NCBI RefSeq assembly: GCF_032854445.1
Contig: NC_088295.1
Coordinates: forward strand, 75,294,028 to 75,358,027
DNA: 64,000 nt
Source of the DNA: Liolophura sinensis
Lineage: Eukaryota > Mollusca > Polyplacophora > Chitonida > Chitonidae
Direction: 5' to 3'
Numbering within the stretch: position 1 is the stretch's first letter; every line of letters starts with the position of its first letter. The notes under the pieces are model-generated. The model was not told the origin of the DNA and ran no database searches. It saw only the letters and a program-made list of their open reading frames with translations. Position numbers and translations under genes: made by a program. Of this stretch, positions 1-64,000 are shown piece by piece.

Positions 1-63
1 TGTGACTGACTTTGCCTTTACTGATTGTCAGGTACAACGAGAAAGTCGAGATATATAGAAGGA

Positions 64-333
64 TTTATTTATTTATTTGATTGGTGTTTTACGCCGCACT
101 CAAGAATATTTCACTAATACGACGGCGGCTAGCATTATGGTGGGAGGAAACCGGGCAGAGCCCGGGGGAAACCCACAACCATCTGCAGGCTGCTGGAAGA
201 CCTTCCACTTACGGCCGGAGAGGAAGCCAGCATGACTTTGACTTGAACACACAGCGACCGCATTGGTAAGAGGCTTCTGGTTCATTACGCTGCGCAAGCG
301 CACTAACCAACTGAATCACGGAGGCCCCCGGAA
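64..333 (-). mobile_element. SINE family 1, near full-length copy with target-site duplication
   Basis: tRNA-derived SINE. On the minus strand a tRNA-like head (promoter boxes near GGTTCAGTTGG and GAGTTCAAGTC) is followed by a conserved central domain and an (AAAT)n tail. It is flanked by the 11-bp direct repeat ATATAGAAGGA at 53-63 and 334-344. Confidence 0.85.
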
Positions 334-453
334 ATATAGAAGGAGGTGCGGCGAGTAATGATTCACAGGCCTAATGTGCAGACCAGGTGTCAAATGGGAA
401 AAGGTAGACAAAGAGCTGTCAAGTGTAAGAGGGATACCTTGATGTGAAGGCAG

Positions 454-818
454 GAATGAATGAATGAATACTTTGGGTTTAATATCGTATGTAACAAGTT
501 TTCAGTCATATGACGGCGAGGAGTGATTATGTTTATGTACATACACTGTGTCTTCTTGTGACAGGGCAAATCCATTCCGCCAAAGTCCTGCCGCCACTGA
601 AGCATCATGCCGAAGGCACCAAATGTACATGACACCTCGTCCAGTCACATCATACTGGCCCCAGGCCTACCAGTCCTGTTTCGTTGCCTAACTTTTCCGT
701 GCTGAGCGCCAAGCGAGGCAGCAACAAATATTTTTCTTAAAGTGTTTGGTATGACCCGACCGAGGTTTGATCCCGGATCTCCCGACTTCGAGGCGGATGC
801 TCTAACCATTAGGCCACC
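454..818 (-). mobile_element. SINE family 2 (variant), with tRNA-like head and (GAAT)n tail
   Basis: The minus strand begins with a tRNA-like head (GGCCTAATGGTTAGAGC, then GGGATCAAACC) and ends in a repeated GAAT-type tail. The body shares GTCATATGACG and AGCGCCAAGCGAGG with the other family 2 copies. Confidence 0.7.
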
Positions 819-823
819 AAACG

Positions 824-2790
824 ATCAAATGAAGGTTACGAAGTGGGATAATGTCTGCCAAACGCAATCAGATGACGGCAATATAAAGGTTAAAAGGCAG
901 ATTATGAAGACCATGAAAGAAATTGTGTGAATGTTTGGACAAAAAGTGTGAAAAGCAGGGTATGTGAAAAAAAAGAACAAAATGCAGACAAAACAAATGC
1001 CGCGGAAAGTATGAAAGAAGAAACTCTGAAGTCAACGGCTTCCATTCATAATTGGCTTTCTGTGTGAAAGATGGTTTGTGTTCAGAAACGCTACCGGTAT
1101 TAAGCCTAACTCACACAACGCATCTAATACAGTTATAATACATATTACCGATATATTGGTGAAAACGACTTTATCGGAGAGGCTCCCGAGATATGTCGTG
1201 AAAAACAAATGAGTCATCACAATGACCTTACACTGCTGTAAAACTCCACATTCACAAGATTTATTCCAGTGTCGCCATTTTGAGGTCAGCAGCTCACTTA
1301 CATTCCTTACAGCTTTTGTGCCGTTCTTTAAGCTCGTTTAGCATCTCTGCCTCAGCACACAAGTAGGGTCACCGTGAGGAAACGCGGAGGGATGTCAGAA
1401 AAACGCTGTCTCAGTCTATAATTATATGCGGACCACGAGCCCATGGGTCTCGCACGGCTACTTAAGATCAAATTTGGCAACTGGTGAAAGAGATGTAAAG
1501 CAAACACATGCGCACTGTAAGGAGTACCAAACGTAATACAGTCCAAACGTCTGTGGTTTTCTTGTATGATTGATTCCTGTGTATATATTTTGATATTGTC
1601 TCGAGACAACTCAAGCGTGCGGGTGGCTTGTGTCATATCGATTCACCTGAAAGCTGCCAAAAATTTGAATGTCAAGAATTTCGGGGGCATTCTACGCTTA
1701 TTGTTATACTACGTAATTGTTGGCTCCGTGTTGACAGAAGCACGACTATGATGGCAATGTTTGTCTCTCTTGGTTCTCTGCGTGAGACGCCACTGATGGA
1801 TTCTGAAATGATACCACCGAAGACGTTGAATACAAAAACACACGCATAGGCACAAGATAAACCCACTTAGCAAGCCTGCATGGCCCAGCTACACTGCATA
1901 AGATGATGGGAACAGCTATTCACTGAGGTTGTCAATCAATGTCCTTACAGAACCCACAAGCTCTCTCTACGCGTAAATGTCAGACGGAAAAGTTAGGAGA
2001 GATCGATCAACTGTAAATTGTGGTAGCTTATACAGGTCATGGGGTGTAAATCTGTCCAGTAAATACATTATTTCTAAACCAAGATCTGTTTGAGGCCTAT
2101 AATACAACTGGATCTCAATTCTGGAATTAGAAATTGTAGGCAGCTGAACTCAAAAGACTCGCAAATAAACAGTTCATCCAATTTGCTAATTGACTCAATG
2201 CTGGTTGTTCAGTTGGAAACACTAATGAGTCAGAAGAACTTCATTTTTAACAATACCAGAAACGATACAGAATTTGTAGGCGGCCAGTATGGTTAAGCAT
2301 CTAGAGAAATCCAAACAGTAAAGCTGACAGTCTCAGCCGCAGTCTAGGTATTTCTGACTGTTTCAGCATAGTCGAATACCCAAGAGAACAGGCTGTGGTG
2401 GATGAAGATCAGCACTTTTTGTTGAATTATAGCAAACCAATTAAAAGCCGTAGTTTTGTATCGCCATGGAAGACATACAACAGTTTACTTGCTACAGGGG
2501 GACACTGGGTCTCTCCAAAGCCTGAATCATCATGTACATGTTGTCGTTGTTTCGTAGAGCTATGGAAGAAATGCTGTCAATGAAGGCTTACGGCAATGAA
2601 TACCATTCTCTCAAAACCAATAATATTCCTATAAAGATAGTAGTGGATATTACATGTTCTTTTCCAGGCCTCATTGCACCGGGATGCATTGGTGATGAAA
2701 GGCTACCCCGGGAGCCAGCTTCTCAAAGTGACTGCAGGACTAAAATTCTAATCCCATAACTAAACTCTGTTAAAGAACATCAGATCGGTA
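824..2790. other. Intergenic DNA, no gene seen
   Basis: Short ORFs only, with no domain, splice chain or base composition that suggests coding. No recognised SINE copy. Confidence 0.5.
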
Positions 2791-2805
2791 AAAGGGCCAG
2801 GTGCA

Positions 2806-2940
2806 GTAAGACAGAGAATCAGCCACTGAGAGGCACCGTAAGGCAGAGGATCAGCCCCTAAGAGGTACGATAAGGCAGAGAATCAACCCCTGAGAGGTAC
2901 GATAAGGCAGAGAATCAACCCCTGAGAGATACGATAAGAA
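2806..2940 (+). repeat. 32-bp tandem array, about 4 copies
   Basis: The unit GCAGAGAATCAACCCCTGAG plus AGGTACGATAAG is repeated with few differences; the first copies are more diverged. Confidence 0.8.
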
Positions 2941-3589
2941 AGTGCAAATTTTAAAATCCCGGCACAATGCTGTAAATTTTGGTAGAAGCGCCCATAAAAC
3001 TTATATGGCCGTATAAGAGATGGTTGCTTAGCAATAACCCGCCAAAAATGCACTCTCGATAACAAAACATCTAATTTTGGTTCAAACGAAGCATTGTTTT
3101 TTTAATTAGCTGTTTGAAGAGCGATTTTAAACAGAAAAAATATTTTTACTGAAACTATCACGTATGTAAGCCTATTTCTGTGTGTTTTAAAAAATTCGGT
3201 TTGATTAACGTTTGTCTTCATATGTAAAACATAAATTTCATAATGCGATCAGTTTTTAGTTTCACAAGTTTAAATCCGTATTTTTGTTCATAGTGCAATG
3301 GACTAACGAAGTCACTTTGGAGAAAAGTAGACCTATTTGAAAGAGTTCAAATCCTAGTGGTTCTTTTTATTTCTGTGGAAAATACCCTTGTGTGTGGAAA
3401 GTTATAGGCCAACTTAATTGTACTAAATAAGTGTTATCATGAATTAAACTCGACAACTGTGAAAAGTGTGCTAATAACTAAGATGTGGTAACTATACCGA
3501 AGCCATAAGTGAAGCCTGCTTGAGAGCACATGTGGTCGTCTAACATTAACTTGTCATGCTTTGTGTAATATGCAGCAGAATTATAAGGC

Positions 3590-3835
3590 TGAAAGAAGTC
3601 GGCTGACCTCAAGATCAAACCCGGATCGGGTCATACCAAAGACTTTAAAAATTGTACTTGCTGCTGCGTTGCATTGCCTTCAGCACTGAGAGGTTAGAGC
3701 AAAGAAACAGAATTGGTTTGCTGGTGTCAGTATAATGTGGGTTGGGTGTCATGCCTGGTGTCTTCGGCATGATACTTCAATGACGGCCGCACGTAAGCGT
3801 CATGGACACGGCCTGTCACAAGAATACATCTTTGT
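3590..3835 (+). mobile_element. SINE family 2 variant, partial
   Basis: Contains GATCAAACCCGGATCGGGTC (B-box side of the head), CAGCACTGAGAGGTTAGAGC and GTCATGCCTGGTGTCTTCGG in the plus orientation, as in the copies at 454-818 and 7020-7255 but inverted. Diverged, with no clear tail or target duplication. Confidence 0.6.
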
Positions 3836-6355
3836 ATTCAGACTGCAGTTTCGAACGTCTTGTTCTCTCTAATCAAGGAATGAAGTATAACAGTTCGACA
3901 GGCTTTAATATGGGCATGTTTTCAGGGAATAAATGGTCACTGGAACATACATGGTTGAAAATTACGTTTGCTATATATTTATTTATTTTTGATGGGTGTT
4001 TAACGGTGTGTTTAAGATTTTTTCAGAAAGTTACATTTGTGATACGGTGATTTCCCTCACCCTACAATGTCTAATACAAAAAAGAAATGATATTTAAGTA
4101 TGAGTGAGTGGGGTACCAGTTTTCGATTTTATGACCTATACATCGCGATGACGGATATAGACTTGCTTTAGCGCATGTTTGGGGCTTTATAACTCGCACG
4201 CTTGCCAACAGTAGAACGGGAATAAAACAGAACTGAGTAAAGAGCTGGCCTTACGATGACGTCAGCAGCTATCAATCAGAACTATAGTCAGTTTCGCTCC
4301 CTGAAGTGCACAGTTTCTTGCACTGGGGCCGATTCCCGCCCTACCGTACCATACCTTTTGACGACTTATTAAACAGGCCCCATTTACTACTGATATATAG
4401 GAAGATCTGCAGAAACATGTTATAATTAATTCGCATGAATGATTGTAAAACAGAACTAACATCCCTCACATAAAGTACCGCTGTGTTTTCTACGATTAGC
4501 CTTGAAGGAGTTAAGCCACCCATGAACACCTGTGCCTTGTGACAAACTCGTGTGTTTACACGGCTTACAAGATCACAAAATTGGAATATTGGTCGCCCAG
4601 GATGGTAACAACCCGGAGTCGTCTTGGAATGGTTTGACCAGCCAATGACTGCGAACGTAAGTGGCAATCAGCCGAGAGGCTAAGCCATTGAGATGTGACT
4701 GTCAGCAATGAATTAAAGGGGAAATTCAGTGGAAATCGATGATCGGCTTTTGTCCGCAGAAAAGGAGAGTTATCTGAAAACGTCACTTGATTAGATCATG
4801 CAGTGAAAAAGCACTTATGTTCACGTGTTCTTTCTAGATGTTGGAATACCAATGAGAAATGTTTGAAATAGTGAAGACAGCCACCACGAAGTTCTTACGA
4901 TGCAATAACAAATTCAACAATCAGGCGTTTCCTTCGCATGGACAAGTACAGCAGTCACATGATTTTGGCAAATGTATAATATGTGATATAATATGAGCAT
5001 ATTAAAAAACCCATATTTGTTGGTGTCGATAAACAGCCTTAATAACAGATTTATGATTTAAGTCTCAATGCCTCAGTACTGAATTTGGATGTCTGTATAT
5101 TTCATGATACGACAACAATAAATCTATCCCACATCAACGCTATCTAGGACGAACATAACAGTTATATTCGTCCAGATTCTACTGACAATTGACAATCCGT
5201 CAGTGCCAGCGTGGTGTTAGCAGTACAAGCGTATTTGGTTACACGTAACTGATTTAGGGTTAACTATAACACATCAATCACTCAGAGTTCACAAATCTGC
5301 CAATTACTCATCTATAACAGACAATTCAGATACGATAAGAATTGACAGTATTTGCTGTGTATGCTAACGTTTTAATGACTTATTTCAGTTATTTCGGACA
5401 AGCGGTGAAAACACAACTAAACGCTTACAAGCATTTTTTCTGAAGTACTTGGCAATTATATAATTCAACTTTCAATCATGAATTCTTACGAGGTCGTGGG
5501 GTGTTAGAACAACCGGAAACACGATGTCGCCTCACTCGTTCCCTACGGTCATATATGGTTAGAAGACAAAACAGACTTCGGGTGACGTAAGAGGAAACAG
5601 CTGCGAACTCGGGTTATGGTAAATAACTGACGTTGCACTGTCTCAGTGTGCTCGATTTTTCTGACCGGTACTTTAAACCGTGATATCTCGTTTGTGCTGC
5701 ATCACAAAACAAACAAGTTATGCTTTTTAAACTTCCTGTGGGATACTTTATCGAAGCATATATACATTTGGCCTAAAGCTGTCTTTTCTTTTAAGACCAC
5801 TGCCATTATGTATATCGAAAGCAGTCAAATCTGACTTTGGTTGACAATCCCTTCATTTTCTACATGCGTATTCTCATGAGTTATATTCTTGTACGTTTAT
5901 AACAATTCGTGTGAATTTCAGTTCTGAACTGAAACTATTAAAAACTTGTGATAAAGACATAACAATAAAAAGAAAGAATCAAAAATCTTTTCTTTTGGGT
6001 TTAGGTTTACAGATACGTACATACTGATGTGTGTCAACACACGGATTCAGGAAAAAACGTATTCGGAAAATGGTTCACGATCTTCTTTTGATATACTTGA
6101 GCATTGTTTTCCTCAGTTTTCCAATTACCATCCCGGATTATCGGCTCTATCTAAAGGGTGTCGTTCAAAAATGCCATTTGTTTGATCTTTGTGTGGACGG
6201 TCAACCGTGGCCGCCTGGTCAAAGACGGGTTGGGCTTAATCTGGTTAGTCCAGCCACAAGCATGAGGCACGTATTATAGGAATCAACGGCTGGACTGCAA
6301 ATCTTTGTCACACATGTATACCTTTTTTAAACATTTGTTGTCATTAACACCAATG
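3836..6355. other. Intergenic DNA with one weak exon candidate
   Basis: Nothing firm. An ORF at 6031-6279 (+, 82 codons) contains a hydrophobic stretch after MVHDLLLIYLSIVFLSF that resembles a signal anchor, but there is no family match and no supporting exon. Confidence 0.4.
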
Positions 6356-6480
6356 AACACAAATTGAAAATAATTTCATCGTAACCAAAGTTCTCGAACA
6401 CAAAATTGAAAATAATTTCATCGTAACCAAAGTTCTCGAACACAAAATTGAAAATAATTTTATCATAACCAAATTTCTCA
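6356..6480 (+). repeat. 41-bp tandem array, 3 copies
   Basis: The unit AACACAAAATTGAAAATAAT plus TTCATCGTAACCAAAGTTCTCG is repeated three times; the last copy is more diverged. Confidence 0.8.
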
Positions 6481-7019
6481 AGTAAAAATGTAATTTATGT
6501 ACGCAGAAGGAAGCGTATGGATTTTTTTTCAGGGGTTATTTTCGACAGGCCCATGATTTAGTAGGGGTATTTCACCAAGTTTTCGACACGACAAATTACA
6601 ACCTCGCATTTATGACAACTACGTTTGATTGATTTATTGTTGGATAAAACGCCATGCCCAATATTATTTCACTATAAAACAAGTCATTTTCATGGGTGAA
6701 GAAATCCACCGACCTCACATATTTTGGCTCTCTGCGTGTACGACATATTTCTGAAAAGCTAGTAATCTTGAAAGAAACTTCATTTAATAGGGCGTAAGCG
6801 GCGTACCAAAGATATTCGTGTTAGCAGACTCATTTGTTTCGATTCAGTACTATAATTTTGAAGAAAATTCACGGTATTACTCAATACATGCACTCTATCC
6901 TCAGCAAACGTTATCGATCGCTTATTGCCACCAAGGTTTCTATATAGAAGAGTGGAGAACCATATGATTGAAAATGAATATATGTAAGTATGCTTAAGTT
7001 TGAACAATATCGTACTTAA

Positions 7020-7255
7020 TAATATTTGACGATGAATCATGAGGTATGTGTACGTATACTGTTTCTTCTTGTGGCGGGGTGAGTCCATGCCGCCAATGTG
7101 CTGCCATTATTGAAGTATCGTGCCGAAGACACCAAACATGACACCCCACCCAGTCATATACTGACACAACGGGCCAACCAGTCATGTTTCCTTGCTCCAA
7201 TCTCTCAGTGCTGAGCGCCAGTAGAGGCCGCAACAAGTACTATTATTAAAGTCTT
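7020..7255 (-). mobile_element. SINE family 2 variant, partial
   Basis: Matches the body of the copy at 454-818 (GTGTCTTCGGCACGATACTT and the AGCGCC...CAACAAGTA segment), without a recognisable head. Confidence 0.6.
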
Positions 7256-7331
7256 AGGTGATGCGACAAGTCATGCAAAGTGGTTAGAAATGACAAAACA
7301 TAATGAATGTGTATATACACGTTAACTCCCT

Positions 7332-7554
7332 TACCATATCAACAGTGTATAGGAGGAATAATCCGTCCCATCTAGATTAATGGGTTTCTCCAGCTCGAGC
7401 GGAGACTTCCCTGTGCTACCACTACACACACACGCACTAGGGCACTCTTGATATTGTCGGTCGTCTATAGATTGGAAAGTTAAAGAAAACAGCTTGCTAG
7501 CCCTCGTCGTGTGGTTTTCGGAACAAGGGAATAACTTTTTCGCCAAAACTGCGA
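7332..7554 (-). other. Candidate isolated coding exon
   Basis: Open for about 73 codons on the minus strand between an acceptor (gttcgcag) and a donor (gtaaggga). It encodes LAKKLFPCSENHTTRASKL and CPSACVCSGSTGKSPLELEK. There is no recognised domain and no partner exon, so this may be chance. Confidence 0.25.
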
Positions 7555-7559
7555 ACTAT

Positions 7560-9330
7560 CACCACATGAGGAATTTGTGGACAGATGTTCATTTTTGAAG
7601 GTCAGCACAATTAAACAAGCGAAATATTTGGATCCAGTTTTCCAGAGTCAGAAATTCTTTTTATAGTTACATGCATATAAGGAAATTTCGGGGGAATTTT
7701 TTTTTATACTGGCGTCAATTAATTTCCTTTTGAGGACAAATGTCTGCACACTGGGTTTTATAATAAAAAGGTAAATAAGTTTGAGCAAAGATAAAAACAC
7801 AAAACAAAAACAGTAGGTGACTTCAGTGTGCAGGGTTCAACAGAACTTTAATACTATATGGATCAGATCTTAAAAGAAATTGACACTGGAACCACTGAGA
7901 AAATGTGAACAATATATAAAAGACAGATATCAAAAAGCAACTGACAATAAATTTAACAAATGATTTCAATAAATATATTCTTCCAATTAAAAAGTGCAAT
8001 CTAAAATCTTCTGAAATATTTAAAAGTTATGCAATGAACCTCCAGTACATCAAACAGTAAAGCTAACTTCATGAATCAGAAAAGCCACAAGAGAAAAAAT
8101 GCTCATGTGACTAAACAGTTTTCAAATAAAACGATGACACTGGTATACGAATTATCTTCATTATCGAGGGATGACACTTTAGAAATATACACATAAACAC
8201 TTATGTCCAGAAACTGCCTATAAGTAAAATAATTACATTGTACTTTATATTTTCACCTGTGTCAATCAAACTTACAGCAAGCCCATGGAATTAATTTCAT
8301 ATTGATTCACAAATGTTAAAATCATCAAAAACACCAAAAAAAGATAATTTCTTCCACAAATTTCAAATTACGCTTGATTTGCTGCACCTTATGTATTATT
8401 ATACCCCACAATATGAGTCCACCAAATACTGACACCACGCTGTATGTACCAAATCACAAATACACGTACACACAAGAGCTTGCTGCCATTTAGGTCCTAT
8501 TTCACCTGTAGTGGAAGAGCTTTAATCTGCTCTTTACAGATCTCATTACACATGTACTAGAGACTCCACCCACAGTGTTTTCACGAAACATCTGTTACTG
8601 TAGTCATACTTCTGGAATATGGCAGAACACAACATGTTTCATGATGACGCAAATGGCCTTCCAACTGTCTAGTACAGATCTTCATACAATGAAAGGAAAA
8701 AAACCTTATAAATATTTAATCATCACAAACCTTTGTAATGTAGGTTCAATGCTACAGAAATCAGTAATAATAAGCACAATTAACAATAATTATCACAAAT
8801 ATAAACACAGTACCCTCACAACAATACCCTTTGGTTACACTTTGGTTTTTGGTCGATGACAGTTTGTCATGGAAACAGCAGTATGAACCAGAAAACATTA
8901 CAGGCCATCTCCGGTTGTGACGGAAAAATCGCATTAACATACTGATTGTAGGTCCAATTAAACTGGGATTATTACTCCACATTAACGTATAAATCCTTCT
9001 AAAACTGGTATATATGTTTGTAAGACATAACACACTCTACATGGACTGTATCTGATATGGTTTGGATCTACTCCTTGTTCACTAGATTATACAACCCAGA
9101 ACTCCTGTTTTCATTTTGGAGCTGCAAGACAACTCTACCCACACAAAAGTATGACTCAAGTAAGATGAATGAATGATAAGGGTTTAATGCACCATTGGCA
9201 GTAAAGGTGTATTTGTCAGATTGTGCCAAGATTGAAGTACATGTAGATACCCTACCCAGAGTGCAATGATGATACTAATAATATAAATTACAGTGGATGT
9301 GAATTACACAACCTACAGGACTGCAGAGCT
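7560..9330. other. AT-rich sequence downstream of TRPM, no gene seen
   Basis: Low-complexity, A/T-rich DNA with scattered ORFs that have no coding character. No clear SINE. Confidence 0.5.
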
Positions 9331-9342
9331 GCCATAGATTCA

Positions 9343-9430
9343 TTCATTTATTTGATTGGTGTTTTATGCCGTACTCAAGTATGTTTCACTTATGCGACGG
9401 CGGCCAGCATTATGGTGAGAGGAAACCTAA
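9343..9430 (-). mobile_element. SINE family 1, tail-side fragment
   Basis: Has TTTATTTGATTGGTGTTTTA, TACTCAAG and CAGCATTATGG of family 1; the copy stops in the central domain. Confidence 0.75.
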
Positions 9431-9962
9431 ATATATCTTGTATAGATGTACATGTGCAATCAAAGATCTATTCAAGGTATATTCATATACATGTACATTT
9501 CAAGTTCTATTTATGGTACATGTATACGTGTGTGTAGTTGATGAAATGTCCCTTAGTCCAAGGGAGCTTTCTTTAGAGTGGAACAAGCCGTTAGATTTAA
9601 AACCGATTGGCTATTACGAAACCACTAAGTGTTAATATCTTACACCTAGAAAAATCCAACATAAAGTTATGCTCCAAAAATACACCATAAATACAGCTAC
9701 AACAGCTCTAAGGTTTTCTGTCATCAGGGTATCATTATGAGGATGAAGGATGTGTTGATGGTACAGATGAGAATGGGTAACTATGGAGGATCATCAAATA
9801 ACCATATCACAAGATCCCCATCACCATTTATCCTACAATGTCTTGGTTTTCTCATCTTTAGACCTAAAATGAACAAAATGAAAGTGTTCCAGACAAAATC
9901 AGAATGACTGGGATCTGGTTTCGTCCAGTGCCAACAAGAGTTACTTCCCTTCTATTACGGCA

Positions 9963-9968
9963 TTTATT
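9963..9968 (-). terminator. Candidate polyadenylation signal for TRPM
   Basis: AATAAA on the minus strand, about 380 nt past the TRPM stop codon. It is the first clear hexamer I noticed downstream; cleavage there is inference. Confidence 0.35.
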
Positions 9969-10349
9969 ATGGTTTTGTGAAGAATAAGCAGTATTTTGGT
10001 ACTTGACACTTTGGTATTCATCATTTTGGTTCTTCATCAAATCCAAACGACAATATGCAGTATGTGCAAATGTTCACTGGATTCGGGTTTGTACCTTCTG
10101 CTGTCAAGTAGACTGGCACAACCTGAAAATCCTGATCACATTTTGTGCCTGGCCATCACAAAAACACAGGTAAGCAAGCTTCATATGACAAACTCCCTGG
10201 ATATCACAAGACCCTGATTCGAAGGCCACACACGGCCAACACAAACCTGTAGATCAGGCTGTCAATAAACTGGCCCATAACGTCCTAGTTAGAATATGAA
10301 GTTAAGTTTAGCTGAAGCCAAACTCCTATCAGTGCAGACACGATGGTGA

Positions 10350-10466
10350 TCAGAATGCACAGCCTCTCTTCTGGGCTAACTTCTGTAGAATGAAGTCATG
10401 GCAGCCATACATTGGCACCTTGGACGTGACTGCTAACCAGGTGACTCCCTCTAAGCCTTCTCCTGC
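10350..10466 (-). CDS. TRPM2: TRPM exon 33 (residues 1490-1527 and stop)
   Basis: Encodes [20 protein letters not shown] and ends KRGCAF before TGA at 10352-10350. Human TRPM2 has RWQVVDRRIPLYANHKTLL here. The 3' UTR probably extends to about 9950. Confidence 0.93.
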   Translation of the reverse strand, partial: AGEGLEGVTWLAVTSKVPMYGCHDFILQKLAQKRGCAF

Positions 10467-13400
10467 CTAAAGGATGTAAAACAAGTTCTTTTCAAAAAGC
10501 TTAATAATAAATGTACAAATAACAATTTAACAATAAATGTAAAGAGACATTCTTTTTGTGCAGTATGTTGTTTTAAGTGGCTATACCAGAGATTTTCACA
10601 AAAAATCCATCAGTGCAAATTATATCAAACTTTAGCTTTTACTATCGAACAGCCCAAGTACCTTTCACAAGACAGCCACCTTGTCTGTGCACATCCTACC
10701 ATTCAAAATAGGTCATAAAGTTCTCAAATCTCAAATGTATCCTTTTAACACTATAAATAGTACAGGTATGGGTATGGTATTTACTGACAGGCAATAATTT
10801 GATATTGCGAGAACTCCACAAGATTTTCACGTAACTTACCCTGAGTTCAAAGAATTTGAGAATATCTCCATTTTCATCATGATAGTTAACAGCCCTAGTC
10901 TCCAGCCAGGCATTGTCTGTGTTACGAGGATCATCAGCGTAGCCTGTATAAATCTGACGGGAGAGAAAAAATCAAACAATTTATCAACAAAACCAGGCCG
11001 TTGGTTATTGGTAGTTAAGCATGGTAATAGTCTCAGTCCATACTAAAATCCTATTGGTTTTGTACGAGAATAAGACTGGCTATTCTGCGGGTTTAGGTAC
11101 TTTTTTTTTGTCAGTTTTTACACAGATCTGAAATTTGCCAGGAGTTAAATGTGATTTCAGGTCTTTGGTATTTTGTGTTGTATGTATTACTGGCTGATGT
11201 AAGGACTACAGAAGTCAACATTTATAAGTACAAGTAATGTTAGGTTTGTTGTAAGGAGGTCCAGCCCTTCCACTGGTGTACACTGTAAAAACAACCCTGT
11301 CAGTCTGTTGATGTACACTGTAAAAACACACAAACTCCATGCAGGTGATCACAAATGAACACGCACAATGGTACAAGACAGAACAACTCAACCTTTCTGC
11401 CTACAACAAACAGCCACTTATCTCACCTCCTCCCCACGGGAAAACAGAGCGTCTAGCTGGGTCTTGATCTTCGCCTTTCTGTCAGGGTCGTTCATCAAGG
11501 TACCCAGGGCTTCCTGGGTGAACTCAGACCTCAGACAGTGTACTACAGCCTGACCTGGGTCACAGAAGCCCTGCCAAATGAAATGATTACATAAATCACA
11601 AATTTAGCAATGTATGAGAGTATTAGTTGAAGACAACAAGCATGCAGTAAACAATACAGAACATTGTCACATCTCAGTTTATTTAACCTATTTCCATGCA
11701 CGAAAGTTACAAGTACATGTTTATTTCAAAGAATTATACAAATATTTTTTCACATAATTGTTTATTTCACTGTTTATTGCCTTACTGAAAAACTTTTCAG
11801 GTATATGATGGCGGAAACTGAAGGGCCCAGGGTGAACCACTGACAGATGCCAAGTCACTAACAAACCCATGTACCTGTATGTCACATTATTATATAGGGT
11901 GCGAGTGAGTGAGTGAGTGCTTGGGGTTTAACGTCGTACTCAACAATTTTTCAGTCATATGACGACGAAGGAATCATTAGGGTGCATGTATGTGTAATGT
12001 GCCTCCTTGATGCAGGACGGATTTCCACCGCTCTTTTATTTAGTGCTGCTTCACTGAGACGACTTACCGAAGGCAAGTAAGCCGCCACGCCCGAGCCATT
12101 ATACTGATACGGGTCAACCAGTCGTTGCACTATCCCTTTCATGCTGAACGCCAAGCGAGGAAGTTACAACTTCCTCTTTTAAAGTCTTAGGTGTGACTCG
12201 ATCAAGGATTGATCCTGGATCTACCGGTCCCGAAGCGGACGCTCTACCCATTATTATATAGGATCTATTAAACAGAAATTTGACAACTAACCCCTGGGAA
12301 TGCCCACTGCTTGTTATCTTCTCGCTGGACAGCCACAAACTCTAGCACTGGCTTTCCTCCCTCCATCATCTGCTTGCCATCAGCGCTGCGTTTCCATCTG
12401 GGGAAATACAACCATGAAAAACCTTTCCTGTTCAAATTATCTTAACTACATGTAGACAATGCTACCAGTGATAACTTCCAAGTACGTAACAGGCTGTGTA
12501 TGAACGCTCCAGGATTAGAAACATTAACCGATGAATGCAAGCATGGAATTATTCCAGGAAATTAGTCCGTCAAGGCATTAATATTAAAGACAGGGCTAGA
12601 TTTCAGAACTTAAAGAGTTGCATTTAATCAAGAACACAATCTATGTGACAGCAATGGGGACCCGCAGTAGAATCTTGACATGACAATGTTTTAACACACT
12701 TTTCTGTCTGCAATGAGCAAAAATGATGCTTTGGAGCAGGTCTAAATCTGGAACATTATTATCTTTTGGAATATGAAGGGCCAATATCAAGTAGCCATGC
12801 AGTGGAACCCAACCCTCAGACTTCAGCATTCTCAGATATTTCAAAAGTCCTTGTCTCAATATATGAATTACGTACTTTTTGAAATACAGACCTTTACAAT
12901 GATTCTATTACATAAACAAGGCTGTCATGAAGTTTGTAATGTACAGCACAGTAATTAATACAGCATAGCTAAAGTCAAATTATGAGATGTTTTGGATCCA
13001 CACAGTTTTTTTTAGATACCTGATCCCACATGAATTTTTAAAAAGAAGCTCACAGATGTGTTTGATGTCCAGTAATTACCAGTACCTTGTTCACATGCAA
13101 ATTATAAATATGCAACGTCTGTACCTGGTGACGACTGGGTCCCCGCAGTGATTGGGCCCCCACCTGCCCAGTAACCCCCTGCCGATGAGGCCAGTACGAC
13201 CCTGGGGATTCAGAGGTAGCCCATCCTGTATCTTGTAGGTACCCAAGATGCTCTTCCTGTTCACACGACAGTAACTGTCATATTGGTTCCAGGGTAACAT
13301 AGGGCGAGCAGCAGGGTCCCTGTAACAACACAACAAGCATAGGTTACAGTACGTACACAGAATCACACAAAGCAAAAGGTAATACAGAGATCAAAAGAGA

Positions 13401-16400
13401 AACTTAAGCTAAATTAACTATGCAGTATGTTAAAAAAACTTAAGAGCAAGTAAAGAACACAGAAGAGCAAGTATGCAGAAGCACAAGTGAAAAACAAAGA
13501 ACAGCAAGTAAAATACTACGTACAGGGAAGAGGGAGTAAAAAACACAGGATAGCAGGTCAAGAAGAGAGGCAGTACAAAGCATGTACAGCAAGTAAAGTT
13601 CACGGCTAGTGAAGCACACAGCAAGCAAAGAACAAAACCAGCAGAAATATTCCACAGCTGTATTAAAGTCACATTTGTAAGCGTATACAAACTACTAGAT
13701 AAAAGCAAGCATTTAAATACTGACTCCTATTTCAGTAAAGTTAAATATGCTTTTAAGGGTAAAAACATATGAACAAGGTTTTTGTCTATGTGCCTAAAAA
13801 TCCAATTGCTTGTAAACTTAACAAATGTAAAATAATATTATTGAGAGCGAGTTTACATTTAAAAAACAGGATGTGTAACTTTAGTTCTTCTAATTTCTCA
13901 TTTTTTGCCTTTATTTTGACACCAACAGACCAAAGACCACTAATAAACATATCAATAATGAGCTTAACAGATTTTAATACTAGTAGTATAAATGCAATCC
14001 ATTGTTGTTTGACAGCAAATCTACAGACAGGTAATCACTGTGCACAGAGCTACTCACATATCTAACAGGTTTGCCGAGTCAGCCCAGTCTGGTTTGTTGA
14101 GCACCTCACGGCTTGTATATTCCACAGGTGAGTAATCTTCAAACTCCACCTAATCAAGAGTGAGCAGGGTAGAATCAGGCAAATACAGTTATAAAGGTAG
14201 AATCGATTAAAATGATCAACTGAAGTTGATTGCAACACATGCAGAAATAATATTGTTCCAGTCAAAACATTTGTACACACTATCTGTGCCTAGTGAAAAG
14301 TCACCATATACTAGTACGATCAATAGCCGATACAAGTAACCATTAAGCCTACTACAGAGTGAGAATTCAGGCTTTTCGGATCATACGTATAACAATATTT
14401 TATTCCTTTAACTTGCTGTTGTGGTATACTAATACAGGGAGATATCTGGAGGCATTTTTGTTGCGGAAAACTTTTGGGCTTCCTAACAACAAAGCTAATC
14501 TAGTAAACTGAATAAAAAATGATGGTTTAAACAATAACAAGTTTACTTTCCATACAAATTTGTTTCATTTACAGACATAAATGCTCTGAGTTGCATTTAA
14601 TTAAATTTCTAATGATTTAATAAATTGTTTTTCTAGATATGATCCTGTATCATATATACCTTAAAGATAGCTACCTTATTTCAATGTAGACACACACAGC
14701 TGTATACCTACAAATAATTACAGTTTAAACTTTTAAACCCACTACATGTATAACCTTGATGATGGCAACAAATTCTACACTTCAACAAACTTCAAACCTG
14801 TTCTTCAGCTGAAAGTTACTCTAGATTTTAGCATGGGTCAATCACGTTAGGAATGCCAATTAGCAAATGCAAATTAGCACTGTCAGCCTGATTTGGTCTA
14901 ACCCAGTAGAATTTATTGTTGTAACACCTAACCGCTTATTTCAGTAATACAGTCCCTCACCTCCCAGTACACCTTCTCATCTGGCACCACCCCCCTCACC
15001 ACACTGGAGCCTGGGTATGGCGACTGGCGGGACTTGTAGTGTAGCTCTTTACGGTCGACAATCATCTTCTTCACCAGCTCCTTGTCCTTCTTAGCTTTCT
15101 CCTCAAGCTGTTTTTTCTCTGGGAAGGTAAAGAGAGAGAAACATGCATAATGTTACAGGATTTATGGGAAAGCTAATGGACAGATGTGATATTTTTGCAA
15201 TCAGCCACATGTACTGCAATTCTTCTACCTTTTGGTATGTTTTGTGAGATGTTAACTCAAGCATATTCTCAGGCATTATTCTGTGTTGACTGATAAAATT
15301 ATTTATTTGATATATTTTGCTTATACGACGGCGGTCAGCACTATGGTGGGTGGAAACTGGGCAGGGCCAGGGGGAAACCCACGACCATCCACAGGTTGTG
15401 ATAAAATTATACATTTTGAAGTTGTAAAATTGGCTAAGCCAAACAATGTAGTTTTGTCTCCAAATCAAATTACACCGGTGCACAATTATGAATGACTGAC
15501 AATTTTTCGTTCATGTGTGAAAAGTTTGAGGAGTTAGGCTAACACTACTTGTACATGTCGTGAGGTTATTCGGCATATCATTCCTCAAATCTGAGCCACA
15601 AATATTTTAAACATCACGACAACTAGATATGCCATATGTGAGAAGGTCTGCCAGCAATCTGCGGATGGTCGTGGTTTTCCCCCGGTCAGAGGCTGGTTTT
15701 CTCCCACCATAATGTTGGCCATTGTGTAAGTAAAATATTCTAAGTATGGCGTAAAACACCTATCAAATCAATAAAAACTACAAATGTTTAGTTAGTAACA
15801 AATTCCTACAGAAATGTTTCCTAGTTCCACGCTAGTTTGCTGTAGAATGATTAATTTCTGATTATTGCTACAGTTATTAAAGCATATACATACATGTACA
15901 TTTCAAACACACCTCCGTAACAACAGGAGAAGCTTCAATGAAATACATATATGTGATTCTATAACACTGGGCACTGATGTGACTTAAGACAAAACTTTAT
16001 ACTCTATATTCGCAACATAAAAACCATGAATTATACCTATATCATGTGTCTAACATTGAGCTATTTAATGGGCTCCCCTGGGCTATGGCTGAATCAATTT
16101 GAGTCTCTGACATCATTATTCTGACATGTTACTTTCATTCCCAGCAGACGGCAATGATGTCATAAAAAAACCTAGAATAATGCCACAAAAGACACATAGT
16201 AATTTAAACGGTTTGTACCAATACAGATTCACTGCAAAAATGCTCCTAGATCTGAGTTGCACAAAGCACCATTATCCGGCATAAAATAAAATGTGAGATT
16301 GTCATTAATAAATCAATCATGGACAAAATATAAAACTGAACAAGATATACCACAAAGCCATGAGAAGCTATGAATTCCTACACATGCTAAAGCTTTGGAA

Positions 16401-19400
16401 AAGCAATAGGTTTGTTGGCTGTTTACCATATTAAATACAGACGGCAAGTATGCTATTAAATGATTATAAGTTGCAACACAAGACATATGCGCCAAGATGC
16501 CTTTCAAGGGGAAGTAACTCTGATGAGACATGCATTTCTCAAGACACTTGGATTACTAAATAACCACCCAACCACTCAAAGACTACACTATGGTACTACT
16601 CTCCTGAATGATAGCGTTATATATTACCACAAAAACAATCATATTCTTCCTTAAAGGCAAAGAAAACAACAAAATAAAGTTTTTATCAGATAAAAGACTA
16701 TCAAACACTGTCCTGGAAAATAATTTGATTTGTTTTCTTAGAATTTTTCTAACCGATTAAAATGTATGTAAAACATAGGATTCTATGGTGGTCAGTTGGG
16801 ACCAACTAAAATGTATGTAAAACATAGGATTCTATGGTGGTCAGTTGGGACCAACTAAAATGTATGCAAAACATAGGATTCTATGGTGGTCAGTTGGAAC
16901 CCACAGAGTATTGGTGACATCACAACACCATTTGGGGCTTGAAATAGTTTGTTTCAAGGTCCATTTGTTGGATGCATTCATGTCTCTAAATGAAGATGCA
17001 TTCTGAATGATGAAATGTAGCAATCTATGTGTGCCAAGTGGCAAAAAGTGACATCATTAGTTTCAATATGGTCAGAAAAGGTCAGAGTAGACTCCAAAGT
17101 TTTACATGCATTTTACTAGGTCAAAAAATATCTTTTAAAAATTAAAAAAAATATATTTTACCCAAACAATATTTAATGATCTTTCATCTGACATGTACTT
17201 CATGCCAGTGTGTTCTTTGATGTTAACATTTCAAGGGGAAGTAACTCCAAAGAGACATGCATTTCTCAAGACACTTGGATTACTGAATAACCACCCAACC
17301 ACTCAAAGACTACATTTTTACACGCATGTACATTTCAAGCTATTCACAATGAGGTTATATCATATAAAAGCCACAGGTTATATTAATATTTAGCATACAA
17401 ATTGTAAAATACTTATCTATATGGACTAACGCATGCTTGCAAGCAAGCCTGACAACCTCTATAACATAGCCACAATAACCGACAATATAACGTGTAGTAC
17501 AAATTAAAATGGCAAAAACTAAACATCACCACTTATAAACTTTTGTGGACAAAATGACCACAATCTCATCTTATGCAAGAATAGAAAAAAAAAAAAAAAA
17601 AACAGTGTCAAATCCAACTAACCTGATTGAACTCAACTACAACTACAACAGAATGACTTTTTCAAAGCCACAATAAATAACATGATACATGTACACGGTA
17701 GCTTTATCACTACTGCATTACCTGGTTTATGTTTTGCTGTGGAACAAATCAAATGATAAACATTTCATCAAATTTATGTATCATAATTGTTTATTTTATA
17801 AAAATGATTCACACAAGACTGTCTTAAGAATCTTATTATGTATACTCAATTATAGCTAACAATTGTTACTAACCATCAAGCAAGGAAGATGTAATATCTC
17901 AAAGGCAACATTTTCCAACATGTGTCCCAACATGCAATGCACATTAATGTATACTATGGAAAATAACCTGAAATTTCCTCAAAAAAAGACAAATAAATGT
18001 CACAGGATATTACTATGTGGTGGTGTGGCTTACATTTTTCCAGTGAGAAATCACTCAGGCTTTCCACACAAACCTCCACACACCTTTCACAGATCAATAA
18101 AACTGGCAGAGTCAGGCCAGATAAGTAGCTTAGATATGTGTGAAGTTTATGCCGTTTTAGTAATGTTACTGTGACACACAAACATTGTACCATCGTTAAA
18201 ACTGGCAATTCCTTTGTTTATTTATTTGATTGGTGTTTTACGCCGTACTCAAGAATATTTGAGTTATAAGACGGCGACCAGCATTATGGTGGGAGGAAAC
18301 CCACAACCATCCACAGGTTGCTGGCAGACTTTCCCACGTACGGCTGGAGAGGAAGCCAGCTGGATTTGAACTCACAGCGACCGCAACAGTGAGAGGCTCC
18401 TGAGGTCTATTCCTTTGGTAATGACCTTTATATTCATATTCATGTATATTACATAAGTGTACATTAATTGAAATTGGTGAGAAGCAAAGAGCAGGATTAG
18501 CACAGGCGATAAAAATGTAAATTCCAGGACTTTTCGGGACTTAAAAGACTAAATTCAAGCATCCACCCGAATTCAAAGTCGAAAGTGCTATATGTTGCAT
18601 CATGGATGTCATACTCACACAGGCCCCCCACACTCACACAGGCCCCCCAGTCTCATGTGTAAAGCCCATCCATAACGATGCCTGTATGACACTGTCGACC
18701 CTCGCCATGACGGCAACTCTAAACTCAGCTTGTGTACAATAGTTAGCAGTTGGTATGTTGGTTCACCTTCACACCCTAACTTCCCACTATGTAAAATAAC
18801 TTCCACTCCTGCAGCCATTATGGCCCTGGCGAGTTGGACTGTTCATCAACAGTTACCTTCCCAATCAAATATATACTGAACTGGTTAACCTCTAGTTTGT
18901 AAGGTATGCCCATCTTTAATACTTGCTGTATCATACACAGCCAAGTTGGAAGCATCACGATGGCTATACAATAAGTATCCATGCTCCAGGGCCACAAACT
19001 TGAATTACGTACATGGCCCTGGAACAGTAACACTAAGATGCTGCAAGTTACGAGTCGACCAAATTGTGGTCTGGAGCGTAAAGTATAGTACACAATGCAC
19101 AAACATGACAAATACAATAAAGGAGAAAGGTTTTATGCTGTTATACTCTTTCACATCTATGACATTTACTTCGACAAGCCTCCTTAATTTGAAGCACCTT
19201 CACGGACCTTTACTAAAAACAGTAAATTTCAAGCACTTTCAAGGCCTGGAATTTCTACAAAAAATTCAAGTACTTTCCATGTTTTCACGGCCTTGTACGA
19301 ACCCTCAAAAAGATACAGGCACATTCACATGTGTTTTAGTCGTCAATCTATCCCAGTCAGGTCAGTAATTCAGAACAACATACCTTTCTGCTTTTGGGCT

Positions 19401-22400
19401 TTAAGGTTAGGAATGGAAGGACTCTTGACAGATTTCGCAGCCATGTTGTTTTCTGCCAAGGACTTGATGATGAAGTCTAATGCCTCAAACGTAACTCCCA
19501 TCTATAAAACAAAACCAAACTGAATGATGATCATGTCTACAATCAAGAATGCACTTAAAAAAAAAACTTCATGAAAAAGACCACAAAAAAAAACCCCAAA
19601 ACATTCAGCCATTTCGTACAGATGTATTTAGCATTTATTAGTATTTATTCATATCATTCATTCTGCAACTTTTGCATACTGCCGAACAAAATGTAAAGTA
19701 TCAGTATGTATCACATGCACAACATAGCATTTCACTGTAAATGTACTGGAAACTATGAACAGCTTCGAGATGGTGTTTAGCAGTTTATATAACAAGACAA
19801 TCCAAATGGCACATCATTTACGAGTACCGTAAATGACCTAAAAGTTTGCTCACAAATGGCATGTTTAGAAATACATGTAAATATAGGTCATAAAATATTT
19901 GTCACTGAAACATTTTTATAAGCTTCCAATAAACCTTATAACATCTTTCTAAGATCTGTAGAATTCATTCACACAATGCAATTTGTCGTATTCATTCATG
20001 AAAGTCAACAACTGGATTTCGTGTCAAGTTCAGGAAACCTGATATGAGTTTTATTTTCATTTCGCTATAACAGAAATGGATTAAGCAGAGGTATTCAACA
20101 CCCGAGGGTCACAGGTTACAAGGCTACGCAAATGGGAGGGAGGAAGGGGATCAGGCGAAATTGGCCTCACCTGTTCCTCTAGTTTTGCCAGCCTACGGTC
20201 AATCTGTGGGGGCATCTTGAGAGTGGGTGCAACCAGCCCAGGGAGGGCCACAGCTGCTGAGGTGTTCTGCTGTTCCTGCAGCTCATCCATACGTGACATC
20301 ATCTGGTCTAACCTACAAAAACACAACACAGGATGGACTTTGCTGTAGTACTATTCATCAGGATCCACGTCACAATACAATGTATAAACAGTAACCACCT
20401 AATCGTCAGGTCAAATAAACCCATGAAAGACTTCCTTTATCATGCGTTCATGTTAGTGGCATGGACATTTATGAGTGGACTTCTTAGTCTACCAATATAT
20501 CTTATAAATACATCAGCAATCTGCAATTGTTTTGAGTTGAAATCCAGCTCATGTTGGCTTCCTGTCCTGTCAAACATGTATGAAGGTCTTCCAGCAACCT
20601 GCAGATGGTTGTGGGTTTTCCTCTGAACTCTGCCCGGTTTCTCCTTAACCTAATGCTGGCTGCCATTGTACAAGTGAAATATTCTTGAGTAAGGAATACA
20701 ACTTCAATCAAATAAATAAATTCATCACCAATCTGTTCGCAATTGGGTTCATCCTTGATGATGGTAAGGGTATAAGTACATATACTCTTACAGCCTGTTA
20801 TAATAATGTATTAACTGGATGAGTCTTTCTGTGTATATCATGCTGTTCCAGTGAGGCAGCACTTCACATGTCAGCAATAAGACTAATATGATGAAGTAAA
20901 CACTGTTGTTTGTTTATTTGATGGGTGTTTTACGCTGTACTCAAGAATATTTCCCTTATATGACCTCGCCAGCATTATTGTGGGACGAAACTGAGTACAG
21001 CCTGCCAGAAATCCATGACCATCCGCAGGTTGTGGGCATACCGAGCCGGAGAGGAAGCCATAGACATTGTTGTGACGTGATCATGGAAAGAAATACTGGA
21101 AGTGACACTTAAGACACAGGTAAACAAAGTCTTTATGACAGTTCATACTGAACAGTACCCACTGATGATGGAGCAAGCCTTTAGACAAAGGTAAACAGTC
21201 AGTCTTTATGACAGTTTTATACCACACAATACCCACTTACCTAAAAGTGACAATTAAGACACAGGTAAACAAAGTCTTTATGGTAGTTTCATACTCCACA
21301 GCAGTAACTTCCCTGGAAGTCAGCCTTAAGACACAGGTAAACAGTCAGTCATCATGACAGTTTCATACAGCACAGTAGTCACTTACCTGACATAAGACAC
21401 AGGTAAACGAAGTCTTTATGATAGTTTCATACTGCACAGTAGTAACTTACCTGGAAGTGAACCTTAAGACACAGTCACACTTCAAGACAGTTTCATACCA
21501 CACAGTACTCACTTACCTGGAAGTGACAGTTAAGACACAGGTAAACGAAGTCTTTATGATAGTTTCATACTGCACAGTAGTAACTTACCTGGAAGTCAGC
21601 CTTAAGACACAGGTAAACAGTCAGTCATCATGACAGTTTCATACCACACAGTACTCACTTACCTGGAAGTGACAGTTAAGACACAGGTAAACGGAGTCTT
21701 TATGATAGTTTCATACTGCACAGTAGTAACTTACCTGGAAGTGAACCTTAAGACACAGTTAAGCAAACACACTTCAAGACAGTTTCATACCACACAGTAC
21801 TCACTTACCTGGAAGTGACAGTTAAGACACAGGTAAACGGAGTCTTTATGATAGTTTCATACTCCACAGTAGTAACTTACCTGGAAGTGAGCCTTAAGAC
21901 ACAGTTAAGCAAACACACTTCAAGACAGTTTCATACCACACAGTACTCACTTACCTGGAAGTGACAGTTAAGACACAGGTAAACGGAGTCTTTATGATAG
22001 TTTCATACTGCACAGTGCCCACTTACTTTGAAGTGACACTTAAGACACAGGTAAACAAAGTTTTTATGACAGTTTCATACCGCAAAGTGCCCTGACAGTC
22101 TCCGACAGTTTTATACTGCACACTTACCTGACATGAGATGCGGTCACTTTATTCTCCATACTTTCCATTGCCGTTATCTGAGTTTTCCGCATGAACTCAT
22201 CTCGGTTCATATCTTCCCACAATTCCAGTCTTTTCTCATCTTCTGATCTCTCTATTATTTTTCCTAGAAAATGTTCAGCATGCAAACTTTAGATGTCCAT
22301 TTTCTGGTGCTATGAAAATGAACAATGTATCATTGGTGTTACATGTATTGATGAATCACATGTACTCATTTTGTACATTTACGTCAATAACCAAATAATA

Positions 22401-25400
22401 ACATCCCGTAATTTCAACTCATATGACATTTCATAATACATGTAATTATAAACTGTATGAAATCAATAGATTAATTTCTTAAATGAAGCTAATGATAAAC
22501 TGAACATGTTAAATATCTTTTTCTTTTATTTAACATTGTATAATCTTTTCAATTCTTATCAAGCATGTCAATGAATAAATTTTGAAGCTCAACAGTTAGG
22601 ACAACCACTCAAAGCAAATACAAGACAAATTATTTGAGAGGTTAATATCACTGCAACATAAAATGACTAGGTAAACACAAGCACGAGACACTACAAAAAC
22701 GGAGGATTAGGGCTACATGTGGGGGCTCCAAAACACGGCTTCACACTCAAAAATGTTTCACCCCCAAAAGTGCATTTTAAGGAGTACATAGATGAATCAC
22801 AAAATATAACTTTTGGTTCTAACACTCATATTTTTCCCACCACGATATCACTTTAGCTTTCAAACAAACCTCAATACACCTTTCTAAGATTAATAAAACT
22901 CTCACAATCAGGGAAAATGTGCAATGCCAAAGGCGGCCCTTTAAAGAGACACGGTTGCCCAAATATTAGGTATTTTTGCGTTGTTACAGAATGACATGAG
23001 TATCAGGGATTTTTCTCAAGAAGTGAAAGTTACAAGCTTTCCATTAATCCCATGCCCAGTATTGTATGTTACATGAATGTTTAAAAATAACAAAAAAACT
23101 AAAACTGAAAATTGTGCCAGAATATTTAAATGAGGCGCTGTCAGTTCAGTGGAAATGGAGCACACGCACAGCGCTCTGTAAACTTCATATGTAAACAAAC
23201 ATGGCTGATCACGTGGGTAAAACAAGGACTTGCGACTTGCTCATGACAGGATCGGCCAAAAAGAGGCGTAAACAAGAGCTCGCCAGGTTGGCAAGCAAGT
23301 CTAAGAGTTGTAACTGGTGGTAGGTTTGAATGGTGGAGTAATCTTCACTGAAGAAAGAAAAGGGTTTCACGAAGCACAGTCAGTGCTTGTTGAACCTGCC
23401 ACTTACCGGCAGCTTAGTTTGTGGACAACTGTGGTCGGCCTTAAAACTCTATTATATGAAGCATTTTTAACCAAGATTCCTCTTTTTATTACATGTCAGT
23501 TATGGTACAATATGTATATCTTCAGTATAATACTTAGATGGAGCAATACCGATTGAGCAGGAAAGATAAGATCACACTGTCCCTGTTTCTGTCACCCACA
23601 CGTACCTCACTTGACATGTTTGTTTTGACTGGAACTTTCCGAATGCTGTGCATATGCTTCGGGCCCTGACAGCTGAATATTAAAAATGTTCAAATGGCCC
23701 ATCCTCTTCGTGTTGAATTTGAATAACGGGAGGAATTCTCTGGGCTCGTACGAGCTACATACTCAATGAATACTTTTTCAACATGAGTGATTCAGTTTAT
23801 GAACGAACTTTAACACTTCATTAAGACGTCGCAATCTGAACTGTTCAAAAAAAAAATTTTTTTTTTTTTAAATTCAAATTTTGGGCAACCATGTCACTTT
23901 AACTAGGTTATTTACCTTTGGACAATAAGCTATAATACATGCATATATTAAAAAAAAAAATCGTACTCAACAATAAAATTAATTTTCAAATCTTCTGATC
24001 TGTATTAATACTGTTTTCATATAGTTAAATTTTTGGAACCAATAACAAATCAGCATTAAAAAAACAAAACAATTCTTCTCTGAATAACATAGATCAATCA
24101 CTTTTTATCAAAATCTGCTTATTTAGAAAGCTTGGTCATCTTACTTAAAAACAATCAAAGGTGTCCATCCAAATGTCGACAATGACTTACTGAAGCTGAC
24201 GGTGGCCTTAGTAGAGGTTCTATTTACTAAACAACATCGCCTGAAGCAGCGGACAGCCAGCAGGTACAGGTGGCTGACAATGATAAAGGGCGGGGGCAGG
24301 GGAGGGCGATCATAGTAGTCGTAGATCAGGTTATAGCGCAGAAAGTACCAGTGCAAGTCCGTGTTGTCCTGAATTTTCTGAAATGTGAAACTAAAGCAAA
24401 AAAAAAAACAAAACAAAAAAAAAACATTAAAAGCAGGAAAATCACAATATATGCACGCACACGAAATATCAAAACATAAAGCAAACAAAATATTTTCCTA
24501 AAAGGTTAATACGGCAGAGAGCTATTTCTTTTGCAGTGGTTTGAGGCATGACGTCGCTACCTCGTGTCTGACATCTGACAAACTAAGTCTCAACTATTCA
24601 TCATGAATATCAGAGGCTCAGCACACAAATTAGTGTCCATGCCTGAAACCACGAGAAAGGAAGGGCTCCTAATAAGTATACGTCTACCATTACAAAAGAA
24701 ATAAGCAGGCATTAACACGCCATAAGCAAAAGGCAACAGGACAGTCACAAAATACGTGTAGGAAAAGGAAATTTTACCACAAAGTGTTTTCGGTGAGTTC
24801 TAGATCAGGACAGAGTGCCTGAAGAACACAGAAGCAAATTAGATATAGAAAGCTGTGAGAGAGGGAGTCGAGAATGGTGCATGACAGTTAATAGACAGTT
24901 TGTTACAACAATTCACATGGTGGAGTATAGCAGCCCAAGGTTTTATAACCAGTAGCTACACTAGCTGCTGAAAGAGTATGAGCCGAATGTCTGCTGTAAG
25001 TGTTAGTACTTACTGAATCCCGAAGGTTTAGTCAAACAAGTACCACAACCTTTCTGCGTACAGTAACGCAGTATGAGGAAGAGATGAGCTATAAGGATGA
25101 GCGGAGCAGGCAACGGGGGGCGGTCAAAATACTCGTGAATTAAATGGAAGCGAGTGAACTTCCAAATACTGTCTGTGTTCTGGTGCATTCGCTCAAATGT
25201 GTAACTGGAAAAAGAGGTTTTGGATAAATTCTAACTACATGTACAGTTTTTCTAAAAATGAATTTTTCTTCATTAAAACACTCATTACACAGAAACAATT
25301 TTTGCATACGTTTAGTGCCATAATTTTGATAAATATACGACACATAAAATACAAATATATATTTATGTATGTATACACATGCAAGTACTCTGACTCCACC

Positions 25401-28400
25401 ATTACATAAATGCATTACATGCTATATATGCAACAATGATGTAAAAATGCATATCAAATTTGCAAAGCCATATGTTCCAAATTCCAGCCATGCAATGAAC
25501 AGTCAGACTGAATTATGTTGCTATAAACACAGTGTAAAAGCTCTCTGAAGCTGTGTAGTCTTTGAATTCACTGTTTATGAGACATATTTTGCACAGAAAA
25601 GCAATGAGAAAGTATGCAAACACAGCTGTGTTCACTGTGTTGATTAATATGCATCCAGCCTGAGACTAGCTTATTACAAACAAGAATTGGTCCTCACAAA
25701 ACAACTACGTTCAAGTCACTGATAATATTCAGAAATGCATGAGTGAAGAACATAATATTATTTCAGTATTAATAGAGTGAGCAATAAGCATGGAATTAGT
25801 ACTGGCATATTTAAAATCCTGTAACAATATTTATTAATATGGTAAAGACATCTTACTTTAAAAGAGCTTATTTTTTTCTTGGACTGTTGTCTTGAGCAGA
25901 GCAGTAATTCATTTATTAAATATATTTCAGGTTCAAGGACAGAGGAAACCAGAAAACCAGACAAAAATAAATAAATAAATAAACTCCAACTTGCCACATA
26001 ACACTTAATACCCTCAATCATGACTGAATATTTGACAGTTCTGATATATGTAAGGCTACTGCAAAGTGTTATATCATCACTCATATAGTTTATTGGGCTT
26101 TGTTGATACCATAATACATTTACTACACTGACAGGCTGATTTGCTGTTTAATGCAATAATCTGTTTATTTATACATGAATGTCTTGAACCTGGCATTTTG
26201 TTGCGTTCAACATCCCTTACAGAGCTCCTCAATATTTGCAGACAGGGCTGATTAACCCCAAATGCAAAATTCTGTATGAATGGCCCATAGTACATTATCG
26301 TTCCCATGGAGAGTTAATATGATTTCATAACTTTTAGCACAGTCTATTTGAACAGACAGAATCACCCAGTAAGTGGTAACCATATAACTGCCACAAACTT
26401 AATCTGTGTAGTTAGACCCGTGTAAGTGAGCATACAAACTGAAAGAATGCATCTCCACAAACAGCATGCCAATAATGTCAAGTTATGTTAGAGAATGTTG
26501 TGGAACTGGGATTAATAAATTCTAGATTTGCCAGTGTGTTGTGGCCTCTCACTTTGTCAGTGAAAAGCCTTCCCTACCTGAACATGGCGATGAGGAGGTT
26601 AAGCAGTAGGACATTGGTCAGCAACATGTAGAAGCCCAGTAGGATGGGCACCACATAGGTGGCCACAACGGTGGGGCAGCGAGGTAGTGTGTTGTTTGAG
26701 TACAGCGCGTAGTCAAAAGTGCACTGATCCTGGCCTAGCAACAGATGAACCAAACTATAAACACCTAATTAAAGTTTATTTTAACGACAAAGAACTGATG
26801 AGAGCTTGTTAATCTTCATTACTGAATATCCAATGATCTTTCAATTAATATGTTTAATTACAAAGCACTGACATGAGCTCTTTGGCTTCTCTCAAGAAAT
26901 ATCCAATAGCCATTTAATTAATGTCAATTACACAGCACTGAGTATGACTAGAGCTGATTAGTTTTACTTTTTAAATATTCAATGGCATTTCAATTAATCA
27001 CCTTAATCTGTTTAATTCATTTTTTTTTTACTTTAAAATATACATATTAGCTTTCATATTCATGCTAGATGCAATATAATGACATCTAATTTCAAATAAT
27101 GGTCATTAATAGAATCAATGATGTTGCAAGAGACTGGGTATTTTAACCCAATACAGAACATTGCAGAACTACCATGCCTCAAAATCCAATCTACTAAAAA
27201 AACGGCAAAATCTCCTATTTCTGCTTACTAAACTTTCAATGAAATCAATAGCATGTATATTAAAAACTGTTTCTTCTAATGAAAACCTACACAGACATTA
27301 CAGAACCGTGTAATTTTATCCTAGATTTCATTTCTGAAATATAAATGTACACGTACTTTCAAAACACTTTTAATCTGGTGTGGCAAGAAATACATCACAT
27401 TACTAATACCTTCAATGTCCTCCAAGAAAAGTTCTCCAAACATCTGCCAATAAGCCTTCCTGAGAACATTGATGATAATGGCGGGTTCCAGTTCTGTGTT
27501 AGGGTAGAGTATGGCCTGAGAGGCCACACCATAGCCCACGATAATCACCAGCAGGATCACCACAAAGTACATCAGATCTACAACCTAATAGAGGATATTG
27601 TCACAGAAAGTAAAGAACGTGGTTACAAAAAACATAGAACATGGTTACAAAAAACATAGAACATGGTTACTGTAACAGATGACTGATTGATGATACAATT
27701 ATTTTATTGGTAAATGAGCTCAGCACCATCTATGACAAAAAAAGACAAATCAGTTTTAGCATAAAGGTATATCCCTAAGAGTTTTTATTGATTAATTTAT
27801 TTGATTGGTGTTTTACGCCGTACTCAAGAATATTTCACTTATACGACGGCGGCCAGCATTATGGTGGGTGGAAACTGGGCAGAGCCCACGAGGAACCCAG
27901 GTTTTATTGAAGAAATATACCCAAACGAAAGAAAACCTTAGTTTTCTTCATCCCTGAAAATCTAATTTTACTTCACCAGTATTCCATAACTATTTTCCAT
28001 AATTTTCAATTACACTCCAAATCAAGAAAACTGCGTTTAGAATATTGTCATCTTGTCAGAACTGTCATGAAATCTGATTCTGAGAGATGGGTGATGAATT
28101 ATTCACACAAAATAACCAAGGGTAGCTGGGGGTTGAGTATTTACTTAAAAAGAACATTTAAGACTCGGCTTGTAGTTCATTAATATGTATACCGGAAGAG
28201 AGCCAATCAGGTCATGGGTCTTCCACGATAGGTGCACAACTTACCATTCTACCAATCATGACAAGCTTTGGTCCTAGCTGCTTGTGGACGGAGAAAATAT
28301 GGAGCAGTCTAGCAAAAAACGTAATGAGATTCAGGGCCAGGATGACACGTGCGGCCTCAAAGGTATCAGAGTGTGGTATTGACCGTAACACCATGCCAAT

Positions 28401-31400
28401 TATGAAGAGAAGTATCGTCAGAACGTCCACCAAATTCCACATGTCACGCAGATAACTGCTGATTTTTGTGCCTAATGACGTGGAGCTCTGAGATATCACC
28501 TAAAAACAAAAAATTACAAATCATTTCAAAAAAAAAACAAAAACGAAGAGCCACTCAAATTTATTATTCACATGCTACGGTTAGTGCATGATCATTTTAC
28601 CTGAAACAAAAATATTTACAATGAAATGTGTAAACGAACGTCTATCCTAAAACCAAGTGTCTGCACCAAAATTCCAATGACCCTAACAAAATTAAAAGGA
28701 CCTGAAAGTTATGATAATATCATGCTTTCTAAAAATTCAATAACCATTTTACTGATCAACATGAAAACTGGCCAAAGATAAATTTTAAATTTTAGCAATT
28801 TAATAACATATATAAGTGGGGGCCCTCTGCTCATAAAACTGACAAGGATCTTAAAATTAAATATTTTTTTACTATGTCCTTGAACCATAATCAAATAAAT
28901 AAATAAATAAAATAACAGTTTATTGTATAACACTGAACAATTTCTAGCATTGGATATGAAATTTAAGAGATTTTGGTCTTGTTTTATTTCTATAACCTAT
29001 TTTCATTCCAAAGAATAATACTCTGGAAAGTGTAACCATGAGAAGGTATGAGTTGTAGTAGTAAAACTTACCTGTCTTAATTCTTCTACAAATATTGTGA
29101 ACACCCAAACAATGAGAACCAGCTCTGCATTGGATAGTTGGGGAGAAAAGACAACCAATAGGATGTAGCTGTACAAAACAAGGAAGGCCAAGTAGGAAAT
29201 CTGAAACACAAGTAGAGCTGTTTATTTAAGGTGCACGATAATACTCGGCCTCCATCAGTCAAACCTGAAGGCCCACATGAAGATGCGACAAACAGAACAA
29301 TCACAATCAGGGAACGCACTAGAATATTCTTCTTCTTGTACTTAAGACATGCCCTGAGATGATTGAGGCCTTGTGTATTCCACATCATAAAGTCCCTTAA
29401 TCTATGATTAGACCTCCTCACATTATGAATAGGACTTTGCTATTAACTATTCACCACACCATATGTTTAGAGTGATTCAGACATACCTCACTCACCAGAT
29501 CATGATGTGATTTATGTCTAGAACTCACCAGATCATAAAGTTATTTATGTCTAGAACTCATAAGATCATCTGTGATTTATGTCTAGAACTCACAAGATCA
29601 TTTGTGATTTATGTCTAGAACTCACCAGATCATGAAGTGATTTATGTCTAGAATTCACCAGATGATTTGTGATTTATGTCTAGAACTCACCTGATAATGA
29701 AGTGATTTATGTCTAAAATTCACAAGATCATTAAGTGATTTATGTCCAGAACTCACAAGATCATTTGTGATTTATGTCTAGAACTCACCAGATCATGAAG
29801 TGATTTATGTCTAGAATTCACCAGATGATTTGTGATTTATGTCTAGAACTCACCTGATAATGAAGTGATTTATGTCTAAAATTCACAAGATCATTAAGTG
29901 ATTTATGTCCAGAACTCACAAGATCATGAAGTGATTTATGTCTAGAGCTCACCAGATCATGAAGTGATTTAAGTCTAGAACTCACCAGATCATGAAGTGA
30001 TTTATGTCTAGAACTCACCAGATCACAAAGTTATTTATGTCTAGAACTCACCACATTATAAATGTATGAAAACTGATTTATGCCCAGCACTCACCACATT
30101 GTAGCAGAATGTGATCACAGGAGCATTGAAGAAGAACCAGAATTTCTCTCCAACGGTCAGTCCAGATTCTCTGTTTGAGGAGTTGTCTTCTAAAGGCTCA
30201 TCAGTGGATCTTCAATATAATACATGCTACTAGTATCTCTCCATTTTAATTAATCTTAATTAATTAGTTTCAAATCCTTATATATGATACTGGTGTTATC
30301 ATTTACTTATGAGTTAGTTTTCAGCTTACAAATAAAAACATTATTTGCTTTTGTCAAGCCTCTCAATTTAAACAAATTGTAGAAAGGTTGAATACTGGCA
30401 GCTAGTTTTTTCTCCCAGTCATGAATTCAGGTGTTTTTTGGGGTACAACTTGCCCTTTAGCTACAACTGCAGGGGCACATCTCCTATCATAAGCATGGTT
30501 ACATCATCAGCACTGTTAAATCATCAGAAGTGCATTGTTTCCCGAACTGCTGCAGCCAACTGACAGAAAACAAGACGATGGTTCTTCACTTACTTGTTAC
30601 CATTGTTTGTCATCACTGACATTTTTGTTTGTTGCCGCCTCATGCGAGGTTCACTGTGATGATCCTGCAATGACAAAACAAAAAACTTCAAGAAACAGGT
30701 ATATGACTATGGAAACAATGCTTTCACAATAAAAGTCCCCTACCAGTGTGAGACATCAGAATAATAGCTAATATATTGAAGTCCACACCTAAACAAGTAA
30801 TTTTGCTGAAAATGGATGAAATGGCCAAAACTTGGTCAGTAATTTCAGTCAATGAAACAAAAATTTTGAAAAGTTTGGAAAACTATTTTGTGCACAAAAG
30901 GGACAGAATTTTTACCAAAATAGCAAACCTAAACCAGATCTCTTTACATTCTGATAAATTCTAGCCTGGACTAAACAATCTAAACTAAAAACAGGACATG
31001 TTTCTAGATTTACTTCTTAACGGCACATTTTGAAGTGTCTCTTTTAAAGAGGATCTCCAATGCTGTACTGTCATAATAATGCTATAAGCATCCTCATTAG
31101 GACTGGGAGAGTTAGTGATTGGGGTCTAATGTCGTACTTAACAATTTTACAGTCATATGACGACGAAGGAATCCTTATAGTGCATGTAATGTGCCTCGTT
31201 GTTGCAGGATGGGTTTCCACTACTCTTTTATCTAGCGCTGCTTCACTCAGATGACTTACCAAAGGCAAGTAAGCCACCCTATTCGAGCCATTATACTGAT
31301 ACGGATCAACCAGTCGTTGCACTATCCCCTTCACGCTGAACGCCAAGCTAGGAAGTTACAACTTCCTCTGTTAAGGTCTTAGGTGTGACTCGACCCAGGA

Positions 31401-34400
31401 TTGATCCTGGATCTCCCGCTCCCGAAGGGGACGCTCTACCAACTAAGCTATCGGAGCCGGTAAATCATCCTCGTTAGGTACACAGACAGTACTACCACAT
31501 CGTTAATAGTTAAGCATTCTTGGAGTTTTGTCATTGTTGATATACCTCTTCAAAATCTACCCTGATACCATGATGTGTTATTTCTAAGCAGCTTTTTATC
31601 AAAGACAAAAAAAACCCCACTCACATGAAGTGTATGTCAGATGAGAGACAGTTAAACAAGGTCCAGGGAAGTAGTTTGATTTCATTTTACAATATTTTTT
31701 TTCATCTAGTGAAATGCACTTGAATTTTGGTGGCCATATCGGGGCCAGTGACGTCACATCAGGTTTTTACCACTTATCATACATAAATCATAACACAGTA
31801 TTTCACAGTTATATGAATGCATTCACTGAACGGATCTTGCAACAAAATATTTCAAACTAAAAACATGGCTATGATGTCCTTGATACCCCCTGAGTCCTAA
31901 CAGGCCACTGCAGAATTCTATATTATGAAAGCATTTTTCTCAGTTGAAAAAAAAAATAACCTACTTTCCATGACAGTGTTTAATGGTCTTTCCTGTGACA
32001 TACATGATTTTAGTGCTTTCTTTGGCTGTAAAAAGGTTTGTGTATTATAAACAGAAACAGGATAGTTCATTACCTCAGATTTTGACTTGTCATGACTGAT
32101 CTTTTCCAGTTTCTCAAAGCGGATCAGACAAAACAGCACAGGTGGAAATAATACACACAACAAGAGCTGTAAATACAAAACAATACATGTAGTTTAAGAT
32201 CAAATACAACTGTCTGCATGAATAGTTTTAGTCTGCTGTAATGACCACAAGAATCATGGCATGACAAACATGCCATGTACACATGCATGCATGGATGTGG
32301 GGCACAGATAAATGAAATGCTACACATTAAATTAAAATTGCTTAATAATTTGCAAAATACTACTAAACTAAGAAGAATCAGCCTTGAAGTCATGACAATT
32401 AAGATCAGGTTTTTAAAAAACACAAGGGTTAATTTCTATGTTAAATTTAGGCACCCATCGACATAGATCTTGCCTAAATCATGACAAATGGGAAAGATCG
32501 GAGGGAAACGTTACACATGTACATGCCAATACATCAACAGCTCACAAGTCCATAGATTTTCTTTGTATCCTCTTTAGTACCTTCCATATCTTTGTCTCCT
32601 TTGACATCTGTCCCATCCATATGGTATTGAGAAGAGCCTGGCAGGCGGAGTGTGAGATAAACCTCTTGTTGTCCGCCTGTACAGCTATCAGAACACAGGT
32701 AGCTTTTCCCCAGTACTTAAGCTCACGCACCAGCAGAGACAGGGACCTTTTCTCATCTGCCTCATAGCACTCATTTAACACTCCTATGGCAAGGTCCTCG
32801 TATTCACTGCAGGAGGCAAAACTTCTTGTTACAAAATTTCAATGTACCTGACAAAAACACCTGCTTTATTCCAAAGGCCAAAATCAAGGTTAAAGAAGAT
32901 AATTCTATGTATAAAATCAGACTTGGTAGCAAGGCTACCTAGGAGCTTACCTGTAAGAGACACTTGAATGCAAATCTTATACTCAACACAAAGTACTGAG
33001 AGATGTGAATTTGGACACACTTCCCCTGAGTCATTGTTTTTTAAATATATATAAAACTTCAGCTCAAAAGATGCAGTGCTTTTTGAAAATACCACCATTA
33101 ACATTTACTTAAGTATTGATTTTAATGCACTGAAGTCATGAATATGCACTCAGCGCATCAAAAATGGAAAATCCCCCTCATATTATTGTGCTTTAATGTA
33201 TATCTGTAAAACCTGAGCTCAATACATGCAGAACTTTTTGAGATACCACCGCTAACATTTACTTTATAAGGTAAACAATGATTCTAATACACAGCACACT
33301 AAAATATTCAAAGCAATTAATATGTACTAATTGATTAATGATTATCAACGATGGAAAATGCCCTTTGTGTCAGTGTGCTTTACATGTATACAGTACTATT
33401 TCACATACCACCCCTAACATTTACATTAACATTGATTCAAACACACAATACACTAATTCATGAAGTTTTTAATTTACAGCAATTAGTATGTACACAGCAC
33501 ATCAATCAGCGGGTTAAAATTTACTTATAATCATCTTTAAAGATTTGTTAAGCATTACCATCACAAAACTGGCCTTAAGGAATCGACCCCTTGGGCCTGG
33601 AATAAGAGTAGCTGACTTACACAGCGTGGGCATGTAGTTTGGTTTCCAGGTCAGAATCCTCCGTCTGCTCCCCTAAGGACTTCAGCAGTTTGTTGGCCAC
33701 CAGGGCAGAAGGGATACATTCCTGCTCAGACAAAAGCAGAAAACACACATGTACACTGCATACATATGTATCAGGCAAAGGTGATAGCTGAATACTTTAA
33801 TTACCTAGCAGTTCTGAGATTGAAGCTGAAATCCCTGATCAGGATAAAGAAGCATCTTGCTTCAAATATTTCGAAATTCCAATTATTACATTTCAACTGG
33901 AGTTGATAACACTAAAGCTGACAAGTGAATCATTGTAAAGACTTTGTTACGCCAATTTGGTCACATTGCTCAAACACTCCCCAGCCTACCTTCACTTCCT
34001 CACAGAAAACACACATTCCTTCCCTAAGCTGGTTTGCTTAGAATGCTCGTATATATACATCCCCAAGCTTACTTAAGCCCCTTTTCCCAGAACAGTTTGG
34101 TTTATTAAGGCAGTTTGTTCAGAATGCTCCCAAGCTTACTTAAGCCTTTTCCCAGAACAGTTTGGTTTTTCAAAGTAGTTTGTTCAGAATGCTCCCAAGC
34201 TTACTTAAGCCTTTTCCCAGAACAGTTTGGTTTTTAAGGCAGTTTGTTCAGAATGCTCCCAAGCTTACTTAAGCCTTTTCCCAGAACAGTTTGGTTTTTT
34301 AAGGCAGTTTGTTCAGAATGCTCCCAAGCTTACTTAAGCCTTTTCCCAGAACAGTTTGGTTTTTCAAAGTAGTTTGTTCAGAATGCTCCCAAGCTTACTT

Positions 34401-37400
34401 AAGCCTTTTCCCAGAACAGTTTGGTTTTTAAGGCAGTTTGTTCAGAATGCTCCCAAGCTTACTTAAGCCTTTTCCCAGAACAGTTTGGTTTTTTAGGGTA
34501 GATTGTTCAGAATCCTCTCAAGCTTACTTAAGCCTTTTCCCAGAACAGTTTGGTTTTTCAAAGTAGTTTGTTCAGAATGCTCTCAAGCTTACTTAAGCCT
34601 TTTCCCAGAACAGTTTGGTTTTTCAAAGTAGTTTGTTCAGAATGCTCTCAAGCTTACTTAAGCCTTTTCCCAGAACAGTTTGGTTTTTTAGGGTAGATTG
34701 TTCAGAATGCTCATACATCCTGAAGCTTACCTTAGATTCCTCCCAGAACAGTTTGGACATCTCTCGTCTGTTCATCATCACAGCCCAAAGGAAAAGCTCT
34801 CTCTCTGGACGCTTGAAAGCACTGGCACTCTTATTACCTCCTGTCATAACAATACATTACAGACAGAGAACATGTAGCAGAAAATATTTGATCAGTGGTT
34901 TTAATGACCAGCTTTGAAAAACTGTTAACTGCAAAAAAGGTAAAAATTATTCCTGTCCTTCATACTTATTTACCTGTGTTTGATTGCAGGACAATCTCCC
35001 TGCAATTTTGCACCTATATGATGACCGGTCACTTCCCACACCTGATATACAGTACAGACTTGCAAACCAAACTGGTGGAAGGCGTGTTGTCTTTTATGCC
35101 TTGTCGTTGGAACCTTTTACCACTGAGCTGCATTCAGCTATACTACACTAATTTTCGCTTCAAACTACTACGTTTATTTGTGTTATAACCTAAAACTATC
35201 ACCAGGGGTTCTGGTCTTCAAACACTTGTCTTGAAAGTCGTACGTCTATTTATTAACTGTACATTTTACCCTCTAGAGTGATGTCTAGAAAGGGTTTATA
35301 CAGCAGTCCATGAGTGGGTTTGCTTGGTATGATTGCCAGAGCTATTCCCATTGTGGACTGAACATGTCTGAAGTAGGTGAACAACAGGTAACAATATAAC
35401 AATGAATGGAATAAAATACTGAATAAAAGATAAACACTGATATGACATGTATGTAGAAAATTGCAGTTCTATCAGCGACATCACACAAGCACATAGGTCA
35501 CCTATAATAATACATGACAAACAATGACCTGTGCAAGTCACTAGGCGATAAAACCCTGGATACACGCTCACTCTGCTGGGATTAACAACCTGCATTACAT
35601 TATGTATCATGCACAACAAGCGCATATTCTCACCTGGTTCAGTTGTCTCGTGTGGTTCTTGCATGAGGGCATCAGCATCCGTGAACATGTATCTGGAGTC
35701 TCGGAAATACAGGGGCTCATAAAAATCCCCCATTAACGTTTTGATCAAGGTTCCAATGTCATGTAAAGAAGCATATTGACGTGTCTGAAAAAAATTGTGC
35801 ATGAGATAAAGCAAAAAACCTAATACACTGATGCATATAGAATATCATATCTGATGTAAGTTTCAGAAAACTTCATTGTATTCATGGCATTAACAAAACT
35901 AAAAACCTTATTCCACTTAAAGCACGTACGGGCCTTAAGATGATACTTTTGATTCCAACACTTAAGTTTTTTCTGACATGACTGATAAGAAATTAATCAA
36001 ACTTCACAAAAAACTCTTGAATCACTAAGGTAGATAAATCAGACTCCAGCAAAATGTGTCACTTGAAAAAAGCTAAATTTCAGGTGAAATACAGTGGCTA
36101 GATATTGATTAAAGTGTGTCCTAACTTCTTGAGGCATACACAATTCAGTAAACCACAGTTGATGTGACCTATATATAAACCTCTGTTAGATGCTTAATAC
36201 ATGCAAATTTCCAAGCAAAATTTGGTAAAAATATAAAATTTCAGATTCCTTTTTTCTATAATGTTAAAAGTTTATTTCACATTTCAAACGGTCAGACCAT
36301 GTTTAGTTCATATTTAAGACTGGCATCAAATGAAACATGAATGTCAATAGCCAACCTGATCTGCACCACTCACTATTTATTCTTCTAAAGCTGTTTAAAA
36401 TTATCAACAGAACAAAAAACTTGTACCTTGCTTTTAGTCCTGAGCAACAGCTGGTAGAGTTGACTTTTCAGTGGAATCTAAATAAAAAAAATAAAAATAA
36501 AAAGAACAAAAACAAAAAAAGAAAAAAAAAAGAACATGTTATTTTGAAATAATTTTCTAGGATGTTACTATTGCGACACAATAAAACTAATAGTTCCAAT
36601 CTCCTGAGCTTGCTTTCCAAATGAGATTTTATGTCACAATCTTAGACACTGTGTTGAAATCAGTACACACATACCAGTGACTGTATGTATCTGTTTTATA
36701 AAGTATATCTAACAGCTGACTTGACCTGAAATTTTTTCAATAGCCATCATTACTATTTTCCAAATTTACAACATTTCATATGTTATTATGACAAGACATG
36801 TCACAAAAATTAAAAATTATTTTTTTTGTTAGTGAAAGTATCTGATACCACAGATGCTACCAACAAATCCAGTCACGATGTAGAAAATGTGAACAACACA
36901 CATACCTGGTTATACAACTGTAGGAGGCGCTTTATGGTGAGAAACTCTCTCAGACTGACACCATTCTCCAGAAATAGTTTAACAAAGTCTGTTCTGTCCA
37001 AGAGTATAGCAGACAGCATAATGTCATCTAAACTGCCCGTCTGGGGAAAAGATCACAGTGACAGCTGGGTTCACATTCACATACTAATCAAACCAAACTC
37101 ATTTTGTGATGCTTTGCAGATATATGTACTAAGATTCCATGCAAGAACAATGTCATTTGAAATGTGAAGTGGCAAAGAATTAAAACATCTGTATGTTTTT
37201 GAATCTCCACTTAAAACCATGAAATCAAACTTTTATATTATCATTTCTCACCTTCCTCTTACAATGAGAATGAAGCATTTATTGTCCAGGTCACCTAGTA
37301 TATAGTGCATGTACCATGCAGTATATACTGTATGTAGCATGCATATTCAAGTCATCAAAGCTGTAGGGTGAGTGCTCTAGCTTTTATCTAGAATTAAGTT

Positions 37401-40400
37401 CAACAATATACTCACCCTAGGCATTAAACTAAATCAATTATTCTACCCTACGATAGACCCAATAAAAAATTGTTTGCCCTAATGTAAGAGTTATGTCAAT
37501 CATCGTAATTTCCATCTCGTAACAGCCTTATAAAAAGATATTTGGAAACAGTGAGTCAGAAAGGCAGTTAAGACAAGGGGAGATAATCACAGGATTACCT
37601 TCCATTCTCTGTCATCCGTGAAGATTTCACTCTTGGCCACATCAATTCTGTTCCAGGCAAGAGCAAGTCGCAGCTGATCCATTACCTGATTACTGTTGGC
37701 TAGAAACAAGAAATCAAACCAAATATGCATGGTCAATGATATTTTTGCAGCTATCCAGAATAAATAAATACTACCACCAAGGTCTCACATGATTGAAAGG
37801 CACACACCTTAACCCATTCCACCACATATAAAAAACTCACACCTACTTGTATCCAAGAAAGTTAGTGAACCAGATTTTATTCTTTTTATCTTCCTTTTTC
37901 ATTAGTCGTAACTGACAAGTTCCTGTGATGCTGGGGATCAGTTGGTGGATGAAGTGTTACTTTAATCAGAATTTTCCCCACTACTACTCTTACTCTTACA
38001 ATTAACGGCAGCAATCTTAACACATTGAGTTTTTCGAAAAAACATTGTAGACAGGTTTATACACAGGGCATACATGGCTAAATCCGAAAATGATATCTAA
38101 ACTGAGGCATGCAGATGACGATTGCAGTTTGCATTTAGACTATGTATATTTTGCTAGTCACATCCTACCCTTCAACATGGCTTTCAGGATAGCGACATCC
38201 ACATCTTTCGATGACGACGACATATCGTCCAGCTGGAACACAGTGAGGAGGTCAGGGTTCTGCAGACATTCCCGCACCCGCCCCACATGGGTGTTCAGGT
38301 CCCTCTCACCAAAGTCATCCTTAATCATCTGTGTGATCTCTGCTTCCGTCTGGGCGTCCATGCCCTTGATCGTCCTGTAGGACATACAAGTATTTCATCT
38401 CAACTGCCATATAATGGTCATTTTGTATATGACCATAAGTCAGTCAGTAATTATTATATACACCCCAAAAATTACAGACTATTAAAGGTCTTGAAATTGT
38501 ACTTATGGTGTTGAACTTTACACCTATCCAACAGAATATTATACTACACTCCAAAAAAACTATAAGCACTTGTGTAATGTGTAACTCAGGAATGGACAAA
38601 AACCTGCTGGATACAGCAAACCATAAAAGCAGTTCATTAATTAAAATACACATCATAAAACCTCACATCATAACCCAGGCAGAAATTGTTCTGCTTTTCC
38701 CGTCTACTGCTGAGCATTTATGGAGATGAAATCATTACAAAATTTCATGGATTACAAGCAGATTTCTGCACACAGACCTCTTGACCGTCCTCCCTTCTTG
38801 GTCAGTGACCTCCACTTCCTCTTCATGGGCATTCTTGTAGGCATATGCAAGTATGTCTGCTACTCTCCCAGAACCCTACAAATGCATGCAGTAAATAGAT
38901 CTTATCAAACACCATCTTTCCATTAAATATACAAGCTATTCAGTTGTATTACTTGCCTAGTGTTGAAGCATGACAGTCATGAGTCAGAGAATCATTGTCT
39001 AAAAACTGCCCTGATGATCTTCCACAAAACAATATCAGGTGGGGTTTTTAAACATTTTTATATTTCAGAGCTAAAAAGGTACATACAAGCTGATATTAAT
39101 GATGAATAAAAAAATATAAGGTTGTAAACGTATTTCTAACCTGTACTATGACGGCGGGTGTTCCTTTGCGTATTGAGCTGTAGACAGTTTCCAGCGTGCC
39201 CGGCCCTCCTTCCAGCACCAGTAACACTAAGGGCACCTTAATGCCATCATCCACTGTGAAAACATCAGAGACCACCATTTCAGCAAACATAACACAATGC
39301 TAGGTCTATGGTCAGGTCAGACAAGGTTTTAAATAAAATGTTACGTTTAATCAGTACAGAATGCTTCATGCAGAGGTTTAATTTCTGAAAATTGCGAGGA
39401 CACTCATTCGAAGAGCTAAAAATAAATATGATGATGAAGTTGAGGTTTAACTTTCAGCGGTCAAAATGTTTGGTTATTCACTCAGTTTATGAGTTGAAAA
39501 TAAAAATGACAAACTCAGATTAAATATTTGTTATTTTAGACATATAAATGATTGCCACATTTTATGGACTTTTATGTTGTTTTACAATGATATAAAGGAG
39601 ACCTAATACATTTCACACCTTTTAATCATTTTCTTAAAAAAACAGGATGCTGAGTCAGTGTTTTGATAAAACTACCAGTTGCATATCATTAGTTTGCAAT
39701 TAATAAGAACATAATTGAGTCATTAAGACTGATCTAATATTGTTTTAATTATGTTAGTATATTCTACATACCAAGCCTTGCTAAAACTGGTACACTGAAT
39801 TGACTGTCGTAAAGGGACATCACTCTACTGATCGACCCACCCCTAAGTATGTGTATGTGTGTATTACCAGTTCCTGATGCTGTCTTCATTGTAGAAATGG
39901 CTGTCTCCAGTTCAGCTCTAAATGGGATCTCCACCCCAAAATGGTGTTGTGTGCCATTATCCACCAGAATAAAATGAGAATGGTTGGAATCTAGTGCAGT
40001 CTCTTTTTTCACACGCGTGTCATCCAGGCGATAATGGGCAGGCCACATGCCCTGTACCCAACAACAACAACAACATCTGGTCATGACTTGGGGGCAATCA
40101 TTGACATTTAAACATGGTGGTGGCTATGAAGTTTTTACAAACGTATATATCTCAAGTGTGTCAGATACAATATGCATACCAAAATATAGCCATACTGGAC
40201 AGTGTATCTTTTCAAGTTTCTGTTAATCAGATCTTAAGACTATTAGTTTGATTCATGCCTTATTTATTTATCTGACTAGTGTTTTATACTGTGCTCAAGA
40301 ATGTTTCACTTATACGACAGCAGGCATCATGATGGTGGGGAGAATTCGTGCTTTACACGGTATTCAAAATTCTTTCACTTACATGATGGCAGTCAGGTAT

Positions 40401-43400
40401 TCTATAGGTATTGGAGTCCAGAAATGTACACTTTAAAGCCAATACACAAAAGACTTATTTGTTACCAAAGAGCTTGTCTGTGTGAGACACATGAATGCAA
40501 AGGTTCAACTCAACGCATAAAGAACTGAAATCGTGAATTTGGTAATTTATGGGCGTTAATAGAGCATCAGCAATGCAACATCCATCTTGCGTCATTGTGC
40601 TTTACATGCATGTAAAACTTCAGGTCAATACATACAATACTTTTTAAGATACACTAAGTCAGGAATTGATTGATTTACGTTATTTAATATGCACACACCC
40701 AATCAACGATGAAATAACCCCCTCATGGTACTGTGCTCTGCATGTGATCAAACCCTGAGCTCAATACCTGCAGTACTGTTTGAGATACCACCCCTAACGC
40801 TTTGTTTAACATTGATTCTTGTACACAGTACACAGGAATTCAGTGTTCATGAAGTCAGGAATTCAGTGATTTTCAGTACTGTACACACTGAATCAAACCT
40901 AACATTTGGCTTACCATTACTTTATTATTGGACGCTGACGCCGACGCTCAGGGTACGACATAAGCCTTGCCTGTATTATGTACAGGTGAGCTCAAAAAGA
41001 CGCCGACGCTCAGGGTAGGACATAAGCCTTGCCTGTATTATATACAGGTGAGCTCAAAAAGACGCCGACGCTCAGGGTAGGACATAAGCCTTGCCTGTAT
41101 TATATACAGGTGAGCTCAAAAAGACGCCGACGCTCAGGGTACGACATAAGCCATGCCTGTATTATATACAGGTGAGCTCAAAAAGACGCCGACGCTCAGG
41201 GTACGACATAAGCCTTGCCTGTATTATGTACAGGTGAGCTCAAAAAGACGCCGACGCTCAGGGTACGACATAAGCCTTGCCTGTATTATATACAGGTGAG
41301 CTCAAAAAGACGCCGACGCTCAGGGTACGACATAAGCCTTGCCTGTATTATGTACAGGTGAGCTCAAAAAGACGCCGACGCTCAGGGTACGACATAAGCC
41401 TTGCCTGTATTATATACAGGTGAGCTCAAAAAGACGCTGACGCTCAGGGTACGACATAAGCCATGCCTGTATTATATACAGGTGAGCTCAAAAAGACTTA
41501 ACATACATATAAATCCTATTAGTTGAACAAATGTAGAAATTTTACTTTGTTTTTTTTTTTTGTGTTTAACCTGACTACATGTGCGAGTACTTCGACATCT
41601 GTCTCTTGACTTACATTCTCATTAATTAGCGTTTCTTTCCGCTGAATGCAGCCCCAGGTGGCTATACCAATCGCGATGACTTTCTTCTGTGAAGTTTGTG
41701 CTAGCCCGTAGTCCCGTACAGCCTCCCCTACATGCTTCATCACCCCGGCATGTGTTCCTCCAGTGATGATCCATGCTCCTGTTTACACAATATGGTAGAC
41801 ATAAAATACACAGTTTACTTCTCAAATTCTTCTGTATTCAAATTTTTTTGTAACCAGGTTTTCTTGTCTTAGTTTTATGAGTAACATTAGTTCTTAGTTC
41901 ATTTAAAATACTCTCCTTGTGACAAATGTTAAGTCATAGCATGTTGCAGAAAAATTAAGGGGCGTAATGAAAATAAACTACTGTTAAAAACAGCCTGAAA
42001 TTTCACTGACAAATTATTAAATCTGACACAGTCTCAAATAATCAATTCTGGCACACTGACAAACAGGGAGATGGTACTGAATTTTGGTGGATTACACCAC
42101 ATGTCCTGTAGTAAGGCCTTATGGCACACAGAATTATTACAATCTGTTAACACAAACATTAAGATAACAGAGGCTATTTTAGGTAACACTGTAAATCTAA
42201 TTTCTTGTAACTGTTTTCATTTTCAGAAAAAAGACACTGTATAAGTCATAATCACATAAACTGGCACAACTTACACAACCATTTTATTCAAGTTATGAAA
42301 AACTGACTCTTTAGAGAGAACAAGGACTCAAATTTCTAAAGCTCTCTGATGTTTTACGGTTAAAAACCATGTTTCCTAGGTTTCACAGTTAAAGCCCTAC
42401 CACAGTTTCACTTATACGCTGATTTTGTTGACTCACCTGTGCTCTGTGCAGCCTTCATCAGGCCTCTCCTGAAGACCTCCTTAAGTCTGGGTTTCATGAG
42501 GAAATTTTTGGCTCCACCAGTAACAGAGATGAGGAGGTTGGGATGCTCTAAGTCCCAGTGGTTCATCATCAGCTGGAGCAGGAGGCCAGTGTCCGTCTTG
42601 TGGTCCACTCGTACATACTGAAACACAAAGCGGGAGACGCCATAGACCTCACATACAGTTCATGTACATGTACTGTGAATTCTGGTTTGTCTTTATGAAG
42701 TTACTTCAAAACCATAGGAATGACACATCTTGTGCTTCACACACGCATACTTCTGAAACAGGGAGAGTCAGAATGAGTCAAAACCTGGGAAACAGTTGAT
42801 TTTAAGTGAAATCCCGTCTCTCAACCTGAATTTTCGTCTGATAAGATGATATAGAATAAACCACGATAAGCTGATTGTGGAAATAGGATTTCCTGAGTTA
42901 AAGCTTTACTTCAATACAGCAATGGTTTATAGGCTCGAATGAATGTGTTTATACCTAAAATTCAGTAAGCCTACGCATATGAACACCATGCAGCGATGAT
43001 ACTGTATCCATGTATTTTGGGACAACAGGGTGACATGAATGTAAAGATTTGAGAAACGAAACACTTCATGTACCTTGCCAATTTTCTGTCCAAACCCGAC
43101 AAACTCTATGTCTCCGAACGCATTGGTTGGCACTCTCATGGTGTGTGTTTCTTCCCTCCATGGCTCCTCTGGACGGGGATTGTCCAAGGCAGCTGAGGAA
43201 TGCTCAGATCTCTTGTATCCACAATAACATTTTGGGTGAGAACTCCCGTGGGGGCTGTTTAATAACAAAAGGGGACTTATCTACATTGCGTATGCAGTAA
43301 ATATCCTGTAAACTTCATTAATTTTTTTCATTACTACCCAGCTGAGCTACAGAACAGAAAAGTGATTAATTGGTGAAAAATCGTGTGTACATGGTTTACT

Positions 43401-45792
43401 GTTACTGCATGTCACCTAAGTCTGGCCTGTAAAAATGCACTGTTACATGCACAAAAAGTCCTTAACGTTATACTTTTGATGTCAACAGTTTCTCTGATAA
43501 CAAAGTACTCAGACTTGACAAAAAACTCTTAAGTGGTTGTGTAAGATTGAGGAATTAATCAGAAGGTTATTGACAGACCTTCCCATGTACACCCAGAAAG
43601 GAAGATCGACATGCACCATGGGCTGATTTGTGATTTTAATACTGTAATCAGTGACATGTACTGTGAAAACCTGTAAGAAAACCTGCGTGAAAACCTTGGG
43701 TTTGTTATGTTATGTCAAGACTGTATGTAAAAACTGTTCAATAGTTTTCAGCTCTGTGAATTAACACTACATGTAGTAGTCCTTCACTAGTAATTGACTA
43801 ATGTCTTATGCTGTACTGAAGGTTATTTCACTCATAGAACGGGGGCCAAAATTATGATGGGAGGTAGCCGGGCTTGAACCTGTGGGAAACCCACATCCAT
43901 ACGCAGATGTAGCAGACCAGAGAGGAAGCCAGCATGAGCTGGACTTGAACTCACAGCGATCACATTAGTGAGAGGCTGCTGTGTCATTGCACTGTGCTGG
44001 CATGCTAACCACTTCAGCCATGGGGACCTCACACTACATGTAGAAATATTCATTAATGGACTTGAATAAAACTGGTCAAATTGCAAAGAAAGTTCAATAT
44101 TACATTTCAGACAACTGATTTCAAGGAGAAGACAGCACCTGGATAAAACATATTTCAATCAAAAGCAGGATACTCAAGCTTCTAAAAAGTACCATACCTT
44201 ATTATTTTAATGAGATTTCACCGAATAACATGCAGAACAAAATTACAATACTGCACAAATGGCTGGTGTGAGTCGAGGGCGCCATCTTGAGAATTTTATC
44301 CAATCAAACACACTGCTATCTGACTGTGCAGCCTAAGCTGTGACATAGCATTTACCCATTCACTCCATGAAGTGACATATGACAACACAGAACTACTGCA
44401 TAAGACATCATTTTGAGATCATTTACAACAATTTTGTTACGTACAGCCAAAGGGCCATTTCACAAAGTGTTGCATGTGGAGCAGAGTGAGTGCTTGGGGT
44501 TTAACATCGTACTCAACAATTTTTCAGTCATATGACGACATGTGGAGCAGATCTGTATCATTTATGTACCACGTAAAATCAGCCATGTAGGCCCTAATAC
44601 TCAATGACAGTATCGCAAATTAGTCAGTTGCATACCGTCTCGGCTCAAACCACATTCATCTCCTTATTGGGCAAATACATTTTTGTCCTTCATTTTAGCG
44701 TTTAGTCAGCAGCTTCTAAACAACAAATATCAGAGTTGGTGCAAAATTCATTAGGGATGCTGAAGGTTAATGGGAATGAGAAGACAGCATGTCATTGGAT
44801 AACGCTTGAAATTAAATCTTATGATCTAATTTTCTTGTCCTAATTTATTACGAATGAAGAATTTAAATTTTGCTCATTCGTCTTTCTCACATACGACGCA
44901 TGTTTTTTCTGTTTTCTTTCATCAAATCCAGTACAATTATTGAAACGCCTTGTTCACGCCCACGTGCTTTCTCTGACATCTGCAATAACTAGGTCAGCAC
45001 TGCTTTCAACTTAGAAGCCACTACTGCAAAACTGAAGTTTAAAATCCAGTGGCAGTCGAAAGTCAAGATCAGCCTCAGTGGTGCTTAGATTGATTTCCAT
45101 TTGTTTCAGAACTGAGCATGAATCTAGTTGTACAACAATCCTATTGTAATCTTGTAAACATTTAACAGTGGTCCAAATCACCAGCACAACTCCTCTGGAA
45201 GCTACGACCTGAACCAGGAATACCCGGGCCGTGCATTTTCAGCTAGGTTATTTAAACATAGTCGCTGGAGTTCCTTGTAAATGACATAGTAAGCCTACTG
45301 TATCAGCATTTCAAACAGAGGAAAAAATATTCTTCCAGTATGTCAATTTGCGAGAAAACTATATTTATCACTTTGGCCTTCATCGCCGAATTATTATCTG
45401 CCAAATAGGCTACTGCTTAGACTATTATATGGAAAATGCCATCTAAGTTGGAGAGCTAGAGTAAACATGATGTTACCTTACTCTCGATAATGGAGACGCT
45501 CTGAAGCTCTGTCAAGACAAAGTTTCACCCAATATTTACTGGGTTGAAAGAAATCTAATACTTTGAATGGTAGACTGCGAGTAGACATAAACATTAGCCA
45601 GGTGCTGTCATTCAGTTTAACCTCTTTCTGTGTATATACAGAAATGTATGTGTTTATACTGACAATATAGTATCAGTCAACTTACGCCTGTCCGGACCCC
45701 TCTTCTTCTCGGGGTTTGTAACGTGAGCATACTCTGCATTTCAGGTGACTTCTTATCCACTTGATCTCATTGTTCTGTACATAAAACGCCAT
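10350..45792 (-). CDS. TRPM2: TRPM2-like cation channel with C-terminal NUDT9-homology domain (33 coding exons)
   Basis: Predicted plasma-membrane Ca2+-permeable channel gated by ADP-ribose and Ca2+ (family knowledge). Coding exons, in gene order: 45792-45686, 43254-43074, 42617-42437, 41778-41615, 40051-39868, 39253-39141, 38875-38778, 38374-38169, 37699-37599, 37040-36906, 35784-35634, 34840-34731, 33724-33621, 32806-32581, 32166-32074, 30664-30594, 30209-30095, 29200-29072, 28499-28245, 27584-27410, 26734-26578, 25204-25014 (or 24390-24191), 22263-22128, 20312-20171, 19501-19384, 17736-17722, 15118-14961, 14149-14058, 13319-13125, 12397-12292, 11570-11427, 10953-10840, 10466-10350. Summed length is 4584 nt (1527 aa plus stop); human TRPM2 is about 1500 aa. 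TRPM homology region is about residues 36-690, S1-S6 about 690-1017, TRP helix 1019-1083, coiled coil 1084-1175 and NUDT9-H about 1260-1527. The Ca2+-site residues E820, Q823, N845 and D848 match human E843, Q846, N869 and D872. All junctions are GT/AG with matching phases. A possible AATAAA signal lies at 9963-9968. Confidence 0.93.
10840..10953 (-). CDS. TRPM2: TRPM exon 32 (residues 1452-1489), NUDT9-H
   Basis: Encodes [20 protein letters not shown], almost identical to the human [18 protein letters not shown] motif of the ADP-ribose pocket. Phase 0 in and out. Confidence 0.96.
11427..11570 (-). CDS. TRPM2: TRPM exon 31 (residues 1404-1451), Nudix box
   Basis: Carries the Nudix box GFCDPGQ ... 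RSEFTQEAL (1404-1425). Against Gx5Ex7REUxEE the E is Q1410, the R is S1418, E1419 is kept, the next E is Q1422 and E1423 is kept. Phase 0 in and out. Confidence 0.94.
11899..12248 (-). mobile_element. SINE family 2 copy with 14-bp target-site duplication (TRPM intron)
   Basis: The (GAGT)n tail is on the left; the body has ACTCAACAATTTTTCAGTC and GTCATATGACG, and the tRNA-like head is on the right (GATCCTGGATC, GCTCTACC). Direct repeats CATTATTATATAGG at 885-898 past 11000 and 249-262 past 12000 flank it, so it inserted as a unit. Confidence 0.88.
12292..12397 (-). CDS. TRPM2: TRPM exon 30 (residues 1368-1403), NUDT9-H
   Basis: Encodes [18 protein letters not shown]. Unlike human TRPM2 (HWALPGG) it keeps the WAFPGG sequence typical of NUDT9 hydrolases. 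Phase 2 in, phase 0 out. Confidence 0.94.
13125..13319 (-). CDS. TRPM2: TRPM exon 29 (residues 1303-1368), NUDT9-H
   Basis: Encodes [19 protein letters not shown] and [15 protein letters not shown], near-diagnostic for the NUDT9/TRPM2 C-terminal family. Phase 2 in and out. Confidence 0.96.
13440..13650. repeat. Degenerate A/G-rich repeat in TRPM intron
   Basis: Irregular repetition of AGCAAGTAAAG and GAAGCACA-type words on the plus strand. No fixed period. Confidence 0.4.
14058..14149 (-). CDS. TRPM2: TRPM exon 28 (residues 1273-1303), NUDT9-H N-lobe
   Basis: Encodes [13 protein letters not shown], comparable to EFLIYDPPFYTA of human TRPM2. Donor gtgagtag. Phase 0 in, phase 2 out. Confidence 0.92.
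14961..15118 (-). CDS. TRPM2: TRPM exon 27 (residues 1220-1272), entry to NUDT9-H
   Basis: Encodes the basic linker [19 protein letters not shown], then [19 protein letters not shown], where human TRPM2 has RFPVPNEKVPWE. Phase 1 in, phase 0 out. Confidence 0.93.
15300..15400 (-). mobile_element. SINE family 1, partial
   Basis: Contains TTATACGACGGCGG, CAGCACTATGGTGGG and GGGGGAAACCCACGACCATC of family 1. It has an internal deletion, and both ends are missing. Confidence 0.75.
15643..15778 (+). mobile_element. SINE family 1, 5'-truncated copy
   Basis: Plus-oriented central domain (CTGCGGATGGTCGTGG, CTCCCACCATAATG) ending in GGCGTAAAACACC and a short A-rich tail. Confidence 0.75.
16502..16587 (+). 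repeat. 86-bp dispersed duplication, copy 1
   Basis: Differs at only a few positions from 17229-17314 in the same intron. Confidence 0.85.
16754..16905 (+). repeat. 49-bp tandem array, 3 copies
   Basis: The unit contains AAAATGTATGTAAAACATAG and ends GGTGGTCAGTTGGGACCAACT; adjoining units form an AGTTGG/CCAACT inverted repeat at each junction. Confidence 0.85.
17229..17314 (+). repeat. 86-bp dispersed duplication, copy 2
   Basis: Partner of 16502-16587, 727 bp away in the same orientation. Confidence 0.85.
17722..17736 (-). CDS. TRPM2: TRPM exon 26: 15-nt microexon
   Basis: Adds five residues (AKHKP by split codons) to the Lys-rich linker before the NUDT9-H domain. It has a ttccacag acceptor, a gtaatgc donor, and phase 1 in and 1 out. 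Because it is a multiple of three and symmetric in phase it could be skipped cleanly. Confidence 0.65.
18215..18405 (-). mobile_element. SINE family 1, internally deleted copy
   Basis: Has TTATTTGATTGGTGTTTTAC, the central domain and the AACTCACAGCGACCGCA part of the head; the GGGCAGAGCCC segment is missing. Confidence 0.8.
19384..19501 (-). CDS. TRPM2: TRPM exon 25 (residues 1176-1215), linker
   Basis: Encodes [19 protein letters not shown], a linker after the coiled coil. Acceptor tttatag, donor gtatgtt. Phase 0 in, phase 1 out. Confidence 0.85.
20171..20312 (-). CDS. TRPM2: TRPM exon 24 (residues 1128-1175), coiled coil
   Basis: Encodes [15 protein letters not shown] and later [10 protein letters not shown], matching the human coiled-coil LEEQ segment. 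In TRPM channels this helix drives tetramer assembly. Phase 2 in, phase 0 out. Confidence 0.92.
20575..20730 (+). mobile_element. SINE family 1, 5'-truncated copy
   Basis: Plus orientation, from GAAGGTCTTCCAGCAACCTG through the central domain to CAATCAAATAAATAAA. Confidence 0.8.
20908..21075 (-). mobile_element. SINE family 1, partial
   Basis: TTTATTTGATGGGTGTTTTA, TACTCAAGAATATTTC and GGAGAGGAAGCCA identify family 1; the rest is diverged. Confidence 0.75.
21120..22127 (-). repeat. About 72-bp minisatellite of exon 23 donor copies, about 12 units
   Basis: On the minus strand each unit carries an AG|GTAAGT-type donor (usually CACTTCCAG|GTAAGTNA), then ACTGTG..GTATGAAACT, CATAAAGACTC and GTTTACCTGTGTCTTAA. 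Units alternate between two types, giving a dimer of about 145 bp. The array begins at the true donor of exon 23 (ATGTCAG|GTAAGTG ... GTATAAAACTGTC), and the unit near 21390 still reads ATGTCAG|GTAAGTGAC, so the exon end is part of the unit. Confidence 0.88.
22128..22263 (-). CDS. TRPM2: TRPM exon 23 (residues 1083-1128), post-TRP helix
   Basis: Encodes [20 protein letters not shown], a charged helix that aligns with the human segment ending in ENYLQ after the TRP domain. Donor CAG|gtaagtg. Phase 1 in, phase 2 out. Its junction is the seed of the 72-bp array downstream. Confidence 0.9.
23850..23875. repeat. A-run/T-run pair
   Basis: A run of A followed directly by a run of T, which can fold into a perfect short hairpin. 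Confidence 0.6.
24191..24390 (-). CDS. TRPM2: TRPM alternative exon 22b (TRP helix, WYF form)
   Basis: 200 nt, phase 2 in and phase 1 out. Encodes [19 protein letters not shown] then RPPLPPP, followed by a Cys/Arg-rich tail ([12 protein letters not shown]). The acceptor has a very long pyrimidine tract ending gctttag; the donor is gtaagtca. About half of the first 42 residues equal exon 22a, but the TRP-box Lys is Tyr. Either exon keeps the frame, whereas using both or neither shifts it. Confidence 0.88.
25014..25204 (-). CDS. TRPM2: TRPM alternative exon 22a (TRP helix, WKF form)
   Basis: 191 nt, phase 2 in and phase 1 out. Encodes [19 protein letters not shown] then RPPLPAP, with the TRP-box Trp1033, Lys1034 and Arg1038 like vertebrate TRPM channels. 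It ends CLTKPSGFS. The acceptor has a tctttttccag tract and the donor is gtaagtac. It is homologous and phase-equivalent to exon 22b, and is treated as the default form because its TRP box is the more conventional. Confidence 0.9.
26578..26734 (-). CDS. TRPM2: TRPM exon 21 (residues 967-1019), pore turret and S6
   Basis: Encodes a turret with C971 and C986, spaced as expected for the TRPM pore disulfide, a sequon NNT, and S6 ending [15 protein letters not shown]. Phase 1 in; ends in phase 2, which suits both alternative exons that follow. Confidence 0.95.
27410..27584 (-). CDS. TRPM2: TRPM exon 20 (residues 909-967), S5 and pore
   Basis: Encodes S5 ([19 protein letters not shown]) and the pore helix and filter [15 protein letters not shown]. 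The filter is FGE (957-959) with further acidic residues, where human TRPM2 has FGQ. Donor gtattag. Phase 0 in, phase 1 out. Confidence 0.94.
27604..27670 (+). repeat. About 21-bp tandem repeat, 3 copies
   Basis: AGAACATGGTTACAAAAAAC-type unit, next to TRPM exon 20. Confidence 0.75.
27793..27900 (-). mobile_element. SINE family 1, tail-side fragment
   Basis: TTATTTGATTGGTGTTTTAC through GGCAGAGCCCACGAGGAACC; truncated before the head. Confidence 0.8.
28245..28499 (-). CDS. TRPM2: TRPM exon 19 (residues 824-908), S3, S4 and S4-S5 linker
   Basis: Encodes [17 protein letters not shown] (S3, with Ca2+-site N845 and D848), [20 protein letters not shown] (S4) and [13 protein letters not shown] (S4-S5 linker). 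Phase 0 in and out. Confidence 0.95.
29072..29200 (-). CDS. TRPM2: TRPM exon 18 (residues 781-823), S2 with Ca2+ site
   Basis: Encodes [18 protein letters not shown] and ends IFVEELRQ. E820 and Q823 match human TRPM2 E843 and Q846, two ligands of the cytosolic-side Ca2+ site. Phase 0 in and out. Confidence 0.93.
29489..30094 (-). repeat. 33-bp minisatellite seeded at the exon 17 donor, about 17 units
   Basis: The minus-strand unit is CTGGTGAGTTCTAGACATAA followed by ATCACTTCATGAT. The true junction reads ACAATGTG|GTGAGTGCTGG GCATAAATCA, and the first copy next to it reads ATAATGTG|GTGAGTTCTAGAC ATAAATAA, so exon end and donor are both in the copy. A five-unit block of about 164 bp occurs twice in a row (near 29630 and 29794). 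Confidence 0.9.
30095..30209 (-). CDS. TRPM2: TRPM exon 17 (residues 742-780), start of S2
   Basis: Encodes [17 protein letters not shown], matching the human FFTAPVVVFHLN entry into S2. Donor gtgagtgctgg. Phase 2 in, phase 0 out. The exon-end/donor junction is the apparent seed of the 33-bp array in the next intron. Confidence 0.9.
30594..30664 (-). CDS. TRPM2: TRPM exon 16 (residues 719-742), S1-S2 linker
   Basis: Short linker exon, rich in His, Arg, Gln and Met, with no recognisable motif. It is supported by a gcag acceptor, a gtaagtg donor and phase agreement with both neighbours (0 in, 2 out). Confidence 0.75.
31102..31465 (-). mobile_element. SINE family 2, full-length copy with target-site duplication
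   Basis: The minus strand begins with a tRNA-like head (GATAGCTTAGTTGGTAGAGC, later GGATCAATCC) and ends in the GTCATATGACTG tail domain. Flanks are CATCCTCATTAGG (31089-31101) and CATCCTCGTTAGG (31466-31478), a 13-bp duplication with one change. Confidence 0.9.
32074..32166 (-). CDS. TRPM2: TRPM exon 15 (residues 688-718), S1
   Basis: Encodes the hydrophobic helix [20 protein letters not shown], which fits S1 of the channel, followed by a charged linker. Phase 0 in and out. Confidence 0.9.
32581..32806 (-). CDS. TRPM2: TRPM exon 14 (residues 612-687), pre-S1
   Basis: Encodes [16 protein letters not shown] and [19 protein letters not shown], the conserved segment before S1. Phase 2 in, phase 0 out. 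Confidence 0.94.
32930..33500 (+). repeat. Dispersed, internally repeated element of about 190-bp units
   Basis: Three diverged units share a TGTGCTTTA[CA]ATGTATA word, a GATACCACC..TAACATTTAC word and a GAATATGCACTCAGCGCATC-like word. The same words recur at 40470-40910. Confidence 0.65.
33621..33724 (-). CDS. TRPM2: TRPM exon 13 (residues 578-612), MHR4
   Basis: Encodes [16 protein letters not shown], comparable to the human DCIAAALACSKILKEL. Donor gtaagtc. Two acceptors 3 nt apart (ctgag and ctgagcag) allow start at 33724 or 33721, adding or removing one Gln without a frameshift. Confidence 0.9.
34066..34730 (-). repeat. About 65-bp minisatellite seeded at the exon 12 donor, about 10 units
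   Basis: The minus-strand unit contains CCAAACTGTTCTGGGAAAAG, GCTTAAGTAAGCTTGGGAGC and ATTCTGAACAAAC. The true junction reads CCAAACTGTTCTGGGAGGAA TCTAAG|GTAAGCTTCAGG ... GAGCATTCTGAACAA. The copies thus include the last 26 nt of exon 12 in degraded form and the donor, where AAG|GTAAGC has become AA|GTAAGC. Confidence 0.9.
34731..34840 (-). CDS. TRPM2: TRPM exon 12 (residues 541-577), MHR4
   Basis: Encodes [20 protein letters not shown], the conserved LLxWAxxxNRRE motif. Donor gtaagctt. Phase 1 in, phase 0 out. The last 26 nt of this exon and its donor are iterated in the minisatellite that fills the start of the next intron. Confidence 0.93.
35634..35784 (-). CDS. TRPM2: TRPM exon 11 (residues 491-541), MHR3/4 linker
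   Basis: Encodes a less conserved linker with [13 protein letters not shown], comparable to the human segment LLGDFTQPLYPR. Donor gtgagaa. Phase 0 in, phase 1 out. Confidence 0.88.
36906..37040 (-). CDS. TRPM2: TRPM exon 10 (residues 446-490), MHR3
   Basis: Encodes [18 protein letters not shown], the conserved ankyrin-like FVKLFLENG segment. Donor gtatgtg. Phase 0 in and out. Confidence 0.94.
37599..37699 (-). CDS. TRPM2: TRPM exon 9 (residues 412-445), MHR3
   Basis: Encodes [18 protein letters not shown], the conserved LAWNR(V/I)DIA segment of TRPM. Phase 1 in, phase 0 out. Confidence 0.93.
38169..38374 (-). CDS. TRPM2: TRPM exon 8 (residues 343-412), MHR2/3
   Basis: Encodes [20 protein letters not shown], corresponding to the LLTVF...DVDVAIL segment of TRPM2. 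Phase 2 in, phase 1 out. Confidence 0.93.
38778..38875 (-). CDS. TRPM2: TRPM exon 7 (residues 311-343), MHR2
   Basis: Starts [13 protein letters not shown], the TRPM GSGRVAD motif. Donor gtctgtg is a weaker match to consensus than the other donors. Phase 0 in, phase 2 out. Confidence 0.9.
39141..39253 (-). CDS. TRPM2: TRPM exon 6 (residues 273-310), MHR2
   Basis: Encodes [16 protein letters not shown] and GTPAVIVQ, matching the glycine-rich segment of the TRPM nucleotide-binding fold. Donor gttagaa. Phase 1 in, phase 0 out. Confidence 0.92.
39868..40051 (-). CDS. TRPM2: TRPM exon 5 (residues 212-273), MHR1/2
   Basis: Encodes [15 protein letters not shown] (residues 231-245) and FGVEIPFR, the best conserved TRPM N-terminal signature. 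Donor gtaatac. Phase 0 in, phase 1 out. Confidence 0.94.
40258..40410 (-). mobile_element. SINE family 1, degenerate tail-side fragment with partial duplication
   Basis: Contains TTTATTTATCTGACTAGTGT, GTGCTCAAGAATGTTTCACT and, 60 bp later, a second TTCAAAATTCTTTCACTTAC. Confidence 0.6.
40470..40910 (+). repeat. Second copy of the dispersed element seen at 32930-33500
   Basis: Shares GCGTCATTGTGCTTTACATG, GAGATACCACCCCTAACGC and CATTGATTCTTGTACACAGT-like words with the copy 7 kb away. No coding capacity seen. Confidence 0.65.
40923..41497 (+). repeat. 62-bp tandem array, 9 copies, with an internal hairpin
   Basis: The unit is GACGCCGACGCTCAGGGTAC, GACATAAGCCTTGCCTGTAT and TATGTACAGGTGAGCTCAAA plus AA. 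Copies are nearly identical, differing mainly at TATGTAC/TATATAC and CTTGCC/CATGCC. In the TATATAC copies CCTGTAT and ATACAGG form a 7-bp stem with a 3-nt loop. It lies in TRPM intron 4 and does not resemble the flanking exon junctions. Confidence 0.92.
41615..41778 (-). CDS. TRPM2: TRPM exon 4 (residues 157-211), MHR1
   Basis: Encodes [19 protein letters not shown] and a GIATWG motif, typical of TRPM MHR1. Donor gtaagtc. Phase 1 in, phase 0 out. The 62-bp tandem array at 40923-41497 follows in the next intron. Confidence 0.93.
42437..42617 (-). CDS. TRPM2: TRPM exon 3 (residues 97-157), MHR1
   Basis: Encodes [13 protein letters not shown] and [16 protein letters not shown], which are hallmark TRPM N-terminal sequences of the SLOG-like nucleotide-binding fold. 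Donor gtgagtc. Phase 0 in, phase 1 out. Confidence 0.93.
43074..43254 (-). CDS. TRPM2: TRPM exon 2 (residues 36-96), CxCGY motif
   Basis: Encodes HPKCYCGY followed by [15 protein letters not shown], the conserved start of the TRPM homology region. The acceptor is ttattaaacag and the donor gtacatg. Phase 2 in, phase 0 out. Confidence 0.9.
43785..44031 (-). mobile_element. SINE family 1, diverged copy with tRNA-like head
   Basis: Has GTACTGAAGGTTATTTCACT, GGGAAACCCACATCCAT, TGGACTTGAACTCACAGCGA and the head end CTAACCACTTCAGCCATGG. Confidence 0.8.
44485..44538 (-). mobile_element. SINE family 2 tail fragment inserted with 12-bp target-site duplication
   Basis: Only 54 bp of element ((GAGT)n tail and the ACTCAACAATTTTTCAGTC domain). 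It lies between identical CATGTGGAGCAG copies at 44473-44484 and 44539-44550, so it is a 5'-truncated retrotransposition and not a decayed long copy. Confidence 0.9.
45686..45792 (-). CDS. TRPM2: TRPM exon 1 (start codon; residues 1-36)
   Basis: The ATG is at 45792-45790, with an in-frame TAG a few codons upstream, and the protein opens [19 protein letters not shown]. The W-I pair matches the TRPM N-terminal Trp-Ile before the Cys-rich CxCGY motif. The donor is gtaagttg and the exon ends in phase 2. An acceptor-like tract (tatgtacag) 18 nt inside the exon could let an upstream exon join at 45774, so this start is likely but not certain. The leader is shorter than in human TRPM2. Confidence 0.7.
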
Positions 45793-46138
45793 ACATACAG
45801 GAGACTATATCTGCATTTCATCTACGTTAAATGTAAATCTTCACAACATAATAATGTTAGTAATGTAGTCGAATTTTATCATCAGTATGCTTTGATTTCT
45901 TTGAAAATTTAAAAATAATGTTCAAAATTACAAACCAGTGCAAACTTGAATCCCCTGTCCTCAAGAGAACGGTGAATACCAGTGGTGCACCAAAAACATT
46001 AGGGTCCCAAACAGTAAGCTATTTACACCCGAATTTTGTGTGAAACTTGTGTGCTAGTAAAAATGCTGCGAGCCATCATGGTGTTCTGAAGAGGCAAGAC
46101 GGTTTACAGGAAATCAGTCCACATTTAGCGTTAAAACA

Positions 46139-46306
46139 TTAAGTGATCATGATCATCGGTCTGCCAAGGTCCAGGTACAATGGCCGGAGAATCGCGTCAC
46201 GGTACGAAGGTGCATGGTCTTCGTATTGTACCCTGACCATGAACTGGTCATCAACGTATCCTCCGGCTAGAATGGGTGTAGGATTGATGGCTAGGATCGG
46301 GCTCTT
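46139..46306 (-). CDS. Unknown gene, last coding exon
   Basis: Encodes SPILAINPTPILAGGYVDDQ and RVQYEDHAPSYRDAILRPLY, ending in TAA at 46141-46139. Acceptor atctacag. It contains internal GT sites (for example AGG|gtacaa) that could splice on to TRPM exon 1. Confidence 0.75.
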   Translation of the reverse strand, partial: KSPILAINPTPILAGGYVDDQFMVRVQYEDHAPSYRDAILRPLYLDLGRPMIMIT

Positions 46307-49300
46307 CTGTAGATGCATGGTATGTAAGTATAAAAATTATTCATTGCTTCAGGTAACGTTCCTGCTCCATACTTACATCAGCCACCCCGGGGACATGGAT
46401 GTCCTCAAAATTAACATTGTCCACCTCATCCGCAGCAGGGTTGGAACGAGTCTGCCCTAGGGCCTTATGGCTCATGGGTATAGACTGATAGCCCTCGGGG
46501 TGCATCTCATCAGAGACGGGCAACACCTGGGTCATACTGGAAACAAACAAGGCCGTTTGGGCTAAATTTCAGAATACATAATTAATACATTCACCAAAAA
46601 TAAAACACACTGCATCTATGCAACAAGTAGTTATTATGATTCACATTACATCTACAATTAGAAACAATTTTTTTAAAAATATATACAATGTATAGAAAAA
46701 ATTTATAGGTGTATGGTAGCCTGAGGTATCTAAAATCTGTACAGAGAAGTTTAGAATACATGTGTATATGCTACACAGTATATCTACATCAAATGGTCCA
46801 ATTTCCCCTCAACATGAAGTAAATAGTCAGGCTGTGCTTATGGGGTTTGTTTACATGTTGAGGGCCTGGCCCATGAAACAGTTTCTGTACTAGCTATATA
46901 CAACAAGCATGCCAAGTAGGATAACATAATAACCCCATGGTGAGAGCAGTCCACATGCACAAACATGACACACTGAACAAATGTGGGGCAGGTCAATTAG
47001 CACCCACTGCTCACACACAGGGATATAGCCACAGCATTATCACTTTTTGTGATAATGCTGTTTTGTTGTCAAACAAACTTTAGTTTTAGGGTCAAAGATA
47101 ACGGATAATTAAAGGCTTTGTTATGTGATACATGTGACTTTTCAATCCAGACCATTGCTTTAGAACACGACAATCATTTTATTTCACTGAGTTCAATTTT
47201 AAATACAGCGCTGTTACAGAAATTAATTAAGTTATAAGAAGCTGCGTAAGTTCATAAACAAAAAAATCATAATGTCCAAATGCAGGCTAATAACCCAATT
47301 CCACCATGATGCAAGGCATTTAGGAATCTAAGATCAGTTTTACTAAACACACATATGTACACATGCAGAAATTCAGTCACTCATGATCAAAAAATCGCTC
47401 TGATGAATATTACATGTAAAGATACACGCATTGATCTCTCGTGTCGCTTTTCAGCTTAATACTAAATAAAGCATCATAGATTTTCATCTAATTAACGAAT
47501 CAAGTCCTGGGCCATACCGGTGAAAGGCAATGAAATGATCTCTGATTTTTTTTTTTTTTTTTTACATAAAACCTCATTAATACTTATTAATGCCACCCAG
47601 GCCATGAGGCAGGGGAGGTCACAGGGGGAGACTCTTTAGGACTTGTCAGAGGGTGGGACTGAACCAACACCTCTCGTTACTTAGGGATTGAAAGCAAACA
47701 AATATCATTTCAAAGTCTACCTCATATGAATGCACTTTCAGCATTGCCGTTCCTTGTAACACATTTGAGGCTTGATTCAATTAAAAAGGCGTATTCCATA
47801 TATACAGGTAAACGAGTATAAATTGTCACTACAATTCAACGTCACTCGTGTCATGGTTGAACTGACAAGGTATAAAGTATCAAATCAATTGAAGTAAGGT
47901 TTGTTTGGTCACAGCTACTAATAGTAGCATCGGTGAAAAGCGGTTAACAAAATTAAAGTCTTGTCAGCTGTGGGATAATATCCTTTCATAGCTGCAAAAA
48001 CAAAACATTAACCCTTTTATAGATAATTAACTTTGTAACCTACCATGTAGGGCTACATGATCAAGGTTGACAGCAACACATATATTTAGCACATATATTT
48101 ATGTTTGGATCACACAGACATGCTGACAAACATATAACAGCTTGAGTAGGAATGTTCACCTAATTACACACGAATGTACAATCATGAGACACTACGCAAG
48201 ACCCAAACATGTAATGCTTAATGGGCAATCTCCATGTCATTGAAACAACACATGCTGGCACGCATAATACGCTTACAAAGTTACAAGAATGAAGGTACAG
48301 GTCACAGCTAGTCCTTCCTACACCTACATGTATGGATAAATAGGGAGGCCTATGCGTGCAGCCAGCATGATCAAGGTGACAATCAGAGTGAGCCACAGTC
48401 GGCATATTTGTCGCTGAGTATGTCCACTTAGGCATGCAAGTTAGCTAAATTTAGACATAAAACTAGCTCTCTCTCTCTCTCTCTTTCCACCCAGTTAGCA
48501 ATTAACAGTCAGGTAAGGAAAATGGCTACAGCTATTTGCATGTACAGTGCATATAGCTTTTCATCTAAAATAAACTGTGGCCTTATAAATAGTTCACAAT
48601 AAGCATTAGCATATGATTTGCTGTACATGGGAAGGTCTGCAAGTAACATGTTGATGGTTGTGGGTTTCCCCAGGGCTCTGCAGTTTCCTCGCACCATAAT
48701 GCTGGGCGCCATTGTATAAGTGAAGTATTCTTGAGTACAGCGTAAAACACCGATCAAATGCCTATAAATAAATACACATAAAATATATCAAGAATATAGT
48801 CTTTAACTTTTAGAAATGATGTACCAATATGGTTACATAAAAGTTAGACGGTATATAACAATTACCAGTATGAATATTATGTGTCTTGCTGTACCTGAAT
48901 AAGTGTTCTTTACAGGCAATAAGTCACAAAAAACAACAAAAAAAAAACTATCAACATAGAGTACTTATGGTGTTACTCTATTTCTTCAACCTTTTTAGCA
49001 AGATTAAAGGTAAATTCAAATGAAGGCAACAAAAAACTATTTTCTGTTTTAGACAAGCTGACACTAACAATCCAAAAACGAAAAGAAAAAAAAAAGGGAA
49101 ATCCACCCTATTTTCTTATTAGACTAGACTGGAAAGTCTTGAAAAACAGGAAAATTATCAGAACAGACCACACCATAAGTCCCATGAATTACATGTAGGT
49201 GATTGTTTTTAGTTTGTCTTTATACTCTACTTCAACACTGAAAAAGGATTAATCCTGCTTGTAAAACATTCATTTTAATTGGCGTGGCCTTACACACTTA

Positions 49301-52300
49301 TTCCTTAATTTATTCATTATGACTATGAATAATTTATCTTTATGTGGGTTTGGCAACATCAGGGCTTCCAAGACTGTCTAGACTGTCTATTTTTTAGTCT
49401 AGGCAGAGAAATTGCCCTAAAAATATGCTTAAAACATATCTGTACACACACTAAACATAACTGATTAAATTCATGGTTTTAATAGACTATTAAGAGATTC
49501 TGGGGTTGATTGCATCAAGCCATTTTTCTGACATAAAAGTTAAACTTTTGAACCTCATCATAATACTTAGTTTTTGGTACTGTGAGTTGATATTTAAGTA
49601 GATTTATCTCAAGATAACACCGATGACGAGGTCAAAATTTTGATTTTTAGAGCTCAACTGAAATAAACTTGAAAATCATATATATATTTTAAATGTTGGC
49701 TTTAGTCAGAAACGGCTTGTGGAATAGGTAAGCCCCAGATTTAGCTTAAAGCCAATCAAGTCTTCAGTTTTGTACATAGGCTGGCCTAAAAGAAATTGTA
49801 ATTAACAACATAAATATGAACTAAATCTGCTACTGTGACTCTGCACTTTTTGACAGCTGCACGGGTTGCTGAGTTTGGCTAAAATTTTAAGTATAAAATA
49901 TGACTTAATACCAGTATTAGCTGTTACTCTTTCGAACAAGCATGCCCAGGTCTCATGTTTGGAGGCAGGGATGGGTGCGGGAGGCTCACAAGTACTATAG
50001 CGTGGTGTGCCAATATGTACCGGTATCTTTTGATACATATATACGCCAGTACATTTTGAATCAATCCTGACATACTCTTTCTGGATAGATTGACTCCTAT
50101 ACAACAATTATACATAACCAGGGCCCATTCAACATGCCTAAAATCGTGAAACCGTAACAAGCCATGTAGTTCGCAGGAATTAAATTGATCATGTACACAG
50201 AAAAGAGGATGTGAAGATAGGAAGGAAAACTGAGGTTTCTGATAATGCCGCACTAGACGCAGGAATACAGGAAAATATACGTACACCGAAAACACACCCA
50301 CTGAGGATCTGTCAAATTCAGTGACAGACAGGGAATGACAAGACAGACCACCAATTACATGGAGAAACTCTATGTTTCTAGGTTCATTTACTTGTGATCA
50401 TTTGGTTGCACAGCACCTCGCTGTCTAGATACAAGTGCCGGGTCCATTTTGACTTCCTTCAGCTGAATGATATCTTCCATCAATATTCCAAACGGCATTG
50501 GGCGAGAGACTCGTAGACCTGCAGCCCTGGCATCCTTCCACAGCCTGCGTCAGCACATCAATGAGACATTACATGTATATACACGGAATAATCTCCTCCC
50601 ATCAAGACTATCACTGCTTGGTTAAACTGCTACAATCTGCGGAATGACACAGGCAGAATCTGACAGACCATGCATACACTTAAAGCATGAAACCATGTGA
50701 TCAATAACTGCAGCCAGCTGAGTAAGTAGACCAGTCACAGTAGTACTAGTAGCATAAGGGGCGCTAAAAAGGTGTGGCAATTCTTGTGCCTATGCAATAG
50801 AACTGCCAGCTAATTAAGGTGCCATCGACTAAATAATTAACATGTTTGTCATTAATGCTTTGTACTAATTTCAGTCCATCCTATAGGCTCTTCATAGGTA
50901 GACTTAACACTATTTACACTTTGGATTCAGCGTCACAAAGCTGTGACATCAGGTATACGTGTGATCGAAAACTGAAGTGTAACATCAATGTGCAAATAAA
51001 CACAATTCAACTGTTGAAAGAAAGAATCTTAATTCCTGCCCAAAGTTGTGCACATCTTAGCTTTACGATAACGTTTTATGAGTAAACTGGTCATGTAATA
51101 CTCTGGCAGTTCAAGCGATTAATGGTTAATCCAACCTGAGTTGCCACTGTGCCTGAAAAGGTAACTATATTACCATGCATGGTTATCTGTTTTTTTTTTC
51201 TAGTGAATCCTAAAAACAGTTTTAGATAAAGTCTATAATAAAAATCATACCTGATACATTGGCGGATCTAGAAGTGGTGGGTGGGGGAGGTTTTATGGTC
51301 TTATTGGACAGGTTTGTATTTGTTTTTTCACTTTGGAATTCTTAAAGGGCTGGAATTAATTAGCCTTGAAATAGAACAAATTCATGAAAACAAGCTAAGT
51401 TAAAGTAATATCCAAAAAGATGAAGAAATATACCATACCCCATTTCCTGATAGACAGATTTTCTGATAAAGACAATCTCACTTAATTTTCAGTGTAAATT
51501 TAGAACAAATTTCATACTAGAGAAAAACATCACTCCAACTTTCAAATTATACATCATTTCTTCAGAAAAGTATACTTTCTGAGCCTCACAAACGGAGCCA
51601 GGATCAACGAATGAATGAAATGTAAATTTAAAAGGCTGAAATATGTTATGTGTGTGTTTTGTTACCAGGAAAGTATTTTTTTCATTTCTTGAACTTCTGA
51701 TTGGCCTGATAGTCCAGAATGATATCACAATGACTTTCAGAGAAAACTACATTATAGAAAAAACATGTGACAAAATGAAGACATATCCTGAGGTAAAAAT
51801 TGAAACATTTTATGCACTGGTAGTTTACATGCTGTTCACTACATCTCTTGTTAGAAAACACTAGGTAAAATGTATAAGAACTCACAATGGTTCCATTAAA
51901 TATTTTCCAAAGAAAAACTGGGGGATTCTTGGAAGTCAAGATTTGACATTGTTTATTTTTAAACCTTGCAACTACACAAGGTCACAATCTGGGTGCCCAA
52001 AATCAACTAAAACATTGCTATCTTTAGCGTACAAGGTCTAATTCATTAGACTAACGGCTAGATCTGTCGTGTCAGTGCGGTAGTAACGTACATGCGTACC
52101 GACTATATGATAGTACACAACAACCACAGACTCTGACAAATACATTTTAATATATATTATTGTTAACTGAAAAAATTCAACAAACAAATTCATTACACAG
52201 ATATCTTTACACAGCTCTGAGGGGTGGGGAGGCTCAAAGAAAAAAAAAAAAAGAATATGAAAGAGCAACTTTAAGAGCAATTTGTGCACGTTTTGGAAAC

Positions 52301-53789
52301 AAAACTACATTGGTTGGTCTGGCCACTTTCAGGGCTTCACAAAAAGTATAATTTTATCAGACAACACAGAATGCCTTCAGAATATGCTTGAATAAACACC
52401 TTGTATACATGCGAAAAGGTTGAAGAATTGCAGTATTATGGCTTAAATAAGAAATTTCAAAAGTCTGCTCACCAATTACAATCCACAGAAATATATAGGG
52501 CTGTACCTCGAGAGTTCACAACAGTTATTGTCTGGTCAAATTGTTGATTAAAATACTCGTATATTACATCAGAGTGTTCATATATAGCAGTGAATCTCCA
52601 TGACTACCCCAAGCTCAGCTCAGAGTCTCCATCCAACAACTGGATTTCAACATTGTTCAACACAATGTGGCTTGAAAATAAAACATTCACCAGTACATGT
52701 TGCCTTCTGCCCCTGAACTGGCTAAAATAGTTGGTGAAGGGTGTCAATAAAAAGGTCAGACCAGCTTGACCCACAAAACCAGGTATTAAATGCACATATG
52801 ACCTGCTACTGTGGAAAATGAGCCAACCCACACCTGTACTTGAGAAGTCAGTGGTGAAAATGGACTGGTCCAGCAGAGGTACAACCCCCTGGAAAAGCAT
52901 GTTATTGTATCACAGGAGCTCACTTGTATGCCAAGATTGCATAATGACATGCTACAAAATTAACACAAGCCAATATATGAAAATTTACTACAAGCAACCT
53001 GCCCTTTGTGTGCAAATAAACTCAGCAACTGCATATCATAAACAACCAGGCCAAATCTTAATTCCATATCAAATCTTCCAAAAATGTTTAAATGGTATAG
53101 ATGTAGTAATTATAATGCATGTAACTTCAGGCTAATGTTTCTACAAATCAACTATTCATGTTTTTCACCACCAGAGATGTCATTCATAATTATCTTTTTA
53201 CATGCATGTATTAAAATATAGGAAAAAATGTTTGATTTTGTCATGATTGACTGATGATCACTTCTACAGGCAATCTCTAAAGAATTTAACATACACAATA
53301 ACAGAAGTTCAACCTCGCTTACCAGTAATTTGTTTAAATTTTTCATTATGATCATTTAGTGATATTATATACCTCCAACATTATACTTTTGTTTTTAAGA
53401 CAACCCTCTCGGGACTGAAATTTGCTTTGTTTTTTCTTTTACATTTTGATTCTCAAATTCTCTGATTGTTCCTTGCAGTTTATGATAAAAACCAAATTCA
53501 AATTGCAAATACCTCAAATTTGCCAAAAACTATAACCAAGGCAGTTGATTACTTCACTCACAGAATTACCTGCTGGTAACACACATGCCTCTGGTACACA
53601 TTTACTGCCTTCTGCAACCATTTGTCTATAAACTCTACACAACTACTTGTGCAGACCTCTGCCCATGTAAGCAGTGTGGATCTTACATACATGTTAACAA
53701 AATCTGCTTTAATCTCCCCACTGGTGATTTAAAACATTTAAACACACACTGAACACACTTATCGATACATACCTAGTGTGAAGAGTCAT
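46139..53789 (-). CDS. Unrecognised 282-aa protein, seven coding exons
   Basis: Exons in gene order: 53789-53773 (coding part of a 22-nt exon), 53720-53570, 52888-52803, 52721-52608, 50544-50392, 46536-46377, 46306-46139. All junctions are GT/AG, phases match throughout, and the total is 849 nt (282 aa plus TAA). The protein starts MTLHTSGEIKADF. A helical, Cys-containing N-terminal part (FIDKWLQKAVNVYQRHVCYQ) is followed by a segment with alternating hydrophobic residues that looks beta-rich (HVLVNVLFSSHIVLNNVEIQ), then conserved-looking RPMPFGILMEDII and a C-terminus with GGYVDDQFMVRVQYEDH. I see no signal peptide and no membrane helix. I do not recognise the family and assign no function. 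Weak points are the start codon in a microexon and the gtcatatg and gtagtcat donors. The stop is 346 bp upstream of the TRPM start on the same strand. Confidence 0.65.
46377..46536 (-). CDS. Unknown gene, coding exon 6
   Basis: Encodes MTQVLPVSDEMHPEGYQSIP, then an acidic stretch DEVDNVNFEDIHVPGVAD. Acceptor tgtttccag, strong donor gtaagtatgg. Phase 2 in, phase 0 out. Confidence 0.75.
46537..50391 (-). other. 3.9-kb intron of the unknown gene
   Basis: No exon seen. Holds a T-run near 47549, a (CT)n run at 48467-48484 and one SINE family 1 copy. Confidence 0.55.
48620..48780 (+). mobile_element. SINE family 1, 5'-truncated copy
   Basis: ATGGGAAGGTCTGCAAGTAA through CGCACCATAATGCTGG to GCGTAAAACACCGATCAAAT, with an A/T-rich tail. 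Confidence 0.8.
50392..50544 (-). CDS. Unknown gene, coding exon 5
   Basis: Encodes LWKDARAAGLRVSRPMPFG and ILMEDIIQLKEVKMDPAL. Acceptor gacgcag, donor gtaaatg. Phase 2 in and out. Confidence 0.7.
52608..52721 (-). CDS. Unknown gene, coding exon 4
   Basis: Encodes HVLVNVLFSSHIVLNNVEIQ then LLDGDSELSLG, with a strand-like alternation of hydrophobic residues. Acceptor ctattttag, donor gtagtcat. Phase 2 in and out. Confidence 0.6.
52803..52888 (-). CDS. Unknown gene, coding exon 3
   Basis: Encodes GVVPLLDQSIFTTDFSS and GVGWLIFHSS. Strong acceptor (tgcttttccag), weak donor gtcatatg. Phase 0 in, phase 2 out. Confidence 0.55.
53570..53720 (-). CDS. Unknown gene, coding exon 2
   Basis: Open across 50 codons, encoding VRSTLLTWAEVCTSSCVEFI and WLQKAVNVYQRHVCYQQ. 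Acceptor caccag, donor gtaattct. Phase 2 in, phase 0 out. Confidence 0.6.
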
Positions 53790-53794
53790 CAAGG
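53773..53794 (-). CDS. Unknown gene, first coding microexon (22 nt)
   Basis: The acceptor has a good pyrimidine tract (acattttcctag) and the donor is gtatgtat. The proposed ATG is at 53789-53787. Its last two bases complete a codon with the next exon. If the upstream leader exon joins here, its frame contains a stop, which supports this ATG. Confidence 0.5.
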
Positions 53795-54317
53795 CTAGGA
53801 AAATGTAAATTCATTTCTTAATTTTCTTATTGTCATTTTAGATTCTTAGCCATTATGGTGTAGTTCTGGCAGGATCTCAGATAACTCCTGCAGAATGCTT
53901 GCTAGATAAAATAAATGTGTGCCCAAGAACATAAAGTTCTCTAGTCTGAGTGCACTGACTAAGAGGATGAGTAAATGTCAGTGAGCAGATTTCAGTGCTG
54001 GTCAGTTGCATCTTGTCCATGTCCCTCTCTCCTTTCTATCGCCTAATAGAGTTTTGTACTGATTATCCCCACCCCCCAAAATGTATCAATTCTCGGGAGG
54101 AACTATTTAAGGTAACTGCCACGTGGTACCGCCTGTCACTTTAAGATGGCTTCCATATCAATAAACAGGTGAATACACTTTTATGACTGTGCCCATCATC
54201 AGAGGGTGACGATTCACATGTTCATCTGACCAGTTCAAATGATGAGATTAATCTTTCAAATGTCACAGATAACTGAAGGCCGCATTTCTCAGGACTAAGA
54301 AACAATACTTAATTTTT

Positions 54318-54546
54318 TTGATTGGAATTTTATGCCGTACTCAAGAATATTTCACTTATACGGCAGCATTTTGGTGGGAGGAAACAGGGCAGAGACCGGG
54401 GGAAACCCAGGATCATCCGCAGGTTGCTGGCAGGTTTCCCCCAGGCTCTGCCCGGTTTCCTCCCACCATAATGCTGGCCCCCGTCGTATAAGTGAAATAT
54501 TCTTACGGCGTAAAACACCAATCAAATAAATAAATAAATAAATAAA
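54318..54546. mobile_element. Two SINE family 1 fragments joined as an inverted pair
   Basis: Left arm 54318-54430 is minus-oriented (TACTCAAGAATATTTCACTT ... GGGGGAAACCCAGGATC). Right arm 54431-54546 is plus-oriented (TTTCCCCCAGGCTCTGCCCG ... CACCAATCAAATAAATAAA). The arms meet in the central domain with almost no spacer, giving a hairpin with arms of about 100 bp. Confidence 0.85.
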
Positions 54547-55732
54547 CAATTACAAAATTGTGTGTAGTGATGAGAAGAAGACGTTTTACAATGTACATTT
54601 GTTCACCAACACAAATGTGAATAGCTGAGCCTCTTACTAGAGGTTGAGCAGCCATGATTATGGTGTATCCAAACATTTCCCAACCTACTGTTCATGCATT
54701 GATCTCGGAACAAAAGTTCCACTGAGTCATACTGAATCTATATATGTATGCTGTATGTGAACATGCAGGCTCCACTACAGCAGAGCCCTAATCAAAGTTA
54801 TTTTTAATACCAGTTAAGTACAACTAAGAGGACATTAACTATTACTCAGATAGTAAATACAATGAATATACTATGCTGACACAACTCCTAATTCTACAAG
54901 AGTAAAACTGATGGAGAAAAATCAGTTGTACGTAATTCATAATTGTTTTACGACCCATCAGAACCTTACAAGAAATGTTGTCAAATACAAGTATCTGATA
55001 TTTAAACCTCCTGACTAATAAGTTATGGTCAACCCAGCAGGTGTCATACTCAAACAATTAACACCCTGCTGTTAAAGGTATAGCAGTCTGTGTAAAACTG
55101 AAATGGAGGTCATCCAAACAGTTATACAGCTTGAAGCAGGTAGGTAGGCATACAGGTTCCTGGCCTAATATTGCTACTTGTTTAAATGTGGGCATGGTAT
55201 ACTTGATGGTATATGTTAGAATTATTGCTCATGTCTACCAAGTATGTGCTATCAATTTTCCCAAAAAATGTTTTTTTATATACACATGTATACATGCACA
55301 TGTAACTCTGTCCTTTGCTGTACTCAGAGTCATAAACAGTTTAAATCCATCCTTATACATTCCCAGTGTTGACACTTAATTTGCACAGCCTGCAGTTCAA
55401 TGATTGTCCATTTCACTTATGTGTATTTCTTTGGTAGGTATAGGTTCATTCACTTTACATCATTAACTTACAATACAGTACTACAGGTACCGAAATTCAA
55501 TATGCATGGTTCAGTATAAACTATATATTTGTGCTCCCATATATCTAATACAGCTGCCTTTGAAATAATACTTCAATTTCCTTTCTGTACTGATAGATTC
55601 AAGGCATCCGAGTTGGTGAAAACATGTAAGCCCCTATGTCGATCTTTGTACAACACACGTGCAAGGATAGAACATTCAAATCAACATCAGAAAATAACAT
55701 TCACACGTCACAACATTTCTAGCTAAAATTAC

Positions 55733-55900
55733 CTTCTCCAGTTTAGTTCAGCAACAAGTGAAATGAAGTGTAGCCGTCACCGAAATAATACTCCGCATCC
55801 ATGCTTTCTTTCGTCAATAATTCCATGCATGCGGGGGCAAGCATATGCTACATACATAGGTCGCTAACCAACACTACCACAACAACTTTCACGACCGCCA
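55733..55900 (-). other. Possible 5' leader exon with a short upstream ORF (unknown gene)
   Basis: On the minus strand the segment ends GGAGAAG|gtaatttt, a good donor. It carries an ORF of about 27 codons (MELLTKESMDAEYYFGDGY then 8 more residues) that stops 5 codons before the donor, and it ends in the phase needed by the 22-nt exon at 53773. The 5' end is not defined, and no intermediate exon was found between 53.8 and 55.7 kb. Confidence 0.35.
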
Positions 55901-57345
55901 TTATTATTATTAGCACACATCGTGGACTATACTTCCAAAAGTTGTAAATATTACAGACCTATCACATTTATATTTAGAAACACTCCCATCGACATAATTT
56001 GAAGACATCTCTTCTGGACAAAATGCCCTTTTGGGGCCAATAATTTGCGGGACTGTCCATTTACACACTGTGCGCACCTGCCAATACCATGCCTTGGCTT
56101 GTGTCACCTATCTTCCCACGTGATCAAGCCATTAACCTCGTTCTCGTTGTATCCATGACAACAGCAACAGTAACACATGAAAGCTGATCACAACATTGCA
56201 GAACATGAACATTGGCCCTGATGCACCATTAAAGTCTGCATCCGAAAAGTCCATCGACATCTTGTTCACTAATACAACAGATAGAATAAGTACAGGTTTG
56301 GGATTCTGAAGGACGTACTGCGTGAGACTTAATAGGCCTAACCTATAACAAAAATATCACTTCTGAAGTGCAGGAAGCAATTTCAAAGGGGGAGGGGGGT
56401 CCTAGCGAAAAAGGCGAGGGTCCAGGGGTCGCCAAGGCCCCGGAATCTCTGAAGGAGCTATATCGCCTTTGAGACGATTTGTCGTATCTTAGATATGCCA
56501 ATTGAGGTGTTATTGACTATTTAAGCCTGTCTGTAAAAATTGAAATAGACGTTAAGCTCAATTGTTAATTTAACCACGGGTCAACAAAGAAGATTATTTT
56601 ATCCAGAACTCAACATTAAATTTACGCATGTCGGAGAAAGGTTTGTGTAGATTGACTAATACAAGCATTTAACTCGTATGGAGGAGAATCGGTGGAAAGA
56701 AACATCCGTGTTTTTACTGGGCCTTGGTGGTAAACTTGCCGGCCTATTCGCGATGGCTTGCTTTGGTTTGAAAGCAATGGCATTCATATGTATACGTACA
56801 CTTTTTGATCAGGCCTTTGGCTCAGAAAAAAGGCGTGCGTCTGATTTCGGGGCACTGTCAGTAATGCGCCAAAGTCAGTGGTTACAACGGTTACTTATCT
56901 TTCCTTTCCTGATGAATCTTGCAACCCTTCCTCAGTGAAATGATCTTGGAATGACGACAAACCATAATGAAATACATAACTCAACATCGATGAGTTAATA
57001 TAGGCCTATTGTACAAATATATTAATTATTCTGCTTTTTGGGCTGAATAGAACTGCAACGTCATGGCGTTGAAACAGTCGCCAAATTAGAAAAAAGATTG
57101 TGCTTGGAGACAAATGAGTCCACTTTTTTTTTGTCAAATTACACTGTAGATGATTTGCTCTTCCATGAGAGAATTGTATATATTAATATATGCTACTTCT
57201 GTAGGGCCTATGTTCACCGGGAAAATTGCATTTTTTCTTGTTTAGTTTCTCGAGAAAATATATTTGCAATAGTGTGATGTTTTATTCGGCGAGGGCGCCT
57301 GTTCGTGTTACAAGTAGGCTATATATAATTTCCGGAACATGAAAA

Positions 57346-57410
57346 GTGAGGGGGGGGGGGGTATATCCCCCCCACACACACTTTTGCCCCCCCCCCCCCC
57401 CCCCCGGCTT
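57346..57410. repeat. G-run/C-run inverted repeat and poly-C tract
   Basis: A G run of 11 or more, then TATATCCCCCCCAC, then a longer C run. This can form a G:C hairpin or, in single strands, a G-quadruplex or i-motif. Confidence 0.7.
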
Positions 57411-58143
57411 CCTACGCCCCTGCTCTATTTACGCATTCTAACAATTATCATTATGTATGCTAGTTATATCCACAATGTGCAGTTTATACAATTCACATAA
57501 ACTTTTGTGTCTGCTCCTGTGTTTGTTTTTTTTTGTTTTTTTAATATCTAAATATATTACGCCTAAGCCAATATGAGTGTAAAATGATACCGGGTATGCA
57601 ATTTTGCATATGTTTGTTATCTATATATATATATAACACATCAGAAATGATGTTCAGTTTTCTTATTTTTGTTTAAATACGTAATGACGTGATTATGCAG
57701 CGTAAAATCTATCCTAGACGCTCTATATATTAAGTATATTTCTAAATAGATTGCAGGTGATTATTTATTAAGTACGCGTTTCGTATGACGGCACTTTTGG
57801 GTGATATCTGTGAAAAACCTTAATTAGTCAAATGAAACAAATTAATGATCGACGGATAGGCATTCTTAGTTAATCGACAGCAGACACAACTTTCAGCCTG
57901 GCACTTGAACAAAAGATGTAATGTACCTGTATGTCGAAAGATACATGGCCGTACCGTTAATACTGTATGCATGGAATTGTTACCACCTCAGCAAATGGGG
58001 CCTTCTGATCGATGAAGTGAAAAAAATAAGTACTTGTTATGTTTTGTAACATGAAAATAAATGAAGTCTGTCACACGTTCAAGACAGAATTTCAGTACAA
58101 GGGGGATAACTAACACCGACATGTGCATAATTTTAGAAACAAA

Positions 58144-58221
58144 ATGGCAGGCAGACAGCAGGTAGACATCTCTCAACTGCAAATTCCTCAGCTGAATCAG
58201 CTGACCCAACAACTTGACCAG
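58144..58221 (+). CDS. PFDN5: PFDN5 exon 1
   Basis: Encodes 26 residues from the start codon ([19 protein letters not shown] and on). Donor CAG|gttagt. Phase 0. Confidence 0.93.
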
Positions 58222-61200
58222 GTTAGTACATATTCATGAAACTGCATGAGTGTTGTATTCTTCTTTTTCATCTATAAAAGTTCATGATGAAGTGCTCAAG
58301 TTCACGAGTGAACCAAATCTCAGCCAACAAAGTATCGGAAACTGGACATTGAATAGTCTACAATGCAACAGCCTTGGCTTACCGGCACAACATTGTGTTA
58401 AGGGTATCCTGATGTGTTATTTGTCAGAAAATGTGCATATCTGTATTTGACTGCATGTTTGTCCTTGTTTTACACAGCACAACCACCAACCCATCAAAAT
58501 AATGCACTGATCATGTAGAGTATTCAGACCATATCAAGATTATACACTCAAAAAATCCCTTCTAATAAGCCTAGTCGACATTTCTGGAATGTAGCAAACT
58601 AACGTGGCTAAAAGGTGAGATTTTACATCAGCTGCTAACAGCGCTGTTAGGCTAGCAGAACTGGCAGTTCGAGATGTGTATTCAGTCTAGCAAGTACCAA
58701 AAAATCGCGCCATATAGCTGCGTTAGTTTGTGAGAGCACCCACCCTGTCTTGTCCGAATCTGCGCGAATCAGGGCCCCGTGAAATGCCGACACAGCTCAT
58801 TGTATACTGTAAGACGGGTTGGAATTTGGGGGTCACAAGACCACCCATTTGCGTCTAAAATAAACTGCATTGGGGAAAAGGTAACTTTTTGCTACTTTGC
58901 TAGCACCAGTAATGCCTAGTTGTACAAAATAACGTCATGAAAATTCAGCATAAATACTCAGACAAAATATTTATTGACTCATACTCAGGAAAGCTCAAAA
59001 TTATACAAATCCAACGGATACAAGATCACTGGCAGCGATTCAAAAATAGGCATTTCCTATGCAGTAACGTTGGGAGAACCGTGTTCTTCACCCACGCCAT
59101 TTGTTCCTAAGAAGCTTTCGATTCGTCTTACAAAAGACGGTCACTTGCGCTGCGCTAATATCAAAAACAGAACGATTGGAAGCTGAAGTAGGTCAAGTTA
59201 TTTGTGAAGACCGATTTAGCAGAGAGCAAAGAAGCTTACTATGTGTCATGTTTGATTTCATATGCCCCACTGCTTCCAGAAGTTAAAAAAATCTAAGCAA
59301 CGTAGAGGATCATGAAGATTTCCGAAAAAGGGAGATGACTCATGCAATGAGGTTGTTCGTGTAAATTTGGATATGTTCAAATTGAGTTTATCTAAAATTT
59401 TGAATATTTCTTTCTAAAAACAACCTCAAATTGAATAAATATAACCAGTTATTGTGTTTTTTATTCAATCGACAGACCGAATACTGGCTCGTCCAGACAA
59501 CTTCTATGAACCCCTGAACTAGAATTATCTTATTTGCTGATTGTTTTGTATATGTTGTATAGATTAACCGTTGGATAAGGATTATTTTGAGCCTTTCATT
59601 GTTGGGCTGTGTTTAGTATAAGCCAAGATATCATTGGAAATAAATTTGTTGAAATGTTACATCAGGAGACCCTTCAACCACTGTCAAGTTTAAAAAAGAT
59701 AATACATGTAATATATAGAAATAATTATATTTCAGTATGGTTGCATTTGTAAGAACAAGATTGATGTCTTTGTTAGTTGCTGACCTACTTCTTAGATGTT
59801 CATTGTGAAAAGCAGATTCTTTAATGAATTGATGTCACTCAACCATGTGACGGCAATCTCGGCTTATCTCCAAAATGTACATAACTTCCTGTTGATAGGT
59901 GATATATTTGTTGGCTTGTATCACTTTCAGGACACACAAGTGATTCAGGCTATTGATTGCATTGTCATAAACAAACAGTAATCAACAGACTGGTTGCTTG
60001 GCGTGTTTTGGCCGTTAATACTGTGTAACATGCTTTGTTCATAACCACATCAGCCTTGTATGATGTATTTATGATTTTTTTTTTCTAGGAGATAGAATTC
60101 TTTACAAGTTCTTTGAATCAGCTGAAGCTGGCTCAGAATAAGTTTGTGGAATCGCAGGAATGTTTGAACAAGTTGAACCCTGATAATCTCAGCAAAGACA
60201 TCTTGGTTCCACTGACAAGTTCAGTATCCTTGAGTGAAACATAAGCTGTTATTAAAGATTTCATTTTAACATTTTAACATCCTTCTACAAAGTTAATAAA
60301 TGACCCAGGAGTTTCTCACCAATGTAGTCACTGTGAGTTCAAGTCCAGCTCTCGCTGGCTTCCTTTCCATACATGGGAAGGTCTTCCAGCAGTCTTCAGA
60401 TGGTCCTCTGACCGTAACGATGGCCATTGTTGTACAGGTGAAATATTCTTGAGTACAATAATGCGTTGACCTTTTCCAGCAGCTGAACAGCACTCGTGGT
60501 CAAAATGCTCAAGGGAAAGTTGCCAAAATGGGACCAGGGCTGTAGGGGAATCTGAACAGATAAGTTGAATAGCGCACCGCAGGTGGTTGATGGTACTCAG
60601 CCACATGACAAGATAGCAGTCGGTGCAGCAAACCGATAACACACGTGCAGGCACAGCAAACATTTTACTGAGATACTAAATTTCTACTCAGATGTTGGCT
60701 GTTCTCAGTAACATGTGAGCCGATGCAACATGAGGTGAAATTAGTTGTCTGTTGGGTGTAATTCGATTGACCTGCCCATAATCGGTCCAAGTCAAGCGTT
60801 TTTTTTTTTTTTCAGCAGGTTGAACACAACATCGTTAAGAATGAGCAACTGCGCTGCTCCGCCTGTAAATACAGAAATTAGACTCAGCATTACACATTTC
60901 TTCCCCGTAAGAAAATCTGTTTTCACCCACTTTGTTTGCCTCAAAACATACATGTCTTCACATCTTACCAATGCAGGCTTTCATTATCTAAGGATATGAT
61001 TCTTTGTGTGGAAATTTTGGGGAGGAAGGGTCAATCTAAAACTGACAGGGTATTCAAATACAAACAGTTGTATTAATATGCAAATAACAATTTCGCCCAG
61101 CTCTGGATGTAGCCTTTGAAGGTCCAAAGCTCAAATTAAAATGCACAGGCCCTTCAAAAGGCTCCTGACGGTGGGTAAAATTTGGGCCTCCGTCTGCTAA

Positions 61201-63186
61201 TTGTGTTGATTTTTATTTTTTGGCCCAAGGGGCGGATGAATGAAAATAAGTTCATCTATTTGGTCAGTGTTGAATTCTCTAAGCTGTTAGATATCTGTAA
61301 GACTTACGCAGTGAATGAGGTCCCAAAATATGCGAGTAGAAATAGATTTACCCTTGCATTAACCCAATGTTTACTATTGTTGCAATATGAAGCTGTCAAT
61401 GGGCATCCATGTCTACACATATGAACACAATGTTCAATCCGTGCATATTGAGGTTATGATCGCCATTTTATGAAACCGGAAATGTGTGGAAGATTGTTTT
61501 CGTCTACCTCTAGCGGCTCATTGCAAATTTACTGATGTACAGACATTGCAGTTGGCTGTCACAATAGTGAGAGAATGAGTTTTGAACATGGGTTGGTTTA
61601 GGAAACCTCGTCCAGAGTATGTTATATAACTGACGGTTTCCGAAATGAAAATGGCGGGAACATAGAACACTTCTGGGGCCTCCGTGGTTCAGTTGGTTAG
61701 CGCACTAGCGCAGCGTAATACCCCTTGAGCCTCTCACCTATGCGGTCGCCATGAATTCAAGTCCAGCTCATGATGGCTTCCTCTCCAGTCATAATTGGGA
61801 AGGTCTGCAGCAACCTGCGGATGGTCGTGGGTTTCCCCCTGGGCTCTTTCCTCCCACCATAGTGCTGGCCGCCGTCATATTAGTAAAATATTCTTGAGTA
61901 GGGCATAAAACACCAATCAAATAAATAAATAAATAGAACACTTCTAAAATGGGACGACAAAACACCACGTGCGCTGGTAAACTTCCTCTATATGTTACAG
62001 GAGCTTAACTACAGATACTTGTCAGTCAGGTCTTTATCGCTGAAATACATTTACATTCTGATTGATTTAAGGAACTGCGAACAGACAACACTGTTTCTCG
62101 TTGAATAGTGCATTCAGCGATACAGTGTAGCTGACAGCTGGAGAAGCAGTCGTTAGCTTGCGAGTTTGACCTGAACATGCTTTGAGACAGCTTTGGAATT
62201 TACAGATACTTTCTTCATTTTAATTCATGGATAAAAATAAAGGTGTTGTCTGGATTTCTTCAAGTGGGTATCTACTGGACTACTTCCATCTCGCCAAGCA
62301 TGTGCACCGTGCTCCCGTGGCGATGTTTGTCCAGCCATGGATCGAGCTGAGAAAACAATTGCCCACTCCACCAATGCGACACCGTTTTAAGTTTCGATCG
62401 TTTGAAGTAAAATTGGCAAAGTTTACAGTGTGGCCCACAGCTGTGGTTTGATGCCTGCTGGTGGAAAAGGTCAACGAATTACGGTATTTCGTAAAACACC
62501 ATTGAAATAATTAATTATGTGAATTTAAAATTTAAAATCTAAATTTAACTTTAGCTCCATAAATGGTCATCGAGATTTCCTTTCATCTGAAAAGTTGTGA
62601 CACAGAATAAATTAATGTTCATATGAGGTGGGTGAACTTGCGGTCAAGTAGTTGTTGTGCTTGCTTTTAAGTAGATGTTGTTGTGTCATGTTAAACGGCA
62701 TTAATCCTGTTTTCTCGCAGTTAATTTAGTAGATTGTTCTGCTTTCATTCAGTGCTTTTGTATGCAATTATAAAAAGTCAGTGGTATCTTGTGCGGTGTT
62801 GCATGAAGTCCTCTGGAGATATTTATCATATGTAGGGAGTTTGCAGTTACTCTCCAGTGGTTGGTGGTTTACTCCAAGCAATCCATTTTATTCACTCATA
62901 AAATTGGCCCTGGTTTCTTTCCACCATAATGCTGGCTGTCGATGTATAAGAGAAATACTCTTGAGTCCAGCGTAAAACACCAATCAAATAAATAAAAAAA
63001 ATATAACTGGCTACCATCATATGAGAGTATATACTTGAGTATAAATCAGATAAATATGTCAGGTGTACTTAGTTTTTATTTATGTCAGTTTTCCTTGATG
63101 GAGATTTAAAGATGTATGTACCAGGAAATCTGAGTGATGTTGAGAACATTCTGGTGGATATAGGAACAGGTTACTATGTAGAAAAG
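58144..63186 (+). CDS. PFDN5: Prefoldin subunit 5, exons 1-3 (3' part beyond the window)
   Basis: PFDN5 is an alpha-class subunit of the hexameric prefoldin co-chaperone, which hands nascent actin and tubulin to the CCT chaperonin in the cytosol (family knowledge). Exons 58144-58221, 60089-60223 and 63112-63186 join in phase 0 and give 96 residues, about the first two thirds of the usual 150-160. The first coiled-coil helix ([18 protein letters not shown], then [20 protein letters not shown]) is followed by [10 protein letters not shown] and [20 protein letters not shown] then YYVEK, which matches the human protein nearly residue for residue through the beta-hairpin core. The ATG at 58144 is the first in frame and gives the expected N-terminal length. 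The second helix must lie right of 64000. It is divergent from the unknown gene on the left. Confidence 0.95.
58222..60088 (+). other. PFDN5 intron 1
   Basis: No further exon or repeat recognised; small ORFs at 58974-59186 and 59796-59981 have no coding support. Confidence 0.5.
60089..60223 (+). CDS. PFDN5: PFDN5 exon 2
   Basis: Encodes 45 residues including [17 protein letters not shown] and LVPLTSS. Acceptor ttttttttctag, donor gtatcctt. Phase 0 in and out. Confidence 0.94.
60320..60470 (+). mobile_element. SINE family 1, degenerate copy (PFDN5 intron 2)
   Basis: GTGAGTTCAAGTCCAGCTCT (B-box region), GGGAAGGTCTTCCAGCAGTC and GAAATATTCTTGAGTACA; the tail is lost. Confidence 0.7.
61675..61934 (+). 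mobile_element. SINE family 1, best full-length copy with target-site duplication
   Basis: Starts GGGGCCTCCGTGGTTCAGTT (A-box region), has GAATTCAAGTCCAGC (B-box region), the central domain and an (AAAT)n tail. The direct repeat ATAGAACACTTCT flanks it (61662-61674 and about 61933-61945). Useful as the family reference. Confidence 0.92.
62900..63002 (+). mobile_element. SINE family 1, tail-side fragment
   Basis: TTTCCACCATAATGCTGGCT through GCGTAAAACACCAATCAAAT and AAATAAAA, just upstream of PFDN5 exon 3. Confidence 0.8.
63112..63186 (+). CDS. PFDN5: PFDN5 exon 3
   Basis: Encodes [20 protein letters not shown] then YYVEK. The acceptor is gatttaaag; an earlier cag at 63086-63088 would bring a frameshift and stop, and homology fixes the start at MYVPG. 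Donor gtaagag. Confidence 0.92.
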
Positions 63187-64000
63187 GTAAGAGTCGTTTT
63201 TGTTTTCTCAGTATTTGTTTTCCATTGAATATTTGAATCTGTGGAATGAGGAAATGAGTTACCATTTTTTTACCAAAGGATTGATTAAATGTACCTAAGC
63301 ATACGATGTCAATTATTCTATTTAATAAAATATAAGTTTCCTACCCCATAGGTACCACGAAGGTCCATGCATCTAAAATGAGAGAATACTGCTTCCGAGT
63401 ATGCACTGGTCACGACGTGCGTCACAGCACCGAGTTTTGTTAACATCATTTCAAGTAGGAGGATCCTAGGAAGTGTTCATCAAAATTGTCAATCAATTCA
63501 TGAACACAGATAACAATAAATCTGGTCAATAAATAAACAAAACAACATGGCAAATACAGTGCAATGCATGTGAAAACTAATGTGAAAAAGAAATTCGTGA
63601 AAAACAAGTAAACAGAATTGATTTGCTGCAAAAATGCCTTTTTTTACTGTACTAAAGTGAACAACAGTGATTAGATAAGGAGTCATTATTTTTTAATTGA
63701 AAATGTTTCTTGTTTAAGTTAACACTACAGATATGAATCAAACAGTTATATGTCATTTTTGGGTCGCAAAAGCCATTTTTTGGGAAGGTATGTCAGCGAG
63801 CTAGGTTTCCCCCCAGGCTCTTCTGGGTTTTCTCCCACCATAATGTTGGCCATCATCATATAAATTCAATATCCTTGAGTACAGCATAGAACACCATTCA
63901 GATAAATAAATAATATATCTTACCTCCACATGACAGACCTGACCACTATCAGAAATTTCCACTGAAATTATCTTGTATTGACCATGAAAGAATAGTAGTC
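63187..64000 (+). other. PFDN5 intron 3 (start), with a SINE fragment
   Basis: No exon seen before the window ends. A SINE family 1 fragment at about 63803-63912 has TTTCCCCCCAGGCTCTTCTG and CTCCCACCATAATGTTGGCC. Confidence 0.6.

Follow-up and report, generated by a model that had tools for sequence, protein, structure and literature searches.

Candidate mutually exclusive exons for the TRP domain of a TRPM2-like (TRPM-beta) channel gene in Liolophura sinensis

The TRPM2-like gene

The window, by which we mean the whole 64,000-nucleotide stretch of Liolophura sinensis DNA that was analysed, carries on its reverse strand a gene for a TRPM2-like channel, and this identity, proposed in an earlier note on the same DNA, was borne out by SLOG, TRPM2-like and channel domains above the Pfam cut-offs. 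Specifically, the N-terminal SLOG/LSDAT exons lie in two open frames (41522..42659, (-)) that match PF18139 (SLOG-in-TRPM) with E-values of 4.9e-21 and 3.1e-19 (75.8 and 69.9 bits, cut-off 25.7), and a third frame scored 25.6 bits, just under the cut-off. Upstream frames match PF25508 (TRPM2-like domain) at 3.2e-20 and 1.6e-08, and PF00520 (Ion_trans) was detected at 2.7e-18 for the hand-joined S3-S6 segment and at 1.4e-08 for the S3-S4-S5 exon alone. This latter exon (28239..28493, (-)) encodes WNLVD, with the Ca2+-site N..D, and the S2 exon (29072..29221, (-)) encodes EELRQ, with the Ca2+-site E..Q spaced as E893/Q896 of Nematostella TRPM2 (nvTRPM2); the boundaries of both exons are approximate, and both are common to the two forms described below. 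On the basis of motif and spacing, the predicted Ca2+ site is thus formed by shared exons, while TRP helix 1 has a Glu in one of the alternative exons (22a) and an Asp in the other (22b).

The C-terminal NUDT9H-like exons (10840..15152, (-), limits approximate) were recognised by eye. The hand-joined pieces scored 20.6 bits against a Pfam NUDIX cut-off of 21.1, and the Nudix-box exon alone matched no Pfam family; matches to the pieces occur at a NUDT9-like locus on C10 (41% and 71%) and at loci on C8. The Nudix box is degenerate (11603-11421, (-)) in that the RE..EE residues are not found, the sequence being SEFTQEAL compared with REFSEEAL in the C10 locus, where the box is intact (GMVDIGE..REFSEEAL). 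Another degenerate box, GLVLPGE..RTLVKEAL, is present at C8:46.72 Mb (L012). Since key ADPRase residues are described as conserved in non-vertebrate TRPM-beta (PMC13143021), the degenerate boxes here and at C8:46.72 Mb may mark additional losses of ADPR-hydrolysing activity. Under the naming scheme of Morini et al. 2026 (PMC13143021), the gene in the window would be a TRPM-beta.

Two alternative exons between exons 21 and 23

Exon 21 (26578..26734, (-), start approximate), which was placed by its translation, its donor and a paralogue match, encodes the end of the pore loop and S6 and is common to both forms; the numbers 21 to 23 are labels carried over from an earlier reading. It is followed by exon 22a (25014..25204, (-), 191 nt), exon 22b (24191..24390, (-), 200 nt) and exon 23 (22128..22263, (-)), the last being common to both forms and in frame after 22a or 22b, and the three introns 21-22a, 22a-22b and 22b-23 measure 1373, 623 and 1927 nt. 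Exon 22a encodes TRP helix 1 (WKF..R..LIHEY), the TRP loop, TRP helix 2 and a linker, and 22b an alternative TRP helix 1 (WYF..R..LIYDY), loop and TRP helix 2 followed by an Arg/Cys-rich linker (RCFRRCC). Both have phase 2 in and 1 out, neither contains a stop codon, and both have consensus splice sites. The junctions between these exons use GT donors and AG acceptors: the exon 21 donor is CAG/GTAGGG after 26578 (the slash marks the junction), the donors of 22a and 22b are identical (TTCA/GTAAGT), and the acceptors are CTCTTTTTCCAG/TT for 22a and TTTTTTGCTTTAG/TT for 22b.

Four splice products were joined by script. The frame stays open through exon 23 in 21-22a-23 and in 21-22b-23, while 21-22a-22b-23 has a stop inside 22b and exon 21 joined directly to exon 23 has a stop after nine residues. 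Both exons are thus open, homologous to each other, equal in phase and bounded by good splice sites, and the frame is kept by single inclusion only. Scripted splicing reproduced the coordinates, strand, lengths, phases and frame logic given in the earlier note, and its central claim, a mutually exclusive pair enforced by frame, is supported, since one copy is read in frame and both or neither lead to an early stop. Two details had to be adjusted: the motif said to be shared by the exons is present, but with one residue rather than three between LI and (D/E)Y, and of the Cys/Arg-rich tail ascribed to 22b the Arg-rich RCFRRCC is peculiar to that exon, but Cys also occurs in the tail of 22a.

The end of the TRP-helix exon is in phase 1 at six of nine paralogue loci (L001-L005 and L008, with the donor chosen by eye among listed candidates; L006, L007 and L009 are ambiguous), and therefore the frame asymmetry behind the exclusivity was probably inherited along with the exon and not newly made.

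Junction-derived repeat arrays

Three introns of the gene open with a minisatellite approximately 20-40 nt past the donor (the exon end was read by eye in two of the three cases), and the units resemble the exon-intron junction. Within the scanned region, 20500-35500, these are array A (22088-21096, (-); 72/146-bp unit, 11 GTAAGT), array B (30053-29490, (-); 33-bp unit, 12 GTGAGT) and array C (34712-34062, (-); 65-bp unit including the exon end AAACTGTTCTGGGA, 10 AAGTAAGC), and three shorter arrays are also present there. An array of the same kind occurs at L012:559-917 (C8:46.72 Mb), where a 104-bp unit, present 3.5 times, repeats the Nudix exon end and its GTAAGT donor; by position and strand, L012 is probably part of the C8 TRPM paralogue L002. 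We take arrays A, B and C to resemble the 'mirages' of amphioxus, and they would offer many potential decoy 5' splice sites.

Homology of the two exons

Exons 22a and 22b are 49% identical at the amino-acid level over 49 ungapped columns, and in a six-frame search of the whole genome 22a used as query retrieved 22b at an E-value of 7.4e-14. Each exon also matches TRPM structures in the PDB, which supports the proposed location of the pair at the TRP helix: the best matches (E 1.1e-12 for 22a and 6.4e-14 for 22b) are both TRPM2 chains, presumably those of zebrafish, and at E ≤ 0.001 there are 62 distinct PDB sequences for 22a and 70 for 22b. Because no Pfam family matches either exon alone, their identity as TRP domain is based on these PDB matches. 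At E ≤ 10 the genome-wide searches gave 12 matches for 22a and 13 for 22b, and those other than the two exons themselves are TRPM- or TRPS-looking loci, or weak (E above 0.01). Relatives in viral contigs were not confirmed.

Since 114 of 3731 sense windows of 64 codons in the flanking introns are also open, openness alone says little in favour of exons, and the case is made by the homology. The pair is unlikely to be an assembly duplicate, its members being strongly diverged and located on the same contig. When the 554 sense-strand open frames (≥30 aa) were compared with the window itself, 64 had non-self matches; among these 22a/22b is the one pair recognised as coding exons, the other 62 frames being transposon- or minisatellite-like by eye, and no other duplicated coding exon of the gene was seen in this comparison.

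Paralogues and the age of the pair

The two closest paralogues, L001 and L002, are located at C8:46.709 and 46.736 Mb, 27 kb apart and on opposite strands, i.e. they are two genes. With joins made by eye, their S3-S6 cores are 60-61% identical to that of the present gene and 69% identical to each other, and the comparison with a vertebrate TRPM5 core gave 35-44%. No convincing second TRP exon was found in the L001 and L002 stretches; the best stray match (28 aa, 36%, E 0.11), at L001 5126-5209 upstream of the L001 TRP exon, is at chance level. In L002, a Leu at the position of the PIP2-contact Arg is combined with a His at that of the TRP-box Lys (WHFQLY), which is unusual.

Each of the two C8 paralogues has a single TRP exon, with which 22b shares 58-60% identity (48 aa). 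Of 49 codons, positions 1, 2 and 3 differ in 19, 10 and 25 between 22b and C8A and in 13, 10 and 31 between 22b and C8B, as is seen when sequences have long diverged while the protein was under constraint. Between 22a and 22b the corresponding differences are 24, 15 and 32 of 53 codons, with a dN of 0.42 and a saturated dS for which there is no NG86 value; dS could not be computed for four of six values in the dN/dS analysis. The saturated dS and the codon-position differences between the copies mean that the exon duplication is old.

In the exon tree, 22b groups with the two C8 exons (83/88) and 22a falls outside, and the exon duplication would therefore predate the gene duplication. A sister relation of 22a and 22b is not rejected by the tree test (p = 0.119, and 0.141 without the long row L008), and the two exons group together (75/66) once the LH and TRP-box residue columns are left out. 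A tentative reading of these trees, which we consider rather doubtful, is that the pair predates the split from the two C8 paralogues, that an ancestral TRPM-beta spliced in either a K/E (22a-type) or an aromatic/His (22b-type) TRP helix, and that each C8 gene kept the 22b type only; the splice choice would then have been turned in part into separate genes, while the present gene would still use splicing to switch how its gate is coupled to Ca2+ and PIP2.

A different arrangement was noted at C8:16.935-16.950 Mb, where L006 and L007 (C8:16.938 and 16.945 Mb, 6.5 kb apart) carry near-identical copies of two exons, TRP-helix and S2, from a TRPS-like gene, the L007 copy having a frame shift after LISYL. 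As the S2 exon copy is also shared, they look like a tandem copy of part of a gene and not like an exon pair, and could represent a tandem duplication, a pseudogene or an assembly duplicate.

Residues that differ between the exons

In the Nematostella TRPM2 structure (PMC5976436), TRP helix 1 comes after S6 and is connected by a loop to TRP helix 2, a segment that dips back into the membrane; aligned to this protein, exon 22 spans all three elements entirely. Key positions were numbered on Nematostella TRPM2 residues 1086-1136, i.e. K1101 (TRP box), R1104, E1110 and R1114, and compared among 17 rows: 11 exons of this genome, which include two near-identical copies and one weak match (L009), and six vertebrate or Nematostella proteins. 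Weak genome matches on C7, C9 and C6 and a second one on C13 lie outside this count.

At the E1110 position, Glu is present in 16 of the 17 rows and Asp in 22b alone. In nvTRPM2, E1110 is reported to line the Ca2+ access tunnel and to hold the Ca2+-binding Gln; the E1110A mutant shows a modest loss of Ca2+ affinity, smaller than that of direct ligand mutants, and belongs to a set of mutants that are robustly stimulated by PIP2 (PMC5976436). The K1101 position is Lys in 12 of the 17 rows, and the remaining five, Tyr (22b), His, His, Arg and Ser, are all from this genome. The TRP-box Lys is thus present in 6/6 vertebrate or Nematostella rows and absent in 5/11 TRP-helix exons of L. sinensis, so that the Tyr of 22b is not exceptional. 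At R1104 and R1114, two of four positions mutated in a PIP2 study (PMC8125603), both 22a and 22b have Arg; in that study, mutation of conserved residues in the membrane interfacial cavity of TRPM2, including two Arg of the TRP domain, reduced PIP2 sensitivity to varying extents.

The earlier note had linked the Lys/Tyr difference to PIP2. Lipid density is reported near the TRP box of the nvTRPM2 structure (PMC5976436), and mutation of K995 in rat TRPM8 lowered the apparent PIP2 affinity (PMC9647539). The difference itself is seen, but the PIP2 argument is weaker than had been stated, since R998 (R997 in flycatcher) is the only one of the three TRP-domain residues of TRPM8 tested that is in structural contact with PIP2, TRPM3 K1128Q, the equivalent of K995, behaved like wild type (PMC9647539), and the Lys is lacking in 5/11 exons as given above. 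R998 is also named as a PIP2 contact in PMC7153793, and the equivalent Arg is kept in both 22a and 22b. Judged on the alignment, the better-founded candidate difference is therefore Glu (22a) versus Asp (22b) at the E1110 position, rather than Lys versus Tyr in the TRP box. As Asp keeps the charge, the functional effect of the substitution in 22b may be small.

Control of exon choice

Fox, Nova, PTB, CELF and ACTAAC-type motifs showed no convincing enrichment in the three introns (seven motifs, 200 dinucleotide shuffles), the rarest of the 21 tests being TCAY in intron 22b-23, where 23/200 shuffles were at or above the observed count. Nor did long-range intron-intron RNA pairing stand out, with best duplexes of -33.1, -34.3 and -35.1 kcal/mol compared with -31.8 to -39.6 kcal/mol for four mono-shuffles per intron pair. 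The flanks of the two exons share at the DNA level a 36-nt match at 75%, which is nearly all coding, and 15- and 27-nt matches at E 0.57. Steric exclusion between splice sites was ruled out because the 623-nt intron between 22a and 22b is too long for it; minor-spliceosome incompatibility was likewise ruled out, as the minor-type donor consensus differs from the GTAGGG and GTAAGT present here. The sequence itself shows a single putative means of enforcement, a disrupted frame leading to transcript decay, and in view of the lack of steric, minor-spliceosome, motif and RNA-pairing signals, exclusion would most likely come about by regulated site choice backed by nonsense-mediated decay.

Discussion

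We suggest that 22a and 22b arose by tandem duplication and are used in a mutually exclusive manner, so that the complete TRP domain of a TRPM2-like (TRPM-beta) channel, from TRP helix 1 through the loop and TRP helix 2 into the proximal linker, is exchanged, which would tune how Ca2+ and PIP2 couple to the gate; we assign this reading a probability of roughly 0.7. Of its parts, it is quite probable that both exons are used and that each transcript contains one of them, transcripts that include or skip both being lost because the shifted frame soon reaches a stop codon; that the swap tunes Ca2+ and PIP2 coupling to the gate has, in our estimate, slightly less than an even chance. The 22a channel would keep the family-typical Lys and Glu. 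The 22b channel would have a Tyr in the TRP box and an Asp at the position whose Glu borders the Ca2+ access tunnel and keeps the Ca2+-binding Gln in place, and because of this Glu to Asp change and a Tyr in place of Lys near the lipid density at the TRP box it is predicted to couple Ca2+ more weakly, i.e. to need more Ca2+ and to rely more on PIP2. The S2/S3 Ca2+ site (EELRQ, NLVD) and the PIP2-contact Arg would be unchanged between the forms.

Other explanations were considered. One exon might be effectively silent, a duplicate in slow decay that transcripts seldom include, so that there would be a single functional isoform; chance openness of the flanking introns (114 of 3731 windows) and the modest identity of 22a to this genome's other TRP exons in the tree (31-49%, 22b included) would agree with this. 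However, both copies have consensus donors and acceptors, matched phases and no stop, each shares 49-55% identity with the two vertebrate TRPM2 rows (47-49 aa), and a duplicate this old (dS saturated, dN 0.42) should have decayed if silent, which makes it decidedly improbable. It is also quite unlikely that the pair serves mainly as on/off control with functionally equal versions, in which skipping or double inclusion would yield a channel truncated after S6 and nonsense-mediated decay: one skippable exon of the same phase would be enough for that, and 22b has Asp where 16 of 17 rows have Glu in addition to the TRP-box Tyr, although both double inclusion and skipping do lead to early stops and the substitutions in TRP helix 2 are mostly conservative by eye.

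Highly improbable, in our view, is intron read-through that would make 22b (or 22a) an alternative last exon and give a channel ending soon after the TRP domain, without the NUDT9H region. The 22b frame (24497-24144) does continue for 16 residues beyond the donor and an AATAAA, a candidate polyadenylation signal, is present in the AT-rich intron, but 22b has a full GTAAGT donor and a phase that fits exon 23. The earlier proposal that the switch matters functionally for the Lys/Tyr exchange in the TRP box and for PIP2 affinity draws on the effect of the K995 mutation in rat TRPM8 (PMC9647539) and on the Lys being found in all six vertebrate or Nematostella rows; we consider it unlikely, as the Lys makes no PIP2 contact in TRPM8 structures and TRPM3 K1128Q is like wild type (PMC9647539), and 5 of the 11 TRP exons of this genome do without it.

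Mutually exclusive exons in ion channels are already well known, and the preferred reading, an exclusive pair for the TRP domain of a TRPM channel, would be a new instance at an unusually informative place. Tandem duplicated exons of this kind are described as enriched in ion channels, and Drosophila cacophony and voltage-gated Ca2+ and Na+ channels are examples (PMC9741552). As in those cases, adjacent homologous exons of compatible phase, used one at a time, would here retune a gating or binding region; unlike them, the pair lies in a TRPM channel and covers the TRP domain, and the main text of PMC9741552 has no word beginning with TRP. With TRPM2 and TRPM-beta (PMC13143021) the gene has in common the SLOG N-terminus, the TRPM2-like and channel domains, Ca2+-site residues, the TRP domain and a putative NUDT9H-like C-terminus, and differs from the TRPM-beta described there in having two alternative TRP-domain exons and a degenerate Nudix box. 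Mutually exclusive exons also occur in the TRPM gene of Pieris rapae, but these are alternative first coding exons that carry the start codon and swap about 30 N-terminal residues, not TRP-domain exons (PMC7143563). In the open-licence literature, among the matches listed and in the sections available, duplicated TRP-domain exons are not described for any TRPM gene, and the main texts of scallop and oyster TRP surveys (PMC8539334, PMC8004665) contain no word beginning with splic-.

In TRP channels, the TRP helix is the part believed to couple the gate to Ca2+, lipid and the sensor-like domain. Should both exons be expressed, they would constitute a natural, clean domain swap of this helix, and two natural versions in an otherwise identical channel would provide a direct test of what it contributes. 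An invertebrate TRPM2-like channel would then be retunable by splicing at its Ca2+/PIP2 site, and if both exons are used, one gene could give rise to two differently tuned channels.
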